Assembly: GCA_949282135.1 (NCBI GenBank)
Contig: CASDOR010000009.1
Coordinates: forward strand, 1 to 64,000
Source of the DNA: an uncultured Christensenella sp.
GTDB lineage: Bacteria; Bacillota; Clostridia; Christensenellales; UBA1242
Length of the DNA stretch: 64,000 nt
Direction of reading: 5' to 3'
Below are positions 1 through 64,000 of this stretch, in pieces. The stretch's first letter is position 1; each line of letters starts with the position of its first letter. Below the pieces are notes generated by a model that was given only the letters and a program-made list of their open reading frames with translations, was not told where the DNA came from and ran no database searches. The position numbers were made by a program, and so were the translations under genes.

Positions 1-2456
1 CCATAAGGCACATCTTCAAAGGTGTAAAAACTATTGTTTTCTAAACCATCATCCCTAAATTCATAGCTTCCCCCTTGAAGATAGAAAATAACGTCATAGG
101 TGCAAGTTGTCCAGTTTGCTTCTATCTCATTAAAGTTTTTATTAACAACAAAAGACGATAAACTGCTTTCATCTACCTTAAAAGTGTTATTCATGAAATA
201 ATTAAACATGTGACCCTTTCTTGAAAAAGCCACCGTCTCTATTTCTTCTTGCGTTTCCCCATTATAAATTTCAAGGACTAAAATCCCCTCATTATTCACA
301 AATTCATAATCAACTACTATGCCAAGTCTCTTCCCATACTCAATGTTAATAACTTTATTACTATTTTCGTAACCAATAATATTAAACTCGTAATCAATTC
401 CTCTCCATCTAGCATCAAGCTCTAGAGTTGCGTTTGTTTGCAAATCACTTTCAGTAACATTATAAACCTTAGCCCCATCCTGTCCTGCCATAGCATAAGA
501 GTTGCCATTCACAAGATAACTTGAAAGGACGTAGTTCTCCCTATCAAAGTTTGGAAGATTAATATCTGAGCCAACTAGCAAGTTTGTGATAACAAATCTT
601 CTCAACGCACTATCAAAACTTATTTCAATTTCATTTTCTAGCTCATATTTATAGCCTTCATCATCTTTATCAGTAACATAGCCATCATTTAGATTTAAAT
701 CGTAAACACTTTTATCTATAGTAGTTCCGTCGACAAGTATTTCATCAACTATATCGTCATTTATGTCAATATACGTTTCACTTACTATTCTTCTATAAAC
801 CGCATACAAAACAATACATCCAAGATCTCTATTATAATACTTAGAATCCATACCACCGCTAATATCGGTTTCTAAATTAAGCCTTAAACCAGTTCCATCT
901 GCACGCGTATTAAATCCAACAAGAGCATAACCCTCTCTTTCAATCTCGCTAAGATTATCTTGTGCCCACTCGCCTAAAGGCCTTGAAACACCTATTGAGA
1001 CACTAGTTTCAATAGAAGCCTCGTCAGAGTTATAATCCGTGTAAATAAGTAGGTCAGTTGTCCCCTCTTCCCATATAGCATATAGAGTCATTTCTGTTTT
1101 ATCTTGAAGTAACTCCCTATTAATTGTAAGCACGTCTCCAATGTTTACATATGTATCTCCAACCCCAAAATCTCCATTTGTTATATTTCCATCCTCGTCA
1201 AGTTCTGGGCTAACAAGCGACCATCCACCGAAATCGTGATTTTTTACATCAATGTCCCAATTAAACCCATTAAAACTTGGAACAGGATACTGCGAACCAT
1301 AAACAACATTTACTATTTCGTTCTCTAGATCAAAGTCTTTTTCGTTAAAATCAATACTAGTATTGTAAGAATTTTCTATACTTTCCAAATTGTCATCAAA
1401 AATAATAGTCACATCTTTTGGCTCAAACCCTACTACAACAATACTATCTTGAATAGGTGTAGCCATGTTCTCTTGTGCGCTAGTACTACCATCCTCACCC
1501 ATTATTGTAAAAGTTGCCAAATTATAATAGTTGCTTAAAAATTCAATATAAGCATCAATAGTTAACCCATTTATTTGCCCACCAATCAAGCCACTAGTTA
1601 CATTATATTCCTTAACATTAGAAAAACCAGCATACTCGCTATCAGTAAAGTTTACAATTGTATCAACAAGGTCAAGCAAAACAATTTCCTCATCAAAGAA
1701 CCTGGTCGTTGTTGAAGTCAGATATATATACTGATTTTCTCTCTCACTATAAAGATTTTGCATTACAAAGGTTGTCTTTATCTCTTTTGCCTCATATTTA
1801 GCATAAAGAGTTAAGTTGCTATTTAAAATTGATGGCGTATACTCTCTACCATCTTCGTAAGTCCAACCAATAAAGTCAAGTACAACTTCCCCTTTGTCAT
1901 TTACTATATCTTCCATCTCAGTTGGAGTGAAAGTTTCCCCACCTTTTATGACAACCGATTCGACTGGCGTATACCATCCCTCAAATCTAATAGTATATTC
2001 TCTGTCAGGAGCAAGTAAAACTCCAAGTACAATGCCTCCACAGGCGAGTAAAGCTAAGCAAATCATAAGTAAAGTTATTTTTTTTCTCTTTTTTGACTTT
2101 GGCTTTTTTTCTTTTATCTCCTCTTCTAAAGAAGTCTCATTATCAACAGCACTATTTTCTTCACTTTCTCCCTGGATCTCGCCCTGCCCTGGTGCTTTTA
2201 CCGGAATACCACCCACAATAGGAGGAATACCTCTAAGCCCTCCTCGAATTGGAGGAACTCCATTACTTGGTGGTGACGTCTTTATAGGTGGGGTACCTTT
2301 TAGAGGAGAGACTCCTCTACCTCCGCTTTGTGACATGCTAGAACTAGTTCCACTAATATTCGCCTGACTATTCAAGCCTTCCTTAGAAGAACTATTTACG
2401 TTACTCGCACCACTCAAATTTTGGTCTTTTTTTAATTCATCTCTAGTCTCATCCAT
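1..2456 (-). CDS. Large membrane-anchored surface protein with InlB-type repeats (partial, N-terminal part)
   Basis: The frame is open from an ATG at 2456 to the window edge, about 818 codons, so the C-terminus is missing. A strong AAGGAGG site precedes the start. The first ~125 residues are hydrophilic and rich in Ser, Gly and Pro, then a basic KKRKK stretch and one hydrophobic helix (about 127-149) follow. This looks like an uncleaved signal-anchor with a cytoplasmic N-terminal domain. Outside it, modules of the type 'F.GW..DG..Y.......LYA.Y' recur (about 150-220, then near the words FGGWSLV, LYAIWEE and LYAVYRR), which matches the Listeria/Bacteroides InlB B-repeat. A role in the cell envelope or adhesion is inferred; no enzyme motif is visible. 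Confidence 0.75.
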   Translation of the reverse strand, partial: MDETRDELKKDQNLSGASNVNSSSKEGLNSQANISGTSSSMSQSGGRGVSPLKGTPPIKTSPPSNGVPPIRGGLRGIPPIVGGIPVKAPGQGEIQGESEENSAVDNETSLEEEIKEKKPKSKKRKKITLLMICLALLACGGIVLGVLLAPDREYTIRFEGWYTPVESVVIKGGETFTPTEMEDIVNDKGEVVLDFIGWTYEDGREYTPSILNSNLTLYAKYEAKEIKTTFVMQNLYSERENQYIYLTSTTTRFFDEEIVLLDLVDTIVNFTDSEYAGFSNVKEYNVTSGLIGGQINGLTIDAYIEFLSNYYNLATFTIMGEDGSTSAQENMATPIQDSIVVVGFEPKDVTIIFDDNLESIENSYNTSIDFNEKDFDLENEIVNVVYGSQYPVPSFNGFNWDIDVKNHDFGGWSLVSPELDEDGNITNGDFGVGDTYVNIGDVLTINRELLQDKTEMTLYAIWEEGTTDLLIYTDYNSDEASIETSVSIGVSRPLGEWAQDNLSEIEREGYALVGFNTRADGTGLRLNLETDISGGMDSKYYNRDLGCIVLYAVYRRIVSETYIDINDDIVDEILVDGTTIDKSVYDLNLNDGYVTDKDDEGYKYELENEIEISFDSALRRFVITNLLVGSDINLPNFDRENYVLSSYLVNGNSYAMAGQDGAKVYNVTESDLQTNATLELDARWRGIDYEFNIIGYENSNKVINIEYGKRLGIVVDYEFVNNEGILVLEIYNGETQEEIETVAFSRKGHMFNYFMNNTFKVDESSLSSFVVNKNFNEIEANWTTCTYDVIFYLQGGSYEFRDDGLENNSFYTFEDVPY

Positions 2457-2502
2457 AAGAGAAATTTCCTCCTTAGTATTATCTCTCAAAGTGAAGAAAA
2501 AT

Positions 2503-2530
2503 ATTTTATTTTGCCCTCTATAAAAATCAA
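2503..2530 (-). promoter_or_regulatory. Promoter of the surface-protein gene
   Basis: On the minus strand TTGATT (2525-2530) and TAAAAT (2503-2508) are separated by 16 bases. A short leader of about 40 bases then runs to the ribosome site and ATG at 2456. Confidence 0.45.
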
Positions 2531-3139
2531 AAAAAATTAAAATAAAATATCTTTGTTTTTTAATACTAAAATAATAGCATAAATTAGTTATTTATCAAAG
2601 CAAATTACTACATTTTTTCTTAATTTTTTCTTAATTTTTTTCGCTTGTTTTTTCTTGCAAAATTAATTCTATTTTTATCAACATTTTTTATTTTTTTGTG
2701 AACAACTCTTCATTTGTCGTATCAAAAGAAACAAGAAAAAACAATCAATAATAAACTCTATTACTAAGCCAATTAGTTATCAAACAAAATTTTACCAAAA
2801 ACCCGAATAAATGGTCTGAAGTAGAAAACCAAATTCTACTTTACTTTTTTTTAGCGTAAAAACATGCTTTTTATTTGAAATAAACTACCATTTTTACTTG
2901 ATTCTTTAACTTTTTAGTTATTTTATGCTTCGACTAAGCGGTCGGTTTTTCTTCTCATTAAGTTCAAAAACATCAAAATAGTTAGAAATTAAAATGGCGT
3001 AAGACTCTTTTATCTCTTTTAATTTAACAATTAAATAATATGTGAAATAACTAATAAATAACAATTAACAATATTTCTTTATATTTCATATTAATCACTA
3101 GTGTGTCATAAAATTTTTAGTAAAACACAAAAATAAAAC
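2531..3139. other. AT-rich intergenic region between divergent genes
   Basis: This stretch of about 600 bases separates the leftward surface-protein gene from the rightward ABC exporter. It is extremely AT-rich with many homopolymer runs. A short GC-richer patch near 2936-2950 (CGAC/GTCG followed by T residues) could be a weak hairpin. I see no convincing gene or known RNA in it. Confidence 0.4.
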
Positions 3140-3168
3140 TTGACAAAAATTTTTAAAATTGTTACATA
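3140..3168 (+). promoter_or_regulatory. Candidate promoter of the ABC exporter operon
   Basis: TTGACA at 3140-3145 and TACATA at 3163-3168 are separated by 17 bases. The inferred leader is almost 290 bases and ends in the AT-rich hairpin at 3366-3390, so the leader may be regulatory. Confidence 0.4.
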
Positions 3169-3365
3169 TTCTATTAGGTTATTTAAAAGGTTTTTTTGTG
3201 AAAAAATTATTTTTTTTACAAGAATAACAACCTAAGACTTTTTTTGAAAAGTAAACGTAAAAATGCGTAACGCGTAAACTTAAATTTTATTTTTGTGCAC
3301 AAATTTTACTTTTCATAAATTTCATCAAAGATTTTAAAAGTCTAAATTTTATAGGATGAGCTTAT

Positions 3366-3390
3366 GGAATAAATTTTTATTCCTTTTTTC
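3366..3390 (+). terminator. AT-rich terminator or attenuator in the exporter leader
   Basis: GGAATAAA (3366-3373) and TTTATTCC (3376-3383) form a hairpin followed by a run of T residues. It lies about 65 bases before the exporter start codon and downstream of the candidate promoter, so it could act as an attenuator. The stem is weak. Confidence 0.35.
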
Positions 3391-3456
3391 TTTAGTCGAT
3401 ACCGCTTCATGCCTATTAAAATAGTTTTAGAATTAATAAACCTAAAGGAGATTAAA

Positions 3457-5196
3457 ATGATAAAAAAACTAGCAAAATCAATAAGAGAATATAAGACCCC
3501 AAGCCTTCTTACTTCTTTATTTGTATTTTTTGAGGTCATTCTTGAAGTCTTAATTCCCTATATTATAGCATATCTTATTGACGAAGATGTATATGCCTCA
3601 GGTATGAACATGATTTTAAAACTAGGCGCTCTTCTCTCATTTATGGCACTACTTTCTTTATTATTTGGTTTTTTGTCAGGGGCTTTTTGTGCAAAGGCAA
3701 GTTCCGGCTTTGCAAAAAATTTGAGAGGTGACATGTTTAGTAAAATTCAAACTTTTTCTTTTGCAAACATTGACAAATTCTCTCCAGCGGGACTTGTTAC
3801 AAGACTTACAACTGATGTTAGTTTTATTCAAAATGCCTACCAAATGATCATTAGGACAGCAATTCGTGCTCCTATGATGCTAATACTTGCTCTTAGTCTA
3901 ACTTTTACAATCAATCTAACCATGGCACTAATTCTACTTATTGCCTCGCCTATTCTAGTACTAGGTTTATATTTCATTTTAAAAAAGGTACACCCTGTCT
4001 TTAGACGAGTAATAAAAGAGTACGACGACATGAACAAAGTTGTACAGGAAAATGTCCGAGCCGCAAGAGTTGTTAAGTCCTATGTTAGAGAAGATTACGA
4101 AATAAAAAAGTTTGAAAATGTAAGTGATCTAATATATAAGGACAATACAAAAGCAAGAAAAATGCTAGCACTTACTTCCCCACTTATGCAGTTTGTTATC
4201 TATGCTTGCATGATATTCATTGCATGGTTTGGAGCTGAAATAATTGTAAGAAGTGGCACAAGTGAACTTGAAACTGAGCAACTAGCAACTCTTTTTTCAT
4301 ACACAATGCAAATTCTTATGTCCCTTATGATGCTTTCCTTCATTCTTGTTAGCACCACTATTGCAAGACCTTCTGCGGAAAGAGTAATTGAAGTTTTAGA
4401 AGAAAAGCCAAGCATTGTAAACCCAGAAAATCCACTTACAAAAGTCAAAAATGGAGATGTAGACTTTGATAATGTTTCATTTAGTTACAAAGGAGATATT
4501 TCAAAGTTATGCCTCAAAGACATTAATCTACATATAAAATCTGGGCAGGTTATTGGTATTTTAGGTGGTACTGGAAGCTCTAAAACCACGCTTATTTCTC
4601 TAATTCCAAGACTTTATGACACGACAAGTGGAACTGTGTATGTAGGCGGAAGAGATGTCAGAGAATACGATTTAGAAACTTTACGAGATAGTGTCAGTGT
4701 AGTTTTACAAAAAAATGTACTTTTTTCTGGCACAATAATTGAAAACCTAAAATGGGGCAACAAAAATGCCACAATGGAAGAGATAAAACATGCATGTAAA
4801 GTTGCTTGTGCTGACGAATTTATTGAAAAGATGCCTGATAAATATGAAACGTACATAGAAGAAGGCGGTACAAATGTCAGTGGTGGGCAAAAGCAAAGGT
4901 TATGTATTGCACGTGCTCTACTTAAAAACCCAAAAATATTAATATTAGATGATTCAACCAGTGCAGTAGATACAAAAACAGACACAATGATAAGAAAAGC
5001 CTTTAGAGAAGAACTTCCAAAGACCACAAAAATAATCATTTCACAACGCGTATCAAGCATTCAAGACGCAGACCTTATCATAATTATGGAGTCAGGCAAA
5101 ATATTACAAACAGGTACGCATAGCGATTTACTTAAAACAAGTGAACTCTATAAAGACCTATATGAAAGTCAAAACAATAAAAGGAGGAAAAAATAG
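3457..5196 (+). CDS. ABC exporter half-transporter, degenerate-site subunit
   Basis: A 579-residue transmembrane-NBD fusion, forming a heterodimer with the next gene. The chosen ATG at 3457 has AAAGGAG five bases upstream; an earlier in-frame ATG at 3409 has no ribosome site. The N-terminal ~310 residues carry six hydrophobic helices of an ABC type-1 exporter fold. In the ATPase domain the Walker A is GGTGSSKTT (370-378), the signature is VSGGQ (474-478), and the residue after the Walker B aspartate is Asp499 instead of Glu. The switch histidine is replaced by Gln530. These substitutions define the non-catalytic site of BmrCD/LmrCD/TM287-288-type heterodimers. Likely role: export of drugs, lipids or peptides; the substrate is unknown. 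Confidence 0.9.
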   Translation: MIKKLAKSIREYKTPSLLTSLFVFFEVILEVLIPYIIAYLIDEDVYASGMNMILKLGALLSFMALLSLLFGFLSGAFCAKASSGFAKNLRGDMFSKIQTFSFANIDKFSPAGLVTRLTTDVSFIQNAYQMIIRTAIRAPMMLILALSLTFTINLTMALILLIASPILVLGLYFILKKVHPVFRRVIKEYDDMNKVVQENVRAARVVKSYVREDYEIKKFENVSDLIYKDNTKARKMLALTSPLMQFVIYACMIFIAWFGAEIIVRSGTSELETEQLATLFSYTMQILMSLMMLSFILVSTTIARPSAERVIEVLEEKPSIVNPENPLTKVKNGDVDFDNVSFSYKGDISKLCLKDINLHIKSGQVIGILGGTGSSKTTLISLIPRLYDTTSGTVYVGGRDVREYDLETLRDSVSVVLQKNVLFSGTIIENLKWGNKNATMEEIKHACKVACADEFIEKMPDKYETYIEEGGTNVSGGQKQRLCIARALLKNPKILILDDSTSAVDTKTDTMIRKAFREELPKTTKIIISQRVSSIQDADLIIIMESGKILQTGTHSDLLKTSELYKDLYESQNNKRRKK

Positions 5197-7094
5197 TGAA
5201 AAAACAAAAAGTAGCAAAGAAAAAAGGCACTATGTCTAGACTTTTAGCTTATATTGTTAAAGACCACAAAATAATGTTTTCTATTGTTTTGTTTTGTATT
5301 CTTGTTTCTTCCCTCACGAGTGTTGTGTCGACAATTTTCATACAGGTTGTAATTGATAACTATATTGAGCCTATGCTTTCAACTGGTGCCAACCTCTTCC
5401 CTGAACTTTTACAAACAATTTTACTTATGGTAGTAATCTTTGCAGTAGGTATTCTGTCTACTTACACGTATAATTTCTTAATGGTTATTATTTCAGAAGA
5501 TGTGTTAAGGGATATAAGAAATAAAATGTTTTCAAAGATGCAACGTCTTCCAATAAGATATTTTGATACACACACCCATGGTGACATAATGAGTCACTAT
5601 ACAAATGACACTGATTCTCTTGAATCTATGATAAGCCAAAGTATTCCTCAAATAATTTCATCAATCGTAACAGTTATTACCGTCTTTTGTACAATGTTCT
5701 ACTTTAGTATATATTTAACTCTTGTAGTCATAACTTTCCTTATTATAATTCTTCTTGTCACCAAAAAATTAGGTAAAAAAAGTAGCAGATACTTTATAGC
5801 TCAACAACAAATAGTAGGCTCAACCACAGGTTTTATTCAAGAAATGATTAATGGTCAAAAGGTTATTAAAGTATTCAACCACGAGGAAGAAACTATAGAT
5901 AATTTTAACACTCTTAACGAAGAACTTTGTTATAACGCAAATAAAGCAAATAAATACGCAAATATTTTTATGCCTATCATGTCAAATATTACTAATCTTC
6001 AATATGTTTTCCTTGCAATCATTGGCGGACTACTTCTAATCACAAACACACCTAATTTAACAATACTTGGACTTGGCACAATAAGTATTGGTATAATTGT
6101 ATCTTTTTTGCAACTGGGAAGAGCTTTTACTCAACCAATTAGCCAAGTGTCACAACAAGTTAATTCAATTATTGTAGCACTCGCTGGAGCAACGAGAATT
6201 TTTAACCTAATTGATGAACCCCAAGAAACAGACCGAGGAGTTGTAACTCTAGTGAATGTTACAAAAAATAGTGAAGGAAAACTAATTGAAATTCAAGAAA
6301 AAACTGGTCACTACGCATGGAAGGACCCTAGACGAAAAAAAGACGAGCAATTAATACCAGTTCGTGGTGATGTAAGATTTTTTGATGTCGATTTTGGTTA
6401 CACTGACGAAAAAATAGTGTTGCACAACATTTCCTTGTACGCAAAACCAGGACAAAAAATTGCTTTTGTTGGTGCAACTGGCGCTGGAAAAACTACTATA
6501 ACCAACCTCATAAACAGGTTTTATGATATTGCAAATGGTAAAATTCGCTATGACGGAATAAATATTAATAGAATAAAGAAAGACGACCTAAGGCGGTCTA
6601 TTGGCATGGTTTTACAAGATACAAATCTTTTTACTGGTACAGTCAAAGAAAATATTAGATACGGCAATCTAGATGCTACTGACGAGCAAGTTTTTGCAGC
6701 TGCAAAACTCGCCAACGCAGACGACTTTATTCAAAGACTTCCTCAAGGATATGACACACTACTTGAAAGTGATGGAGCAAACCTCTCACAAGGCCAAAGA
6801 CAACTTTTGTCAATCGCACGTGCAGCAGTTGCAAATGCTCCGGTCATGATACTTGACGAAGCAACCTCAAGCATCGACACCCACACCGAAAAACTTGTCC
6901 AAGATGGGATGGACGCACTTATGAAAGGTAGAACAGTATTTGTTATAGCACATAGACTATCAACAGTCCAAAACTCAAATGTAATTATGGTTCTAGAGCA
7001 AGGTAGAATTATAGAAAAAGGCACTCATGACGACTTAATTAACCAAAAAGGCAAATACTACGAACTCTACACAGGCAAGTTTGAACTAGAGTAA
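5196..7094 (+). CDS. ABC exporter half-transporter, catalytic-site subunit
   Basis: A 632-residue partner of the preceding gene. It starts with GTG overlapping the upstream TAG by one base and is preceded by AAGGAGG, so the two are translationally coupled. An N-terminal six-helix domain is followed by an ATPase domain with GATGAGKTT (from residue 426), signature LSQGQ (530-534), Walker B with Asp554-Glu555 and switch His586, all catalytically competent. A ~30-residue charged insertion (about 345-390) sits between the membrane domain and the NBD. Together with the first subunit it forms a multidrug-type exporter of the plasma membrane. Confidence 0.92.
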   Translation: MKKQKVAKKKGTMSRLLAYIVKDHKIMFSIVLFCILVSSLTSVVSTIFIQVVIDNYIEPMLSTGANLFPELLQTILLMVVIFAVGILSTYTYNFLMVIISEDVLRDIRNKMFSKMQRLPIRYFDTHTHGDIMSHYTNDTDSLESMISQSIPQIISSIVTVITVFCTMFYFSIYLTLVVITFLIIILLVTKKLGKKSSRYFIAQQQIVGSTTGFIQEMINGQKVIKVFNHEEETIDNFNTLNEELCYNANKANKYANIFMPIMSNITNLQYVFLAIIGGLLLITNTPNLTILGLGTISIGIIVSFLQLGRAFTQPISQVSQQVNSIIVALAGATRIFNLIDEPQETDRGVVTLVNVTKNSEGKLIEIQEKTGHYAWKDPRRKKDEQLIPVRGDVRFFDVDFGYTDEKIVLHNISLYAKPGQKIAFVGATGAGKTTITNLINRFYDIANGKIRYDGININRIKKDDLRRSIGMVLQDTNLFTGTVKENIRYGNLDATDEQVFAAAKLANADDFIQRLPQGYDTLLESDGANLSQGQRQLLSIARAAVANAPVMILDEATSSIDTHTEKLVQDGMDALMKGRTVFVIAHRLSTVQNSNVIMVLEQGRIIEKGTHDDLINQKGKYYELYTGKFELE

Positions 7095-7172
7095 AATGTA
7101 ATTAAAATATTTAAAAAAAATTATCTTATTCTCTCTAAAACTAACTTCAATTTTACAACTTTTCATTAAATT

Positions 7173-7253
7173 AAAAAACATTAAGTTACTGAAGTGATTC
7201 CTCCTTAAGTTGTCCAACTTTTGAGACACACTCCAAACTCTTAATGTTTTTTT
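7173..7253. terminator. Composite bidirectional terminator between convergent genes
   Basis: AAAAAACATTAAG (7173-7185) is the exact inverse of CTTAATGTTTTTT (7240-7252), so a T-run follows the stem on either strand. The enclosed 54 bases contain an inner hairpin AAGTT/AACTT (7207-7211 and 7216-7220) and a weaker AGTG/CACT pair. It sits between the exporter (plus) and tex (minus). The same architecture recurs at 63519-63605. Confidence 0.65.
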
Positions 7254-7288
7254 ATATAACTTTATCCAAATATTTTTTATTATAAGGC

Positions 7289-9478
7289 TTATTCTTCAGC
7301 ACTTGCCGTACTACTTACCTCTTCATCTTCGCCTACTCTTTTAATTGATAAGCCTATTCTTTGTTTTTGAAGGTCTATACTAATAATTTTTACTTTAACA
7401 ATATCTCCGACTGATAGTTCTTCACTAGGATGCTTAATATACCTATCACAGACTTCAGAAATATGTACAAGCCCGTCTTGGTGTACGCCTATATCAACAA
7501 AAGCACCAAAGTCTATAACGTTTCTAACTGTTCCTCGCATCACCATGCCAACTTTTAAGTCCTCAATACTTAAAACGTCACTTCTAAGTTCTGGCTTTGG
7601 CAAGTCGTCTCTTATGTCTCTACCTGGTTTTAAAAGCTCTTTTACAATATCGTCTAAAGTAGGCACTCCAACCCCACAAGATTTTGCAACCTCTTCTTCT
7701 CCCTTTGCCCCAATAAGCCTTGGAAGATTTTGTACATTTTCATTTTTTACATCAGTCACTGTCATATTAAACATTTTAAGTAGTTTTTCTGTCGCCTTAT
7801 AGCTTTCAGGATGGACACCTGTATTATCTAAAATATTTTTTTCATTTGGAATCCTTAAGAATCCAGCACATTGCTCATATGCCTTGCTACCCAGTTTTGA
7901 AACTTTAAGTAGTTCTTCACGTTCAGTAAACTTACCATGTTCCTTTCTATACTCTACAATGTTTTTTGCAATACCAGCATTAAGTCCTGATACATGTTCT
8001 AGTAACTTATATGATGCAGTATTTAGGTCAACCCCAACAGAGTTTACGCAGTCTTCAACCACACCATCAAGCACGGTCGTAAGTCTTTTTTGTGGCATGT
8101 CATGTTGATATTGTCCAACTCCAATAGATTTAACGTCAATTTTAATAAGTTCAGCAAGTGGGTCTTGAAGCCTACGTGCAATGCTTACCGCACTACGAAG
8201 CGAAACGTCATAGTCCGGAAATTCTTCCGCCCCAAGTTTTGACGCACTATAAACACTAGCACCTGCCTCATTTACAACCATGTATTGTACTTTTCTAGTT
8301 AGTTTTTTTATGAGGTTGCTAACAAAAATTTCACTTTCTTTACTAGCTGTTCCATTTCCTATTGCAATTGCATCTACCTTATTTTTAAGAATTAAATCAG
8401 TAAGCACTTCTTCGGATTTTTCAATTTGATTATGTGGTGGAGTAGGATAAATAACCGTTTTATCTATTACATTCCCGCTTTCATCAATTACCGCCACCTT
8501 GCATCCTGTTCTATATGCTGGGTCAAGCCCTAAAATGACTTTATCTTTAAGAGGTGGTTGCATAAGTAGAGGTTTTAAATTCACCTCAAACATTTTTATT
8601 GCTTGCTCATTTGCGGTGTCTGTTAGGTTTGACCTAAGCTCTCTTGTTAAACTTGGCTCAATAAGTCTTTCAAAACTATCTTTTATGGCTGCCTCCATAA
8701 ACTCTTTAAATTGACCATTCTTTACTAGGACTTCTTCTCCTATAAGCTCTTCGCACCTTTCCGCGTTTACTTCAACGTCAACTTTCAAGCACTCTTCTCT
8801 TTCCCCTCTATTAATAGCAAGTATTCTATGGCTAGGTATTTTGTTTACAGGCTCTTTATAATTTTCATAAGTCTCGTATGTTAAGTAATTTTCTCCAGGC
8901 TTAAGAGTAGTTACAATCTGTGCAGAATTAAATATAAATTCCCTAAGTATTTTTCTAATTTCAGCATTATCGGAAATCATTTCAGCAATAATGTCACTTG
9001 CTCCACTTAGTGCCTCATTTACGTCTTTTACACCTTTTTCTTCGTTTACATATTCACTTGCAATATCAATCAAATCACGCTTATCTTTTTGTAAATAAAT
9101 AATTTCAGCAAGAGGCTTAAGTCCTTTGCTTTCAGCAATTGTTGCCCTAGTTTGCCTTTTTGGCCTAAATGGCCTATAGATGTCTTCAAGTTCAGTTAGA
9201 GTTAAAGCCTTGTCTATTTTGTCCATAATTTCAGGAGTCATCTTCTCTTGCTCTGTAATAAGCTTTACAACCTCTTCTTTTCTCTTTTCAAAATTTCTTA
9301 GATACTCGAGCCTATCAGCAAAGTCTCTAATTACTTGGTCATCAAGTGTCCCATGCATTTCCTTTCTATATCTAGCAATAAAAGGTACAGTACAACCCTC
9401 ATCAAGTAGTGTAATTAGATTATTTGCATAATCTTGCCTAATATTAAATTCTAAACTAAGTGCTTTTGCTATGTCCAT
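7289..9478 (-). CDS. tex: Tex family RNA-binding transcription accessory protein
   Basis: A 729-residue cytoplasmic protein matching the whole Tex/YhgF family in length and layout. An N-terminal helical region comes first. A YqgF/RNase H-like fold follows (KVILGLDPAYRTGCKVAVID, about 320-340), then helix-hairpin-helix segments (about 485-540) and a C-terminal S1 RNA-binding domain (about 645-712, GMVMRGTVRNVIDFGAFVDI). Family members bind RNA and affect transcription; the exact role in Firmicutes is unclear. The gene follows the DUF1015 gene by 16 bases on the same strand, so the two form an operon. AGAGGTG precedes the ATG. Confidence 0.95.
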   Translation of the reverse strand: MDIAKALSLEFNIRQDYANNLITLLDEGCTVPFIARYRKEMHGTLDDQVIRDFADRLEYLRNFEKRKEEVVKLITEQEKMTPEIMDKIDKALTLTELEDIYRPFRPKRQTRATIAESKGLKPLAEIIYLQKDKRDLIDIASEYVNEEKGVKDVNEALSGASDIIAEMISDNAEIRKILREFIFNSAQIVTTLKPGENYLTYETYENYKEPVNKIPSHRILAINRGEREECLKVDVEVNAERCEELIGEEVLVKNGQFKEFMEAAIKDSFERLIEPSLTRELRSNLTDTANEQAIKMFEVNLKPLLMQPPLKDKVILGLDPAYRTGCKVAVIDESGNVIDKTVIYPTPPHNQIEKSEEVLTDLILKNKVDAIAIGNGTASKESEIFVSNLIKKLTRKVQYMVVNEAGASVYSASKLGAEEFPDYDVSLRSAVSIARRLQDPLAELIKIDVKSIGVGQYQHDMPQKRLTTVLDGVVEDCVNSVGVDLNTASYKLLEHVSGLNAGIAKNIVEYRKEHGKFTEREELLKVSKLGSKAYEQCAGFLRIPNEKNILDNTGVHPESYKATEKLLKMFNMTVTDVKNENVQNLPRLIGAKGEEEVAKSCGVGVPTLDDIVKELLKPGRDIRDDLPKPELRSDVLSIEDLKVGMVMRGTVRNVIDFGAFVDIGVHQDGLVHISEVCDRYIKHPSEELSVGDIVKVKIISIDLQKQRIGLSIKRVGEDEEVSSTASAEE

Positions 9479-9494
9479 TAAAATTCACCTCTTA

Positions 9495-10760
9495 CTAAAT
9501 TAATTTTATCTTGTGTAACTCATAGTAATATTTCTTTTCTTTTTGAGAAACAACTTCAAATGTCTTTCTAGGTAGAAATCCATATTTAATAACATACTCA
9601 AAAATTTTATTTTTATCAAGCGATAAAACCTCAATTCCTATACTTTTTTTATCCTGAACACAAACCTCTTTAAGCTTGCTTAGGTCACTCGTATAATCTA
9701 TAGTCATCTCAATCTCTTTCTCTAGAAAGCTGTCTACGTACTCTTGAATTTTCTTTGTGGTGATAAGAGAATTATATGGCATTTTAAGAGTCATCTCTCC
9801 TCCATTTACAAAAATCCTTTGACTCGTAAAAATTTTTTCTTCTCCTCTTTTAAAGCGGTGATGAGTAAGTTTCTTAAGCCCTCTTAAAAATTTTCTAGTA
9901 TTCACATTTTTAATAATTTTGTGGATACCTTGAAATTTAATCCCACTATCATGTATGTTTATCGCTTCAACTAATGCGTACCTTGCAGGATGCATGACTC
10001 TTACTTCTTCACTTAAATCTTTTTTTATTCTGTTCCAATGCTCTTTAGCAACTGCTAAACTATGATTTCCATCCCCCACTAAAAATAGCACAGGTGTGTT
10101 TAAGTGAAAAGTCTCTTCTAGATATTCTGGCTTTAATAACTTATCAAATTTTTCTATAACCATGTCAATATCTTTCACCTGATATCCAGTTAAATGTCCG
10201 CCTCCCATGTTTAGGTTAAAATCATATATCTTTTGTAATTTGTCTCTATTATTAAAAAGTGTTTCGGCTATTTTTTCACTTCTATCATCATAAAGAAGAA
10301 TAGTGTGGCTAGCCTCAAAAATGTTATCTTTTCTAATCTCAAGACGTGGAATTATTTTTTCTAAAATTGTAGGCTTTATACAGCGAACACTACTTTTAGA
10401 CTCTTCATGGTAATCAAATTCTTCAAGGTCAATGTTAAGCATTAACCCAAGTCTTAAATTGGTATTTGGCGTACTCCTACAAACAAGTACCATGTTTGTG
10501 CCTTTGTCCATAATTATTCTATTTTTAAAATAGGACAGCATATTTTCATTTATCTTCTTTATTTTTTCTTTATTGTCTAAAGAATAATAAATTTCTGGCA
10601 AAACGAGGTTCAAAGTTGTCGGACTATCACTCACATAATTTTCTACCCTTTCCCAATATTCTTTATCATGTTTAAATTCAGACGCCGACATTACCGCCCA
10701 TTTCGATGGATCCACTCCAGGACTAGGTAAATAAATATGTTGCTTATTTATTATAGACAC
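9495..10760 (-). CDS. DUF1015 family protein
   Basis: A 421-residue soluble protein. It starts with GTG at 10760 behind a GGAGGTAAG ribosome site. The family hallmark GDGNHSLAVAKEHW is present near residue 232, and the N-terminal segment KWAVMSASEFKHDKEYWE is also typical. DUF1015 proteins are widespread in anaerobes, often near serine or pyruvate metabolism genes, but the biochemical function is not established. It is transcribed together with tex just downstream. Confidence 0.85.
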   Translation of the reverse strand: MSIINKQHIYLPSPGVDPSKWAVMSASEFKHDKEYWERVENYVSDSPTTLNLVLPEIYYSLDNKEKIKKINENMLSYFKNRIIMDKGTNMVLVCRSTPNTNLRLGLMLNIDLEEFDYHEESKSSVRCIKPTILEKIIPRLEIRKDNIFEASHTILLYDDRSEKIAETLFNNRDKLQKIYDFNLNMGGGHLTGYQVKDIDMVIEKFDKLLKPEYLEETFHLNTPVLFLVGDGNHSLAVAKEHWNRIKKDLSEEVRVMHPARYALVEAINIHDSGIKFQGIHKIIKNVNTRKFLRGLKKLTHHRFKRGEEKIFTSQRIFVNGGEMTLKMPYNSLITTKKIQEYVDSFLEKEIEMTIDYTSDLSKLKEVCVQDKKSIGIEVLSLDKNKIFEYVIKYGFLPRKTFEVVSQKEKKYYYELHKIKLI

Positions 10761-10979
10761 CTTCTTACCTCCAAATCAAGATTGTAAAAGCAAATAAAAC
10801 TGCGTTCTTTTTTTTAAAAAATTGCTGATAAATATTCTTAGCAAAGATTAGATAAGTAACAAACACTTTTGTAAATTATTAAAACTAGAATAAGAAATCA
10901 AAAAGACATTATCACACATAAGCCACATCACAACTCCTTTAGTTAATTCTAGCACAACTTTCAAATATAATAAAATAAT

Positions 10980-11444
10980 TTACTCATTTTTTTCTTTATT
11001 TTTATTATCATTTAGTCCTGTTGAACCAAAGCCTCCCTCTCCTCTTAGCGATTTTGACAAATCCTTTACCTCAATACATTTTAAATGTTCTACTTTGTTT
11101 ATCACCATTTGTGCAATTTTGGCGTGACGTGATACGAGGTAGTCTTTACCACTTACATTCATTAAGATAACGCCTACCTCTCCTCTATAATTTTCATCAA
11201 TTGTGCCTGGACTATTTAAACAAAATATTCCACTTTTAAGTGCGAGCCCACTCTTACTCCTTACCTGTGCCTCAAAGCCAGAAGGAAGTTCCATACTAAA
11301 CCCAGTTTTTATTAAGCCCCAAGAGCCTGCTTTAATAACCTTTTCTTCATTGCTATATATGTCCATACCGGCATCTTCTTTGTATGCGTAATTTGGTAAA
11401 ATAGCATCACTATCTATCTTTTTAAATTTAATTACATTTTCCAT
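10980..11444 (-). CDS. dut: dUTP diphosphatase (dUTPase)
   Basis: A 154-residue trimeric-type dUTPase that hydrolyses dUTP to dUMP and pyrophosphate, keeping uracil out of DNA and supplying dTMP synthesis. All five family motifs are visible in order: DAGMDIYSNE, RSKSGLALKSG, GTIDENYRGEVGV, KIAQMVI and the C-terminal GEGGFGSTG arm. It lies 108 bases downstream of the phosphohexomutase gene on the same strand. No strong ribosome site is seen directly before the ATG. Confidence 0.95.
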   Translation of the reverse strand: MENVIKFKKIDSDAILPNYAYKEDAGMDIYSNEEKVIKAGSWGLIKTGFSMELPSGFEAQVRSKSGLALKSGIFCLNSPGTIDENYRGEVGVILMNVSGKDYLVSRHAKIAQMVINKVEHLKCIEVKDLSKSLRGEGGFGSTGLNDNKNKEKNE

Positions 11445-11552
11445 ATTTATCTTTTTGGTTTTCCTTTATCTTTATTTTCTTCAAATTTTCTATATATGTC
11501 TTTATGCTTAGTCTCTTCGCTTATTTTTTCTTGAATTATAATAAAACAAATC

Positions 11553-12941
11553 CTAAATACTACTTGTGTATTCTTTTAAAAAGCTAATTAGCTCGTCAAC
11601 CTCTTTTTTTGTTTTTTGCTCGCACACTAGTCTGAGTAAATTTTCCGTGCCACTAAATCTAATTAATGCCCACGTGCCGTCTTTAAAATAGTACTTAAAG
11701 CCGTCTAAATGTCCCACACTTATAACCTCTTTCTTAAATTCAGGTATCTCCCTTTCTAGCCTCTTTATCACCTTATTTTTATTTCTTACCGTAAAAGAAA
11801 ATTCTCTATAAGACAAATTATATCCTACATCTTTTTTCATATTTTCAATTATTTTTGATAGAGGCATTTTATAAAAACTCACAATTTCAAGAAGCAATAA
11901 ATATACAACAAGACCGTCTTTAGTGTAAACATTTCCCATTACTTCTATACCGCTATTTTCTGCCCCAACTAAAGAAGAAGTGTCAATCATTTTTTGACTA
12001 ATATATTTAAACCCAATTTTTGTTTCATATAGATTTTTATCATACTTTTTGCATATATAATCAATAAGGGTAGAAAAAGAATAATTTTTTACAAAACCAC
12101 CCTCTAACCCTTTTTCCTTTATTGCAAAATAATAAAGTAAACTCGCAAGTTCATTTCCAGATAGATAATTCCCTTTTTCATCGTAAACCGCCACCCTATC
12201 TCCATCCCCATCTGTCGCAAAAGCAAAATCTACTTTTTGACTTAAAGCATACTTTTTAAAATCGTCTAAGTTTTCCTCTGTTGGAATTGGACCTTTAAGA
12301 TTAAAAAGGGCGTCTCTATTTGTATTTAAAACTTCTACATTAATTTTAAGCATTTTTTTTAACTCGTTAATACTAGACACGCTAGAACCATTCATGCAAT
12401 TAAATAAGGTTTTTAAATTCCTATCAATTTTAAATTTTAATAGTTTTGCCATGTTTCCTGCAAACTCTCTAGCATAGTCCTTATACTGGATTAACCCTCT
12501 TTTTTCAGCCTCCACAAAATCAAGTATTTCATATTTTTTTATCTTAGGCGAAATCTTATTGTATTGCTCCTCAAGGTATAGCTCCAAATCCTGTCCGTTC
12601 TTGGAAAAAATCTTGACCCCATTATACATATAAGGATTATGACTTGCGGTTATCATAATACTTATGTCGACATTTTCAAACTTTCCAGCAAAACTAATAA
12701 GTGGTGATGACACACTTCCCTTTGGAAGCACCACTTGAATACCATGAGACGCAAAAACCTCGCATGCCCACCTTGCATAGATTTCAGACATAAATCTATT
12801 GTCATAACCTATAACAACTTTTTTTATAAATTTTTGTTTCTCAATAATTTTACAGGTACACTCTATAATTTTACAAACTTCGTCTTTTGTATACTCTTCT
12901 CCAATTATACCTCTAAAACCAGAAGTTCCTATTTTCATCAT
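11553..12941 (-). CDS. Phosphomannomutase / phosphoglucomutase family protein
   Basis: A 462-residue alpha-D-phosphohexomutase. The catalytic serine loop TASHNP is at residues 98-103 with Ser100. The metal loop DGDGDR lies mid-protein and the sugar-phosphate loop FSGTENLLRL near the C-terminus. It interconverts hexose 1- and 6-phosphates; whether glucose, mannose or glucosamine is preferred cannot be told from the sequence. A second ATG at 12938 follows directly; AGGAG lies 10 bases before the first. The length suits PMM/PGM rather than the 570-residue PgcA type. Confidence 0.88.
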   Translation of the reverse strand: MMKIGTSGFRGIIGEEYTKDEVCKIIECTCKIIEKQKFIKKVVIGYDNRFMSEIYARWACEVFASHGIQVVLPKGSVSSPLISFAGKFENVDISIMITASHNPYMYNGVKIFSKNGQDLELYLEEQYNKISPKIKKYEILDFVEAEKRGLIQYKDYAREFAGNMAKLLKFKIDRNLKTLFNCMNGSSVSSINELKKMLKINVEVLNTNRDALFNLKGPIPTEENLDDFKKYALSQKVDFAFATDGDGDRVAVYDEKGNYLSGNELASLLYYFAIKEKGLEGGFVKNYSFSTLIDYICKKYDKNLYETKIGFKYISQKMIDTSSLVGAENSGIEVMGNVYTKDGLVVYLLLLEIVSFYKMPLSKIIENMKKDVGYNLSYREFSFTVRNKNKVIKRLEREIPEFKKEVISVGHLDGFKYYFKDGTWALIRFSGTENLLRLVCEQKTKKEVDELISFLKEYTSSI

Positions 12942-13091
12942 AAAGCAAATTCTCCTATACTAAAAATATGATATACTTTTTTCTCTCTTTTTCAAAATGA
13001 TTTTTTACTTAACAAAAAATTAATATTTTTGCTTGCACAAACTAAAAAAATCTTATACAATAATTGTGAAATTTATTTTGAGGTAAAATAT

Positions 13092-13520
13092 ATGGGTATT
13101 TTTGAAATCTTATGTATAATACTTGGAATAATAGTTGTACTTCAATTCATTGTCTTTCTATTTATTAACAATAAGTATTCCAAAACTCTTCGAGGCTTGA
13201 AGACTCGTGAAGTCGACGATGTGACAACAAAAAATGGCGTTAGGTATACAATAGATCAAACAGTTGTTGATGAAGAAGGAAATGCTAATGTTTCCCTTTC
13301 TCAAAAAGACATTGTTTTAAATCCTAATGACACGCAAGTTGTAGGCATTAAAAACAAAGTAAAGCCTGGTAAATATACTCTTCTTTCAACTAATGGTGAA
13401 GAGGAGACTTTTAATATCAGAATTGGCAACTTTGTAAAAGAGTATTCTCACAATCAAGATGTTGTTTTAGGCGAAGGACAAGAAATCACCGCTATAAATA
13501 CAAGTGTAATTTTAAGATAA
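13092..13520 (+). CDS. Small membrane-anchored protein upstream of the SPFH gene
   Basis: A 142-residue protein. The ATG at 13092 has GAGGTAAAAT before it; an upstream in-frame start lacks a ribosome site. One hydrophobic helix covers about residues 3-26, followed by a soluble domain of mostly beta-prone sequence. No family was recognised. It ends 15 bases before the SPFH-domain gene, so it probably belongs to the same envelope complex, in the way small membrane partners accompany SPFH proteins. Confidence 0.6.
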   Translation: MGIFEILCIILGIIVVLQFIVFLFINNKYSKTLRGLKTREVDDVTTKNGVRYTIDQTVVDEEGNANVSLSQKDIVLNPNDTQVVGIKNKVKPGKYTLLSTNGEEETFNIRIGNFVKEYSHNQDVVLGEGQEITAINTSVILR

Positions 13521-13535
13521 TTTAAGGAGAAAAAA

Positions 13536-14606
13536 ATGGGTTTATTTAATTGGTTTAAATCTCAACTTTTAAAAAATATTGACTGGACTGATCCAAGTCA
13601 AAACACTATGGTCTATAAATTTCCTATGGAAGGAAGAGAGATAATGATAGGCTCTAAACTAACAGTTAGAGAGTCTCAGGTGGCAATTTTTATGGTAAAA
13701 GGTAAAATTGCTGATGTTTTCACTCCTGGAATACATACTTTAATTGTTAACAATCTTCCAATTTTGTCTTCTATCCTCGCTTGGCCAAGAGGATTTAAGT
13801 CTCCATTTACTGCAGATGTTTTTTATGTAAATACAAAACAATTTACCAATCAAAAATGGGGTACAACAAATCCTATTGTTATGCGTGATAAGGATTTTGG
13901 CTCAATAAGAATTAAAGGTTATGGTTCTTTTGCTTTTAAAGTTAAAGACCCAAAAGTATTTTTACAAGAAGTTTTTGGTACAAATTCACTTTACACAACA
14001 GAAAACATTGTGTCCTACCTTAAAAGTATGCTTGTGTCTGGTATAAGCGACACAATCGCAGAAAGTAAAATAAGTGCTCTAGACCTTGCGTGCAATTTAA
14101 TGGAATTTAACAAACTTGTAAAAGACAAACTCAATAGTCAATTTAACGCAATAGGACTAGATTTGACAAACCTTGTAATAGAAAACATTTCTTTCCCAGA
14201 ACAAGTTGAAAAAGCAATTGATACTCAATCTTCAATGGGTGTTATGAGAAATAATATGGACACTTATGTCAAATTTAAATCCGCTGAGGCAATAGGTGAT
14301 TTTGCAAAAAATCAAGGCATTGGTGGGCTCGGGGCTCAACTTGGTGCAGGTATGGCTATTGGAGAAATGATGAAAAATAGCCTTGCTTCTTCTAATAACT
14401 CTTCAAACAAACAAGAAGACTCTTCCCCACAAAAAGCAGTAAAGTTCTGCCCTAACTGCGGTGCTAAAAATTCTAAGAGTGCAAAGTTCTGTGTAGAATG
14501 TGGGAATAAACTTGGCGGAGACGTCAAACCAAAATGTCCAAATTGTGGAGCAGAACTAGGTTCTAGAGCAAAATTTTGTCCAGAATGCGGTACAAAAATA
14601 AAATAG
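13536..14606 (+). CDS. SPFH-domain protein with C-terminal zinc ribbons (YdjI-like)
   Basis: A 356-residue protein. The N-terminal two thirds matches the SPFH/'virion core protein' type exemplified by Bacillus subtilis YdjI. A Gly-rich linker (IGGLGAQLGAGMAIGEMM) then leads to two C-terminal zinc ribbons, CPNCGAKN...CVECG and CPNCGAEL...CPECG. In B. subtilis the ydjGHI products localise PspA to the membrane under envelope stress, so a membrane-stress role is inferred. No pspA is visible here. It has a good GGAGAAAAA site and lies 15 bases after the small membrane gene. Confidence 0.85.
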   Translation: MGLFNWFKSQLLKNIDWTDPSQNTMVYKFPMEGREIMIGSKLTVRESQVAIFMVKGKIADVFTPGIHTLIVNNLPILSSILAWPRGFKSPFTADVFYVNTKQFTNQKWGTTNPIVMRDKDFGSIRIKGYGSFAFKVKDPKVFLQEVFGTNSLYTTENIVSYLKSMLVSGISDTIAESKISALDLACNLMEFNKLVKDKLNSQFNAIGLDLTNLVIENISFPEQVEKAIDTQSSMGVMRNNMDTYVKFKSAEAIGDFAKNQGIGGLGAQLGAGMAIGEMMKNSLASSNNSSNKQEDSSPQKAVKFCPNCGAKNSKSAKFCVECGNKLGGDVKPKCPNCGAELGSRAKFCPECGTKIK

Positions 14607-14722
14607 TATTTTAAGTGCTTGTAAATATTGATTTTCTTTATTTTTTCAATAACTTATCATCCTTTTCAATTTATACGCCCTAGTTGGCTTAGCTTAAAAA
14701 ATAATATAAGAATAAATAGTTA

Positions 14723-14750
14723 AAAATACTAGCAATTGCTGGTATTTTTT
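14723..14750 (+). terminator. Intrinsic terminator after the SPFH gene
   Basis: AAATAC-TAGC and GCTG-GTATTT form a hairpin with one wobble pair, followed by T residues. It separates the SPFH gene from the zinc-ribbon gene, which therefore may have its own promoter. Confidence 0.6.
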
Positions 14751-14792
14751 GTTACAATATTTGCGTAAATAATTTTTAGGAGAAAATTATAA

Positions 14793-15815
14793 ATGGTTAC
14801 ATCAACAAAATGTCCAAATTGTGGTGGGATGCTCGTTTTTGACGTTGATAGTCAAAAACTATCTTGCACGCATTGTTCATCACTCATTAACATAGAAGAT
14901 GACAATAAAAAACTCGAAAAGAAAATATTTAATCAGGATGCAACTATTGCGTTAAGCGAAACAGAATATACAGAATATTTATGTAATACCTGCGGTAGAG
15001 AGCATGTCGCAAACACTGACAAGGAATTATTAAGATGCCCATCTTGCGGAGATGTTAATCTTACAAAAACAAATAAGATTGATTTTGTGCCAGACGGAAT
15101 AGAAACATTTAAAATTAACAAACAAACTGCAATAAATAAATTAAAATCTTGGCTTTCACGTCAAAAATTCGCACCTAATAACCTAAAAAAACAGGCAAAA
15201 AGTGATAGTTTAACTGGAGTTTACATACCTACATATATTTATGATTTTAATACAACCTCTCATTATTCAGGGGTCGGAGTTAAAAGTTATAGAAGAAGAA
15301 ATGGCAGCGTTTCTTATACTAGACAATTCTTTAATAGGACAAAATTTGACAAGTTTGTAGACTACATGGACAGTGCAACACCATCAATATCATCAAGTAA
15401 ACTTAGAGGACTAGGACATTTCTCAACGTCAAATATTTTGGTTTATCGCCCAGAATATCTATATGGTTGGTTTGGTGAGGCAGTAAAAATTAGCCTCCAG
15501 GACAGTGAAAAAAATGTAAGACGGGATGTTGCAAACGACATATCTCGTAATATTCAAAATTCACTTTCTTATGATAGAATTGAAAATTTCTCTTGTAACA
15601 CACGTTTTTCTGATATGAAATACTCTTATGTTTACCTCCCTGTTTATAAAGGTACGTATAAATATAATTCTAAAACTTATTCATATTACGTAAATGGTGA
15701 AAATGGTCGTGTTACTGGTTCTGCCCCAAAATCTAAATGGAAAATGTTTTTCTCTTTCCTAGGGATTGCCGCAATAATTGGTGGAATCATCTACTTAATT
15801 GCTAGATTTGGCTAA
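14793..15815 (+). CDS. YdjG-like membrane protein with TFIIB-type zinc ribbons
   Basis: A 340-residue protein with an N-terminal zinc ribbon (CPNCGG...CTHCSS), a second one (CNTCG...CPSCG, about 66-86), and a single C-terminal transmembrane helix (about 318-338). Its length and layout match B. subtilis YdjG (about 341 residues), the partner of the SPFH protein YdjI. The adjacent SPFH gene supports this. The protein probably sits in the membrane by its C-terminal tail with the zinc domains in the cytoplasm. A GGAGAAAAT ribosome site precedes the ATG. Confidence 0.8.
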   Translation: MVTSTKCPNCGGMLVFDVDSQKLSCTHCSSLINIEDDNKKLEKKIFNQDATIALSETEYTEYLCNTCGREHVANTDKELLRCPSCGDVNLTKTNKIDFVPDGIETFKINKQTAINKLKSWLSRQKFAPNNLKKQAKSDSLTGVYIPTYIYDFNTTSHYSGVGVKSYRRRNGSVSYTRQFFNRTKFDKFVDYMDSATPSISSSKLRGLGHFSTSNILVYRPEYLYGWFGEAVKISLQDSEKNVRRDVANDISRNIQNSLSYDRIENFSCNTRFSDMKYSYVYLPVYKGTYKYNSKTYSYYVNGENGRVTGSAPKSKWKMFFSFLGIAAIIGGIIYLIARFG

Positions 15816-15863
15816 AAAGTTTAAAATAAGCACACTAATTAAAAACTCTCTTTTGCATGTCTA

Positions 15864-15888
15864 CGTTATTTAACCTGCTTAAATAACG
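15864..15888. terminator. Inverted repeat after the YdjG-like gene
   Basis: CGTTATTTA (15864-15872) pairs perfectly with TAAATAACG (15880-15888) around a 7-base loop. It may end transcription of the YdjG-like gene, though only a short mixed T-run follows. Confidence 0.4.
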
Positions 15889-15974
15889 CATTATTTTAGC
15901 CACTTTTTTATAATAACAACTATTAAAAACAACAATTTTATTAAGTTATTATTTTGTGAATTACTGTTCAGTTG

Positions 15975-16033
15975 AATTACTGCTTAAACTACTGCCTAAA
16001 ACTACTGCCTAAAATTACTGCATAAAACTACTC
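15975..16033. repeat. Degenerate tandem 13-14-bp repeat
   Basis: About five copies of a unit close to ACTACTGCCTAAA run head to tail (variants ATTACTGCTTAA, ACTACTGCCTAAA twice, ATTACTGCATAAA). They lie in the 312-base gap between convergent genes. There is no coding frame across it. Confidence 0.7.
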
Positions 16034-16055
16034 TATTTAAAAATATGTATACAAT

Positions 16056-16113
16056 AAAAAAAACAAGTATATTTTTTAACCCTACGGATTATTTCTGATA
16101 CACTTGTTTTTTT
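16056..16113. terminator. Bidirectional terminator with inner hairpin
   Basis: AAAAACAAGTATA (16059-16071) pairs with TACACTTGTTTTT (16099-16111). The single non-Watson-Crick position is a G-U pair on the minus-strand RNA, which suits the leftward gene ending at 16128. The inner part can form a small CC/GG hairpin. Confidence 0.7.
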
Positions 16114-16127
16114 ATTTAACTAACTAA

Positions 16128-16448
16128 TTACCTATTAAGTTCCTTCTCAGCAGAGAAACCAGTTGAAATGTGATTTGTCAAATCAATAAGCTCGTCTTTA
16201 GTTATTGGTTCATAGATATCTTGTTCAAATACTTTAAGGTTATTCTTATAACCTAAAATAGAATTATATACCTTTTTTCTCTTAACTTCCTTAATATTTA
16301 CTGCACAATAGACATTATCGCCATGCTTAGTAGTGTAATAAATTTCATATGTTGGCATGAATTTTACATCTTTAAAACTATCACTCGCATATCCATTATA
16401 TTTTGCAGTCAAAGTGTTTTTTACTAATTGACTAACATAATCTTCCAT
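16128..16448 (-). CDS. Hypothetical small protein
   Basis: A 106-residue soluble protein that I do not recognise. It has no signal peptide or membrane helix. The centre (MPTYEIYYTTKHGDNVYCAVNIKEV) is beta-prone and the ends are helical. It follows the next upstream gene on the same strand by 24 bases, so the pair is an operon; the two proteins could be a functional unit. Confidence 0.6.
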   Translation of the reverse strand: MEDYVSQLVKNTLTAKYNGYASDSFKDVKFMPTYEIYYTTKHGDNVYCAVNIKEVKRKKVYNSILGYKNNLKVFEQDIYEPITKDELIDLTNHISTGFSAEKELNR

Positions 16449-16472
16449 TTTACTTTAAAACTCCTCTAATTA

Positions 16473-16850
16473 CTAAAAAGCTCTTTCTGGTTCTAGATTT
16501 TTATTGTTATTCATAGTTGAGAAAATAATGTCTCCTACTTGACTTACTCTAGCCTTTAAATCATTTTGTTTCTCCGCATTTTCTTGATAGACTTCATTTC
16601 CATTGTTGTCAAATGCCCAAATTGTGTATGAAGACTCAGGTCTTTTGCTATTTTTGTAATCGTTAATTTCTACGCAAGTTACAACTCCGTTTTCATAATC
16701 CTTTGTATAATAAGGATTATACCCTATTTCCATGCCATCAGAATAAAAACTTGAACGATTTACATTCCTCTCTGGATATTTTTCTCTTACCACCTTATCA
16801 AGCATCCTTGGTAAATCTACAACTCTTTTTATGTACTTATTTTTACTCAT
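16473..16850 (-). CDS. Hypothetical small protein
   Basis: A 125-residue soluble protein. The ATG at 16850 is chosen because AAAAGGGG lies seven bases before it; the longer frame up to 16889 has no ribosome site. A basic N-terminus (MSKNKYIKRVVDLPRMLDK) is followed by an acidic/polar body. No family was recognised. It is the first gene of a two-gene operon and has an AT-rich palindrome around 16867-16882 upstream. Confidence 0.6.
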   Translation of the reverse strand: MSKNKYIKRVVDLPRMLDKVVREKYPERNVNRSSFYSDGMEIGYNPYYTKDYENGVVTCVEINDYKNSKRPESSYTIWAFDNNGNEVYQENAEKQNDLKARVSQVGDIIFSTMNNNKNLEPERAF

Positions 16851-16998
16851 TTTTATACCCCTTTTTATATTATGATAATATTTTACCACAAATTTTTAGA
16901 TTTTCAAGAGGAAATATAAGAAAATAATATCTTTGTTACTTTTGCTAAATTTATATCTTTAAAACCTCCAATGTGACTTACTCTCACGCATGAGATGT

Positions 16999-17027
16999 TT
17001 GACACGACAAATATATTTTTATATACT
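16999..17027 (+). promoter_or_regulatory. Strong promoter of the ABC-2 transporter operon
   Basis: TTGACA (16999-17004) and TATACT (17022-17027) are separated by exactly 17 bases, and the ribosome site follows within 20 bases. Confidence 0.75.
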
Positions 17028-17054
17028 AATTCCAGCAAAAAAAGGAGAAAGACA

Positions 17055-17765
17055 ATGCTCAAACTTATAAATTTTTCAAAAATTTATCCAAATGGAAAAA
17101 AAGGTGCAAGTGACATTAATTTAGAAGTGGAAAGCGGAGATATTTATGCTTTTATTGGTCATAATGGAGCCGGAAAAACAACAACAATAAAATGCATTGT
17201 AGGCCTGCAAGAAATTACATCTGGAGACATTTTGATTAATAACATTTCGATAAAAACAAATCCTATAGAATGTAAAAAAATGATTGCATATGTGCCAGAC
17301 AATCCCGATATTTATTCAACTCTTACAGGTATTCAGTACATTAACCTAGTAGCAGATATTTTTAAAGTTGACCTTGACACTAGAAAGAATCTTACTCAAA
17401 AATATGCCGAAGCACTCGAGATTAAAAATGAACTAAATAACCAAATATCAACATACTCCCATGGAATGAGGCAAAAACTAGTTTTAATTGCATCTTTTGT
17501 GCATAGTCCAAAGCTCCTTATTCTTGATGAACCTTTTGTTGGGCTTGACCCAAAAGCAAGTTTTATTGTGAAAGAAATGATGAAGGATTTTGTATCTCAT
17601 GGTGGGGCAATATTTTTTTCAACTCACGTTCTTGAAGTTGCTGAAAAACTATGCAATAAGGTAGCCATAATAAAAGAAGGCAAAATTATAAAATCTGGCA
17701 CAATGGAAGAAATAAAACAAGATAGTTCTCTTGAAGAAGTATTTTTAAGGAGTGAAAATGCGTAA
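17055..17765 (+). CDS. ABC transporter ATP-binding protein
   Basis: A 236-residue ATPase of the ABC-2 type. The ATG at 17055 has AAAGGAG eight bases upstream; earlier in-frame starts overlap the promoter. Walker A is GHNGAGKTT near residue 35, the signature is YSHGMRQKL, Walker B is LLILDEPFVGLDP, and the H-loop is STHVLE. It powers the membrane protein encoded by the next, overlapping gene. The cargo is not evident. Confidence 0.92.
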   Translation: MLKLINFSKIYPNGKKGASDINLEVESGDIYAFIGHNGAGKTTTIKCIVGLQEITSGDILINNISIKTNPIECKKMIAYVPDNPDIYSTLTGIQYINLVADIFKVDLDTRKNLTQKYAEALEIKNELNNQISTYSHGMRQKLVLIASFVHSPKLLILDEPFVGLDPKASFIVKEMMKDFVSHGGAIFFSTHVLEVAEKLCNKVAIIKEGKIIKSGTMEEIKQDSSLEEVFLRSENA

Positions 17766-19314
17766 TCTTTTTATTTTACTTAAAAACAATTTCAACATGA
17801 TGATAGGTAGCATGAAAAGAAACAACAAAAATAGGTCAGATAAAAGTGTAATCTTTCTATTTCTGTTTCTTGTCCTATTCTTAGTGGCAATTTTCTCTTA
17901 CAATGCTTATAACACAATAGACGGATTTCGCAACCTTGGTGAAAAATTCGCAATTTTTAACGGACTTTTTACTATTCTTGTTACCTTACTCGTACTTGGA
18001 TGCCTGAGAGCAACAAGTCAAAACGCTCAAAATAGTGACAGCGATTTTCTCCTCTCCCTTCCTATAAAAAAGTATACTATAATATTATCTAAAACACTTA
18101 ATAAATATATCTACGACTTATTCTTTACCCTTGTAATTTTTGCCCCATATGTAGTAATCTACTCAATTTTTTATGGTACTAGCTTCCAGTTTATAATAAT
18201 GAGTATTCTTATCATCTTGCTTTTGCCACTACTAAGTGTTGGGCTTACATATGTAGTAGACTTCTTCATAACTAGGCTATTTAACAAAACAAAATTTGCT
18301 GGCATTTTAAAATCCTTATTCTCTCTTTTCTTGTTTGGCATGGTTTTTGTATTCATTATTGTATCATCAATGGACTACTCTTTCTTGGACGCAACTTCGC
18401 TTGAAAATTACTTTGCTTCTAGACCTTTTACGAACTTACTTTTAAATTTTATATTTTCACCAAATGTTTTAAACATAATTCTAACCCTTCTTCTTACAAT
18501 TGGAGTACTAGGCATTGGAACGTTACTATTTACCTTAAATTATGGAAAAAGTTTTGCTAGTTACAAATCAAATAAAACAATGCTTGACTTTACCTCTCCA
18601 AAATCTCCATTTTGTTTACTTTTTAAAAAAGAGGCAAATTACTATTTCTCTTCCCCAACCTACATGCTAAACACGGCAATTGGGCCTGTTATGATGATAG
18701 TGTTTTTGATTCTAATTTTAAGTCTTAACCTTCCTAATATGCTTGGAGCACTTGGAATTAGTAACGTAAATGAATACATCATGGGACTTAGCACGCTGGT
18801 TTTTTGCTTTATGTCATGCACTTCCACAATTTCCGCAAGTGCAATTTCTCTTGAAGGTAAAAATTTGTGGTTTTTAAAAGCACTGCCAATAAATATAAAA
18901 ACTATATTCTTTAGCAAACTTGCTTTACACAACATAGTAATAATTCCAATTTTAATCATTGTTTCCATTCTAATGTCTATTATTTTAAAATTTAGTTTTC
19001 TTTACTTTTTGTTCTTACTCATTATTCCTATACTAATTACCCTTGACCTGTCAATTTTAGGTTTATATATAAATCTAAAATTTCCGGTCCTTGACTTTGA
19101 CGATGAGGCTAGAGTTGTTAAACAAAGCATGTCAGTTATTTTATCTCTACTAATAGGAATGGTAATTGCTTTAATTCCTCTCGTTCTCTATTTAATTACA
19201 CCTCTTACAATTACCATAATTTGTTTTATCACGCTTTTTCTATTTATTTTACTATTTATCATATTTTCCTTGCTTTTATTCACAAATGGGGTAAAATTAT
19301 TTAAAAAACTATAG
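17758..19314 (+). CDS. ABC-2 type permease
   Basis: A 518-residue membrane protein with about a dozen hydrophobic helices, the membrane half of the transporter whose ATPase is encoded just upstream. The ATG at 17758 is placed five bases after AAGGAG; a GTG two codons earlier lies inside that site. The gene overlaps the ATPase by eight bases. An N-terminal basic patch (KRNNKNRSDK) precedes the first helix. The substrate is unknown. Confidence 0.85.
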   Translation: MRNLFILLKNNFNMMIGSMKRNNKNRSDKSVIFLFLFLVLFLVAIFSYNAYNTIDGFRNLGEKFAIFNGLFTILVTLLVLGCLRATSQNAQNSDSDFLLSLPIKKYTIILSKTLNKYIYDLFFTLVIFAPYVVIYSIFYGTSFQFIIMSILIILLLPLLSVGLTYVVDFFITRLFNKTKFAGILKSLFSLFLFGMVFVFIIVSSMDYSFLDATSLENYFASRPFTNLLLNFIFSPNVLNIILTLLLTIGVLGIGTLLFTLNYGKSFASYKSNKTMLDFTSPKSPFCLLFKKEANYYFSSPTYMLNTAIGPVMMIVFLILILSLNLPNMLGALGISNVNEYIMGLSTLVFCFMSCTSTISASAISLEGKNLWFLKALPINIKTIFFSKLALHNIVIIPILIIVSILMSIILKFSFLYFLFLLIIPILITLDLSILGLYINLKFPVLDFDDEARVVKQSMSVILSLLIGMVIALIPLVLYLITPLTITIICFITLFLFILLFIIFSLLLFTNGVKLFKKL

Positions 19315-19325
19315 GAGACTAATAC

Positions 19326-21038
19326 ATGAAATTTATTACAGAAATCCTGTCAGACATTTTAACTAAAGGGGCTAAACTTGCTGGCTACGATAAAAAACTT
19401 ACGATAACAACTTGTGATTTGCAAGAGCTAGGTGACTATCAGTGCACTGATGCAATGAGTCTAGCAAAAGTTTATCATAAATCTCCAGCGATTATAGCAA
19501 AAGATATTATTTCTCAAACTCAAGATAAGATAATCAAAGCTATAAATGTTGCTGGTGCTGGTTATATCAATATAAAAATTGATGAGGACTTTTTGACAAA
19601 TTACATAGTAGAGTACGTGAACAACTTAGACAACCTCGCAAGTAGTCGCATTTCGCCAAAAAACACTATTATTGATTATGGCGGTGCAAATGTCGCAAAA
19701 CCTTTACATGTTGGACACCTAAGAAGTGCAAATATTGGGGAAAGCATAAAAAGAATATGTAAATATGTAGGAAATAACACCTTAGGAGATGTCCATCTAG
19801 GAGACTGGGGTCTTCAAATGGGAATGGTGATACTGGGGATTAAAAGAGAAAAACCAGAACTAGTCTATTTTGACGAAAACTTTGTAGGCGAATATCCTAA
19901 AGACTCCCCTGTCACAATTTCTGACCTTGAAAGGATTTATCCTAGCATTAGTAAAGAGACTAAGGAAAATGAAAAAACACTAAAAGAAGCAAAAGACATT
20001 ACCTACGCACTTCAGCATGGCAACAAAGGATATTTTGCATTATGGAAACATATTGTAGACACTTCAATTAAAGACCTTAAAATAAACTACGACACACTTA
20101 ATGTACATTTTGATTTGTGGCTTGGAGAAAGTGACACAAGAGGCGACTACGACAACGTCATTAATTATTTTGTTAAAAATAACTACGCATATGAAAGCGA
20201 GGGTGCACTTGTTGTCGATGTAAAAGAAGAAAATGACTCAAAAGAGATTCCTCCTTTCATGCTAAAAAAATCTGACGGAAGTGTTTTATATTCAACTACA
20301 GACCTTGCGACTTTAATAGAAAGATACAAAAAATATAAAGCCGAAAAAGTTGTTTATGTTGTTGATAATAGGCAAGAGTTACACTTTGCAAGCCTTTTCC
20401 GTGTTGCAAAAAAATATAATTTAGTCCCAAAAAATATGGAACTTGTTTTTGCTGGATTTGGGACAATGAATGGAAAGGACGGAAAACCTTATAAGACTCG
20501 AGACGGCGGTGTAATGAAGCTCAAAAATTTAATTGAAGAAGTCAAAAACAGTGCTAAAGAAAAATCAAACGAAAACAATACTTCTGAGGTTGTTGCAATT
20601 TCAGCTCTTAAATTTGCAGATTTATCTATTATGCGTACTAAAGACTATATTTTTGACCCAGAAAAATTTTGTGCGTTTGAAGGTAAAACTGGACCTTATC
20701 TTCTCTACTCACTCACTCGTGCAAAATCAATTTTAAAAAAGGTAGGTGAAATCTCAGGCAAATTTAATGCAAACTTTTGCGATAAAAAAATTTTACTTTC
20801 CCTTACAAACTTTGCAAACACAATTATTAGTGCATATGAAAATCTTGCTCCTAATGAACTTTGTGATTATGCTTATAAACTAGCAAATGACTTCAATAGT
20901 TTTTACGCAAAAACAAGCATTATAAACGAAAAAGATATGGACAAAAAATACTCACTATGCATGCAAACAAAATTTGTAGTAACCATTCTTGAAAAAATCT
21001 TAAATTTACTCGCAATTGAAACTCTTGATAAAATGTAA
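19326..21038 (+). CDS. argS: Arginine--tRNA ligase
   Basis: A 570-residue class I synthetase that charges tRNA-Arg. An N-terminal Add-1-like domain (about 1-110) precedes the HIGH motif in AKPLHVGHLRSANIG (about 127). The KMSKS-equivalent region is around GKPYKTRDGGVMKL, and a C-terminal DALR anticodon-binding domain (about 440-570) ends the protein. The gene starts 11 bases after the permease with GGAGACTAATAC upstream, so it is probably co-transcribed. Its substrate tRNA-Arg is the one disrupted by the integrated element further right. Confidence 0.97.
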   Translation: MKFITEILSDILTKGAKLAGYDKKLTITTCDLQELGDYQCTDAMSLAKVYHKSPAIIAKDIISQTQDKIIKAINVAGAGYINIKIDEDFLTNYIVEYVNNLDNLASSRISPKNTIIDYGGANVAKPLHVGHLRSANIGESIKRICKYVGNNTLGDVHLGDWGLQMGMVILGIKREKPELVYFDENFVGEYPKDSPVTISDLERIYPSISKETKENEKTLKEAKDITYALQHGNKGYFALWKHIVDTSIKDLKINYDTLNVHFDLWLGESDTRGDYDNVINYFVKNNYAYESEGALVVDVKEENDSKEIPPFMLKKSDGSVLYSTTDLATLIERYKKYKAEKVVYVVDNRQELHFASLFRVAKKYNLVPKNMELVFAGFGTMNGKDGKPYKTRDGGVMKLKNLIEEVKNSAKEKSNENNTSEVVAISALKFADLSIMRTKDYIFDPEKFCAFEGKTGPYLLYSLTRAKSILKKVGEISGKFNANFCDKKILLSLTNFANTIISAYENLAPNELCDYAYKLANDFNSFYAKTSIINEKDMDKKYSLCMQTKFVVTILEKILNLLAIETLDKM

Positions 21039-21147
21039 CTACAAAGCTATAAGTGTTTTGTTTATTAATCCTTCTATAAAACTAATAAAACTTAAAACCA
21101 TAACTAATTTAAGACAAATTTAAATTTTATTTTAATAGCTTCTAAGT

Positions 21148-21176
21148 AAAAAAAGACTAATTTTTAGTCTTTTTTT
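21148..21176. terminator. Bidirectional terminator between argS and the secreted-protein gene
   Basis: A7 followed by GACTAA, loop TTT, TTAGTC and T7 make a perfect stem with T-runs on both strands. It separates convergent genes. Confidence 0.85.
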
Positions 21177-21233
21177 ATATCTTATAAAACCAATATGACG
21201 CAAATAATGATTTTAAGGCCATTGGTAAGTTTT

Positions 21234-23171
21234 TTATAAAATAAGCATTGTTCTCAAGCCTCTTGCATTTCCAGTAATTCCCCAACTGTTGCTATAAAAA
21301 GTAAAGATACCTGCATCTTCCACATCATGTGTAAAGCCACCTCGATAAAGTCCTGATACTGTTTGCGTTTTTATAGCATTGTAATAATAATCACACGTCC
21401 CAAGTTCAATATTCTCAGTAAAAGCACTAGTACTAGATGGTAGCCCAATGAGTGTCATACGTTTATCTTGCGACACACTATCAACATCCATATGAGTCCA
21501 CCCTCTTTTGTCTGCACCTATGCTTGGATTAGGCAAATAAAAGCCTAGTGTTTGATACCCCATACTATCTAGTAAAGTCTTATTTGTAGCTGAAGAATAG
21601 TCGTTTGTTAGAATCCAATTTTCTTCTTTATAATCATAATCTTCAAAATTAAAATACACAATTGCATTATTACCACTTAAGATGTGAAACTCAGCAAAAA
21701 TAAATGTTCCCACATTTCCCCAAGCATTTGACATGCCTAAACAAAACACAGAAGTGTAGCCATTACTACCTACATACCCATCTCTTAAAACTCTCTTTCC
21801 CTTACTTGTTTTATGCACTAAAAATTGAGGAGTATACAAACCTCTCTTATCACTTTCCACATAATCACTTATAGTTGTATCTACATAATTACGATATGTA
21901 TACCCATAGCTCATTCCAGCAGCATCATACCCAGTTGCAGAAAGCATATAATCTCCCTCATACTCGCCACCTGTTTCCGTATTTTGAACATATGTTGCTG
22001 TTCCTAAACTGCTACCATGCACACCAATTGTTCCTCCTCCCTTTTGCGACTCAAAATATGAATTGCAAGAAAAGGTTGCATTTTTTGAATTACGTAATGA
22101 TTTGCCTGTATAAATTGAATTTGTAAAATCATTACCCAATCCCACCATTTCCTGAGAATTATTGTGAGCATACTTAACCAAATATAAAAGATTATAAATA
22201 AATACAGTGTAATTCTCCCCCTGTACTCCTTTTGCACTTTTATAATCTCCTAAACTAACATTTTCCCATGCTTTTGTTAAATTGCTTGCCCATAACATCA
22301 TGTTTGATTGACTACTAGCCACAGTCGCAAGGCTGTCGGATACGCCTCCGTTGTAATTGTAATTTGAAATTAAGTAACTTGCACTTCCGCTTGCAACCGG
22401 TGTACTATCATAAACATAACTTCGTGGTATTACTCCATTACTATTTTTTGCAACAGTATGATCTGGATTAAATATAGTCGCTTCAAAAGTTGCTGTATAC
22501 CACTCTTTTACGTAAGCCGGAGTTATTCCCTCAGGCATGGTTATCTCTCTAAAATCTTCTAAGGTTTCAGCTATGTGTATGTATTGTCTTTGTACGTTTT
22601 CTTCGTCTGGTGCAATATAACGAGCTATGTACATCTCTGGGTAATATGTATAAACGTCTACTGTAAAGGTCTCTTCTTCTGTTAAAGTCCTCCCACTTGC
22701 TAGAGTATAACCACTAGGTAATGTCACTTCTCTACCATACCATTCAAATGGGTAGTCTGGGTCACTTAGTTTACCTATTATTTCACCTGTATTAATATCT
22801 ACATTTACATTGTCTATCTTTCTATACACTGGTGCGGTATAGTAATCATCTTCTGTATATGTTACTCCATCTGGATTTCCGTCTTGATTTTCATCAGTTA
22901 GCATACCCGCTAACTCACTTAAACTATTACTTTCTACTTTTACTGCACTAGCATTAAGTGTTGCGTTATACCCCTCTTTGTCCCAAGCTGGGTCACTTTG
23001 ATTAATAGGTTGAGATACACTTAAAACCCCTGGTGCGTCATATGCAATATTTACACCACTATTAATGGCAAGTTGACGAAGTGCCCATGCATTAATACTA
23101 AGAACACTTAATGTAAAAACGCATAGCATCATAAACGCACTTATTTCAAGTCTTACTCTTATTTTTTTCAA
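21234..23171 (-). CDS. Large secreted protein of unknown function
   Basis: A 645-residue exported protein. It starts with TTG at 23171, ten bases after AAAGGAG. The N-terminus has a basic patch (MKKIRVRLE) and a hydrophobic core, with a probable signal peptidase site after SINAWA (about 30). The mature part is rich in Ser, Thr, Tyr and Asn, with no LPXTG anchor and no recognised domain. Several Gly/Tyr-rich beta-like segments suggest an extracellular fold. A surface or secreted role is inferred only from the signal peptide. Confidence 0.7.
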   Translation of the reverse strand: MKKIRVRLEISAFMMLCVFTLSVLSINAWALRQLAINSGVNIAYDAPGVLSVSQPINQSDPAWDKEGYNATLNASAVKVESNSLSELAGMLTDENQDGNPDGVTYTEDDYYTAPVYRKIDNVNVDINTGEIIGKLSDPDYPFEWYGREVTLPSGYTLASGRTLTEEETFTVDVYTYYPEMYIARYIAPDEENVQRQYIHIAETLEDFREITMPEGITPAYVKEWYTATFEATIFNPDHTVAKNSNGVIPRSYVYDSTPVASGSASYLISNYNYNGGVSDSLATVASSQSNMMLWASNLTKAWENVSLGDYKSAKGVQGENYTVFIYNLLYLVKYAHNNSQEMVGLGNDFTNSIYTGKSLRNSKNATFSCNSYFESQKGGGTIGVHGSSLGTATYVQNTETGGEYEGDYMLSATGYDAAGMSYGYTYRNYVDTTISDYVESDKRGLYTPQFLVHKTSKGKRVLRDGYVGSNGYTSVFCLGMSNAWGNVGTFIFAEFHILSGNNAIVYFNFEDYDYKEENWILTNDYSSATNKTLLDSMGYQTLGFYLPNPSIGADKRGWTHMDVDSVSQDKRMTLIGLPSSTSAFTENIELGTCDYYYNAIKTQTVSGLYRGGFTHDVEDAGIFTFYSNSWGITGNARGLRTMLIL

Positions 23172-23220
23172 AGTTTGATGTCTCCTTTCTGCACACTTTT
23201 AACTATAGTTTATCATTGAT

Positions 23221-23249
23221 ATTGTATATTTTTTACATATTTTAGGCAA
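23221..23249 (-). promoter_or_regulatory. Promoter of the secreted-protein gene
   Basis: TTGCCT (23244-23249) and TACAAT (23221-23226) on the minus strand are separated by 17 bases, about 50 bases before the TTG start. Confidence 0.6.
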
Positions 23250-23308
23250 ACTATTTTTAATAACAATTAACACACAAAATACTAAGAAAAAACAAGTAGC
23301 TAAGATTT

Positions 23309-23353
23309 AAAAAAAATAAAACCTATTTAGCAATACAAATAAATTAGGTTTTT
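23309..23353 (-). terminator. Terminator after the first degV gene
   Basis: AAAACCTA-ATTTA and TAAAT-AGGTTTT form a stem on the minus strand followed by a run of T residues, about 20 bases after the DegV stop codon. Confidence 0.7.
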
Positions 23354-23372
23354 AACACAAATTATAAGCCAA

Positions 23373-24257
23373 TTAATACTCTAAATCTCCAATCACTTCT
23401 GTTACTCCAATGGCAATTGCCCCTTCTCCAATGTGACAAGAGATTGAAAGGCTAAGAGGATTAATAAATGAAACTTCTAAATTATACTTCTTAAGAGTCT
23501 TATTTGCCTCCACTCTAAAAGCCTCAATTTTTTCTTTATCATAAGTATAAGCCATGTCTACTCTAAGTCGCTTTTTTTCAAAAGCATCTTTAAAGCGAGT
23601 AGTTATATCTTTTACTGCCTGATCAATCATCTTTTTACGTCCTTGTGCAAAACTCAATACTTGTGCAAACTTATCAAGTTTTGCCCCTTGAATTTGAAGG
23701 ACAGGCTTTATACCTAGGACTTTGCCAACAAGTGCCGCTGCTGGCGTAATCCTACCCCCTTTTTTAAGATACTTCAAGGTAGAAAGCATAATGTATATGC
23801 TAGAATTTTTACCACTTTCAACTAAAATTTCTTTAATTTCTTTAGCACTTTTACCTTGTTTTGCAAGATAAAGTGCGTCATATACAGACCTTTTTTGAGT
23901 AACAGATATTCGCTTGTTATCAACCACTTGCACTTTTCCGTTAAACTCTTCAGCAAAGCTTGTAGCCGTCTCGCAACTTGCAGACAAACCACTACTCATA
24001 GGAATGTGGACAATCTCATCATTCGTTTTAAGTAGCTCTCTCCAAATATCGACAACCCCGCTAATGCTAGGTTGACTAGTAGACACATCTGCCCCATTCA
24101 TAAGTTTCTCATAAAATTCGTCTTGAGTAAGATTTACATCCTCAAAATATTCCTCACCGTCAATCAAAAAAGGCATAGGTATAACAGTAATGCCAGCACG
24201 TTTTGCTTCTTCCTGCGAAATACCACTATTACTATCTGTCACAATTGCTACTTTCAT
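23373..24257 (-). CDS. DegV family fatty-acid-binding protein
   Basis: A 294-residue DegV protein. The N-terminal signature VAIVTDSNSGIS opens the EDD fold. TSQPS and the loop HIPMSSGLSA line the fatty-acid pocket, and HIGEGAIAIGV is near the C-terminus. Family members (FakB) bind a fatty acid for phosphorylation by the kinase FakA, feeding exogenous fatty acids into phospholipid synthesis. A second DegV gene lies at 47998. It is a single-gene transcript with GAGGGAAAA before the ATG. Confidence 0.93.
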   Translation of the reverse strand: MKVAIVTDSNSGISQEEAKRAGITVIPMPFLIDGEEYFEDVNLTQDEFYEKLMNGADVSTSQPSISGVVDIWRELLKTNDEIVHIPMSSGLSASCETATSFAEEFNGKVQVVDNKRISVTQKRSVYDALYLAKQGKSAKEIKEILVESGKNSSIYIMLSTLKYLKKGGRITPAAALVGKVLGIKPVLQIQGAKLDKFAQVLSFAQGRKKMIDQAVKDITTRFKDAFEKKRLRVDMAYTYDKEKIEAFRVEANKTLKKYNLEVSFINPLSLSISCHIGEGAIAIGVTEVIGDLEY

Positions 24258-24450
24258 TTTTCCCTCATCCCTATTTAACTAAAATATAATAAATATCTTC
24301 CTATCAACTACAATTTAAACTTGGGGTTTACATTTTAGTGCTTATAAACAAAAACTAAATTTGATTGTAACAAAAATAAGTTTGAAGGTCAAACTTTTTT
24401 ATACGATTTAAGTTAACTATCAAGCTGCTAGGTAATTTTTATTGTTTATT

Positions 24451-24894
24451 TCAAGAAAAGAAATATTTTATTTTTGATAACAAGTCAACAAGGCTTTCCT
24501 CTTCTCGTTTGCTTAAGTTTCTTGTAATCATATCGACCATATTCTCATGATATTCTTTATGTACATTAATAACTTTCTCTGCTTTTTTTGTTAGGTTTAT
24601 ATAATATTTTCGCTTGTCCTCTTTTGATTGTTTTCTTGTGACATATCCTTTTTTCTCTAGCTTTTTCAAGACTACTGTTAGAGTCCCTGCTGTAACTCCA
24701 AGAGCGGAGGCAATTTTGCTCATTGACGCATTTTTTTCTTCCAACTCAACCCTTTTTATTGCCTCTAATACGTGTACGCTTTTAAGAGTAACCTTTTCCT
24801 CCATTTTTCTTTTAAAAAATTCTTCTTCACTAAAAAGAACAACATTAAAAAGTTTTATAAGTATCTCATTTAGCATTTCTTTAGTAAAGTCCAT
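24451..24894 (-). CDS. MarR family transcriptional regulator
   Basis: A 147-residue winged-helix protein. The ATG at 24894 follows ATGGAGGACAAAG; an upstream in-frame start would swallow the ribosome site. The wing region 'MSKIASALGVTAGTLTVVLKKLEKKGYVTRKQSKEDKRKYYINLT' (given here in parts: MSKIASALGVTAGTLTVVL, then KKLEKKGYVTRKQ) is typical of MarR. C-terminal helices form the dimer interface. It is divergent from the YfhO-like gene and may control it or itself. It is one of the few genes here ending in TGA. Confidence 0.9.
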   Translation of the reverse strand: MDFTKEMLNEILIKLFNVVLFSEEEFFKRKMEEKVTLKSVHVLEAIKRVELEEKNASMSKIASALGVTAGTLTVVLKKLEKKGYVTRKQSKEDKRKYYINLTKKAEKVINVHKEYHENMVDMITRNLSKREEESLVDLLSKIKYFFS

Positions 24895-24920
24895 CTTTGT
24901 CCTCCATTTCATCAAAGTTT

Positions 24921-24949
24921 AGAATAAATATTATTTTAAAATTTGTCAA
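24921..24949 (-). promoter_or_regulatory. Promoter of the marR-type gene
   Basis: TTGACA (24944-24949, minus strand) and TATTCT (24921-24926) have a 17-base spacer. Its -35 region is part of an inverted repeat TTGTCAATT/AATTGACAA shared with the divergent promoter. Confidence 0.65.
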
Positions 24950-24993
24950 TTAATCACAAAATATTTTATATAGTTTATTAAAACAATTATAAA

Positions 24994-25023
24994 TTGACAA
25001 TAAAACTCGTTTTAAATTATACT
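24994..25023 (+). promoter_or_regulatory. Promoter of the YfhO-like gene
   Basis: TTGACA (24994-24999) and TATACT (25018-25023) are separated by 18 bases. The -35 region is the right arm of the inverted repeat described for the divergent promoter; this repeat is a candidate MarR operator or simply two facing -35 boxes. Confidence 0.65.
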
Positions 25024-25125
25024 AAGCATAGAAAAAGAATGTTTGCTAGTAGTTTAATCTTAATTCTTATTTACTTGATATAAGCCCTAATAATATTTGC
25101 AAAAAAAACTATAAAGGAGAAAATC

Positions 25126-27699
25126 TTGAAAGTCAAAAAGTTTTTTAAAAACAACTTAGAATACTTCATTAGCGGTTTAATCATACTTTTGATTTTTACC
25201 ATATTTTATGCCTTGTTTGACGTGTTCCCTTTTGGAAGTAATACAATAGCTCACTACGACATGGCTGCACAAATCATACCAATAAGCGAGTTGGTCTTTG
25301 ATTTTTTAAACGGCAAATCTCCACTTTTTTATTCAACTTCATTTTTAACTGGCGCAAATACTTTTGGTTATCTAATATACTTCATTTTAAGCCCCTTCAG
25401 TCTCCTCATGCTTGCTGGCGGAGAGGGGAATCTATTTTTTTCTCTTAACATCGTATTTGTGCTAAAACTCATAACCATTTGCTGTGTGTCAATTTGGTTT
25501 TTAAAAAAATATTTTCCAAATCTTTCGCCACTTAAAATATTAATACTTTCTCTTTCCTACACATTTTGTGGCTATATGCTCATGATGTATACTTATTTGT
25601 CTTTTCTTGATTACCTTATTTACATGCCAATACTTGTACATTTTTTTTTAAAAATGCAAGAAACAAATAACTTTTTACCACTTTCATTTATTATTTTCTT
25701 CATGATTTTGACTTGTTTTTCGCTTGGCTCGTTTACCCTTCTTTATCTCTTTATTATATTTGGTGCGTACGTTTTTATTGTTTCAGAAAAAGAAGATAGG
25801 GCCTCATTAATCACAAAAACTATTTTAGCATTAGTTGTAGGAGTCTCGTTTGCACTACCAATACTTATTCCAAGCTTTTTCTCATATTTATCTTCTGGCA
25901 GAAGTGAAGTCTTATCAATAACTTCGGATTTATCTTCATCAACAACATCAAGGATTCTCAGTGCAATTGCAGAAATAATATTATGTGTTATAGCTATAAT
26001 TTACATTTTTACATGTGATAAAAAGGATAAAATAAACAAATTCCTCATTTTTACTCAAACTTTAACATTAGTAACAATATTTATTGGCGAAGTGTTAGTT
26101 GTTTTTAATGGAGGAAGCATCTTTGGTTATTATTCAAGATTTGGATTCGTTGGGGCTTTCACCACTCTCATTATGGCGGCAAAATACCTAAGCAATTGTC
26201 AAGAAATAACGAAACCAAATATACTTTTTTCTATTTTAAGCTATATAATGACCTTGACTCTTTGCGTATTAACATTTGTTTGCCTATATTATGTCGCCTT
26301 GCCAATTTCAAACACTTTAGCTTATCAATATGCTCCACTTCCTTATTTAATTGCATGGTTTATCTTTATGATTCTTTTACTCTCCCCTTTTATAATCTCT
26401 TTAATTATTAAAAAATATATTGGAAAACACTTCTTAATAATTACCTTTTTGCTAACACTTACTCTCATTTCATCAAATACAATGTTTTTTTTCCCAGGAG
26501 GAGTCCTTGAAACAACACCCTACTCAACACTCCAAAATTTGTGTGCAGAAATCAAAGACGATGGCAGAGTAAAATTTAATTCTTCTGAGTATTATGCTTT
26601 AAATCAAACCGTGTATAATGTGTCAAGCACAAGCGGTTTCTCCTCTCTTGCAGATAAGGAAGCTATTTATACTTTAGATTCTCTTGGTTATCCAACAGAA
26701 GTCAATATTAGTTACTCTTTTGGTGGCACTCTTTTAAGTGATATAATTGTTAATAATAAATATGTCGTTTACCCTTATATGGTAAATAGAGACTATCTTA
26801 GCTTAATTGGAAGTGAAAATGACTTGTACTTGTACGAAAACACTTTATGTACAGGCGCTATATTTCAAATTAGTAATAAAATTGAAGCAAGCGATGACAA
26901 AATCCTAATTCAGCAACAAATTTTTGAAAGTTTAGGTGGTGAAGGAAACTTGTTAAAAAAAGTAGACGCAAAGCTTTCCTTTATAAATTGTGAGGTGCAA
27001 GGTGACAAAGTTGTAATAATAGATAAAAATAAGCCTGCCACCATAAGATTTGGTTGTGGAGTAAATAATAATGAGATATTGTATCTCTATTTTAAACCTA
27101 GTTCTTCCCTAGAAACAATAGTTATAGAAGATTGTTTATTGAATTATGAGTCTTTCATTGAGCTTCACTCTGAATATGACATCATAAACAATATTATCTT
27201 TAACGGTATTAGCATTAGTAATGACATTTCTCTGTCAGCTTTAGAATTTTATACTCTCGACTACACCTTACTTGAAAATCTTGATATTTTCCAAACCTCA
27301 GTATCCGAAAATTACAATAAAATTTCAACAGCACTGACTGTGTACGATGACTGCACTGTTATGCTTCCATACACAAATCTTGATGGCTACACCTTGTATG
27401 TAAATGGTCAAGAACAAACCTTTACAGACGACTTTTTATCTTTTATGACCTTTGAATTGTCCGCTGGAGCAAACGAGATTGAAATTGTTTTTAATAACCC
27501 TCTTCACAAATACATTTTAATAGGATTCATTATTGGCGCAATATTTATTGTAATTGCTTTCATAATTTATCATTATAAGGAAAAAATTAATAAGAAATTT
27601 ATATTAATCTCATTTTCTATAATTCTTGGCTTGTTCTTTGCATACTTTATTGCCTACCCTACGACTATACACTTACTCAAACTTGTAAATATCATTTAG
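25126..27699 (+). CDS. YfhO family membrane protein (GT-C-like)
   Basis: An 857-residue protein starting with TTG at 25126 behind AAAGGAG. About a dozen transmembrane helices fill residues 12-460. An extracytoplasmic domain of ~370 residues follows, and two helices close the C-terminus. The acidic loop after helix 1 (NTIAHYDMAAQ) suits the GT-C glycosyltransferase fold of YfhO. In Listeria and Bacillus, YfhO-type proteins transfer sugars onto teichoic acids from a lipid-linked donor. The substrate here is inferred, not seen. The divergent MarR gene may regulate it. Confidence 0.82.
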   Translation: MKVKKFFKNNLEYFISGLIILLIFTIFYALFDVFPFGSNTIAHYDMAAQIIPISELVFDFLNGKSPLFYSTSFLTGANTFGYLIYFILSPFSLLMLAGGEGNLFFSLNIVFVLKLITICCVSIWFLKKYFPNLSPLKILILSLSYTFCGYMLMMYTYLSFLDYLIYMPILVHFFLKMQETNNFLPLSFIIFFMILTCFSLGSFTLLYLFIIFGAYVFIVSEKEDRASLITKTILALVVGVSFALPILIPSFFSYLSSGRSEVLSITSDLSSSTTSRILSAIAEIILCVIAIIYIFTCDKKDKINKFLIFTQTLTLVTIFIGEVLVVFNGGSIFGYYSRFGFVGAFTTLIMAAKYLSNCQEITKPNILFSILSYIMTLTLCVLTFVCLYYVALPISNTLAYQYAPLPYLIAWFIFMILLLSPFIISLIIKKYIGKHFLIITFLLTLTLISSNTMFFFPGGVLETTPYSTLQNLCAEIKDDGRVKFNSSEYYALNQTVYNVSSTSGFSSLADKEAIYTLDSLGYPTEVNISYSFGGTLLSDIIVNNKYVVYPYMVNRDYLSLIGSENDLYLYENTLCTGAIFQISNKIEASDDKILIQQQIFESLGGEGNLLKKVDAKLSFINCEVQGDKVVIIDKNKPATIRFGCGVNNNEILYLYFKPSSSLETIVIEDCLLNYESFIELHSEYDIINNIIFNGISISNDISLSALEFYTLDYTLLENLDIFQTSVSENYNKISTALTVYDDCTVMLPYTNLDGYTLYVNGQEQTFTDDFLSFMTFELSAGANEIEIVFNNPLHKYILIGFIIGAIFIVIAFIIYHYKEKINKKFILISFSIILGLFFAYFIAYPTTIHLLKLVNII

Positions 27700-27823
27700 A
27701 TATATTAGTAAGAATTTTGCTGAAGAAATGAATATTAATTACAAAATAAAAATAACTAATCATATAAATGTAGTTAAAATTATTTAAAACAAATCTACAA
27801 AAAATTACCTTAACTTTTTTTCT

Positions 27824-27866
27824 AAATAAAAAAGGAAGACAAAAAATCTTCCCATTTTTATTTTTT
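27824..27866. terminator. Bidirectional terminator between the YfhO-like gene and scfB
   Basis: AAATAAAAAA-GGAAGA (ending 27839) and TCTTCC (27847-27852) followed by a T-rich run give a stem with T residues on both strands. Confidence 0.75.
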
Positions 27867-27879
27867 AATTTGTTGATTT

Positions 27880-29256
27880 TTAATTTCCCTCTTGCCTTGC
27901 AACCTGCATCATAATAGCACACTCTATTCTTTTCCTAAACAATTTACATCCGTATTCATATGTACCTTTTATACTCCCTGTCGCGTGATATGCATTTGCA
28001 GCACAACCACCACTACAATATAATTTTGCAAAACAATCTTTACACTCAGGTCTAGCATAGGCATTACAGCATTTAAATTCATTTACAAGTTCTTTGTTCT
28101 TTACTCCATCAAATATGTTGCCTAGGCAAAACTTTTCATCTCCCACAAACTGATGGCAAGGGTACAAGTCTCCCCAAGGAGTGACCGCCATATATTCTGT
28201 TCCACTTCCACAGCCGCTAATTCTTTTATAAATGCAAGGTCCATGCTCAAGGTCTAGCATATAGTGGTAAAAAGTTATAGGATTCCCCTCTTTTTCTCTC
28301 TTTAACATTTCCTTAGCTAAAATCTCATATTGCTCAAAAAGTATTGGTAAGTCACTTTCCGTTAACGCATACTTTTCATCTGGCTTACAAACAACAGGTT
28401 CCATACTAAGTTCTTTAAACCCTAAGTCTGCCATATGAAAAATGTCATTTGTAAAATCAGTATTGTTATGCGTAAAAGTACCACGCATATAATAATTTTT
28501 TCCTTCGCGTTTCTTAACAAATTCTTGAAATTTAGGAACAATTATGTCATAAGACCCTTTACCTGTTATTGTCTTACGTAAGTTATCATGAATCTCTTTT
28601 CTACCGTCCAAACTTAATACAACATTGTGCATTTCTTTGTTTGCAAACTCAATTACGTCATCATTAATTGCAACCCCATTTGTTGTAAGTGTAAACCTAA
28701 AATTCTTGTTGTGCTTTTTCTCAATACTTCTTGCATATTCTACTATTTTCTTTACAACGTCAAAATTCATTAATGGCTCGCCACCAAAAAAGTCAACCTC
28801 AAGGTTTCGCCTACTGCCTGAGTTTTCAATCAAAAAGTCAATTGCTCTTTTCCCGACCTCAAAACTCATAAGTGCCCTTTCTCCGTGATACTTACCTTGA
28901 CTTGCAAAACAATATTCACAATTCAAATTACAAGTGTGTGCTACATGTAAGCATAACGCTTTAATGACTGTGTTTCTATTCTTAAAGTCAAATGCTTTAT
29001 CTTCAAAACTGTCTTCAGTAAACAACTTATTTTCTCTTTTTAAAGTCTCAATATCATTAAAAACTTCTTTAATCTCATTTTCATTTACTGTTTTATCATC
29101 CTTGTATTTTTCTAGCATCATTTTTGTGATGCTCTCTTTGCTCTCTTTTTCGTAAAGACTAATTATGTCATAGGCAAGGTCATCCACACTATGTACACTC
29201 CCAGAAAAAACATCAAGAACAATATTATATCCGTTTAATTTATAGCAATGTATCAT
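27880..29256 (-). CDS. scfB: Radical SAM/SPASM maturase of the SCIFF peptide
   Basis: A 458-residue maturase of the SCIFF system, which installs a thioether (sulfur-to-alpha-carbon) bridge in the peptide encoded directly upstream. An N-terminal peptide-recognition segment (about 1-95) precedes the radical SAM motif CNLNCEYC (Cys109, 113, 116). The SPASM region follows with many cysteines (CGSGTEY, PWGDLYPCHQF, then PECKDCFAKLYCSGGC). It has a good AAAGGAAAAAG site. A terminator lies between it and the precursor gene. Context and motifs together make this assignment firm; the fate of the mature peptide is unknown. Confidence 0.95.
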   Translation of the reverse strand: MIHCYKLNGYNIVLDVFSGSVHSVDDLAYDIISLYEKESKESITKMMLEKYKDDKTVNENEIKEVFNDIETLKRENKLFTEDSFEDKAFDFKNRNTVIKALCLHVAHTCNLNCEYCFASQGKYHGERALMSFEVGKRAIDFLIENSGSRRNLEVDFFGGEPLMNFDVVKKIVEYARSIEKKHNKNFRFTLTTNGVAINDDVIEFANKEMHNVVLSLDGRKEIHDNLRKTITGKGSYDIIVPKFQEFVKKREGKNYYMRGTFTHNNTDFTNDIFHMADLGFKELSMEPVVCKPDEKYALTESDLPILFEQYEILAKEMLKREKEGNPITFYHYMLDLEHGPCIYKRISGCGSGTEYMAVTPWGDLYPCHQFVGDEKFCLGNIFDGVKNKELVNEFKCCNAYARPECKDCFAKLYCSGGCAANAYHATGSIKGTYEYGCKLFRKRIECAIMMQVARQEGN

Positions 29257-29283
29257 TTGTACTTTTTCCTTTTTGTTTTTTTC

Positions 29284-29310
29284 AAAAAAAATGCCGACTT
29301 ATCATCGGCA
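29284..29310 (-). terminator. Terminator/attenuator between scfA and scfB
   Basis: On the minus strand TGCCGA, a 7-base loop and TCGGCA are followed by eight T residues. It lies after the SCIFF precursor stop codon and before the maturase start. Partial readthrough would make more precursor than maturase mRNA. Confidence 0.85.
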
Positions 29311-29335
29311 CCTTAATTTTATATAACCTTAAAAC

Positions 29336-29482
29336 TTAAGCCTTCTTTTCGCATTGTTGATTTGCAACACCACAAGAGGTCTTGCATGCAGATTGACAAG
29401 AAGTTTGGCATTCTCCGCAACCACTAGTTTTTAAAGTCTCTCCTACAAGTTTTCTTGTATTTAATGTCTTAATTCTACTCAT
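29336..29482 (-). CDS. scfA: SCIFF ribosomally synthesised peptide precursor
   Basis: A 48-residue peptide too short for most gene callers. The N-terminal half (MSRIKTLNTRKLVGETLKT) is the conserved leader of the six-cysteines-in-forty-five family. The core carries exactly six cysteines at 22, 25, 29, 33, 37 and 44, spaced as SGCGECQTSCQSACKTSCG. AAGGGAGAAAG precedes the ATG. It lies immediately upstream of its radical-SAM maturase, which links a cysteine sulfur to a threonine alpha-carbon in characterised members. SCIFF is nearly universal in Clostridia, but its role is unknown. Confidence 0.96.
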   Translation of the reverse strand: MSRIKTLNTRKLVGETLKTSGCGECQTSCQSACKTSCGVANQQCEKKA

Positions 29483-29523
29483 TTTTTCTTTCTCCCTTAA
29501 AATATGTCTAGAATAATTATAAA

Positions 29524-30939
29524 CTATTTTTGGTCTTTGTCAAGTACTTGAAGTCTTCTGTTATCAATTTCTCCACTTGTACTTATAAGCTCTATTTTGT
29601 TTGATTTAAGCACCTTTATATAGTTTATAATCTCACTTGTTATTTTTTGCCCCGGAATTATTAGAGGTATGCCAGGCGGATAAGCATAAACAAACTCACC
29701 ACTTATCTCATTTACCCCTCCAGCTATATCTACTAGTTTTTTATTTAGAAGACTCGCATTATATATACTTAACTCTGATTTTATCTTTGGCATAACATAG
29801 TTTGCCTCTTTTTTTTGTTTTAGTTTAAGCCTAGTGTCTATATCTTTTAAAGCACGTGCTAAACTTAAAAAGTCTTTTTTACTATCACAAATAGATGTTA
29901 AACACACCACACTATTTAGGTTTGCCATCTCACATTCAATATTATGCTTTCTAAGCCTTTTCATTAACTGCATGCCAGAAATATTAGAATTAGTGGTAGT
30001 TATCACAAGCTTTGTATTATCAAAATCAAAATAGTTATGAGGAACATTAAAGTCTATTATTTTAAGACATTTTAAAAAACTCGTCTCTCTTTTAAAAAGT
30101 TCTAAATTGTCTTTTAATTTCGCGTAGTAATTTTTACCTTTTTTAACTAAAAATGACACACATTCGTCAATAGAACTCATAAGCACATATGATGGACTTG
30201 ACGAACAAAACATACTTATATTTTTTTCTATTTTCTTTGAAAGTTTTTCTTTATTTAAAGCAAAATTTGACACGTGCATAATTGCTGTTTGCGTCATTGA
30301 AGGCAAGGTTTTATGTAGGCTATTAAGCACTATGTCAGCTCCAAAATTGAGTGCACTTTTATTTTCTAGAAACAAATGTGCCCCATGTGCCTCGTCTACA
30401 ATTACAGGAATATTATAGCTATGCGCTACCTTAACAATTTCTCTTATGTCAGATAAAACTCCGTCATAGGTAGGAGAAGTGATAATTACACATTTTGCAT
30501 CCCTATTTTTATCTATGCACTCCGTTAAACTTTCAACATTAACTTCTTTTATAATTCCAAATTCATCTACGTCATTATCAAGTATAACCAAATTTAAATT
30601 GAGTAATTCTACCGCATTAAAAACTGCCTTATGAGAATTTCTTGCAATGATTATTTTATCATTAATATTACAAAAACTCCTAATACTACTAAGAATCCCA
30701 CTTGTGCCCCCATTTACTAGGTAATATGAACGATACGAGCCATAAAGATTACTAAGTCTATCTAAACAATCCCTTAATATTCCTTTAGGATTATATAAAT
30801 TATCAAAACCATCAATTTCAGTTATATCAATCTCATAAGGTAAATTACTTTTTATAATTCCTTTTCTCTTGTGCCCCGGCATATGAAAAGGAATAACACC
30901 TTTTTTTGAATATTTAATCAATTTTTCATAGAGTCTCAT
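29524..30939 (-). CDS. Orn/Lys/Arg decarboxylase family PLP enzyme
   Basis: A 471-residue fold-type I PLP enzyme of the Orn/Lys/Arg decarboxylase major-domain family (YaaO/SpeA type). The N-terminal FHMPGHKR motif, the PLP aspartate region VDEAHGAH and the Schiff-base lysine in SLHKTLPSMTQTA are all present. The C-terminal domain ends with the EFVYAYPPGIPLIIPGQ segment. It probably decarboxylates arginine or lysine. The start at 30939 is chosen over one five codons earlier because that codon overlaps the -10 box. With TATAAT six bases upstream, the mRNA is probably leaderless. Confidence 0.88.
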   Translation of the reverse strand: MRLYEKLIKYSKKGVIPFHMPGHKRKGIIKSNLPYEIDITEIDGFDNLYNPKGILRDCLDRLSNLYGSYRSYYLVNGGTSGILSSIRSFCNINDKIIIARNSHKAVFNAVELLNLNLVILDNDVDEFGIIKEVNVESLTECIDKNRDAKCVIITSPTYDGVLSDIREIVKVAHSYNIPVIVDEAHGAHLFLENKSALNFGADIVLNSLHKTLPSMTQTAIMHVSNFALNKEKLSKKIEKNISMFCSSSPSYVLMSSIDECVSFLVKKGKNYYAKLKDNLELFKRETSFLKCLKIIDFNVPHNYFDFDNTKLVITTTNSNISGMQLMKRLRKHNIECEMANLNSVVCLTSICDSKKDFLSLARALKDIDTRLKLKQKKEANYVMPKIKSELSIYNASLLNKKLVDIAGGVNEISGEFVYAYPPGIPLIIPGQKITSEIINYIKVLKSNKIELISTSGEIDNRRLQVLDKDQK

Positions 30940-30945
30940 ATTCAA

Positions 30946-30973
30946 ATTATACATTAATTTTTGCTTTTTTCAA
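30946..30973 (-). promoter_or_regulatory. Promoter placing transcription at the decarboxylase start codon
   Basis: TTGAAA (30968-30973) and TATAAT (30946-30951) on the minus strand have a 16-base spacer. Six bases separate the -10 box from the ATG, so the first transcribed base is expected at the start codon. Confidence 0.7.
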
Positions 30974-31042
30974 TCTAAAATATAAAAAGTAGTATAATTA
31001 CGCATGATAAAGTAAAAATTTTTTGATTTTTCTTTCAATAAT

Positions 31043-31071
31043 TTGACATTAGTAAAAAAAATTATTACCAT
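31043..31071 (+). promoter_or_regulatory. Promoter of the flavin oxidoreductase gene
   Basis: TTGACA (31043-31048) is followed after 17 bases by TACCAT (31066-31071); a TATAAT also lies slightly downstream (31075-31080). Confidence 0.5.
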
Positions 31072-31102
31072 TATTATAATATTTTAAATAGGAGTTAAGC
31101 AT

Positions 31103-33157
31103 ATGAATAAAATTTATGAACCACTTTTTACCCCTTGGAAGATAGGCAATGTTGAAATAAAAAATAGAATTGTCCTATGCCCTATGGGGGGTACTTCTCT
31201 TTTTGGTTGGATGAAACCAAATCATTTTGACAAGCAATCTGCAGAATTTTTTATGGAAAGGGCAAAACAAAATGTCGGACTTATCATCCCTGGCATTGCA
31301 CCAATTAAGGATCTAATAGGCGGTAGATGGCTGTATAAAAACAAAAAAATGTTTGAGGAACTAAAAGAATATATGACAGAGTTCCACAAAACAGGTGCAA
31401 AACTTTTTGTTCAACTTACCGCAGGCTTTGGAAGATCTTTCTCAATTCCTGATATGCTGGTGCCTATGGCAAAAAGCAAATTTTTAAACGCACTCATGAA
31501 ACCAATTTGCGACGTAAGATATCTTTGTGCATCTCCAAGCGAACTACCTTCTCGCTGGGCTGATGATGTGATTTGTAGAGAAATCACTAAAGAAGAAATT
31601 AAAAAAATTATCGATGGATTCGCTCGCACGGCAAAATTATGTCAAGAGGCAGGTGTTGACGGTGTTGAAATTCATGCTGTACATGAAGGCTACCTTCTCG
31701 ACCAATTTACAACAAAATATACAAATCATAGACACGACGAATATGGCGGTAGTTTTGAAAATAGATATCGCTTCCCTGTTGAAATTGTACAAGCTATTAA
31801 AAAAGAATGTGGTGCAGACTTCCCAGTGTCTCTTAGGTATTCTGTAACAAGTAAAACTAAAGAATTTCAAAAAGGTGCATTGCCTGGCGAGACCTTTACT
31901 GAAATTGGTAGAGATATGGAGGAAAGCGAAAAAGCTGCAAAATATCTACAAGATGCAGGCTATGATATGCTTAATGCTGACAATGGGACTTATGACGCAT
32001 GGTACTGGGCTCATCCACCAGAATACATGCCAATGAACTGTAATCTTGAAGACGTCTCTCATATTAAAAAATTTGTAGACATTCCTGTAGTTTGTGCCGG
32101 ACGTATGAGTCCTGTAACTGCTGCAAAAGCAATTAAAGACAAAGAAATTGATGCTATGGGAGTTGCACGTCAATTCCTTGTTGATGGCGAGTGGGTAACA
32201 AAACTCATGGAAGATAGAATTGAAGATATTCAACCTTGTATTTGTTGCCATAACGGCTGCTTCCCTATGTCTCACTATAAAGGCATTGCAAATGGTGCTA
32301 CAATGTCAGAAACTGCTCACATGGCAAGATGTGCTTTAAATCCAACGACTATGCACAATCACAAATTTGATATTATTCCTACCACAAATAAAAAGAAAGT
32401 CGCAGTTATTGGCGGCGGAGTTGGTGGAATTGAAGTCGCTCGTATTGCAACTCTTCGTGGACACGATGTTACAATTTACGAGAAAAGTGATAGACTGGGT
32501 GGTGTGTTTATTGAGGCTTCTGCCCCAGATTTTAAGGAAAAAGACAAGCAGCTCCTCACTTGGTATAGAAGACAAATTGAAAAACTAAACATAAAAGTAA
32601 ACTACAATACTGAAATCACAGACATTTCTACCCTTGATGCAGATGAGATTGTTATTGCAACAGGTTCAAAGCCAAAAAGACTTCCTCTTGCAAATATTGA
32701 TAAGACAATAGAAGCAATTGAATATTTTGATGGAAAAGAAGTTGGCAAAAAAGTTGCCATTATTGGCGGTGGACTAACAGGTTGTGAAATAGCTTATGAT
32801 TTATATTTAAAGGGTAAAGAACCAATTATTATTGAAGCAAAAAATGACCTTATTGCAGTAAAAGGTGTGTGCCTTGCAAACTCGTCATACCTTCGTGATT
32901 TTTTTGAAACAAATAAAGTCCCTGTTTATCTTGAAAGTAGTGTAAAAGAAATTAAAGATGCAAACACCTTAATGATTACTACAAAGGATGGAAAAGAAAA
33001 AGAGTTAAAGGTTGATAGTATAATTGTGTCAGTTGGCTACAATCCAAATCCTATTGCAAAAGCAGCTAAAAATGTTCACATTGTAGGTGACGCACACAAA
33101 GTTGGTAACCTCAAAACAGTTGTTTGGCGTGCATGGGAAGTTGCTGAAAAAATTTAA
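31103..33157 (+). CDS. FMN/FAD/[4Fe-4S] enoate-reductase-like oxidoreductase
   Basis: A 684-residue enzyme of the Old Yellow Enzyme/2-enoate reductase type (FldZ, BaiCD, dienoyl-CoA reductase). An N-terminal FMN TIM barrel (about 1-340) has GVDGVEIHAVHEGYLLDQF with the catalytic-type His and Tyr. A cysteine cluster (CICCHNGC ... RCALNP, about 375-415) binds a 4Fe-4S centre. A C-terminal FAD/NAD domain carries two dinucleotide loops (VAVIGGGVGGIEVA and VAIIGGGLTGCEIA). It reduces an activated C=C bond with NAD(P)H; the natural substrate is unknown. GGAG precedes the ATG. Confidence 0.92.
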   Translation: MNKIYEPLFTPWKIGNVEIKNRIVLCPMGGTSLFGWMKPNHFDKQSAEFFMERAKQNVGLIIPGIAPIKDLIGGRWLYKNKKMFEELKEYMTEFHKTGAKLFVQLTAGFGRSFSIPDMLVPMAKSKFLNALMKPICDVRYLCASPSELPSRWADDVICREITKEEIKKIIDGFARTAKLCQEAGVDGVEIHAVHEGYLLDQFTTKYTNHRHDEYGGSFENRYRFPVEIVQAIKKECGADFPVSLRYSVTSKTKEFQKGALPGETFTEIGRDMEESEKAAKYLQDAGYDMLNADNGTYDAWYWAHPPEYMPMNCNLEDVSHIKKFVDIPVVCAGRMSPVTAAKAIKDKEIDAMGVARQFLVDGEWVTKLMEDRIEDIQPCICCHNGCFPMSHYKGIANGATMSETAHMARCALNPTTMHNHKFDIIPTTNKKKVAVIGGGVGGIEVARIATLRGHDVTIYEKSDRLGGVFIEASAPDFKEKDKQLLTWYRRQIEKLNIKVNYNTEITDISTLDADEIVIATGSKPKRLPLANIDKTIEAIEYFDGKEVGKKVAIIGGGLTGCEIAYDLYLKGKEPIIIEAKNDLIAVKGVCLANSSYLRDFFETNKVPVYLESSVKEIKDANTLMITTKDGKEKELKVDSIIVSVGYNPNPIAKAAKNVHIVGDAHKVGNLKTVVWRAWEVAEKI

Positions 33158-33198
33158 TTATTACTTCTAATATCAATAATTTCTTAAATTTGTTTTAT

Positions 33199-33226
33199 AA
33201 AAAGTCTCTACTCTAAGAGGCTTTTT
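33199..33226 (+). terminator. Terminator after the flavin oxidoreductase gene
   Basis: AAAAAG-TCTCT (33199-33209) pairs with AGAG-GCTTTTT (33216-33226), with one G-U pair, and ends in T residues. Confidence 0.75.
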
Positions 33227-33451
33227 ATTTATGTTTTTCCTCTGTTTAAAATTCAAATTCACTTTTTATACATTTATTTTTTTATTTAAATCACTTTCTC
33301 GTAAACACTTTAAATTTTAATAGTTTGTCTTAAATTAACCTTACAACTTAAATTTTAAAGTTATATAAAAATAATACTCGTCTTAATCTTTGACTTGAAT
33401 TAATATATTTGCTACAATTCCTAAAGCAACATTTACTAAAAGGAAAAAATC

Positions 33452-34162
33452 GTGAAAAATAATAGAAAAGCTTGGTTTAGAGGCTTAAAAGGATTTTTAA
33501 AAATTTTTATTCGTAAGCCAAAGTTCATTTTCTTAGGCGAAAAGCCAAAAGATGAATGTATAATTTTAAGCAATCACGCAGGTGCGAAAGGTCCTCTCAA
33601 AGCTGAACTTTATTTTAAGCAACCTCTTAGAATTTGGGGTACATATGAAATGAACTCAGGACTTAAAGCAGTATATAAATATTTGTCTGAAATTTATTAC
33701 TACCAAAAGCATCACTGGAAAAAATTTTTTGCAAAGTCCTTTAGCGTTATTGCTGCCCCTTTTGCAAACCTCTTTTATAAAGGCCTAAGACTAATTCCAA
33801 CATACCACGATAGCAGACTAAGAGGTTCTATTAAAGAAAGCGTAAACGCAATAAAAAATAAAGAAAAAATAGTAATCTTCCCAGAAGACTCCTCAAAAGG
33901 ATATTTTGATAATCTTACAAAATACTTTGCCGGATTTGCACTGCTTGCAAAAACTTGTTATAAAGAAGGTATTGACCTAGATATTTATAATGCGTATTTA
34001 ATCAAAGATAAAAATATCTATATCTTTGATGCACCTATAAAATATTCTAAGTGTGTGGAACTTGGACTTGAAGGACAAGGACTCGCAGATAAAATGTGTG
34101 AAAGAGCTAATGAATTAAGTAAAATTGACATATCAAAATATAAGTTCGAAAAATTTAAGTAA
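33452..34162 (+). CDS. Lysophospholipid acyltransferase-like protein
   Basis: A 236-residue protein starting with GTG at 33452 behind AAGGAAAAA. The block ILSNHAGAKGPL corresponds to motif I of the PlsC/LPLAT family and IVIFPEDSSKGY to the FPEG motif III. The usual NHX4D aspartate is replaced (H-A-G-A-K-G), a variation seen by eye that may mark a divergent subfamily. It probably acylates a lysophospholipid or related acceptor at the membrane. It is a single-gene unit with its own terminator. Confidence 0.75.
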   Translation: MKNNRKAWFRGLKGFLKIFIRKPKFIFLGEKPKDECIILSNHAGAKGPLKAELYFKQPLRIWGTYEMNSGLKAVYKYLSEIYYYQKHHWKKFFAKSFSVIAAPFANLFYKGLRLIPTYHDSRLRGSIKESVNAIKNKEKIVIFPEDSSKGYFDNLTKYFAGFALLAKTCYKEGIDLDIYNAYLIKDKNIYIFDAPIKYSKCVELGLEGQGLADKMCERANELSKIDISKYKFEKFK

Positions 34163-34202
34163 AATATAATTAATTGGCAAGCAATTTTAATGCAAAAAAT
34201 AC

Positions 34203-34232
34203 AAAATAGTTTGATAATCAAACTATTTTTTT
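34203..34232 (+). terminator. Terminator after the acyltransferase gene
   Basis: AAAATAGTTTGA, loop TAA and TCAAACTATTTT form a perfect 12-bp stem followed by T residues. Confidence 0.85.
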
Positions 34233-34394
34233 ATTAAAAACTCCGAGATAAAAAATATTCTCGAATTTGTAGAATTTACTAATTAATATAAATTCCTAAA
34301 AACTTAGAATTGACAAATTCTCATTTTACGAGAATTTTAAAAATTAATTCTCATTTTTTAAATTAAAGACTAGAGAAAAAAAGTTTAATTCGCC

Positions 34395-34422
34395 TTGATT
34401 TTTTTGCGTAAACTTATAAAAT
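34395..34422 (+). promoter_or_regulatory. Promoter of the GT8 gene
   Basis: TTGATT (34395-34400) and TAAAAT (34417-34422) have a 16-base spacer, about 20 bases before the ribosome site AAGGAGAAAAA. Confidence 0.5.
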
Positions 34423-34452
34423 AAGGCTATCATAAACACAAGGAGAAAAACT

Positions 34453-35409
34453 ATGACAAATTTCTTTGGACATAAAGATTTAAACGAAATACCAGTGTTC
34501 TTTTCAACGGATAATAACTATCTTCCATATCTTGATGTGGCAATTAGATCTCTTATTCAAAATGCGTCAAAAGAACATAATTATAGAATAGTAATTTTAA
34601 ATACGGGACTTGATAGAGAAAAAATGGATAAGATTAAAGCCCTATCTTCCGACCAATTTATAATTAATTTTGTTGACGTATCTCACGCAATTGATGATAT
34701 AAAGCATCAACTGAGAAATGTATACCATTTTGGACTTGCAGCGTACTATAGACTTTTTATTGAGGAAATGTTTCCTGAATACGATAAAATTTTGTACCTA
34801 GACTGCGACATTGTGGTACTTGGGGATGTTTCAAAGCTTTATTATATGGATATGGGAGACAATGCTGTTGCAGGTGTTGTAGAACAATTTAGTCCCCACA
34901 CCCCTGCCTTTAGACTTTATATAAAAGAGGCAGTCGGTGTCGATAGCAAAAACTATATTAATTCAGGCGTTTTACTTATGAACCTTGCAAAACTTAGAGA
35001 AATGCAAATGGAAAAACAATTTGTTGAGCTTATCACAACCTACAATTTTGATGTTATAGACCCAGATCAAGCTTATATTAATTACATTTGTCAAGGAAAA
35101 ATTAAATATCTACCTCTTGAATGGAATAGGTTTGCACTTGAGGCAGTTGAATGTCAAACACCTAACATTATTCACTATGCACTAGGTGTAAAACCATGGC
35201 AAAAACAAGATATTTTCTTAGGAGAACACTTCTGGAAATATGCAAAAGAATCAAGTTTTATTGACGACATAGTCAATTCTAGAGATAGCTTCGATATCTT
35301 AGCTGACCTTAAAAAACAAAGAGCGGCAATAGACATTCAAATCCAAGCTATTGAATATGCCCACTCAAAAAATACTTTTAACAAAGTTTTAAAAAATAAA
35401 ATAGTTTAA
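34453..35409 (+). CDS. Glycosyltransferase family 8 protein
   Basis: A 318-residue GT-A fold enzyme. The start FFSTDNNYLPYLDVAIRSLI is the family nucleotide-sugar segment and the DXD motif lies in YLDCDIVVLGDVSKLY (about 115-130). The acceptor region NSGVLLMNLAKLRE and PDQAYINYICQGK, and the terminal HYALGVKPWQ, also fit GT8 (LgtC-like). It transfers a hexose from a UDP-sugar to a cell-surface glycan or lipid. A C-terminal helical tail of about 35 residues may bind the membrane. Confidence 0.9.
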   Translation: MTNFFGHKDLNEIPVFFSTDNNYLPYLDVAIRSLIQNASKEHNYRIVILNTGLDREKMDKIKALSSDQFIINFVDVSHAIDDIKHQLRNVYHFGLAAYYRLFIEEMFPEYDKILYLDCDIVVLGDVSKLYYMDMGDNAVAGVVEQFSPHTPAFRLYIKEAVGVDSKNYINSGVLLMNLAKLREMQMEKQFVELITTYNFDVIDPDQAYINYICQGKIKYLPLEWNRFALEAVECQTPNIIHYALGVKPWQKQDIFLGEHFWKYAKESSFIDDIVNSRDSFDILADLKKQRAAIDIQIQAIEYAHSKNTFNKVLKNKIV

Positions 35410-35458
35410 GCAAATAATTAGACTTAAAAAACATAAATTCAATCTTAGAAAAACAAAT

Positions 35459-35508
35459 AAAGAATAGCGCTTTTGGCTCTTGCGAGTTATCTTGCACTAT
35501 TCTTTTTT
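35459..35508. terminator. Composite bidirectional terminator between GT8 and alr
   Basis: AAAGAATAG-C-GC (from 35459) pairs with GC-A-CTATTCTTT, the single mismatch being a G-U pair on the minus-strand RNA. An inner CTC-TTGC-GAG hairpin is present. T-runs follow on both strands. Confidence 0.7.
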
Positions 35509-35534
35509 ATTTTAAAAATATAAGACTTATAATT

Positions 35535-36575
35535 TTAATTACTTAGTTCTAACTTTGTAAAATTTGTAAGTATCTCATAACTTATAGTTTTGCAGTCTTT
35601 TGCTATATTTTCTGCCGTTATGCTATAATCTTCACTTTTACCAATTATAATAGCCTCATCTCCTATCTTACAATTAACACGACAGACGTCAACAATTGTC
35701 ATACTCATGCAAATGTTCCCTAGAATTTTGCACAGGTTATTATTTATTATGACATACCCTTTTTTACCATAAATTCTTGGCAATCCTTCGGCATAACCAA
35801 TGTCAAGAATTGCAACTAAAGTATTATTTTTTACCTTGCATTTACTCCCATAGCCAACATACTCCCCTTTTCTTACTATTTGCTTATCTATCACTTTTGC
35901 ATAAACTTCCATTACTGGTTTTAAGTTTTGTGACGCATAGCCATATAGCCCAATGCCAATTCTAGCCATGTTAAATAGATATTCATTAAATTTTATAGCT
36001 GTTCCACTATTTGAAATATGTTTTAAAATCCTTTTATCTAATTTTCTAGATAAAACTAAAAAATTTTTTACCTGTTCCTTTACTCGTCTTTTTTTCAAAC
36101 AATCACTTATATGACTAAACATCCCAACAAGTCTAATATTTTTTGAACCTTGCAATTTTTTTAATGCCAAATCTACTTCTTTATTACTTCTAAATCCAAG
36201 CCTATTCATACCAGTATTTAATGCAATGTGAACTTTAATTTCCCTATCCTCTCTAGCTATTTTTTCTATGTCCGCTAAAGTAAATACCGCAAGCTCAAGG
36301 TCGCAGTTACTTGCTTGAAACAAATTCTCATCATCTATTCCTCTAAGCACTAGAATATTCTTTTTAGTATAATTACGAAGTTCTACTCCTTCCTTTATGC
36401 TAGTTACCGCGTAGTAATCAACATAATTATTAATCTCCTCTACAACTTCCTTCACCCCATGTCCATATGCGTTTGATTTGACAACCGCACAAAAAAGAGT
36501 ATTCAAAGGTAGAATTTTTTTAAAATAATTAACATTATATAATAAATTTTCTTTATTTATTCTTTTAAATGCCAT
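35535..36575 (-). CDS. alr: Alanine racemase
   Basis: A 346-residue PLP enzyme making D-alanine for peptidoglycan. The PLP lysine is Lys33 in AVVKSNAYGHG, the conserved Arg/Asn region NTGMNRLGFR follows, and the second catalytic tyrosine lies in YVGYGSKCKV of the C-terminal beta domain. The C-terminal CMSMTIVDV segment is also typical. The length is slightly short for the family (about 360-380). It is a single-gene unit. Confidence 0.95.
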   Translation of the reverse strand: MAFKRINKENLLYNVNYFKKILPLNTLFCAVVKSNAYGHGVKEVVEEINNYVDYYAVTSIKEGVELRNYTKKNILVLRGIDDENLFQASNCDLELAVFTLADIEKIAREDREIKVHIALNTGMNRLGFRSNKEVDLALKKLQGSKNIRLVGMFSHISDCLKKRRVKEQVKNFLVLSRKLDKRILKHISNSGTAIKFNEYLFNMARIGIGLYGYASQNLKPVMEVYAKVIDKQIVRKGEYVGYGSKCKVKNNTLVAILDIGYAEGLPRIYGKKGYVIINNNLCKILGNICMSMTIVDVCRVNCKIGDEAIIIGKSEDYSITAENIAKDCKTISYEILTNFTKLELSN

Positions 36576-36770
36576 TACTATTTTTATATGAATCTATGAA
36601 AATAAAAATACTCATATTTTTTTTAAAAATTTTCTTATGCACCTATCTTTAAAATTTTCATATAAAAGCTTTAGTTCATTAGAATAGTATATTAATAGTG
36701 TTTTATACTCTTATTTGTTTGACTTTTTTGATATAATATTATAAAATAACGTTAACTTTTGGAGGATGAT

Positions 36771-37211
36771 ATGCAAAATTCACATAGCGCCCCACTTCTT
36801 AGAAATGACTTAAAAGAATTTTTAATTAGGTTAGGTAAGATTTTTTCTAACATTTCAATATTAGCTCTATTATTGTGCTTTAGCGGAATTTTATCTTTTG
36901 TTGCGACTGCTTTTATTTTGCTTATAGGTTTTGCTGTCATTATTTTATCTATTGGGACCATATTTGTCATGGTTCCCAATTATTTTGATATATTAATGTC
37001 AACATCTGAGGTATCTATAAAGATTTCTGCTTTCTTTTTAGAAAATTTTTATATATTTGCCTCTATTGCTATTATAGGAGCAATCCTTTCACTTGTGCTT
37101 CTGCTTTTAGATAAGAGAACAAAACATACAGGTAGAATAGTTATATCTTCTATTGTAATTGCAATTGTGATTATTGCTATAATAGTTATTGCAACGGGGG
37201 TGATACAATGA
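36771..37211 (+). CDS. Small multi-pass membrane protein
   Basis: A 146-residue protein with four hydrophobic helices (about 22-48, 52-75, 90-112 and 120-144). The ATG at 36771 is five bases after GGAGG; a TTG four codons earlier contains that site. TTGACT and TAAAAT lie upstream at a 17-base spacing (36719-36747). No family was recognised. Its TGA stop overlaps the ATG of the next gene, so the two are translationally coupled. Confidence 0.65.
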   Translation: MQNSHSAPLLRNDLKEFLIRLGKIFSNISILALLLCFSGILSFVATAFILLIGFAVIILSIGTIFVMVPNYFDILMSTSEVSIKISAFFLENFYIFASIAIIGAILSLVLLLLDKRTKHTGRIVISSIVIAIVIIAIIVIATGVIQ

Positions 37212-37717
37212 ATTCGGTGAAATTAAAATTGTTTGGAATCAATTCAAAACTTACTCCTAATGTTTTTATTGATGACCAATATGTAAAATGTAAGAAAAAC
37301 GAATTTGGCTCTTACGAAACAGATTTTCAAACAGAAAAAGATGAAATTAAAATAGCTTTTTCAAGAGATTTAGAGTTGAAATCTAAACTCTGGTGGTTAT
37401 ATGCAATATTATCATTTATAGTAAGTGTTTTTGGAATTTTTAACCCACCTTATGATAGAAAATGTATTTCAATGGATTGTTCTTTTATAGTTAAATTAAA
37501 AGATGTAAATAATATTAATATAAAATTTAATTCCTTATCTTCAAGTGGCAGAGCTGTTGAAGTAGCAACGGAAACAAGTTTTGAAGAAATAAAAAATGAA
37601 TATACAGTTGATAAAATAGCTAAAAGAAGATGGATAATACTGCTCATAGCCAGAATTTTGGTTTGGATAGGAATTGCTATTTTATTAGGTTGGTTAATTA
37701 CTGATCAAATTGGTTAG
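37208..37717 (+). CDS. Hypothetical membrane protein
   Basis: A 169-residue protein whose ATG overlaps the preceding TGA. Two hydrophobic helices (about 59-78 and 142-166) flank a soluble beta-rich region. The N-terminal segment (KLKLFGINSKLTPNVFIDD) is also beta-prone. No family was recognised. It is the middle gene of a three-gene operon with a membrane protein and a LURP-one-related protein. Confidence 0.6.
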   Translation: MNSVKLKLFGINSKLTPNVFIDDQYVKCKKNEFGSYETDFQTEKDEIKIAFSRDLELKSKLWWLYAILSFIVSVFGIFNPPYDRKCISMDCSFIVKLKDVNNINIKFNSLSSSGRAVEVATETSFEEIKNEYTVDKIAKRRWIILLIARILVWIGIAILLGWLITDQIG

Positions 37718-37727
37718 GGAGGGATTT

Positions 37728-38213
37728 ATGAAAGTATATATAAAGAACAAATTTTGGTCTATTGGTGGAGGTTCATCGGTTGTAAATGAAAACAAAGAAG
37801 ATGTTTTTACGGTAAAAGGTCGTGCATTTAGCATAACTCGTGTAAAATATGTTTGCGACTTAGAAGGGAATAGACTTTTTAAGGTTAGAAATAAATGGTT
37901 TAATTGGTTTATTCATAAAGCGTATATCTATGATTCAAATAACCATAAGATCGCCACAGTGAAAGACAAATGGTTTAATGTAAATCAAGAATATTTTGTA
38001 ATGGGTTATAAAGACGAAATTAAAATAGAGGGTAAATTTTTCGGTCTATCCACTCAAATATTAAAAAATGGTGAAGTTATCGGAACAATAAGAAGACAAA
38101 TCACCTTTATCAATGATGCCTTTGAACTTGACGCAGCGGAAGAAGATATTCCGTTCTTAATTGCTCTTGTTATAGCAATAGATAATATTACTGATAAAAA
38201 ATGTAAACTATAA
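37728..38213 (+). CDS. LURP-one-related (LOR/tubby-like) family protein
   Basis: A 161-residue beta-barrel protein. The ATG at 37728 is preceded by GGGAGGG; an earlier in-frame GTG/ATG overlaps the previous gene. The repeating pattern 'I..K.WS.GGGSSVVNENKEDVF.VKG' and 'DLEGNRLFKVRNKWFNWF' is typical of the DUF567/LOR fold, which resembles tubby and scramblase domains. The molecular function of bacterial members is unknown; membrane-lipid or phospho-ligand binding is conceivable. It closes a three-gene operon with two membrane proteins. Confidence 0.75.
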   Translation: MKVYIKNKFWSIGGGSSVVNENKEDVFTVKGRAFSITRVKYVCDLEGNRLFKVRNKWFNWFIHKAYIYDSNNHKIATVKDKWFNVNQEYFVMGYKDEIKIEGKFFGLSTQILKNGEVIGTIRRQITFINDAFELDAAEEDIPFLIALVIAIDNITDKKCKL

Positions 38214-38218
38214 GTCTT

Positions 38219-38262
38219 AAAAATAAAACCTTTGTATACCTTAACAAAGGTTTTATTTTTTT
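38219..38262. terminator. Terminator after the LOR operon
   Basis: AAATAAAACCTTTGT (38221-38235) pairs with ACAAAGGTTTTATTT (38244-38258), with T-runs on both strands. Confidence 0.9.
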
Positions 38263-38264
38263 GT

Positions 38265-38299
38265 AAAAAGAAAAGAGGGCTAACTTTTAGTCAACCCTC
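38265..38299 (-). terminator. Strong terminator following the tRNA-Lys fragment
   Basis: On the minus strand GAGGGTTGACT and AGTTAGCCCTC pair over 11 positions (two G-U pairs), followed by a T-rich run. It sits just after the CCA of the 3' tRNA fragment, as a tRNA terminator would. Confidence 0.8.
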
Positions 38300-38322
38300 A
38301 TAAAATATACACGAATTTTTGC

Positions 38323-38475
38323 TGGTGGACCGCCAGGGACTCGAACCCTAACCCCCAAACAAAACCTTCGCTTTTTATCTCTTTGCTTACTCTTGCTCGC
38401 AAAAGAGTTTCTTTTACTTGGTTTTGCCTCTACCACAGAAATTTTTATTTCTGAGACCCCAAATCAGTAAGTCCG
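38323..38475 (-). pseudogene. Chimeric tRNA-Lys fragment (3' half joined to inverted anticodon-arm copy)
   Basis: Positions 38323-38349 repeat exactly the last 27 bases of the neighbouring tRNA-Lys(CUU), including T-arm, acceptor strand and CCA. The 5' half of a tRNA is absent. Instead, ~110 bases of unrelated sequence lead to 38455-38475, where the plus strand resembles the tRNA-Lys anticodon arm (AATCAGT..GTCC). That is an inverted copy relative to the gene. A tRNA-type terminator follows the CCA. It cannot fold as a normal tRNA. Confidence 0.7.
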
Positions 38476-38504
38476 TTATTTCTTTCCACCCCTTCACTAT
38501 TTAT

Positions 38505-38549
38505 CTAAAAACAAACTCCCATTATCTAATACTAGATATTGGGAGTTTT
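38505..38549 (-). terminator. Terminator of the tRNA-Lys gene
   Basis: On the minus strand AAAACTCCCA and TGGGAGTTTG form a stem, extended inside by ATCTA/TAGAT, followed by T residues. It starts two bases after the tRNA CCA. Confidence 0.85.
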
Positions 38550-38550
38550 C

Positions 38551-38837
38551 TGGTGGACCGCCAGGGACTCGAACCCTGGACCCACTGATTACTTTACCAC
38601 TACAATTTTCACTGCCTACCCCTCAAAAGATAGTTTGTGGTCTGGACTTTGTCTTCGCCTTTTTTAAAGGTGGTTGGTGTAAAGTCTCTACACTCGGTTT
38701 TTTTAAAAACCTAGCTCGGCGTTGCTTCGTTTAAACACAGGAGTTTCACCGACTTAGCCAACTTTTCAATCAAAATCACTTTTGAAGGCTCCTAATCATT
38801 TAAGAGTCAGTTGCTCTACCAACTGAGCTAGCGGTCC
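38551..38837 (-). tRNA. tRNA-Lys(CUU) interrupted by a group I intron
   Basis: Two exons rebuild a perfect 76-nt tRNA including encoded CCA. The 5' exon is 38803-38837 (acceptor GGACCGC, D-arm, anticodon stem ACTGA and CTCT). The 3' exon is 38551-38591 (TAA, TCAGT, variable loop, T-arm, acceptor GCGGTCC, A, CCA). The spliced anticodon loop reads CTCTTAA, anticodon CUU, which is lysine. The 211-nt insert lies between U35 and U36. A consensus promoter lies 22 bases upstream and a terminator directly downstream, so the gene is expected to be active after self-splicing. Confidence 0.95.
38592..38802 (-). ncRNA. Group I intron in tRNA-Lys anticodon loop
   Basis: The 211-nt insert has no reading frame and carries the group I hallmarks. 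P1 is a hairpin in which exon CUCU pairs with intron GGAG, giving the required U-G pair at the 5' splice site, extended by UAA/UUA around loop AUGA. The core contains GGCUAAGUCGGUGAAAC and ACGCCGAGC (P4-P6). GUGUAGAGACUUUAC and GAAGACAAAGUCC form P7 (GACUUU with AAAGUC). A P8 hairpin CCUUU/AAAGG lies between these. The last intron base is G. Its small size recalls the bacterial tRNA introns of subgroup IC3. Confidence 0.93.
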
Positions 38838-38859
38838 ATATTTTTTACTAGCATTAATG

Positions 38860-38888
38860 ATTTTAATACAATTAAACAAAGTTGTCAA
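38860..38888 (-). promoter_or_regulatory. Promoter of the tRNA-Lys gene
   Basis: TTGACA (38883-38888) and TAAAAT (38860-38865) on the minus strand are 17 bases apart, 22 bases before the mature 5' end. Confidence 0.8.
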
Positions 38889-39040
38889 CATTTATATTTA
38901 ATTTGTTAAATTCTTTTTTCTTTGGTCTTATCTAAAAAGAGATGCATGTCCTTTACTTTTAACAGTTCTTAGTGGCAAATTATGTGCTAAAATTTTATTT
39001 TTTTATTTACTTATTTTAAGAATTATTCTATTATATATTT

Positions 39041-39580
39041 ATGAGGATAATTTCTGGTCGATTTAGAGGGACACCTATTCCCTCACCAAAAGAAGATATT
39101 GTAAAACCAACACTTGATAGAGTAAAAGAAAATATTTTTAATATTATTCAATTTAGAGTTCCTGATAGTGTGTGTTTAGACCTTTTTTGTGGTAGTGGGG
39201 CGCTTGGACTTGAGTGTATAAGTAGAGGTGCAAAGTTTGTAGAATTTGTCGACAATAACAAATCAAATATTTTAGCATTAAAAAAACTTAATGAAAAACT
39301 CAAAATAACAAATAGCGCTTTTAATAATTTAGACTACTATGAGGCACTCAAAAAATTTAAAGACGAAGATAAAACTTTTGATATAATCTTTCTTGACCCA
39401 CCATATGATTCAAATCTCGCCGAAATAGCAATTCAAAAAATATTCAAATTTGACCTCTTATCCTTTGACGGAATTATTGTATGGGAACACCCTGTTTTTG
39501 ATAAAGAACACAAGTTTATATCAAAAGTAACAAACTCAAAAGTTTATGGCAAAGTACAAATTGATTTTATAAAAAAATAA
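39041..39580 (+). CDS. rsmD: 16S rRNA (guanine966-N2)-methyltransferase
   Basis: A 179-residue Rossmann-fold methyltransferase. MRIISGRFRGTPIPSP at the start is the family hallmark. DLFCGSGALGLECISRGA (about 47-64) is the S-adenosylmethionine loop and FLDPPYDSNLAEI (about 117-129) holds the catalytic DPPY. It methylates G966 of 16S rRNA in the small subunit. No ribosome site precedes the ATG; TATTAT ends six bases before it, so the mRNA may be leaderless. It is followed at 14 bases by valS. Confidence 0.95.
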   Translation: MRIISGRFRGTPIPSPKEDIVKPTLDRVKENIFNIIQFRVPDSVCLDLFCGSGALGLECISRGAKFVEFVDNNKSNILALKKLNEKLKITNSAFNNLDYYEALKKFKDEDKTFDIIFLDPPYDSNLAEIAIQKIFKFDLLSFDGIIVWEHPVFDKEHKFISKVTNSKVYGKVQIDFIKK

Positions 39581-39594
39581 AAGGAAAAAAGATA

Positions 39595-42009
39595 ATGTTA
39601 GACAAAAAGTATGACTATAAAGAAAAAGAAAAAAAATGGCAAAACTATTGGCAAGAAAAAGAAATTTATAAATTTAATGAAAACTGCAAAAAACCAATTT
39701 TTTCAATAGATACCCCTCCACCTACAGTTAATGGGAAGATACATATTGGTCACGTATTTAGCTATAGTCAAGCTGAATTTATTGCTAGATTTAAACGAAT
39801 GACAGGACACAATGTCTTTTATCCTTTTGGCTTTGACGACAATGGGCTCCCTACGGAACTTCTTGTTGAAAAAGAGAAGAATATTAAAGCTTACACTGTT
39901 TCTCGTGAAGAATTTAGAAATATGTGCCTTGAGACTGTCGATAAATATGAAAAAGAATTTAAAGATCTTTTTATTTCTATGGGAAGCAGTGCTGACTGGG
40001 ACCTAATGTATCACACAGTAAGTCCAGAAAGTCAACGTGCTAGCCAGCTTTCCTTTATAGACTTATATAATAAAGACAAAGTTTATTACGCAGAAGCACC
40101 TGCCCTTTGGTGTACAAAATGTCACACTGCCATAGCTCAAAGCGAACTTGAAAGTGAAGAGAAACCAAGCACATTTAATTATCTAAAATTCTACATTGAA
40201 AATAGCGACAATTACGTTGAAATTGCCACAACTAGACCTGAACTTCTTTGTGCGTGCGATTGTATTTTTATTAATCCAAAAGACGATAAAAACAAACATT
40301 TACTTGGGAAAAAAGTTCGTGTACCACTTTACAACTTTTACGTTCCAGTGCTAGAAGATGACAAGGTTGATATGGAAAAGGGCACTGGGGTTGTTATGTG
40401 TTGTACGTTTGGAGACCAAACTGACACTCAATGGTATAAAAAATATAAGCTAGAACTTAAGGTTGCAATTGATGACTATGGATATATGACAAAAATTGCA
40501 GGAAAATATGAAGGGCTAAAAATTAAAGAGGCAAGAAGCAAAATTATTGAAGATTTAAAAGAACAAGACCTGCTTATCAAACAAGATAATATCACTCACC
40601 AAGTATCAGTACACGAAAGATGTGGGACTGAGATGGAAATAAAACTTAAAAAGCAGTGGTTTATTAAAACCTTAGAAAACAAAGATAAGTGGTTGGAACT
40701 TGGAGATACAATTGAGTGGCATCCAGATTACATGAAATCACGTTACACCGACTGGGTAGGCAACCTTATGATGGATTGGTGTATTTCCCGTCAAAAATAT
40801 TTTGGTGTACCATTCCCTGTTTGGTATTGTAAAGACTGCGGAGAAATAATTGTTGCAAATAAAAAAGACTTGCCTGTCAACCCTCTTGTAGATACACCTA
40901 GCCACCCTTGTCCAAAATGTGGCGGAAACTCCTTTGAGCCAGAAAAAGATATTCTAGACACTTGGGCAACTAGTAGTATAACCCCTCAAATTAACACTAG
41001 ATGGAATGTAAATGATGAATTTTACAAAAAGATGATGCCTATGTCGCTTAGACCTAATGCTCATGACATAATTAGAACTTGGGATTTTTATACTATTGTT
41101 AAATCTCATTACCATTCAAACGTCATTCCGTGGAAAAATGTTATGATTAGTGGCTTTGTTATGGCAAGCGCTAAAGAAAAGCTTTCAAAGAGAAAAGGAA
41201 ACGCAAAAACCGACCCTGCAACTCTAATTTCAACATATTCTGCTGACGTAATTAGATATTGGGCAGCAACTGGAAGCTTAGGACGAGACATTGTCTTTAA
41301 CGAAGATAAATTTAAAATTGGCATGAGGCTGACAAACAAAATTTACAATGCCTCAAAATTTGCATGGCTATTTATTGAAAATTTTGTACCAAGTGAAGAC
41401 ATTAAGCTTCTTGAAATTGATAAATGGATAATTTCAAAATTTAGTAGCATGCAAACAAAATTCATACGCTACTTTGAAAACTACGAAGTAGGACTTGCCA
41501 TGAATGAGCTCGAAAGTTTTTTCTGGAATTTCTGTGATAACTATATCGAAATTGCAAAAATGAGACTTTACAATCCAGACCTATTTGGAGAGAATGCTAA
41601 AAAAAGTGGACAATACACTATATTCTACGTTTTGCTTGAAATGATTAAAATGTTTGGAATTTATCTTCCACATATTACAGAAGAAATCTACCAAAACACC
41701 TACAAAGATTTAACTGGTGTCGACTCAATTCATAAAATGGAATTTTCTACTTTAAAAGTAAAAGAAGATAAAAATCTAATTGCTCTTGGGGACGTGGTGT
41801 GTGATATTGTATCTAAAGTTAGAGGTTTTAAAACTGACAATAAAATCTCACTTAAAACCGAAATTGAAAAGATTATTATTCATTCCAAAAATATAGACTT
41901 TATTAAATCGTGCGAAAGTGATATAAAAAACGCTACCGGTGCACAAAAAATTGAATACGTAAATGATAACAATTTAAATGTTGAAATACTTGGTATTATC
42001 ACACAGTAA
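39595..42009 (+). CDS. valS: Valine--tRNA ligase (DDNGLPTE type)
   Basis: An 804-residue class I synthetase charging tRNA-Val. The HIGH motif is in TVNGKIHIGHVFSYSQ (about 45), and the KMSKS motif appears as KEKLSKRKGNA (about 522). An editing domain lies between (TTRPELLCACDCIF). The active-site segment reads GFDDNGLPTELLVE, the version typical of archaeal and Rickettsia-like ValRS, where usual bacterial enzymes have GTDHAGIATQ. The C-terminal coiled-coil arm of bacterial ValRS is absent or short, explaining the reduced length. AAGGAAAAAAG precedes the ATG; it is in an operon with rsmD. Confidence 0.93.
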   Translation: MLDKKYDYKEKEKKWQNYWQEKEIYKFNENCKKPIFSIDTPPPTVNGKIHIGHVFSYSQAEFIARFKRMTGHNVFYPFGFDDNGLPTELLVEKEKNIKAYTVSREEFRNMCLETVDKYEKEFKDLFISMGSSADWDLMYHTVSPESQRASQLSFIDLYNKDKVYYAEAPALWCTKCHTAIAQSELESEEKPSTFNYLKFYIENSDNYVEIATTRPELLCACDCIFINPKDDKNKHLLGKKVRVPLYNFYVPVLEDDKVDMEKGTGVVMCCTFGDQTDTQWYKKYKLELKVAIDDYGYMTKIAGKYEGLKIKEARSKIIEDLKEQDLLIKQDNITHQVSVHERCGTEMEIKLKKQWFIKTLENKDKWLELGDTIEWHPDYMKSRYTDWVGNLMMDWCISRQKYFGVPFPVWYCKDCGEIIVANKKDLPVNPLVDTPSHPCPKCGGNSFEPEKDILDTWATSSITPQINTRWNVNDEFYKKMMPMSLRPNAHDIIRTWDFYTIVKSHYHSNVIPWKNVMISGFVMASAKEKLSKRKGNAKTDPATLISTYSADVIRYWAATGSLGRDIVFNEDKFKIGMRLTNKIYNASKFAWLFIENFVPSEDIKLLEIDKWIISKFSSMQTKFIRYFENYEVGLAMNELESFFWNFCDNYIEIAKMRLYNPDLFGENAKKSGQYTIFYVLLEMIKMFGIYLPHITEEIYQNTYKDLTGVDSIHKMEFSTLKVKEDKNLIALGDVVCDIVSKVRGFKTDNKISLKTEIEKIIIHSKNIDFIKSCESDIKNATGAQKIEYVNDNNLNVEILGIITQ

Positions 42010-42105
42010 CTAGCTAAAACTTAATAAATATTTTAAGCAAAAAAATCAGCGCAAAGTATTAATAAATTCATTTTTAAAATGGTTTATACATTATAAATAC
42101 CTATT

Positions 42106-42142
42106 AAAAAATCTACGAATTATAACTTTCGTAGATTTTTTA
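42106..42142. terminator. Bidirectional terminator between valS and the tail-fibre-like gene
   Basis: AAAAAATCTACGAA (42106-42119) and TTCGTAGATTTTTT (42128-42141) pair perfectly, giving T-runs on both strands. Confidence 0.88.
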
Positions 42143-42215
42143 ATATGTAATTATAGCCTAAATTTATAAAAAAGCTAAAGTCAAAAATTTTGATTTATGA
42201 TGTGATATTTTTATT

Positions 42216-43475
42216 CTAATAAATTTCAGCATCAATATCAAGCGATACAAAGTCTAGAAAATACACCCTTTCGTTTGTTATGTTTAACGACTTATTAAAC
42301 ACAATTTCAACCCCCATGCTTACACCAGTTTCATAAGCATAAATTGACCCAAAAGATGCACTGTAAGAACTTGTATTAACAAAAGCTCCGTTACCACGTA
42401 ACCATGTACCTACATCCAAATTACTAAGCGAGATTGAGCTCCTCATATACTCAATAGGAATATTAGTAATTACTTTTGTATTAGATGCAGAAACGCATGG
42501 AACAGAATTAAATTTTGCTCTTCTAAAATACCTTCGGCATAAAATCAACTCTTCGACGTACGAACGAGGAGAATAGCTAGTATAAACATCTCCAAGTTCT
42601 AATTTCCACCATTTAATAGAAAATGTTACTAGTGGAGGCACCTTAAAATAACACATATATTTGCCCTCACTCAGATATTCTATTCCAAAATAGCCGCTTT
42701 TTGCCTGTGCTTCTTCGCTGTCTCCTAAAGATATATAAGAAGTTAAACTAAAAACTTCCGCACCAACGTAAACTGACATCGTAACAGTTTTATTCGCCAA
42801 AAGCCTATCTGCAAATTCTACGTACTGACCAAATTTCACGTAGTCAGTTGTAGAAGAATTAAAAATGTTTACTCCTCCACGTTCTTGTGGGGTAAGTGTA
42901 TAAGTAGTATTATCACAATGTATTAATCTATCAACAGTGTATTTATTAATCCCAGCATTATTATTACTATAAGTACTAGCCCCTCTTTGATTGATTAAGA
43001 AATTTGAATTTATCAAATAATTTTCATTAACCTTTACATTTGAAAACATAGATTCTAGTTCATTATTAATTTCACTTATATCACTAGATAAATCATCTAT
43101 CTCCCCACTCATTGTAGTAACGTTTGTCTGTAAAGTTGAAACATCCGTTTTACACTCACTAACGTCACCTGACAACTCAGTTAAAGAGCTAGATACACTA
43201 CTAACATCAGTCGTAATATTACCAACACTGCTAGATAAAGTTGACAAACTTTGAGACAAATTATCAATGCTTGCCGTATGGTCTTCAATGTCTTCTTCCA
43301 GTACACTAAGCAAACTATTAACACTATTCACATCTCCTACAATATCATCAATTCCCTCGTTAATTTGTGTAATTTCACTTCTGACCTCATTTATGCTTTT
43401 TGTAAGTTTTTTTATATTCTCTAGTTCTGCTAGAATTTGAGAATTCTTTTCCATTAAAAATTTAACTTTGTCCAT
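42216..43475 (-). CDS. Stand-alone coiled-coil / phage-tail-fibre-like protein
   Basis: A 419-residue protein. Residues ~10-145 form a long coiled coil with dense Ser/Asp/Val/Leu heptads (NSVNSLLSVLEEDIE, SSSLTELSGDVSECK). Next comes a segment that resembles receptor-binding tips of phage tail fibres: ENYLINSNFLINQRGASTYS, then VDRLIHCDN, a jelly-roll-like body, and WWKLELGDVYTSYSPRSYVE followed by ELILCRRYFRR. No signal peptide or other phage gene is nearby. A trimeric fibre is likely. Its role here (phage remnant, bacteriocin-like particle or spore/surface fibre) is open. Confidence 0.7.
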   Translation of the reverse strand: MDKVKFLMEKNSQILAELENIKKLTKSINEVRSEITQINEGIDDIVGDVNSVNSLLSVLEEDIEDHTASIDNLSQSLSTLSSSVGNITTDVSSVSSSLTELSGDVSECKTDVSTLQTNVTTMSGEIDDLSSDISEINNELESMFSNVKVNENYLINSNFLINQRGASTYSNNNAGINKYTVDRLIHCDNTTYTLTPQERGGVNIFNSSTTDYVKFGQYVEFADRLLANKTVTMSVYVGAEVFSLTSYISLGDSEEAQAKSGYFGIEYLSEGKYMCYFKVPPLVTFSIKWWKLELGDVYTSYSPRSYVEELILCRRYFRRAKFNSVPCVSASNTKVITNIPIEYMRSSISLSNLDVGTWLRGNGAFVNTSSYSASFGSIYAYETGVSMGVEIVFNKSLNITNERVYFLDFVSLDIDAEIY

Positions 43476-43947
43476 TCTTCCTTTCCTCCACTTTCTATTT
43501 TAAATGAAGAAAAGTATAGCATTCAATTTTCACTGCCAACTTTTTTAAAAAATTTTTTACTTAACTTGCTACTATTTTTTTAGTAAGCTTTTACTCCACG
43601 TTTTTTCCATTAATTCAACCTATCAAAATAAACTCTTCTTTAAAAAGTTAAAAACAAACCCACCCTTACCTAAAGTAGTGCCCTCTATTAAATTAAACTC
43701 TCTGCCCCCCACTCCAAAAATCCTTCTTACAATTTTCAATAAAAGGGCAATATCTATAAAGTGCCACGTAAAAACCACAAAAAAATAAAATCATAAAAAA
43801 TGTTAACCACTACTTAAAACACACACACTTTCTTCCCCTCTCTTTCCGCCTCACACTTATTCCCTTTCTTCTTCTATCTCGTGTCTTCTATTTATATTTA
43901 AGACACCTAGCATAACCTTATTTTCTACTACTTTTCTACAATTTTGC
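43476..43947. other. Intergenic region upstream of the tail-fibre-like gene
   Basis: About 470 AT-rich bases between the fibre gene and the tRNA-repeat terminator. There is a pyrimidine-rich stretch around 43820-43900 on the plus strand. I see no gene, RNA fold or convincing promoter beyond the AGGAAAGGAAG ribosome site of the fibre gene. Confidence 0.4.
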
Positions 43948-43978
43948 AAAAAAAGAAGATTGAAAAAACACAATCTTC
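43948..43978 (-). terminator. Final terminator of the tRNA-fMet repeat transcript
   Basis: On the minus strand GAAGATTG, an 8-base loop and CAATCTTC are followed by seven T residues. It lies downstream of both chimeric tRNA units. Confidence 0.88.
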
Positions 43979-44037
43979 ATGACACGATATATTGTGATTT
44001 ATATGATATTACGTTACAATATATTGCGTTTTCACAT

Positions 44038-44377
44038 TGGTTACGGAAAAAGGACTCGAACCTATGACCTCCGGGTTAACTTCGCTTACGCTCCGTGGCG
44101 TTCGCAAACATTTTGTTTGCTCGGACAGTGAGCTTCCGGCTCGTCAGCTCGCCGGGCACATAACCCTATTAAATAAAATAAACTGGTAATTTACCAGTCT
44201 ACTTTTTTGGTTGCGGGGAAAGGACTCGAACCTATGACCTCCGGGTTAACTTCGCTTACGCTTCGTGGCGTTCGCAAACATTTTGTTTGCTCGGACAGTG
44301 AGCTTCCGGCTCGTCAGCTCGCCGGGCACATAACCCTATTAAATAAAATAAACTGGTAATTTACCAGTTTACTTTTT
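44038..44377 (-). repeat. Two 170-bp tandem units: tRNA-fMet 3' half plus inverted tRNA segment
   Basis: Two direct repeats with a period of exactly 170 bases (44038-44207 and 44208-44377), differing at a few positions, lie directly downstream of tRNA-fMet. On the minus strand each unit has four parts. First is a copy of the tRNA terminator hairpin. Second is a segment complementary over about 22 bases, with one mismatch, to the D-loop/anticodon arm of tRNA-fMet. Third is a GC-rich spacer with hairpins (GCAAACA/TGTTTGC). Fourth is a tRNA-fMet 3' half ending in CCA. The left unit has a mutated acceptor strand (TTACGG instead of TTGCGG on plus). No unit can fold as a complete tRNA. Confidence 0.85.
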
Positions 44378-44453
44378 TGGTTGCGGGGAAAGGACTCGAA
44401 CCTATGACCTCCGGGTTATGAGCCCGGCGAGCTGCCAACTGCTCCACCCCGCG
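44378..44453 (-). tRNA. Initiator tRNA-fMet(CAU)
   Basis: A complete 76-nt cloverleaf with encoded CCA. The acceptor starts CGCGGGG and ends CCCCGCA, leaving the C1-A72 mismatch of initiators. Three G-C pairs flank the anticodon loop CTCATAA, another initiator mark. A consensus promoter lies 20 bases upstream. Confidence 0.95.
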
Positions 44454-44472
44454 TCACTATAAAAACAAATAT

Positions 44473-44501
44473 ATTATAATACCTAAAAACCATGTTGTCA
44501 A
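44473..44501 (-). promoter_or_regulatory. Promoter of the initiator tRNA
   Basis: TTGACA (44496-44501) and TATAAT (44473-44478) on the minus strand are perfect consensus boxes at 17 bases. Confidence 0.85.
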
Positions 44502-44548
44502 TAATTTTTTTGCCTTTATAGTTATATGATTATAGTTTTAATTTTATA

Positions 44549-45121
44549 CTATTTACTTGAAAGAAGTAATGGCTGAATTTGCTCACGTTTTACAGCACTT
44601 TCTATAGTCTCTTCTAATAAACTTAAATCTGATATTAAAGATTTAGGTTTTTTTATTGGGTCATCTTGTCTAAAAGGAACAAAATATACATCCTTTTCAT
44701 TTAATAATTTTGCAATATTCTGTAAATTGAGCCCCAGTCCATCGTTTGTTGAAACAGAAATTACAAGTGGTTTATAATTTCTCATGTGTGCTTTTGCCGA
44801 CATAGTCACCGCATCGTCGCTAATACCATTTGCAAGTTTACTTAAAGTGTTTCCAGTGCAAGGTGCTATAGCAAGCACATCTATCACATTTTTTGGACCA
44901 AGAGGTTCCGCCTCAACTATTGTTGAAACTATTTCATTCCCTGTTATTTCTTTTAATTTTAAAATAAAATCTTCTGCCTTTCCAAATCTAGTGTCCATAT
45001 TCAAAACAGCATTTGAAACAATAGGTATAACATTGTGATTATGCCTAGTTAAATTTTCCGCTGTCTCTAAAATTTGTTTATAGGTACAAAATGAGCCTGT
45101 AATTCCAAGTCCAATATTCAT
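44549..45121 (-). CDS. dpaB: Dipicolinate synthase subunit B
   Basis: A 190-residue flavoprotein-like subunit of dipicolinate synthase (SpoVFB). The N-terminus NIGLGITGSFCTYKQILE and the segments LAIAPCTGNTLSKLANGI and DDAVTMSAKAHMRN are family hallmarks. With DpaA it converts dihydrodipicolinate to dipicolinic acid in the mother cell during sporulation. It starts one base after dpaA ends, so the two are translationally coupled. This is direct evidence that the organism can make endospores. Confidence 0.95.
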   Translation of the reverse strand: MNIGLGITGSFCTYKQILETAENLTRHNHNVIPIVSNAVLNMDTRFGKAEDFILKLKEITGNEIVSTIVEAEPLGPKNVIDVLAIAPCTGNTLSKLANGISDDAVTMSAKAHMRNYKPLVISVSTNDGLGLNLQNIAKLLNEKDVYFVPFRQDDPIKKPKSLISDLSLLEETIESAVKREQIQPLLLSSK

Positions 45122-45122
45122 A

Positions 45123-45872
45123 TTATTTTTCTCCTTTTAACGTATCTTTTACAACATTCATAATAAGTCTACCAGCACTTTTTGGTGAATATTTTGCTGG
45201 GAGTGCTGGACACAAAACATATTTTACACCCTTAGCATCCTCAAGGCAGTTTACTGACGCAAGTTCAAATACAACACAATTCTCTTTAAACCTACTTGCA
45301 TCCTTAAACAAACAAGTTGGTATTGTATTTATAACCACGTCATATTGACCGATACGACTTTCATATTCGTCAAACTTATAACTTTTGTTAGCAATTAATT
45401 TTGAAAGATTGTATTCGTCTTCCCTTCTCATCATAACGTCGAATGAAATGCCAAGTTTCAAAAACAAGTACCACAAAGCCTTTGCAACTCTACCATTTCC
45501 CAGTATTAATATTTTTTGCTCGTACAAAGAACTATCTGTATTAAGAATAAAATCAACTAAAAAATTTTCAGCTGTGAGTTTTGCATTATCTATTACAAAA
45601 TCTTCTATGCTCATTAAATCAACATATCTTACCTTTTCTAAAAACTTTTTATGTTCATCTCTCACTTTTGAACCAAAAACTAATACTCCTTCCCGAAGTT
45701 TACTTATAATTTCTTCTTTCCACTTATAAGCTGGAGACACAATAACAATGTCCCCTCTTTCAATTTTTTCTAAATTTGTTTCAAAATCGTAAACCGCCTT
45801 TCCTTCACTTTCTAAAATTCTCGCTACTTCCTTGATTCTTTTATCAATTAAACCTAAAAAATATCTATTCAT
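45123..45872 (-). CDS. dpaA: Dipicolinate synthase subunit A
   Basis: A 249-residue Rossmann-fold subunit (SpoVFA). The ATG at 45872 is preceded by GAAGGAAAAC; a GTG five codons upstream contains that site. An N-terminal domain (IDKRIKEVARILESEGKAV) and a dinucleotide loop (KILILGNGRVAKALWYLF, about 125-142) are visible, as is the C-terminal VLCPALPAKYSPKSAG. The protein is shorter than the ~290-residue family mean, mainly at the N-terminal domain. It forms the dipicolinate synthase with DpaB; no spore sigma-factor promoter was confidently recognised. Confidence 0.92.
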   Translation of the reverse strand: MNRYFLGLIDKRIKEVARILESEGKAVYDFETNLEKIERGDIVIVSPAYKWKEEIISKLREGVLVFGSKVRDEHKKFLEKVRYVDLMSIEDFVIDNAKLTAENFLVDFILNTDSSLYEQKILILGNGRVAKALWYLFLKLGISFDVMMRREDEYNLSKLIANKSYKFDEYESRIGQYDVVINTIPTCLFKDASRFKENCVVFELASVNCLEDAKGVKYVLCPALPAKYSPKSAGRLIMNVVKDTLKGEK

Positions 45873-45968
45873 ATTGTTTTCCTTCACAAATCACAATATG
45901 AAAATTAAGGAAATATGTGTGATAAAAAAATTGTAGCAATTTAATTTACAAATTAATACTATATAAAT

Positions 45969-46937
45969 ATGGAAAATCATTTTTATCTCGCCTCGGCAAA
46001 TACTTGCCATGGCTTTATAAATCACTTTAATTATATTAACCCAAATGAAAATGGTATGACCTACATTTTAAAAGGTGGACCCGGCACAGGGAAAAGCAGT
46101 TTTATGAAAAAGGTGGGCGAATATTTTAGCAAAAAAGGTTTTACAATAGAATACTTTTTCTGTTCCTCCGACAGTGATAGCCTAGACGGAGTTAGAATTG
46201 TAGAAAAAAAAGTTGCAATTGTAGACGGAACTGCTCCCCACGTGACCGAAGCGACAATTCCTGGAGTCAAAGAAAAAATAGTAAATCTAGGTAGTTTTAT
46301 CAATGGAAAAATTAAAAAGCACAAAGACACTATTGAAGATTTACTAGCTAAGAAATCGGCATGCTTTTCTGTAGCATATGCTTACTTGAAACCCCTTGGA
46401 GAATTACTAAAAATAGAAAAAATGCTAAGAGATAGTAGTCAAAAATCAAAAAGTGCGTTTGACATAACAAGTATTCTACCTATACTTAAAAATTCAAATA
46501 AGGGGAGTCAAAGAAAACTATTTTTGTCATACTATTTAGTAGACAAAATTACGTCTTTACAAGAAAAAAATAATTTCAAAAACATAATAAACCTTGACTC
46601 TACAAATTACTTTGAGGGGTGTGATAAACTAAAAGAAATAAGTTTAATGCTAGAAAAAAGTCACATAGAATTTACTAGTTTTATGTCTGTTTTAGATCCA
46701 GACGACATAGAAAGCATTTACATCCCTAGCCTTTCAACACTTGTCATTAACAACAAAGCAAAACAAAAATTTTTAAACGAAAAACTAATTAATGCTTTAA
46801 TAAAAAAATCCGCTTACTATATCTCAAAAGCAAAACAATACCACAAAAAAATTGAAAAATTTTATGTCGAAAATATGGATTTTAAAGGAATAGACAATAT
46901 TCGCGAAGAAATAATAAAAGAAATAGAACAGCTTTAA
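45969..46937 (+). CDS. P-loop ATPase (PRK06851-like)
   Basis: A 322-residue nucleotide-binding protein. Walker A GGPGTGKSSF lies at about residues 37-46, followed by a long helical region. The N-terminus (FYLASANTCHGFINHFNYI) and the phrase VAIVDGTAPHV match a family of clostridial ATPases catalogued as PRK06851, function unknown. The usual second P-loop of that family is not obvious, so this may be a shortened form. No ribosome site precedes the ATG, and TACTAT ends six bases upstream, suggesting a leaderless mRNA. It is divergent from dpaA. Confidence 0.7.
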   Translation: MENHFYLASANTCHGFINHFNYINPNENGMTYILKGGPGTGKSSFMKKVGEYFSKKGFTIEYFFCSSDSDSLDGVRIVEKKVAIVDGTAPHVTEATIPGVKEKIVNLGSFINGKIKKHKDTIEDLLAKKSACFSVAYAYLKPLGELLKIEKMLRDSSQKSKSAFDITSILPILKNSNKGSQRKLFLSYYLVDKITSLQEKNNFKNIINLDSTNYFEGCDKLKEISLMLEKSHIEFTSFMSVLDPDDIESIYIPSLSTLVINNKAKQKFLNEKLINALIKKSAYYISKAKQYHKKIEKFYVENMDFKGIDNIREEIIKEIEQL

Positions 46938-47021
46938 ATATTGCCAATATCTCTAAAAAATTTTATTATAATTATGACCCTTTTAAATTTTAAAACTGTA
47001 ACCTTGTAAAATTAAAACAAG

Positions 47022-47060
47022 AAAAATAGGTAAACACTTAATAGTGTAACCTATTTTTTA
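47022..47060. terminator. Bidirectional terminator between convergent genes
   Basis: AAAAATAGGT (47022-47031) pairs with ACCTATTTTT (47049-47058), with an inner ACACT/AGTGT stem, giving T-runs on both strands. Confidence 0.88.
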
Positions 47061-47145
47061 ATAGAATTTAATTACTTTATAGCTCACCTTTTTCCTTAAT
47101 TAAATTGATTTTGTTTTCTCTAATAAATCTAAAAGATTTTAGTCG

Positions 47146-47736
47146 CTAACTTGCTTTATTTTTATTTTTAAAGTGAACAAAAAGCCCTGCAAGCACAATA
47201 ATAATTTGAAGTGGTAACCCAATAAGATAGACCATCCAGACTTGATACTCTTCAAGTATCAAGCTTATCATAAGAATAAAACTCCACACCATAAGAGAAG
47301 CAAAAATACTGGCAAGCAAATTATTTTTCCATACTGCTAAAAAAATTGTTATAACAAGGAAAAACATTGGCAAAGCAATAATAAACGCATACCATGCCTT
47401 ATCTCTAAACTCAGTATAAGTAAGCGCAACAAACACAATAGTTGCAATAAGCCACACCATCATACTAGATAGCGATATTAAAATGCCCCTTAATCTATTT
47501 TTAGACTTTTTTGGCTCAACAACTTTATGCTCATACACAATGTCCTGAATCTTAACCTCATAAAAGTCAGCAAGTGCCATGAGAACGTTAATATTTGGCA
47601 AAGCTTCTCCTTTTTCCCACTTTGAGATAGCCTTGTCAGAATAATTAAGTTTTTCTGCAAGTTGTAATTGAGTAAGATTAGACTTTTTTCTAAGCGTAAC
47701 TAAGTTTTTTGCAATTACACTATTTACATTATCCAT
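47146..47736 (-). CDS. XRE-family regulator with C-terminal membrane domain
   Basis: A 196-residue protein. Residues ~8-62 are a Cro/CI-type HTH (LVTLRKKSNLTQLQLAEKL, then NYSDKAISKWEKGEALPNI). Four hydrophobic helices (about 85-108, 118-135, 140-158 and 165-187) follow a basic linker. This is a membrane-tethered DNA-binding regulator. The ATG has no ribosome site; TAAAAT ends six bases upstream and TTGTCA lies 17 bases before that, so the mRNA is probably leaderless. The nearby triple operator is a likely target. Confidence 0.88.
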   Translation of the reverse strand: MDNVNSVIAKNLVTLRKKSNLTQLQLAEKLNYSDKAISKWEKGEALPNINVLMALADFYEVKIQDIVYEHKVVEPKKSKNRLRGILISLSSMMVWLIATIVFVALTYTEFRDKAWYAFIIALPMFFLVITIFLAVWKNNLLASIFASLMVWSFILMISLILEEYQVWMVYLIGLPLQIIIVLAGLFVHFKNKNKAS

Positions 47737-47742
47737 AGTAAT

Positions 47743-47771
47743 ATTTTATTACATAATTTTTATAATGACAA
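47743..47771 (-). promoter_or_regulatory. Promoter of the XRE membrane regulator
   Basis: TTGTCA (47766-47771) and TAAAAT (47743-47748) on the minus strand are 17 bases apart; transcription should begin at or next to the ATG at 47736. Confidence 0.55.
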
Positions 47772-47798
47772 GCAAATTTAAGTGCGAATTTTGTCAAT

Positions 47799-47875
47799 TC
47801 TACTTAAAGTAGAGTCTGTTTTTATCAACTCTACTCATAGTAGACATAATATTTTTTAACTCTACCACAAGTAGA
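47799..47875. promoter_or_regulatory. Three phased operators TCTAC-N5-GTAGA
   Basis: Perfect palindromes with five-base spacers occur at 47799-47813, 47830-47844 and 47861-47875. The start-to-start distance is exactly 31 bp both times, about three helical turns, so the sites face the same side of the DNA. They lie between the XRE membrane regulator (minus) and degV (plus). A further half site follows at 47890. Confidence 0.85.
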
Positions 47876-47997
47876 GTCAGCATCATAAATCTACTTTCTT
47901 TATTAAAAGCTTAGAGAAAAGAGCATAATAATTAGATAAAGTTTTTTAATTAAGTGTCATAAACTAACTTTGTAATTTAAATAGAGGAGTTATTATT

Positions 47998-48852
47998 ATG
48001 AAAATACTTTTATCAACAGAGAGTTCAATTGATTTACCAAAATCATTGCTTGATAAATTCAAAATTGAAACAATCCCATTTTCAATCATTATTGGTGGAA
48101 ATATTTTAAAAGATGAGGAAGGAGTATCTGACAAAATATTTGACTATGTTTCACTTATTAAAGAACTTCCGACCACTTCTGCGGTTAATGTTTCACAATA
48201 CAAGGAGCACTTTGAGTCTCTTTTAAAAGAAGGCGACGTAGTACTACACTTTTCTCTTAGTTCTACTTTAAGTAGTGCTTATGATAATGCGATTACCGCC
48301 TCAAAAGAATTTGATAAAGATAAAGTTATTGTAATTGACTCTTTATCTGCCTCATGCGGAATTGCCCTGCTTTTAATCAAAGCAAGAGAATTAATAGATA
48401 ATGGAACCAAACTAGAAACAGTTATAGAGACCATTAAAAAGTTACGAGATAAGATCTCCATAAGTTTTATCGCAAATAACCTAGAATACCTAAGACGTGG
48501 TGGAAGATGCAGTAAACTACAATATCTAGGAGCAAATTTACTTAAAATTAAGCCTGAAATAGTTTATGAAAATGGAGAAGCACGGCCAGCAAAGAAGTTT
48601 TTAGGTCTTTTTAGAAATGTAATTAAGCCATATTATAAAGACGTATTCTTAAGGTATCAAAATCCAGAGCTTAATAATGTATTTTTAGTTTATACAACTG
48701 CAGACACAAGAGACTTAGAATATATACAAAATAAGTTAAAAGAAAAAGGATTCAAAAACATCTATATATGCCAAACCGGAGGAACAATTTCAAGTCACAT
48801 AGGACCAGACGCGATAGGTTTAATGTTTATTTATGATACTCCTCAAAATTAA
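47998..48852 (+). CDS. DegV family fatty-acid-binding protein
   Basis: A 284-residue DegV protein, the second in the window. STESSIDLPKSLLDKF opens the EDD fold, with TTSAVNVSQY and HFSLSSTLSSAY lining the fatty-acid pocket, and SSHIGPDAIGLMFIYD near the end. It would present a fatty acid to the FakA kinase. AGAGGAG precedes the ATG by about ten bases. It is divergent from the XRE membrane regulator across the triple operator, so it is a plausible target. Its 3' end overlaps the convergent phosphoesterase gene by 26 bases. Confidence 0.92.
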   Translation: MKILLSTESSIDLPKSLLDKFKIETIPFSIIIGGNILKDEEGVSDKIFDYVSLIKELPTTSAVNVSQYKEHFESLLKEGDVVLHFSLSSTLSSAYDNAITASKEFDKDKVIVIDSLSASCGIALLLIKARELIDNGTKLETVIETIKKLRDKISISFIANNLEYLRRGGRCSKLQYLGANLLKIKPEIVYENGEARPAKKFLGLFRNVIKPYYKDVFLRYQNPELNNVFLVYTTADTRDLEYIQNKLKEKGFKNIYICQTGGTISSHIGPDAIGLMFIYDTPQN

Positions 48853-49279
48853 CTCCTATGCCTCCTTTATTATCAATATCAATTATAGCATATTTGTAGT
48901 CACGAAACGCTCCCGGGTTAAGAAGCATAACACCATCTATCACCTCAAGAGAACTTTTATGCGTATGCCCATAACAAACCAGTTTTACCCCTTGCTCTTT
49001 AGCATATTTTAGTAGAAGACTAGTATTAACTTTTACTTTAAATTTATGTCCGTGTGTTATTAGTATTTTAATACCCCTTATAGTAAATACTTGCGTTTCA
49101 GCTATGCTAGAAAAAAAGTCACAATTTCCACTAACTTTTTTTATATTTTCATATTCAATGTCTCTTAAATCATTTAATCCATCACCGAGAAAGAAAACAT
49201 AATCAAAATCATTTAATTTTATCAAATCTTCTAAAGCTTTGTTTCTTCCATGACTATCACTAATTACACAAATTTTCAT
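48827..49279 (-). CDS. YfcE/MJ0936-type metallophosphoesterase
   Basis: A 150-residue single-domain calcineurin-like phosphodiesterase. The ATG at 49279 follows AAGGGAAGC; longer in-frame starts have no ribosome site. Metal-binding motifs are all visible: CVISDSHG near the N-terminus, FLGDGLND, VSGNCDF, LITHGHKF and CYGHTHKS. Members hydrolyse phosphodiesters; the physiological substrate is uncertain. The last 26 bases overlap the end of the convergent degV gene. Confidence 0.92.
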   Translation of the reverse strand: MKICVISDSHGRNKALEDLIKLNDFDYVFFLGDGLNDLRDIEYENIKKVSGNCDFFSSIAETQVFTIRGIKILITHGHKFKVKVNTSLLLKYAKEQGVKLVCYGHTHKSSLEVIDGVMLLNPGAFRDYKYAIIDIDNKGGIGVNFEEYHK

Positions 49280-49489
49280 ATTGCTTCCCTTTTTTAACTT
49301 TTTATAATTATACATTTTTACACATAAAAAACAATCTATTTATACTAAAATAAGTTTACATAAAAATATTTTTTATTAAACCTTTATTTTAAAATTTAAA
49401 ATTGAAAATCTTTTTTTTGTTACTACCTTAAAACACTATTAATTATAAATATTCAAAAGTACCAAAATTAAAAAAATCCCACATAAATC

Positions 49490-49518
49490 TTGACTTTTTG
49501 TCTCTAAGTAAATATACT
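49490..49518 (+). promoter_or_regulatory. Promoter upstream of the split tRNA-Arg
   Basis: TTGACT (49490-49495) and TATACT (49513-49518) have a 17-base spacer. Transcription would cross the tRNA 5' half and the attL junction and reach the complete tRNA-Arg at 49820. The 370 bases between the phosphoesterase and the tRNA hold nothing else recognisable. Confidence 0.6.
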
Positions 49519-49653
49519 TTAGTGTGTGGTATTTGCTAGCATTCACACTTGTTGTAATAAATTATAAGTTTTTATCTTCAAGCAAACATCCACTATTATA
49601 AATTTTTAACCTTCATATGACTTGTGATAAAAACTCATTAAAATATTACACAT

Positions 49654-49692
49654 GTACCCATAGCTCAATTGGATAGAGCGTTGGTCTACGGA
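49654..49692 (+). pseudogene. 5' half of host tRNA-Arg(ACG), at the left junction
   Basis: GTACCCA, the D-arm and the anticodon stem and loop (TTGGT, CTACGGA) are intact, then the sequence departs from a tRNA. The matching 3' half, whose acceptor TGGGTAC pairs with GTACCCA, lies at 62765-62810. Joined at TCTACGGA they give a perfect 77-nt tRNA. The gene is therefore split by the integrated element. Confidence 0.93.
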
Positions 49693-49764
49693 TTACTTGC
49701 TCAAGTCTAAAAGATACCACTATTTTAAAGGGTTTTAGGGGTTTTAAAGAGTACAAAAATAATT

Positions 49765-49800
49765 TTTTATAAAAATTTTATAAAAAACTTTATAAAAATC
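49765..49800. repeat. TTTATAAAAA repeats near attL
   Basis: Three close copies of TTTATAAAAA lie within 80 bases of attL. Similar sequence (TTATAAAAATTTTTATAAAA) lies near attR at about 62595-62625. They may be arm-type sites for the integrase, but the region is very AT-rich. Confidence 0.35.
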
Positions 49801-49819
49801 CTTGAAAAATCATTAATAT

Positions 49820-49896
49820 GCACCCTTAGCTCAATTGGATAGAGCGTTGGTCTACGGAACCAAAGGTTGGGGATTCGAGCTCCTCAGGGTGCACCA
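49820..49896 (+). tRNA. Complete tRNA-Arg(ACG) carried by the element
   Basis: A perfect 77-nt cloverleaf with encoded CCA: acceptor GCACCCT/AGGGTGC, D-arm, anticodon loop CTACGGA (ACG, arginine, read as ICG), T-arm GGGGA/TCCTC and CCA. It lies inside the element, 127 bases from attL and next to the integrase. The D and anticodon arms equal those of the split host gene, while the acceptor and T stems differ. It probably replaces the function of the disrupted tRNA. Confidence 0.95.
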
Positions 49897-49905
49897 AATC
49901 TATGG

Positions 49906-49933
49906 AAAGACACTTGTTTTAAGTGCCTTTTTT
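49906..49933 (+). terminator. Terminator of the element tRNA-Arg
   Basis: AG-CACTT and AAGTG-CT with one internal mismatch form a stem followed by six T residues, directly before the convergent integrase stop codon. Confidence 0.65.
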
Positions 49934-51364
49934 CTATCCACAAATTATCTTGTCAATTAAATCGCTTGCTTTCTTATCACTTTCTTTTGTGTAATGTGAG
50001 TAAATGTTAAGAGTTGTTTGAATATCGCTATGACCAACTCTTGCTGAAACTGTTTTTATATCCACACCATTAGTTATTTGCATTGTTATATTTGTGTGCC
50101 TTAGTCCATGCAAGGTGACATGTTTAAGGTTATTGTCTAATTCAAATTTCTTCAGCCAGTTGCTGATAGTTGCGTTAGACATATCCTTTCCGCAATTTTG
50201 AACAAATAGTCTATCTGTCTTTTCCCACAAATCGCCATGCTTTGCTTTTTCCTCATCCCACCAAACTTTATATTCTTTAAGCAAACTAACTAAATTTGAA
50301 GGTAATCTTATTATTCTTGTTGAGGAATTATTTTTGGTTGTTTTTGTGATTATTCCAAAACCATTCACATACATAGTGTTTTTGTTTATGGATATTATCT
50401 CGTTTTCAAAGTCAATGTCTTTCCATTCAAGCCCAGCAATTTCCGCACCTCTCAAACCTAAATTTAGACCTATAAGAAAAGCAACCTTTTTCCTTATATC
50501 TTTTTCTTCGTTTGCTTTTGCGACAAACTCTCTTATATCTTCTATTGTGTCGTATATCTCTTTTTTGCCCTTTGTTCCAGTAACTGACTTTGTATATTCC
50601 TTTGTCGCATAGTTAATTGGAATAAGCCTCTCTTGGACTGCTCTTGCTAAAATTGAATGTAGCATAGTTTTAAGTGATTTATTGGCACACCTAGAATATG
50701 GCACTTCTTCACTTTGCATTTCAAAATACGAATTAAAGTTTATATTTAGATAGTTGCATAGTTTTTTTGCTGTGTCTTTACTTACTCTATTTCCAACCTT
50801 TAAGGCGGTGCAAAGGGTGGCATTTGATATGCCACACTCTTGCCAAGTCTGTTTGAAAGAAACTTTTTTCTCTTTCATTGCTTGTCTTATATCTTTCTTA
50901 ACTATTATAATCTCTTTTTTATAAGTTCTTTCACAAAGCCAGTCGCAAAAATTTTGAATGACTGGTAAAGTCATTTCTTCCAAAGTATATAATCCAAACT
51001 TTTCTTTAAAGATTTTTAAATGTAATTTACAATGCGAGTAATGGTTATATGCATCATTATTATATCTTAATATATCCTCGACCCATTTTTCAGCATAGTC
51101 ATAAAAGTAAATTTTCTTACCCTCATTTGCTAAAATACCTTTTGACTTTCTATCCACCTCTTCTTTAAATTCCAGTTGACAATTTATTCTAAACTTTTCG
51201 ATTTCCTTTTTACCTTTGAGATTATTTGGCACCTTATAGGTTTTAACATGAAGCTTATATTTTTTTGTAAATGCGTCTTTACCGCTACAATAAAGTATAA
51301 AAGATAATTCGCCTTTCTTATTATATCTTTCTCTAACATGCATAATATCTTTACTGTTCTTCAT
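49934..51364 (-). CDS. int: Tyrosine recombinase (integrase) with HTH-like insertion
   Basis: A 476-residue integrase that recombines attP with the tRNA-Arg anticodon loop. An N-terminal arm-binding region, a core-binding domain (about 85-260) and the catalytic domain (about 265-476) are seen. Catalytic residues are Arg305 (GLRGAEIAG), His419 and Arg422 (HGLRHTN), His445 (VGHSDIQTT) and Tyr455 (NIYSHY). Unusually, about 70 residues (150-220) inserted in the core-binding domain read like a Cro/CI-type HTH (FKQTWQECGISNATLCTALK). It overlaps the excisionase gene by 14 bases and has its own GAGGAG site. Confidence 0.95.
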   Translation of the reverse strand: MKNSKDIMHVRERYNKKGELSFILYCSGKDAFTKKYKLHVKTYKVPNNLKGKKEIEKFRINCQLEFKEEVDRKSKGILANEGKKIYFYDYAEKWVEDILRYNNDAYNHYSHCKLHLKIFKEKFGLYTLEEMTLPVIQNFCDWLCERTYKKEIIIVKKDIRQAMKEKKVSFKQTWQECGISNATLCTALKVGNRVSKDTAKKLCNYLNINFNSYFEMQSEEVPYSRCANKSLKTMLHSILARAVQERLIPINYATKEYTKSVTGTKGKKEIYDTIEDIREFVAKANEEKDIRKKVAFLIGLNLGLRGAEIAGLEWKDIDFENEIISINKNTMYVNGFGIITKTTKNNSSTRIIRLPSNLVSLLKEYKVWWDEEKAKHGDLWEKTDRLFVQNCGKDMSNATISNWLKKFELDNNLKHVTLHGLRHTNITMQITNGVDIKTVSARVGHSDIQTTLNIYSHYTKESDKKASDLIDKIICG

Positions 51365-51563
51365 TTTTTATCTCCTCGTAACAACCAAAATTTAAATATT
51401 GTAGTAAACTATCAAAATTTACTAACGACTTATTTCCACTTAATATATATTGAATTTTATTGCTCTTACAAAGTGAGCGAATAAACCATTCACTTATTGC
51501 TGTGTCTGGGTCTAATTTTATTATTTCAGCCATACATTGCTGTATAGTTCTTAATCTTATCAT
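51351..51563 (-). CDS. xis: Excisionase-like winged-helix protein
   Basis: A 70-residue protein with the MerR-like pattern of excisionases: TAISEWFIRSLCKSNKI for the helix-turn-helix, then QYILSGNKSLVNFDSLLQYL for the wing. It probably bends attachment-site DNA and directs excision. The ATG at 51563 is nine bases after AGGAG; an ATG six codons earlier contains that site. The ribosome site lies in an arm of a long inverted repeat whose partner is covered by a leader peptide, so translation is probably regulated. The next gene is int. Confidence 0.85.
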   Translation of the reverse strand: MIRLRTIQQCMAEIIKLDPDTAISEWFIRSLCKSNKIQYILSGNKSLVNFDSLLQYLNFGCYEEIKNEEQ

Positions 51564-51571
51564 GATAATAT

Positions 51572-51720
51572 TCTCCTGCATTTAATAAATTTTAATTGAC
51601 CTTGCTGGAAATCGCCAAACGAAAACCACGCGAATGACAAACCTTGTCGGTCGAATTTGAAATTAAAATTTAAATAATGCAGTCTAGCACCTTAAACAAG
51701 ATGCGATTAAATGCAGGAGA
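51572..51720 (-). promoter_or_regulatory. Probable translational attenuator of xis
   Basis: On the minus-strand RNA, arm 1 (51720-51706) is exactly complementary over 15 bases to arm 3 (51586-51572), and arm 3 contains the xis ribosome site AGGAG. Arm 2 (51682-51661) can instead pair with the extended arm 3 (51597-51576) at 19 of 22 positions. The two structures exclude each other. Arm 1 overlaps the last five codons and stop of a short leader peptide gene. A small hairpin GACAA/TTGTC lies between. Confidence 0.8.
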
Positions 51721-51748
51721 TTATTAACTTGTAATTATTGTTTTTCAT
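51707..51748 (-). CDS. 13-residue leader peptide
   Basis: MKNNNYKLIISCI is encoded with a strong GAGGAG site five bases before its ATG. It starts 13 bases after the upstream gene ends. Its last codons and TAA stop lie within arm 1 of the inverted repeat that can hide the xis ribosome site. A ribosome on the leader would block arm 1 and free xis, as in erm and cat translational attenuators. The signal, if any, is unknown. Confidence 0.7.
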   Translation of the reverse strand: MKNNNYKLIISCI

Positions 51749-51760
51749 ATTAACTCCTCA

Positions 51761-52264
51761 TTATAATTTATCTTCAATACCTTCAAAGAATCTATTACAA
51801 TCTTCACAACCTTGATTTATTTTTGAATATATTTCGTCCGTGCTATCTTTACTCTTTAAATAAACAAAAATTTTATTATAAAGATTAAAAAGATAGTTTA
51901 TAGTAAAATTAGACATAAAATAATTAAATATAGGAAGTTTGAAAAATAACAAATGTATTTTCAATTTCCTTAGTCCTCTTAATATCTTTTTTGATAATAC
52001 TTTTATGTCATCTGTCAATCTATATGCAAATAGAGAAGATTCCAAAACATCTAGTTGGGTAAAGATATGCTCCCACTTGGAAACTCTAATATTTCTATCT
52101 GTAACTACGATTTCATTTTTTGAAAATTTGTTATTATATATTGTTTCTCTTATACTTGCCATTGCGTTTAAGCAAGGGGAAATATATTTCCTTATAATTG
52201 CTAAATCTAGAGTGTCAAACCCATTAAATTCTTTTGTTGAATCTACATACATTTCGTTTATCAT
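51761..52264 (-). CDS. Hypothetical element protein upstream of xis
   Basis: A 167-residue, mostly helical soluble protein that I do not recognise. A hydrophobic/aromatic stretch (KIHLLFFKLPIFNYFMSN, about 98-115) might contact a membrane but is flanked by charge. AAAGGAG precedes the ATG. It is the first gene of a leftward unit continuing through the leader peptide, xis and int, so a role in regulating or aiding excision is possible but only inferred. Confidence 0.6.
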   Translation of the reverse strand: MINEMYVDSTKEFNGFDTLDLAIIRKYISPCLNAMASIRETIYNNKFSKNEIVVTDRNIRVSKWEHIFTQLDVLESSLFAYRLTDDIKVLSKKILRGLRKLKIHLLFFKLPIFNYFMSNFTINYLFNLYNKIFVYLKSKDSTDEIYSKINQGCEDCNRFFEGIEDKL

Positions 52265-52327
52265 ATTTTTTCTCCTTTGAAATTTTAATTTTTAAATAGT
52301 TTTTAAATAAAATTGTTTTAATGATTT

Positions 52328-52356
52328 ATTAGATTATAGAAATCAACTTGTGTCAA
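52328..52356 (-). promoter_or_regulatory. Promoter of the xis-int unit
   Basis: TTGACA (52351-52356) and TCTAAT (52328-52333) on the minus strand have a 17-base spacer, about 60 bases before the first gene. Confidence 0.55.
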
Positions 52357-52543
52357 AATACATATTTAACCCTCCTTTTAAAAAAGGTTTTTTAGAAAGA
52401 TTTATTAAAGGTCTTTCTTCTGCCCCTTTCCCTTTCCGTATTAGGGTTTAAACTTGCACAGTTCTAAAAAATATTAAAAATTTTTCATTTTTTATTAAAA
52501 TTTTTTTATTTTATGATATACTTGATAAAAATGGAGAATAGAT

Positions 52544-53287
52544 ATGCCCACTAAACTTTTTCACTCAAAAGAAACTGGGAAGATAGGATTATCATGTGTG
52601 TCTGGTATGCATTATTTTACTAAATGGTATACCAAAGAAGAATTTAGCGAAATGTGTAAATTATATAACTATCAAGATGGCACATATTCAATTTTAAATG
52701 GAACAACCCTTGGTAATACAGAAAAAGATATATTAAAAGAAAGATTACCACATACTTTAAATACCATTTTTAAACATATTAAACTCAATTGGAACCCTCA
52801 TTGGATTTCAACCCATTCAAAAGTAGAAAGAACATGTATAGTTAAAATAATGCAAGGATTACATACACCTAATCTTTACAACACAATAAATTTAATTTTA
52901 TTTATATATCAACACATAACAGATTTTTGTCTTTGGTATTTATTTGGTACTGGAGCACCTATGACAAAACCTAATATTAAAAAACCTAATATAGAATTTA
53001 TAACAAAAGACGAATTCAAAGAAATTTTTAGAACTCAACTTAAAAATGCATTTGATAAAACTAATAAAAAATGGAACTATCATTGGATATCAAACCAAAC
53101 TAAAGTAAAAACGACAAGTCTAGTAAAAATTATAAAAGGGGAAACACTTCCAGACCTTACCTCTTTTTTAAGAATAGTGATGTTTATAAATAAGCATAAT
53201 GTTAATTTTAATTTCTGGTATTTATTTTCATATGACGAAAAGTTTACAAATGATGAAGATGAATACTTTGAGGAATATTTTGATTAG
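52544..53287 (+). CDS. Regulator-like protein with two HTH-like repeats
   Basis: A 247-residue protein built from an internal duplication. Residues ~65-135 and ~165-235 share the pattern WIS..TKV..TSLVKII.G...P.L followed by I..FI..H...F.FWYLF (first copy WISTHSKVERTCIVKIMQG, second WISNQTKVKTTSLVKIIKG). This resembles Cro/CI-type HTH units. It is divergent from the xis-int unit, where element repressors often sit. GGAG lies seven bases before the ATG. Repressor function is inferred from context and fold only. Confidence 0.6.
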   Translation: MPTKLFHSKETGKIGLSCVSGMHYFTKWYTKEEFSEMCKLYNYQDGTYSILNGTTLGNTEKDILKERLPHTLNTIFKHIKLNWNPHWISTHSKVERTCIVKIMQGLHTPNLYNTINLILFIYQHITDFCLWYLFGTGAPMTKPNIKKPNIEFITKDEFKEIFRTQLKNAFDKTNKKWNYHWISNQTKVKTTSLVKIIKGETLPDLTSFLRIVMFINKHNVNFNFWYLFSYDEKFTNDEDEYFEEYFD

Positions 53288-53457
53288 TCTTGTTTAAATC
53301 TATTCTCTTTTAAAATTTTCATAATCTCTTTTAATGGGGATAGGTTATGGGTATCTATTAAAAACTCTATTGTTTCTTTTAAATCTTTTGCTATCATATC
53401 AAATAGCATATTTGTTAACTCTTTATCAAATTTTCTTGAATCATTATAATTTTTCAT
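53284..53457 (-). CDS. Small hypothetical protein, convergent with the two-HTH regulator
   Basis: A 57-residue, helical, highly charged protein (MKNYNDSRKFDKELTNML, then FDMIAKDLKETIEFLIDTHN). AAAGGAG lies six bases before the ATG, which marks this minus frame as the real gene rather than the longer open frame on the plus strand. Its stop overlaps the end of the regulator gene by four bases. Function unknown; a regulator partner or antitoxin-like role cannot be excluded. Confidence 0.65.
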   Translation of the reverse strand: MKNYNDSRKFDKELTNMLFDMIAKDLKETIEFLIDTHNLSPLKEIMKILKENRFKQD

Positions 53458-53548
53458 TGTTTACTCCTTTTAATATTTTATCAGTTGACCCGCACATTAA
53501 AATTTTAAGATACTATGACATAAAAATCGAGCCTTTATTTCAACAAAT

Positions 53549-53583
53549 AAAAAAGACGGTATATTTTTTGATACCGTCTTTTG
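53549..53583 (-). terminator. Terminator of the PD-(D/E)XK-like gene
   Basis: AAAAGACGGTAT and ATACCGTCTTTT form a 12-bp stem with T-rich flank on the minus strand, ten bases after the stop codon. Confidence 0.88.
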
Positions 53584-53592
53584 CTTTATAAC

Positions 53593-54402
53593 TTAATTAT
53601 CAATCTCTAATAACAAGTATTTGAATTTAGGGTAATTTATTATGCCATAAAACTCACACTTAGCAACATTATAATCTTTCCATTCGCACTTGTATGACCC
53701 TTTTAATAATATTGGAAGTTTCCCATCATATACTTTTCCATAGTATTTTAAACAATCTTCTTTAGATTTGATAGGAACAATTTTTTCTTTTTGAGAGTTT
53801 GTTGGTTTATTAATTCTTTCGCCATTTTTGTCAACTGCTATGTAACTATAAAGATAACCATGTTTTACGCCAACCAACTTATAGTCTTTGTTTAGACTAT
53901 TATCATTTTTATATGGGGTGTAATAATTCTTATCGTTAGTAAATATTATTGCGAAACTTTTAACAATTTTATTTTCCTTATTAAATTGAAAGGGTATTCT
54001 ATCTTCTCTATTTGTTTTTGTCATTCTCTCCAGTCTTTCAATATCTTTTAGAAAGTCATGTGAACCAATGTTATGAGCACCTTGTGGGAAAGCATACACA
54101 TTTTTACCATTTACATTATATACAATTTTCTTTTCCATAAGTTTATGCTTAAGTTCAATAGCCACATAACTATTATCGCCTAAATTCACAATTATATCTG
54201 TGTATAACTTTTCGCCTTTATCATTTTTACTTAACTCGTTTTGACTCATAGACAAAACTTCAAGTTCAACATTATAGCCCTTTTCTTTTAATGCAATAGC
54301 AAGTTCAAATTGCAGTTGTTCTTCATTAGTAAAGATTTTGCCTTGTTTTTCAAAGTTGGAAATAATTTCGTTTAAAACATTAACTGAAAACTCTTTTTTC
54401 AT
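53593..54402 (-). CDS. PD-(D/E)XK nuclease-like protein
   Basis: A 269-residue protein. An N-terminal helical part (FTNEEQLQFELAIALKEKGYNVELEV) precedes YTDIIVNLGDNSYVAIELKHK (about 67-87), which has the D-x(n)-E-x-K spacing of PD-(D/E)XK nucleases. A C-terminal beta-rich half follows. No methyltransferase is adjacent, so it is not an obvious restriction-modification pair. As a monocistronic cargo gene under a putative XRE operator it may act in defence against other DNA or in element maintenance; this is inference. Confidence 0.6.
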   Translation of the reverse strand: MKKEFSVNVLNEIISNFEKQGKIFTNEEQLQFELAIALKEKGYNVELEVLSMSQNELSKNDKGEKLYTDIIVNLGDNSYVAIELKHKLMEKKIVYNVNGKNVYAFPQGAHNIGSHDFLKDIERLERMTKTNREDRIPFQFNKENKIVKSFAIIFTNDKNYYTPYKNDNSLNKDYKLVGVKHGYLYSYIAVDKNGERINKPTNSQKEKIVPIKSKEDCLKYYGKVYDGKLPILLKGSYKCEWKDYNVAKCEFYGIINYPKFKYLLLEIDN

Positions 54403-54425
54403 AATTCACACTCCTTAGATACAAT

Positions 54426-54442
54426 ATACCATATAAAGCGAT
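54426..54442 (-). promoter_or_regulatory. Element operator site A
   Basis: ATACCATATAAAGCGAT on the plus strand lies upstream of the PD-(D/E)XK gene. It matches site B at 16 of 17 positions and shares the AAAGYGAT half with the palindromic site D before the XRE gene. Confidence 0.55.
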
Positions 54443-54667
54443 AAAAAATCAAATATTTCAATGTGAAGAATATAAAATATAACCTACAAAGTTATAATCG
54501 TGGTTTATCCCCCTTTATTTCGTGTTATTCTCCACTTTTAACTAGGGGATATATATTTTCATTAGCCAAATATTAAACGAGGGGAAATAGGGAATAAAAA
54601 AATATAATCGAATATATGTGTATTTATTAAAATTATATTAATCAAACACTCTTGCAAATTTTACAAC

Positions 54668-54694
54668 AAAAAAACAACCTAAAATTTTAGGTTG
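54668..54694 (-). terminator. Terminator of the 325-residue cargo gene
   Basis: CAACCTAAA and TTTAGGTTG pair, followed on the minus strand by seven T residues. The rest of the 320-base gap (54403-54722) is AT-rich leader with no gene. Confidence 0.85.
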
Positions 54695-54722
54695 CCGAAA
54701 CTTTGCTTTATTAATATTTTAC

Positions 54723-55700
54723 CTAATCGTTATTATCTCTTAATCTCAAAACAATGCTGTCTATTTTTGATTTATATTTATTTATAAATTTATCTACTTG
54801 ATTTTTATCACATTCAAAGGCAACATGAATATCATAATCTTCGTTTTCGTTTAACTTATAATAAAATTGCTTTAAGCATTTTACGACTTTCTTCCAAGTT
54901 TCATAAGAAGTTGGCTCTTTCATTGTTTTAATATATTTTTCATAATAGTTATTAAATTCTTTTTCTATTCCAATATCAAAGTATGACATATCAATTATTT
55001 TCATAAGTGGATAGTTTTTACTTTCACTCAATTTTGAAAATATATCATTTCTTATTATAAGTTCAAGTAAATTATCTATCTTTTCGTCATTATAAAAATT
55101 ACTAAATGTTCCTCTTATACTTTTTGAAAAATATGTATCATAGGCGGGAATACAACAAATCGTTCCAAGCAAGATTTTGGTTGTCAATGTTTGACTTATA
55201 TATTCCTCGTTTTTATCTTTTCCTTTAAGATAAGATTTAGAATTATAAAATACACGATATTCGCTTAAATTTTTATTAATATCTTTGCCAATATCAACAA
55301 GAAGATTTTTAACTTTCTCTTTATTTTCTTTTATCGTTTTATAATCTAAGTCCCAAAGAATAGAATATTTTTCATTTAAGATAACATTAACAACATTTTG
55401 AAAGATAGAATTATCATATTGAAGAACGAAAGAACTACCTCGATACATTCCCCAACTTGCAAGATAAAAGCTTAAATTTAGAAGCGAGAGTTGTTTATCA
55501 TTTTCAGTCAAATCATTAAAAGTTTTACCTTTATATTTTTTAAACAACTTTAAATAAAAATCATGACAAACTCTCCAAGATTTATATCTTGTTTCAAAGC
55601 CCTTATTCTCTTTTTTTATAAATAATTCAACTGCGTTTTTAATGTATTCACTTTTTGTTTCATCTATCATAAACTTATCCTCGTTAACTTTATTTGACAT
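54723..55700 (-). CDS. Hypothetical cargo protein
   Basis: A 325-residue soluble, largely helical protein. The segment LSFYLASWGMYRGSSFVLQ (about 78-96) and the later TTKILLGTICCIPAYDTYF are distinctive and look conserved, but I cannot name the family with certainty. It has its own operator-bearing leader and terminator, parallel to the PD-(D/E)XK gene. AAGGAGC precedes the ATG. Monocistronic genes of this kind on integrative elements are often defence or anti-competitor genes; here that is only a suggestion. Confidence 0.6.
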   Translation of the reverse strand: MSNKVNEDKFMIDETKSEYIKNAVELFIKKENKGFETRYKSWRVCHDFYLKLFKKYKGKTFNDLTENDKQLSLLNLSFYLASWGMYRGSSFVLQYDNSIFQNVVNVILNEKYSILWDLDYKTIKENKEKVKNLLVDIGKDINKNLSEYRVFYNSKSYLKGKDKNEEYISQTLTTKILLGTICCIPAYDTYFSKSIRGTFSNFYNDEKIDNLLELIIRNDIFSKLSESKNYPLMKIIDMSYFDIGIEKEFNNYYEKYIKTMKEPTSYETWKKVVKCLKQFYYKLNENEDYDIHVAFECDKNQVDKFINKYKSKIDSIVLRLRDNND

Positions 55701-55726
55701 ATCTTGCTCCTTTCATAACAGCAAGT

Positions 55727-55743
55727 ATACCATATAAAGTGAT
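55727..55743 (-). promoter_or_regulatory. Element operator site B
   Basis: ATACCATATAAAGTGAT on the plus strand lies about 27 bases upstream of the 325-residue cargo gene. It is nearly identical to site A. Downstream leader sequence (CTTACAAAGTTATAA, ...) is also similar between the two genes. Confidence 0.55.
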
Positions 55744-55942
55744 ATTTTTCAATTATTTTTGTATAATGTAAATATTCTATTGCTTACAAAGTTATAAACA
55801 CGCCTTTAAACCGCCTTATTTCCGTTTATTTCCCACTTTACTTAAAATGATATTATTTTATTTAACTATACTTAAAAGAGGAAAATAAAGATAATTTTAG
55901 AATAATAATTACGATTATATTTTCGTTAATAATTAATAAAAT

Positions 55943-55969
55943 TTTTTGAGATTAGATTATTATTAAAAT
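55943..55969. repeat. Direct repeat copy 1 (27 bp)
   Basis: Twenty-seven bases beginning TTTTTGAGATTAGATTA recur at 62524-62550 near the right end of the element. It lies at the 3' end of the leftward three-gene unit. Confidence 0.75.
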
Positions 55970-56529
55970 TAATCGCCCTTTACAATCTCATTATACATAT
56001 TTACATTTTCAGCGGATATGTTTTCAAAATTGTTATGTTGTGTTATTAAAATCTTTGCTTTTAATTTCCCACATGTTATTTCTTTGGCAATCAAATCTTC
56101 ACAGTCCATTTCCTCGCATAGCACCGCCACCATTTCACAATCAAGTTTTTTAGCCTTAACTTTTCCTTTTGCCAATAGTTCGCTGTAAATTTCGCTATCT
56201 TCGTTTAAGTTCACATTATTTGCGTAAAGTCTTCCAACTCTAAACTTTTTATTCGCAACTACATTATTTAACCAAAAGGAATAGCATAAAGGTTCGGCAA
56301 AGTCAATATCTGGCAAATCATTGTCTTTTTTTCTTCTCCTAACTTTAACTGTCTTAGGAGTTTGGAAGTCCATTAGACCAAAAGGAATTTCAATATTAAA
56401 AACAACATTAGCAAGTTCCTCATTTTCAGTAAACCTATATAATTTTACTTTGAACTTTTTATCTTTGCTTTTCGGTATAGTTTGATATAGATATTTATCT
56501 AATTCCTCAAGACTATTAATCGTTATCAT
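55969..56529 (-). CDS. Hypothetical protein with repeat-rich C-terminal half
   Basis: A 186-residue protein. The C-terminal half (about 95-180) shows short beta-strand repeats (VGRLYANNVNL, KGKVKAKKLDCE, AKEITCGKLKAK), suggesting a small beta-helix like bactofilins or pentapeptide-type folds. Several cysteines are present. No family is certain. Its ATG overlaps the TGA of the preceding gene (ATATGATAA), so they are translationally coupled in a three-gene unit of unknown function. Confidence 0.6.
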   Translation of the reverse strand: MITINSLEELDKYLYQTIPKSKDKKFKVKLYRFTENEELANVVFNIEIPFGLMDFQTPKTVKVRRRKKDNDLPDIDFAEPLCYSFWLNNVVANKKFRVGRLYANNVNLNEDSEIYSELLAKGKVKAKKLDCEMVAVLCEEMDCEDLIAKEITCGKLKAKILITQHNNFENISAENVNMYNEIVKGD

Positions 56530-56909
56530 ATAAACTCCTTTTGCTCTACAAATTCATAATAAATCGTGCCTTTGGGGTACCGTATATTGTCAATTATCAA
56601 TTCTTCTTTCAAGTGGTCAGTTTTTATCCATTCACATTTTGCACAAAGTCCTTTCATACTTTCCACTAAAACAAAATCAACTGCCTTATTATTTTTAAGA
56701 TAGGTTAGTCCATATTCTTTTTCAATTTCTTTCGCTGTTTCTTCCGCTTCCCAATAACTCATAGCACAAGCAATTAAAATCAAATTTTCGTCTATATGTG
56801 CCGAACTAACTTTATTCTCTTTTATGATTTCTTCACTTAGTCCGCTTTTGATTTTTTCTAACTTATCCTTTCTAAAAATTAAATCAATACAACCATAAGG
56901 CAAAACCAT
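56526..56909 (-). CDS. Hypothetical protein
   Basis: A 127-residue soluble protein of mixed alpha/beta type. The centre (LIACAMSYWEAEETAKEIEK) is helical. A CAKCEW pair of cysteines lies near residue 92. I do not recognise the family. It starts ten bases after the previous gene and its TGA stop is followed at once by an in-frame TAA; the next gene's ATG lies within the stop. Confidence 0.55.
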   Translation of the reverse strand: MVLPYGCIDLIFRKDKLEKIKSGLSEEIIKENKVSSAHIDENLILIACAMSYWEAEETAKEIEKEYGLTYLKNNKAVDFVLVESMKGLCAKCEWIKTDHLKEELIIDNIRYPKGTIYYEFVEQKEFI

Positions 56910-56918
56910 AACTCACTC

Positions 56919-57221
56919 CTAAATATCTTTAATTTTATCTTTCCAGTATTGGTCTAAAAACAAATCTTCCATTTCAATAGATAGCCTATATAAATGCTTT
57001 AAAACAATTATATTTAAGATATAAGTGCGTGCGGTGTTGCCTAGATTACTATCAACTTTTTTCATTTTTTCTTCAGGTGATAAATCTTTGAATTCATTAA
57101 ATATTTTTGACTTTTCTATATCCATAACAAAGTTTTCATCATCGATTAAAAGTTCAATATACTTTCTTAAATCGCTTTTAATAAACTTTGAAATAATCTC
57201 TAAACCTTCTTCATTTTTCAT
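56919..57221 (-). CDS. Hypothetical small helical protein
   Basis: A 100-residue, strongly helical, acidic protein (IISKFIKSDLRKYIELLIDD, then LSPEEKMKKVDSNLGNTART). No family was recognised. It follows the BspA-like lipoprotein gene by 14 bases and leads two further unknown genes, all leftward, so the four may be one transcript. Confidence 0.55.
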   Translation of the reverse strand: MKNEEGLEIISKFIKSDLRKYIELLIDDENFVMDIEKSKIFNEFKDLSPEEKMKKVDSNLGNTARTYILNIIVLKHLYRLSIEMEDLFLDQYWKDKIKDI

Positions 57222-57235
57222 TGTTGCTCCTATAA

Positions 57236-60200
57236 CTATTTCTTGGTGTAAATATAATAATCTCCATCTTCAGTTTTATCATAATTTTCGCTATTTAAAG
57301 ATTCATTAGAATTTTCTTCATTATCTACAATGCTTTTTAAAACTTTAATAGTAGTTGCATATTTCAATAAATATCCGCAATAAGAGGATGGATGTAATAG
57401 GTTGTATACATTGGAGCTATTAATTATAATATTAGTTAGATTTGAACAGTTATTAAATGCATAACCTCCAATACTAATAACACTACTTAGAATAGTAATT
57501 TCTGTTAAACTTGCACAGCTCGCAAATGCATAATTTCCAATACTAGTAACGCTATCTGGAATAGTTATTTCTGTTAAACTTTCACACCTAAAGAATGCAT
57601 AATCTCCAATACTAGTAACGCTATTTGGAATAGTTATTTCTGTTAGATTTGAACAATCATCAAAAGCAGAATTTTCAATACTAGTAACACTATTTGGAAT
57701 AGTTATAGAAATCAAATTTGTATAACTATAAAATACATAATTATAAATTATTTTGCAACCTTCATTTATTATAAAGTTTTGTTCATCTGTAGATATGACA
57801 CCACATAGGATTAAATATGGATTAGTTTCGTTGCCTAAATATTCCCCATTTTTATATACATTGTAATTTAAACTTTCACAATTAGAGAATGCAAAATCTC
57901 CAATACTAGTAACACTATTTGGAATAGTTATTTCTGTTAGATTAGAACAACCATTAAAAGCAGAATTTCCAATACATGTTATTGCTTCAGGTATTACTAT
58001 TGAAGTTAGATTGGTGCAATCTTTAAAAGCTGAATCCTTAATGTTTACAACCTTATAACCATCAATTTCAGAAGGAATTTCAATGTTGGTATAATTGTTT
58101 TTGCCATAATCGCTTAAACCATTGATGGAGTAGGAGTTTGTGAAAGGGTTTAATTCTAAATTAAAAATAGATTCCCATTTTGCCGTTAGTGTTATATTTG
58201 TTGTATAAATAAAAGTTCCATCTTTAACTAAATCTTCACCTAAATACCATCCTATAAAATCATAACCAGTTCGAGTTGGGATTGGGAGTGTAAGAGTTCC
58301 AAGATATGGAATAGAAATATCATCAAAATTTTCACTTGTTCCAGTGTTTAAGGATACAATATAGTTATTTTTGAAATCAACCTTTAGAGTGGTTATAATT
58401 AATTTTGTTGTTACTGAAATTGAATTTGATATTGAAATTAATTGGTCTTCACTATCATACCAATAAGCAGAATATCCATCGTTTGGTGTAGCAACTAAAG
58501 TTACTGTTTTATTTACATTCAAAACAATTTCATTATTAACTGAGCCCAGTTCTTCATTAAGATTAGTAATTGAAATTAAACCGTTTTGCAAACCTTCATA
58601 TGTGTTTTGACATAGAGTAATTTCTTGAGTTGGTGTTGGCAAGACAATCTTTTCTAAATTAGTAAAGCCATAAAATGCATAATCGTTTATTTGAGTTAAA
58701 TTACTGCAAGAACTCAAATCTATTTTTTCAAGATTACCGCAACCACTAAATGCGCCATAAGGCACTTGAGTTATGCTTGTAACTGTTATGTTTTTTAATG
58801 ATTTAGGAATATAAAATGTAATACTTTCACTTTCTGAATATTTTTGATTTACTGCAACAGAGTTTTCATTTTCTACTTCACCAAAAATAGCACCAAATAA
58901 AGCATTTTTACCAGTTGCGTCTTTACTCATTCCGATAAATGGTAAAGTTAGATTTGTTAAATCACCATTAGTTTCTGAAAATATTGCATTTCCAAATGCA
59001 ACAACACTATCTGGTATTACAACATTAGTTTCTACATTACCTTTATAGCCATATACAATATTATTTATATATACAACTCCATTTGGTTGAGAGTCATACC
59101 AAGGTGTTTCGTCGAACATTCCTTTTTTAATATATCTAACAGTATCGGGAACAGTTATACTTGACAAATATGGCATACGATTAAATTCTTCTGAATCTAT
59201 TGTAACGCAACCATTTTCAAACACTACCGCAGTTATTTTAGGAATGTTGGAATTTTGATAAGGCATAAATATACCAGTTGGAAGAACGGCATTCGCACTT
59301 AATGTTAAAGTTATTCCAGTATTTGAAATACCGGCATTATAGAAAATATAGTTATCTCCGCCACTTTGATAATCACCGAAAGTAGTTGAAGCAAAATATA
59401 TTGATTTTATATTATGGCAATCATAAAATGCAGAATTTCCAAAGAATGTTATATCGCCTAAAATTTGTATGTCTTCCAACGAATAACAATAACTCATAGC
59501 GGAATTGCCAATAGAGGTTATATTTTCTGGCAATGTTAAAGATTTTAAGCTACCGCAATATTGGAACATAGTATTAGGAATTTCAGTCATTCCTGTTGAA
59601 ATTGTTGCAGATATTAAATTATCACAATGTCTAAATGCCATTCCGCCTACTGAGGTTATACTATTAGGTAATACTAAATTTTGTAAAGTGATACAACCAT
59701 CAAATGCCATTGCCTCGATTGTTTTTATTCCTTCTTGTAAGGTTAAATTTCGTAAACCAGTGCAATTTTGAAAAGCATTCATTCCTATTGTTTCAACACT
59801 ACTTGGAATGATTAAGTTGTCTAAAGATGAACAAGAATTAAAAGCATTTTCTCCTATTAAATGCACGCTATTTGGTATTTCAATAGTTGTTAAATTTGAG
59901 CAATTTTGAAATGCAGATGAATATATCAATTCAATAGTATTTGGCAAGGTTATAGTTTCTATAAATTTATTATCCTTAAATGCATTACTATTAACTGAAA
60001 TAACACGCAAACCATTATATAATCTTGGAAGAGTTATATTTATAGATTCTCCATTATAACCAGTTATTCCATAGAAAGAATAATCATTAGTCAATTCAAA
60101 ATTATATATTTCAGAGTAATCATTACTCCATTTAGCATAGAGAGTTATATTATTTTCAATTTTTGTATTAAAATCAAATTTATCAACATAATTTGAATCT

Positions 60201-60427
60201 AAATACCAGCCCATAAAATCATAATTGTTTCTCGTTGGTATAGGTTTATTTGCGGTTTTCCCATTTTCCACATATTGACTTTGTATTTCACTGCCACCAC
60301 AAGAATCAAAAGTTACCACAAAAGAAGTAGGTGTAGTATCAGGTGGATTATCATTACACCCAGTGAATAGAATTGTTCCACATAAAATTAAAAATGCTAA
60401 ACAAAATAATGATTTTAATTTTTTCAT
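57236..60427 (-). CDS. BspA-like leucine-rich-repeat lipoprotein
   Basis: A 1063-residue exported lipoprotein. A signal peptide ends in the lipobox LFTGC (Cys24). An InlB-type repeat follows (YDFMGWYLDSNYVDKF, about 68-83), then many BspA-type repeats of the form 'AF..CSNLTEITIPNSVTSIG' at about 23-residue spacing. A second InlB-type unit (YDFIGWYLGEDLVKDG) lies in the middle before a second LRR block. The near-identical C-terminal repeats suggest recent expansion. Such proteins bind host or bacterial partners. It is cargo of the element, under operator site C. Confidence 0.92.
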   Translation of the reverse strand: MKKLKSLFCLAFLILCGTILFTGCNDNPPDTTPTSFVVTFDSCGGSEIQSQYVENGKTANKPIPTRNNYDFMGWYLDSNYVDKFDFNTKIENNITLYAKWSNDYSEIYNFELTNDYSFYGITGYNGESINITLPRLYNGLRVISVNSNAFKDNKFIETITLPNTIELIYSSAFQNCSNLTTIEIPNSVHLIGENAFNSCSSLDNLIIPSSVETIGMNAFQNCTGLRNLTLQEGIKTIEAMAFDGCITLQNLVLPNSITSVGGMAFRHCDNLISATISTGMTEIPNTMFQYCGSLKSLTLPENITSIGNSAMSYCYSLEDIQILGDITFFGNSAFYDCHNIKSIYFASTTFGDYQSGGDNYIFYNAGISNTGITLTLSANAVLPTGIFMPYQNSNIPKITAVVFENGCVTIDSEEFNRMPYLSSITVPDTVRYIKKGMFDETPWYDSQPNGVVYINNIVYGYKGNVETNVVIPDSVVAFGNAIFSETNGDLTNLTLPFIGMSKDATGKNALFGAIFGEVENENSVAVNQKYSESESITFYIPKSLKNITVTSITQVPYGAFSGCGNLEKIDLSSCSNLTQINDYAFYGFTNLEKIVLPTPTQEITLCQNTYEGLQNGLISITNLNEELGSVNNEIVLNVNKTVTLVATPNDGYSAYWYDSEDQLISISNSISVTTKLIITTLKVDFKNNYIVSLNTGTSENFDDISIPYLGTLTLPIPTRTGYDFIGWYLGEDLVKDGTFIYTTNITLTAKWESIFNLELNPFTNSYSINGLSDYGKNNYTNIEIPSEIDGYKVVNIKDSAFKDCTNLTSIVIPEAITCIGNSAFNGCSNLTEITIPNSVTSIGDFAFSNCESLNYNVYKNGEYLGNETNPYLILCGVISTDEQNFIINEGCKIIYNYVFYSYTNLISITIPNSVTSIENSAFDDCSNLTEITIPNSVTSIGDYAFFRCESLTEITIPDSVTSIGNYAFASCASLTEITILSSVISIGGYAFNNCSNLTNIIINSSNVYNLLHPSSYCGYLLKYATTIKVLKSIVDNEENSNESLNSENYDKTEDGDYYIYTKK

Positions 60428-60462
60428 AACCCTCTCCTTATAAATTCATAATATAGTATATT

Positions 60463-60479
60463 ATAACTTACTAAGTGAT
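60463..60479 (-). promoter_or_regulatory. Element operator site C
   Basis: ATAACTTACTAAGTGAT lies upstream of the lipoprotein gene. It is a near-palindrome and shares TAAGTGAT with the other three sites. Confidence 0.5.
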
Positions 60480-60509
60480 AAAAGTCAAGCAAAGGCAATC
60501 GTCAAAATA

Positions 60510-60538
60510 AAAAATGTGGTGTTTGAAACCACATTTTT
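60510..60538. terminator. Perfect hairpin with A/T flanks upstream of the lipoprotein gene
   Basis: AAAAATGTGGT (60510-60520) and ACCACATTTTT (60528-60538) pair perfectly. It lies between two divergent promoters and may insulate the lipoprotein gene from transcription entering from the right. Confidence 0.7.
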
Positions 60539-60692
60539 GTATTTCTCTATTAAAATTTTAAGAGGAGAGAAGTCGTTTTAAATTAACTCTCTTTCAATAT
60601 CTATCTTATCTGTTATTTACGAATTTTAATTTTTGTATATGTATATTAAATCTTTCTTATTTATAACATACAAAGCATTAAAAATCAATCAA

Positions 60693-60709
60693 ATCACTTT
60701 CAAAGTGAT
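60693..60709 (+). promoter_or_regulatory. Element operator site D (perfect palindrome)
   Basis: ATCACTTTCAAAGTGAT is a perfect 17-bp palindrome about 90 bases upstream of the XRE gene. It is the best-formed of four related sites and the likely autoregulatory operator. Confidence 0.65.
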
Positions 60710-60797
60710 ATTCTATTGCTTTACACTTACATTTTGCCTTGATAGTGGCGATTATGATTTTATGGGCATAATTTATAATTATATTGGAGGTAAAATT

Positions 60798-61145
60798 ATG
60801 AACAAAACACCACCAAAAAACGACTTTTCTATGACTGAAAAAGAAAGAAAAGATTTTATATTTAGAATAGGGACAATAAGGCAAAATGCTCATATGTCTG
60901 CAAGGGAACTTTCTCTTCTTATTGAGAAAAATGCTGGATATATTAATCGCATTGAAACAACTGGCGATTTCTTACCAAGTATGGATATATTTATTAGTAT
61001 TCTTAAAGCTTGCAATGTATCTGCTGAAGAATTCTTCTATCACGACCCAGTAAACTATAAGCAAGATATGGAACTACTTAGCACATTTAAAAAACTAACT
61101 CCAAATCAACGACAACATTTAATTGAACTATTTAAAGATATTTGA
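60798..61145 (+). CDS. XRE-family transcriptional regulator
   Basis: A 115-residue regulator. The ATG at 60798 follows TTGGAGGTAAAATT; longer in-frame starts run through the promoter region. A Cro/CI-type HTH covers about 23-80 (IGTIRQNAHMSARELSLLIE, then KNAGYINRIETTGDFLPSM). The C-terminal tail ends ELFKDI. The TGA stop is followed directly by an in-frame TAA. It probably binds ATCACTT-type operators A-D. A truncated, 90%-like copy lies outside the element at 63079. Confidence 0.9.
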   Translation: MNKTPPKNDFSMTEKERKDFIFRIGTIRQNAHMSARELSLLIEKNAGYINRIETTGDFLPSMDIFISILKACNVSAEEFFYHDPVNYKQDMELLSTFKKLTPNQRQHLIELFKDI

Positions 61146-61316
61146 TAAGTCTATTTCGTCAACAACTTTGTCTTTAATAAGTCCAACAATAACTGCTTTA
61201 TATCCTCGTTTATTCATTTCGTATTGAATAGTTTTCATTATCTCAACCACATCTCACTCAAGATTGCTATTTTTAGTTTCACAAGCTAACAACTTTGGTT
61301 TATTATCTTCAAACAT
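61128..61316 (-). pseudogene. Small gene with in-frame TGA at a Trp-like position
   Basis: An ATG at 61316 behind AGAGGTG opens a 62-codon frame ending at TAG (61128). It is interrupted only by TGA at 61254-61256, in the context NSNLE-TGA-DVVEIMK where tryptophan would fit. The C-terminal part reads AVIVGLIKDKVVDEIDLSNI. The last 18 bases overlap the XRE gene. A homologous C-terminal end lies at 63338-63409. Family unknown. It is either a decayed gene or translated by TGA readthrough. Confidence 0.65.
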
Positions 61317-61423
61317 ATATACACCTCTAAATTAAAATCAACTAGTTTATTATGTTCTTCAATAAATTTAGCACAAAAAAAGATAGGTTATCAAAAACCT
61401 ATCTATTTTTTGTATAACAACTT

Positions 61424-62215
61424 TTAAATTTTATCTAAAATATCGTCAGCATCATGAACATAAACTTTATCTAAACAATATTTATCTTTATCATAATAAT
61501 GTCCGTCATAGAAAATTTTTCCTTGACACTTTTTAACCTCATTAATAAATGCGTTATATTGTTCCATCGTCCATTCTGTTTCATAAATTGGCTTATCTTT
61601 TACCAACTCTGGACTATAACTTATAATTTTCGCATTTGCTGGATATTTTGTAAGTAGTTGATTAGTAGGATGAAAATTCTCTGGCTTAACAAGTGTGATA
61701 TATTCCAAAACTCCATACTCACGATTTTTCCATAGATATTCAAAATGAACTTTACCATGTTTCCAATGCTTTTCAAGTCAATTACGACTTATCGTTGGTC
61801 TGGCATTATCAAATATCAAAATCAAATGAATATGATATCTATTAAATCCATTACAATAACATTCGACTTTTCTTATTATTTTGAAACTACCATACTTATA
61901 CCTCGCATTTGCTAAAAACTTATTAAATTCGGCTAAAAGATTATCTCACGCCATCTCTCCACTCGTTCCAAGAGTCATAAACACGCACTTATCATAGTCT
62001 AAACACACATTGAATAATTTTTTACGACTTCTTTTTAAATTTTTTGCTTCCTGCCTCTTCGACATAAAAGGTTGGTCTCTCTTTATTACCTTTTGTGGTG
62101 TAGGAGGCAGGCTTGAAACATATTCATCATTAAAAAATGGATTGTATGGATGAATGTTGACAATAATTCGATTTTCATAAACCGAGATTTTTATTTTTTT
62201 ATCTTCTTGAATCAT
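61424..62215 (-). pseudogene. rep: HUH replication initiator/relaxase with two in-frame TGA codons
   Basis: One frame of 264 codons runs from an ATG at 62215 (AAGGAGAAAAAA upstream) to TAA-type stop at 61424. TGA interrupts it at 61946-61948 and 61778-61780, both where tryptophan is expected (GEMA-TGA-DNLLAEF; TISRN-TGA-LEKHW). No frameshift is present. Motif 1 is CVFMTLGTSG, motif 2 is RYHIHLILIF (HUH), and a conserved Tyr lies in NREYGVLEYITL. This fits rolling-circle Rep/HUH relaxases and would let the excised element replicate or be mobilised. It is inactive if TGA is read as stop. Confidence 0.78.
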
Positions 62216-62764
62216 CTTTTTTTTCTCCTTAATATATAAAATTTTAGTTTTATGTGAAAAACTAATAAAAACATAAAAATGAAAATGTTGTTACGTCATA
62301 ATAAATCCTCCTTAATTTAAAAATGGATAGAGTTAGGGGATAAAAAAATAATAAATATTTTTTACCCCTATAATAAATTTAGTGTAATTTTTTTCGCGTG
62401 AAAATATTTTAAATCAAAAGTTGGGAGTTTTATTCGTAATAAACATATACCTCATAACTTACGATATATTATTCGTTATATTAAAAATAGGAAGATATTA
62501 AATAATTAGATTATTAATAAAAATTTTTGAGATTAGATTATTATTAAAATAAATAAACTTTTACTTTACATTGACACAAAGCCAAAACGCAATCGTTATA
62601 AAAATTTTTATAAAAGATTTTCACCAAAACTTGCAAAAACTAAGACTACTTACACAATTCTCATAATTTACACAACTTAGAAAACTTACCATCTCATTTT
62701 GCAAAACCTACTAAAATAACACACACTAGAAAGGTAAGAAAACCTATTTTATCAATAACAGTTA
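62216..62764. other. Right-end noncoding region with direct repeat and attP arm
   Basis: About 550 AT-rich bases between rep and attR. It contains the second copy of the 27-bp direct repeat (62524-62550), TTATAAAA-type repeats near 62595-62625 like those beside attL, and the attP left arm ending GTTA before TCTACGGA. It could also hold the rep origin, but I cannot point to a nick site. Confidence 0.5.
62524..62550. repeat. Direct repeat copy 2 (27 bp)
   Basis: Identical to 55943-55969, in the same orientation, 6.58 kb away, in the right-end noncoding region. Confidence 0.75.
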
Positions 62765-62810
62765 TCTACGGAACCAAAGGTTGGGGGTTCAAGCCCCTCT
62801 GGGTACACCA
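62765..62810 (+). pseudogene. 3' half of host tRNA-Arg(ACG), at the right junction
   Basis: It begins with TCTACGGA and continues with the 3' anticodon stem, variable loop, T-arm, acceptor strand TGGGTAC and CCA. It complements the 5' half at 49654-49692 exactly. A tRNA-type terminator follows. Confidence 0.93.
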
Positions 62811-62817
62811 AAAATCC

Positions 62818-62847
62818 AAAAAAGGCACTTAATACTAGTGCCTTTTT
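62818..62847 (+). terminator. Original terminator of the split tRNA-Arg
   Basis: AAAAAAGGCACT and AGTGCCTTTTT form a stem with T-run, eight bases after the CCA. Confidence 0.88.
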
Positions 62848-62883
62848 ATAAAAAGAAAACCATTTAAAAGTGGCCTTTTTTCA

Positions 62884-63072
62884 TTATTTAAGTCCTAGTT
62901 CTCTATCTAACATATCCTCAACATCAAGTCCTTCAATATGTGCTTTAACTCGTTTATATAGTGCTTCGTCAGTTGCGTTTGGATCTTGTTTAAAGAGTTC
63001 TTTATCATATAACCATTTATCTTCCACATTAGCTTTTCCGTCTGCTAAAGCTTGTATGACAATTTTTGCCAC
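62884..63072 (-). pseudogene. C-terminal remnant of an unknown gene, truncated by an XRE fragment
   Basis: The frame encodes KANVEDKWLYDKELFKQDPN and ends DVEDMLDRELGLK before TAA. In-frame codons continue upstream of the GTG at 63072 (LIVPSRVAKIV) until they enter the XRE fragment near 63079, where the original N-terminus is lost. No ribosome site is present. It looks like the stump of a host or older element gene cut by recombination. Family unknown. Confidence 0.55.
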
Positions 63073-63078
63073 TCTACT

Positions 63079-63355
63079 AGGAACAATAAGGCAAAATGCT
63101 CATATGTCTGCAAGAGAATTATCTCTTTTAATTGAGAAAAATGCTGGATATATTAACCGAATTGAAGCAACGGGCGATTTCTTACCAAGTATGGATATAT
63201 TTATTAGTATTCTTAAAGCATGCAATGTTACCGCAGAAGAATTCTTCTATCATGACCCAAAGAACTATAAACAAGATATGGAACTACTTGATACATTCAA
63301 AAAACTAACTAGCGAACAAAGACAACATTTAATTGAACTATTTAAAGATATTTGA
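63079..63355 (+). pseudogene. 5'-truncated copy of the element XRE regulator
   Basis: From GGAACAATAAGG onward the sequence closely parallels the intact XRE gene (60870-61145): GTIRQNAHMSARELSLLIE is identical and the end ELFKDI plus TGA-TAA is shared. The start codon and the first ~24 codons are missing. It lies about 270 bases beyond attR, outside the element. Confidence 0.85.
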
Positions 63356-63409
63356 TAAAGCTATCTCGTCCACAACACTATCTTTCATAAACCCACTAAT
63401 AACTAATTC
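63338..63409 (-). pseudogene. 3' remnant of the small gene convergent with XRE
   Basis: The minus strand encodes SGFMKDSVVDEIALSNIFK before TAG, homologous to VGLIKDKVVDEIDLSNIFK at the end of the 61128-61316 gene. The upstream part is missing. With the XRE fragment it keeps the same convergent arrangement, so both come from one related element. Confidence 0.7.
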
Positions 63410-63518
63410 TAACGGATTCTAATAATCAAATTTCAACTCAGTAGCAATTATTTGAGGTATCTACTTAAAAATTTAAAAACTACAGTTTAACCAACATAAA
63501 ATGCTAATAAAAGACACT

Positions 63519-63605
63519 AAAAAGCTAGTAAATCAAAGTGAAGCGAGTCTTCAAAAGTTATCTAACTTTTAGGGCGCACTTTACAAAATAAACTAGATTT
63601 TTTGT
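63519..63605. terminator. Composite bidirectional terminator (nested three-stem)
   Basis: CTAGT/ACTAG (63525-63529 and 63592-63596), AAAGTG/CACTTT (63535-63540 and 63577-63582) and AAAAGTT/AACTTTT (63553-63559 and 63564-63570) are nested, flanked by A- and T-runs. The inner 26 bases resemble those of the 7173-7253 terminator, all differences being transitions. It separates convergent sequences; nothing else is seen in the gap 63410-63713. Confidence 0.6.
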
Positions 63606-63713
63606 TTTGTTTTTTTAAAGCTAATTTTTTTTAATTAATAACCTATTGTAATTTTATTTTATTTGTTAAAAATTTTTAATTATTTAAATGCCTATATTTG
63701 TTAAACTATTTAT

Positions 63714-64000
63714 TTACTGGCTAGGGGCATCTTTTTTTTGACTTTCTTTCAATCTATTCTTTAAACTCTCTATCCCAGAGGAGATGTTTTCAGCCCCATA
63801 TCTCTTTTGTAGAAGAATATCTAATTCTTTAAAATCTTCTTTAAAATTTGTACTAAAATAATCCTTCTCACCTTCAATTAAGATGTTTTTAATTTCCTCT
63901 TTATTTTTATCAAAAAACGGCTTTACTATATCAATGCCTTTAGTATAGTAACAACTTCTTTCCTCCCTGCCACCAATCTTAAGGCTATGCTTTTTTGCTA
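63714..64000 (-). CDS. C-terminal part of an unknown protein (partial)
   Basis: The frame is open from the window edge to TAA at 63714, giving about 95 residues. It is helical and charged: KHSLKIGGREERSCYYTKGI, then DIVKPFFDKNKEEIKNIL, ending NRLKESQKKDAPSQ. No domain was recognised and the N-terminus lies outside the window. Confidence 0.6.
   Translation of the reverse strand, partial: AKKHSLKIGGREERSCYYTKGIDIVKPFFDKNKEEIKNILIEGEKDYFSTNFKEDFKELDILLQKRYGAENISSGIESLKNRLKESQKKDAPSQ

Follow-up and report, generated by a model that had tools for sequence, protein, structure and literature searches.

Possible translational gating of xis and rep by a leader ORF and in-frame UGA codons in an integrative element of an uncultured Christensenella sp.

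Tn916 is regulated by transcription attenuation and antitermination. The element described here resembles it as an integrative element of Gram-positive bacteria with excision genes under expression control, a comparison of regulation and not of sequence relation (for terminators, see PMC11658703). The attenuators of erm and cat genes combine a short leader open reading frame (ORF) with a strong Shine-Dalgarno (SD) sequence, pairing of the leader with the downstream ribosome site, and ribosome-dependent opening of that site. At our locus, a leader ORF with a strong SD is likewise present, and both the pairing and the opening are predicted; here, however, the pairing arms are unconserved and the regulated gene is a putative excisionase gene. 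Stop-codon recoding is known from phages (Borges et al. 2022, as cited in PMC11025619 and PMC9523058), and code 4 phages are treated in PMC10879173. As far as the citing papers describe it, recoded phages infect code 11 hosts, have UGA translated as Trp in their active-phase genes, and spare the integrase, as is the case here. Unlike in those phages, only the rep, xis, and leader genes contain UGA here, usually as the first Trp codon, the carriers are small integrative elements, and a suppressor tRNA was not found. Release factor RF2 (prfB) likewise regulates its own expression through the reading of an in-frame UGA near the gene start, and the host prfB has such a UGA; reading involves a +1 frameshift there, whereas here the frame is kept and Trp is required. 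Finally, bacterial UGA codons are naturally leaky, with a near-cognate tRNA inserting Trp, which makes a plausible decoder for our element. Such leakiness is a background error, whereas the positions found here are conserved under selection. For B. subtilis carrying wild-type RF2, a leakiness of 6% is quoted (Karow 1998, as cited in PMC7918605); in E. coli, leakiness increases under starvation and cold (PMC11126739).

The window analyzed here is a stretch of 64,000 nucleotides (contig CASDOR010000009.1) from a genome assembly of 1.25 Mb. It harbors a tyrosine-recombinase integrative element, as indicated by an integrase, an excisionase-like gene, and a tRNA attachment site with core repeat (Table 1). 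The element splits a host tRNA-Arg gene, whose 5' half starts at 49654 (GTACCCA...) and whose 3' half extends to about 62806 (...TGGGTAC), and the acceptor-stem ends pair. The split is seen at 49654–49692 and 62765–62806. On its minus strand, the element carries rep, cargo including a BspA-type repeat protein, one ORF without assignment, the leader, xis, and int; the name xis is provisional and derives from gene position and a weak profile match. The cargo gene at 57236–60427 encodes a BspA-type leucine-rich repeat protein of 1063 aa with InlB-like repeats, and a similar one is present in L112 (loci of related elements are numbered in this way). A Cro/C1-type HTH domain (Pfam HTH_26, residues 159–210) is inserted within the integrase, the closest named relatives of which belong to uncultured Clostridia MAGs, with the gut of roe deer and a rabbit sample (Lapin) among their sources. 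In L104 and L105, int and xis are several kb apart. A DNA search of 99 relatives revealed only short, chance-like matches outside the element. Within the same genome, the end of the leader is matched at 29 of 31 bases by G000:C9:99973-100003 (about 17973–18003 of locus L030), 48 kb away and antisense to a giant repeat-protein gene. This place was considered as an attachment site and dropped; it sits within that gene.

Table 1. Features of the integrative element and of its leader–xis and rep regions (window coordinates; strand in parentheses).
Feature	Position (strand)	Remarks
Integrative element	49685..62772 (.)	~13.1 kb; inside host tRNA-Arg gene, anticodon loop; att core TCTACGGA at each end
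tRNA-Arg(acg)	49820..49896 (+)	intact, element-borne
int	49934..51364 (-)	tyrosine recombinase; 8 Trp codons, all TGG
xis	51351..51563 (-)	excisionase-like, 70 aa; directly before int, weak TIGR01764 match
Arm 3	51572..51586 (-)	ATTAAATGCAGGAGA; holds xis SD AGGAG (51577-51573)
Promoter-like TTGGCG-18-TAAAAT	51589..51618 (-)	between the arms; candidate leaderless xis promoter
Arm 2	51660..51673 (-)	partner in minimum-energy fold: bases immediately upstream of arm 3
Small hairpin GCATCTT...AAGGTGC	51687..51704 (-)	just past leader stop
Arm 1	51706..51720 (-)	TCTCCTGCATTTAAT; final leader codons and stop
Leader ORF	51707..51748 (-)	MKNNNYKLIISCI*; 13 codons, ATG 51748 to TAA 51707; SD GAGGAG 51759-51754
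62-codon ORF after rep	61128..61316 (-)	in-frame TGA at codon 21
rep	61424..62215 (-)	HUH replication initiator; TGA must be read at Trp codons 90 and 146 for an open frame
UGA codon 146 of rep	61778..61780 (-)
UGA codon 90 of rep	61946..61948 (-)	first Trp codon of the gene

A preliminary description had proposed a leader-peptide attenuator for xis, and the observation on which it was built holds. The 13-codon frame is present before xis, its GAGGAG following directly on the stop codon of the upstream ORF, and arms 1 and 3 are perfectly complementary over 15 bases that cover the xis ribosome site. This is the longest perfect inverted repeat in 231 bases, and none of 300 dinucleotide shuffles reached this length (mean 7.9, maximum 12). 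The folding energy corresponds to a z-score of −3.55, and the predicted unpaired probability of the xis SD rises from 0.00 in free RNA to 0.53 with a ribosome footprint at the leader stop. Arm 2 had been described as a competitor for arm 3, but it does not compete for the xis SD itself: in the minimum-energy fold its helix is nested inside the arm 1–arm 3 helix, and the alternative pairing, as read from the sequence, could reach ATTAAATGC and not AGGAG. An Rfam search of the region returned tRNA and a sub-threshold snoRNA match only. The small hairpin past the leader stop is resembled by a hairpin in L112 (GCATCTT...AAGATGC).

A mini-ORF with a strong SD precedes xis in 8 of 12 divergent relatives, compared with about 0.13 expected from shuffling (a nominal value, shared ancestry included); shuffles of the window's own pre-xis region contain one in roughly 2% of cases. 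This recurrence makes translational control of xis, the general idea of the preliminary description, a sound one. The peptide sequences differ widely between relatives. Given the excess of mini-ORFs over chance and the lack of arm conservation, the leader looks as if it were under selection, while the arms may be specific to the window's element. As a separate observation, a partly palindromic GTGTAYTTTT block followed by a TATAAT-like block is found upstream of xis in L103, L108, L109, L112, L110, and L102, possibly an operator and a promoter; a second xis group (L052-L054, L057-L060, L062) has another inverted repeat before xis, CTGGACTTGTA and its complement.

These blocks bear on a different explanation, in which xis has its own promoter in this region and leader and arms are of little weight. 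The site at 51618–51589 would serve in the window, and TATAAT together with a conserved GTGTACTTTT box in the relatives, where L103, L108, L110, and L112 show aligned GTGTAYTTTT and AT-rich −10-like blocks at a comparable distance from xis. However, promoter matches in the window's region do not exceed the shuffle frequency, and the strong-SD leader is kept well above chance. We consider a promoter of this kind possible, albeit on the unlikely side.

The relatives further revealed UGA codons in this region. Most of the relatives' leaders stop early at TGA (L098, L103, L106, L108, L109, and L110), as does the second mini-ORF of L102, and TGA stands in frame within xis in L097, L098/L039, L099, L100/L101, and L111. 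Relatives without a leader mostly have UGA within xis; in L104 and L105, xis has neither leader nor UGA. Among xis homologues of the whole family, inside stops are TGA at 11 places and TAA at 3. Such UGAs are missing from int, where the frames examined stay open with TGG; a small number of int homologues have inside stops, which comprise 1 TGA versus 4 TAA or TAG. Instead of the arms, the relatives share UGA codons, located in rep and in either the leader or xis. In the window, leader and xis are both free of UGA, and xis has TGG for Trp where relatives have TGA.

With TGA translated as Trp, rep of the window matches Pfam REP_ORF2-G2P (PF23343; E 9.7e-8, residues 78–174), and both UGAs lie within the match. 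The HIH motif at residues 128–130 is invariant, and the fold predicted for the read-through protein agrees along about its entire length with models of phage G2P-type Reps, so that profile, motif, and fold agree on HUH/REP_ORF2-G2P membership. A PDB fold search with Rep yielded nothing at E ≤ 0.001, and no relatives of Rep were found in viral contigs, phages, or plasmids. Inside stops in homologues of the Rep family are exclusively TGA, never TAA or TAG. Of 20 Reps, 19 have TGA as their first Trp codon, compared with 21 of 66 later Trp codons; after collapsing of relatives, the counts are 14 of 15 and 15 of 51, respectively (p ~5e-5 by permutation; L091, whose first Trp codon is also TGA, was tabulated but excluded from this test). 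The position of the first-Trp TGA ranges from codon 26 to codon 97. Exceptions are the Rep of L079 and, outside the family, L269; TGA also occurs in two Reps from other families of the order, in one of them at the first four Trp codons and in the other not at the first. Downstream of the shared UGA, dN/dS was 0.09–0.21 in four close pairs, demonstrating purifying selection. With UGA in frame where Trp is expected and the sequence beyond it under selection, the element shows one mark of a recoded (code 4) mobile element; the other, a UGA-reading suppressor tRNA of its own, was not found in the elements scanned. Regarding the short ORF at 61128–61316, its homologues have N, K, or E at the position of TGA codon 21.

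The UGAs in rep and xis could also represent decay or neutral remnants of a code 4 ancestor and have no regulatory role. In agreement with this, every Trp codon is TGA in the Reps of L077, L092, and L095, and a UGA-reading tRNA was found neither in the elements nor in the host: ARAGORN detected no suppressor tRNA in the window, L034-L050, L096-L115, and further elements, and of the loci checked after a pattern search of 309 genomes, ARAGORN supported none as a UCA tRNA. A search for terminases in 112 genomes, intended to reveal code 4 prophages, returned matches mostly free of inside stops and without TGA-only bias, and thus no candidate for a possible UGA-reading helper phage was found. However, this reading is hard to reconcile with the absence of TAA and TAG inside Rep, with purifying selection downstream of UGA, and with a concentration of TGA at the first Trp codon that int, with its TGG codons, does not share. 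We therefore regard it as unlikely.

An erm/cat-type inducible attenuator, in which a leader ribosome stalled by a drug or by stress frees the xis SD, is partly supported, namely by leader, hidden SD, and predicted opening in the window's element. The comparison with other elements argues against it. The nearest element, L096, shares the leader and is 97% identical in DNA over the region, yet 4 of 74 pairs of the window fold are broken in it, and none of its changes is compensatory. Five pairs are changed in the arm 1–arm 3 helix and its extension, of which three became wobble or one-sided and two break. On a window-like structure, L096 reaches −27 kcal/mol versus −54 for its own optimum, and the changes hit the xis SD, which is already 0.40 open; opening upon occupation of the leader is predicted for the window and not for L096. 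The compensatory changes anticipated by the preliminary description were not seen, with L096 giving no covariation and close homologues amounting to two sequences. In the other leader-bearing relatives, neither hiding of the SD nor its leader-dependent opening is consistent, and shared arms are absent. Homologues without a leader, named beforehand as evidence against the attenuator, do exist in four related lineages (L097, L099, L100/L101, L111), and the widely diverging leader peptides contain no conserved stall sequence. Drug- or stress-dependent induction of this type is, in our view, highly doubtful.

Very unlikely, too, is a function of the arms as DNA, i.e., as binding sites of a recombinase or regulator or as ends of an invertible segment. 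A 15-bp inverted repeat with 120 bp between its arms upstream of xis and int would suit such a role; however, the orientation in L096 is unchanged, relatives lack the arms, the att core is 1.9 kb distant, and arm 3 owes its sequence to its coincidence with the xis SD. That the host generally reads UGA as Trp, which would fit the persistence of elements with UGA-containing genes in these hosts, deserves hardly any credence and is already contradicted: 7 of the contig's 60 long ORFs terminate in TGA, prfB is present with its UGA-dependent CTTTGAC frameshift site, the tRNA-Trp is ordinary (CCA, 5-bp anticodon stem), and ARAGORN scans of tRNA places in this genome turned up no UCA tRNA. Barring leakiness, UGA is therefore a stop codon in the host, which uses code 11.

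Taken together, we see about an even chance that translation is the step at which the mobilization genes are gated, with leader coupling acting on the window's xis and UGA readthrough on Rep. Synthesis of Rep would need ribosomes that read two UGA codons as Trp, and replication would start upon low, variable readthrough or upon supply of a UGA-reading tRNA from another element. The putative xis would be controlled by the short, strongly initiated leader ORF, the end of which pairs with the xis SD; we infer that, on a long transcript, xis is translated mainly while the leader end holds ribosomes. Points against such gating are the promoter-like site between the arms, which could yield xis mRNA without the leader, the unconserved arms in L096, the failure to find a suppressor tRNA in the elements examined, and the exceptions among relatives (L104 and L105 at xis, L079 and L269 at the first Trp codon of rep). 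In most relatives, control of xis would also pass over a UGA, either in the leader or in xis itself. As the window's leader and xis lack UGA, the two gates are linked through the relatives only. A further idea, which we think improbable, is that the elements sense changed UGA reading: a UGA-reading tRNA, e.g., from an incoming code 4 phage, or a drop in RF2 activity would allow translation to proceed past the early UGA of rep, xis, or the xis leader, and only then would replication and excision start. In literature searches that covered few subscription papers, no description of rep or xis genes gated by UGA turned up for integrative elements.

If translational gating holds true, a stop codon would act as a lock on replication and excision, the two steps that put the host at risk, under an ordinary genetic code. 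Stop-codon recoding would then extend from late genes of phages to a gate at the first Trp codon of rep and in xis, and gene finders that apply code 11 would truncate or overlook such genes. It would also provide a testable account of how such elements keep quiet.
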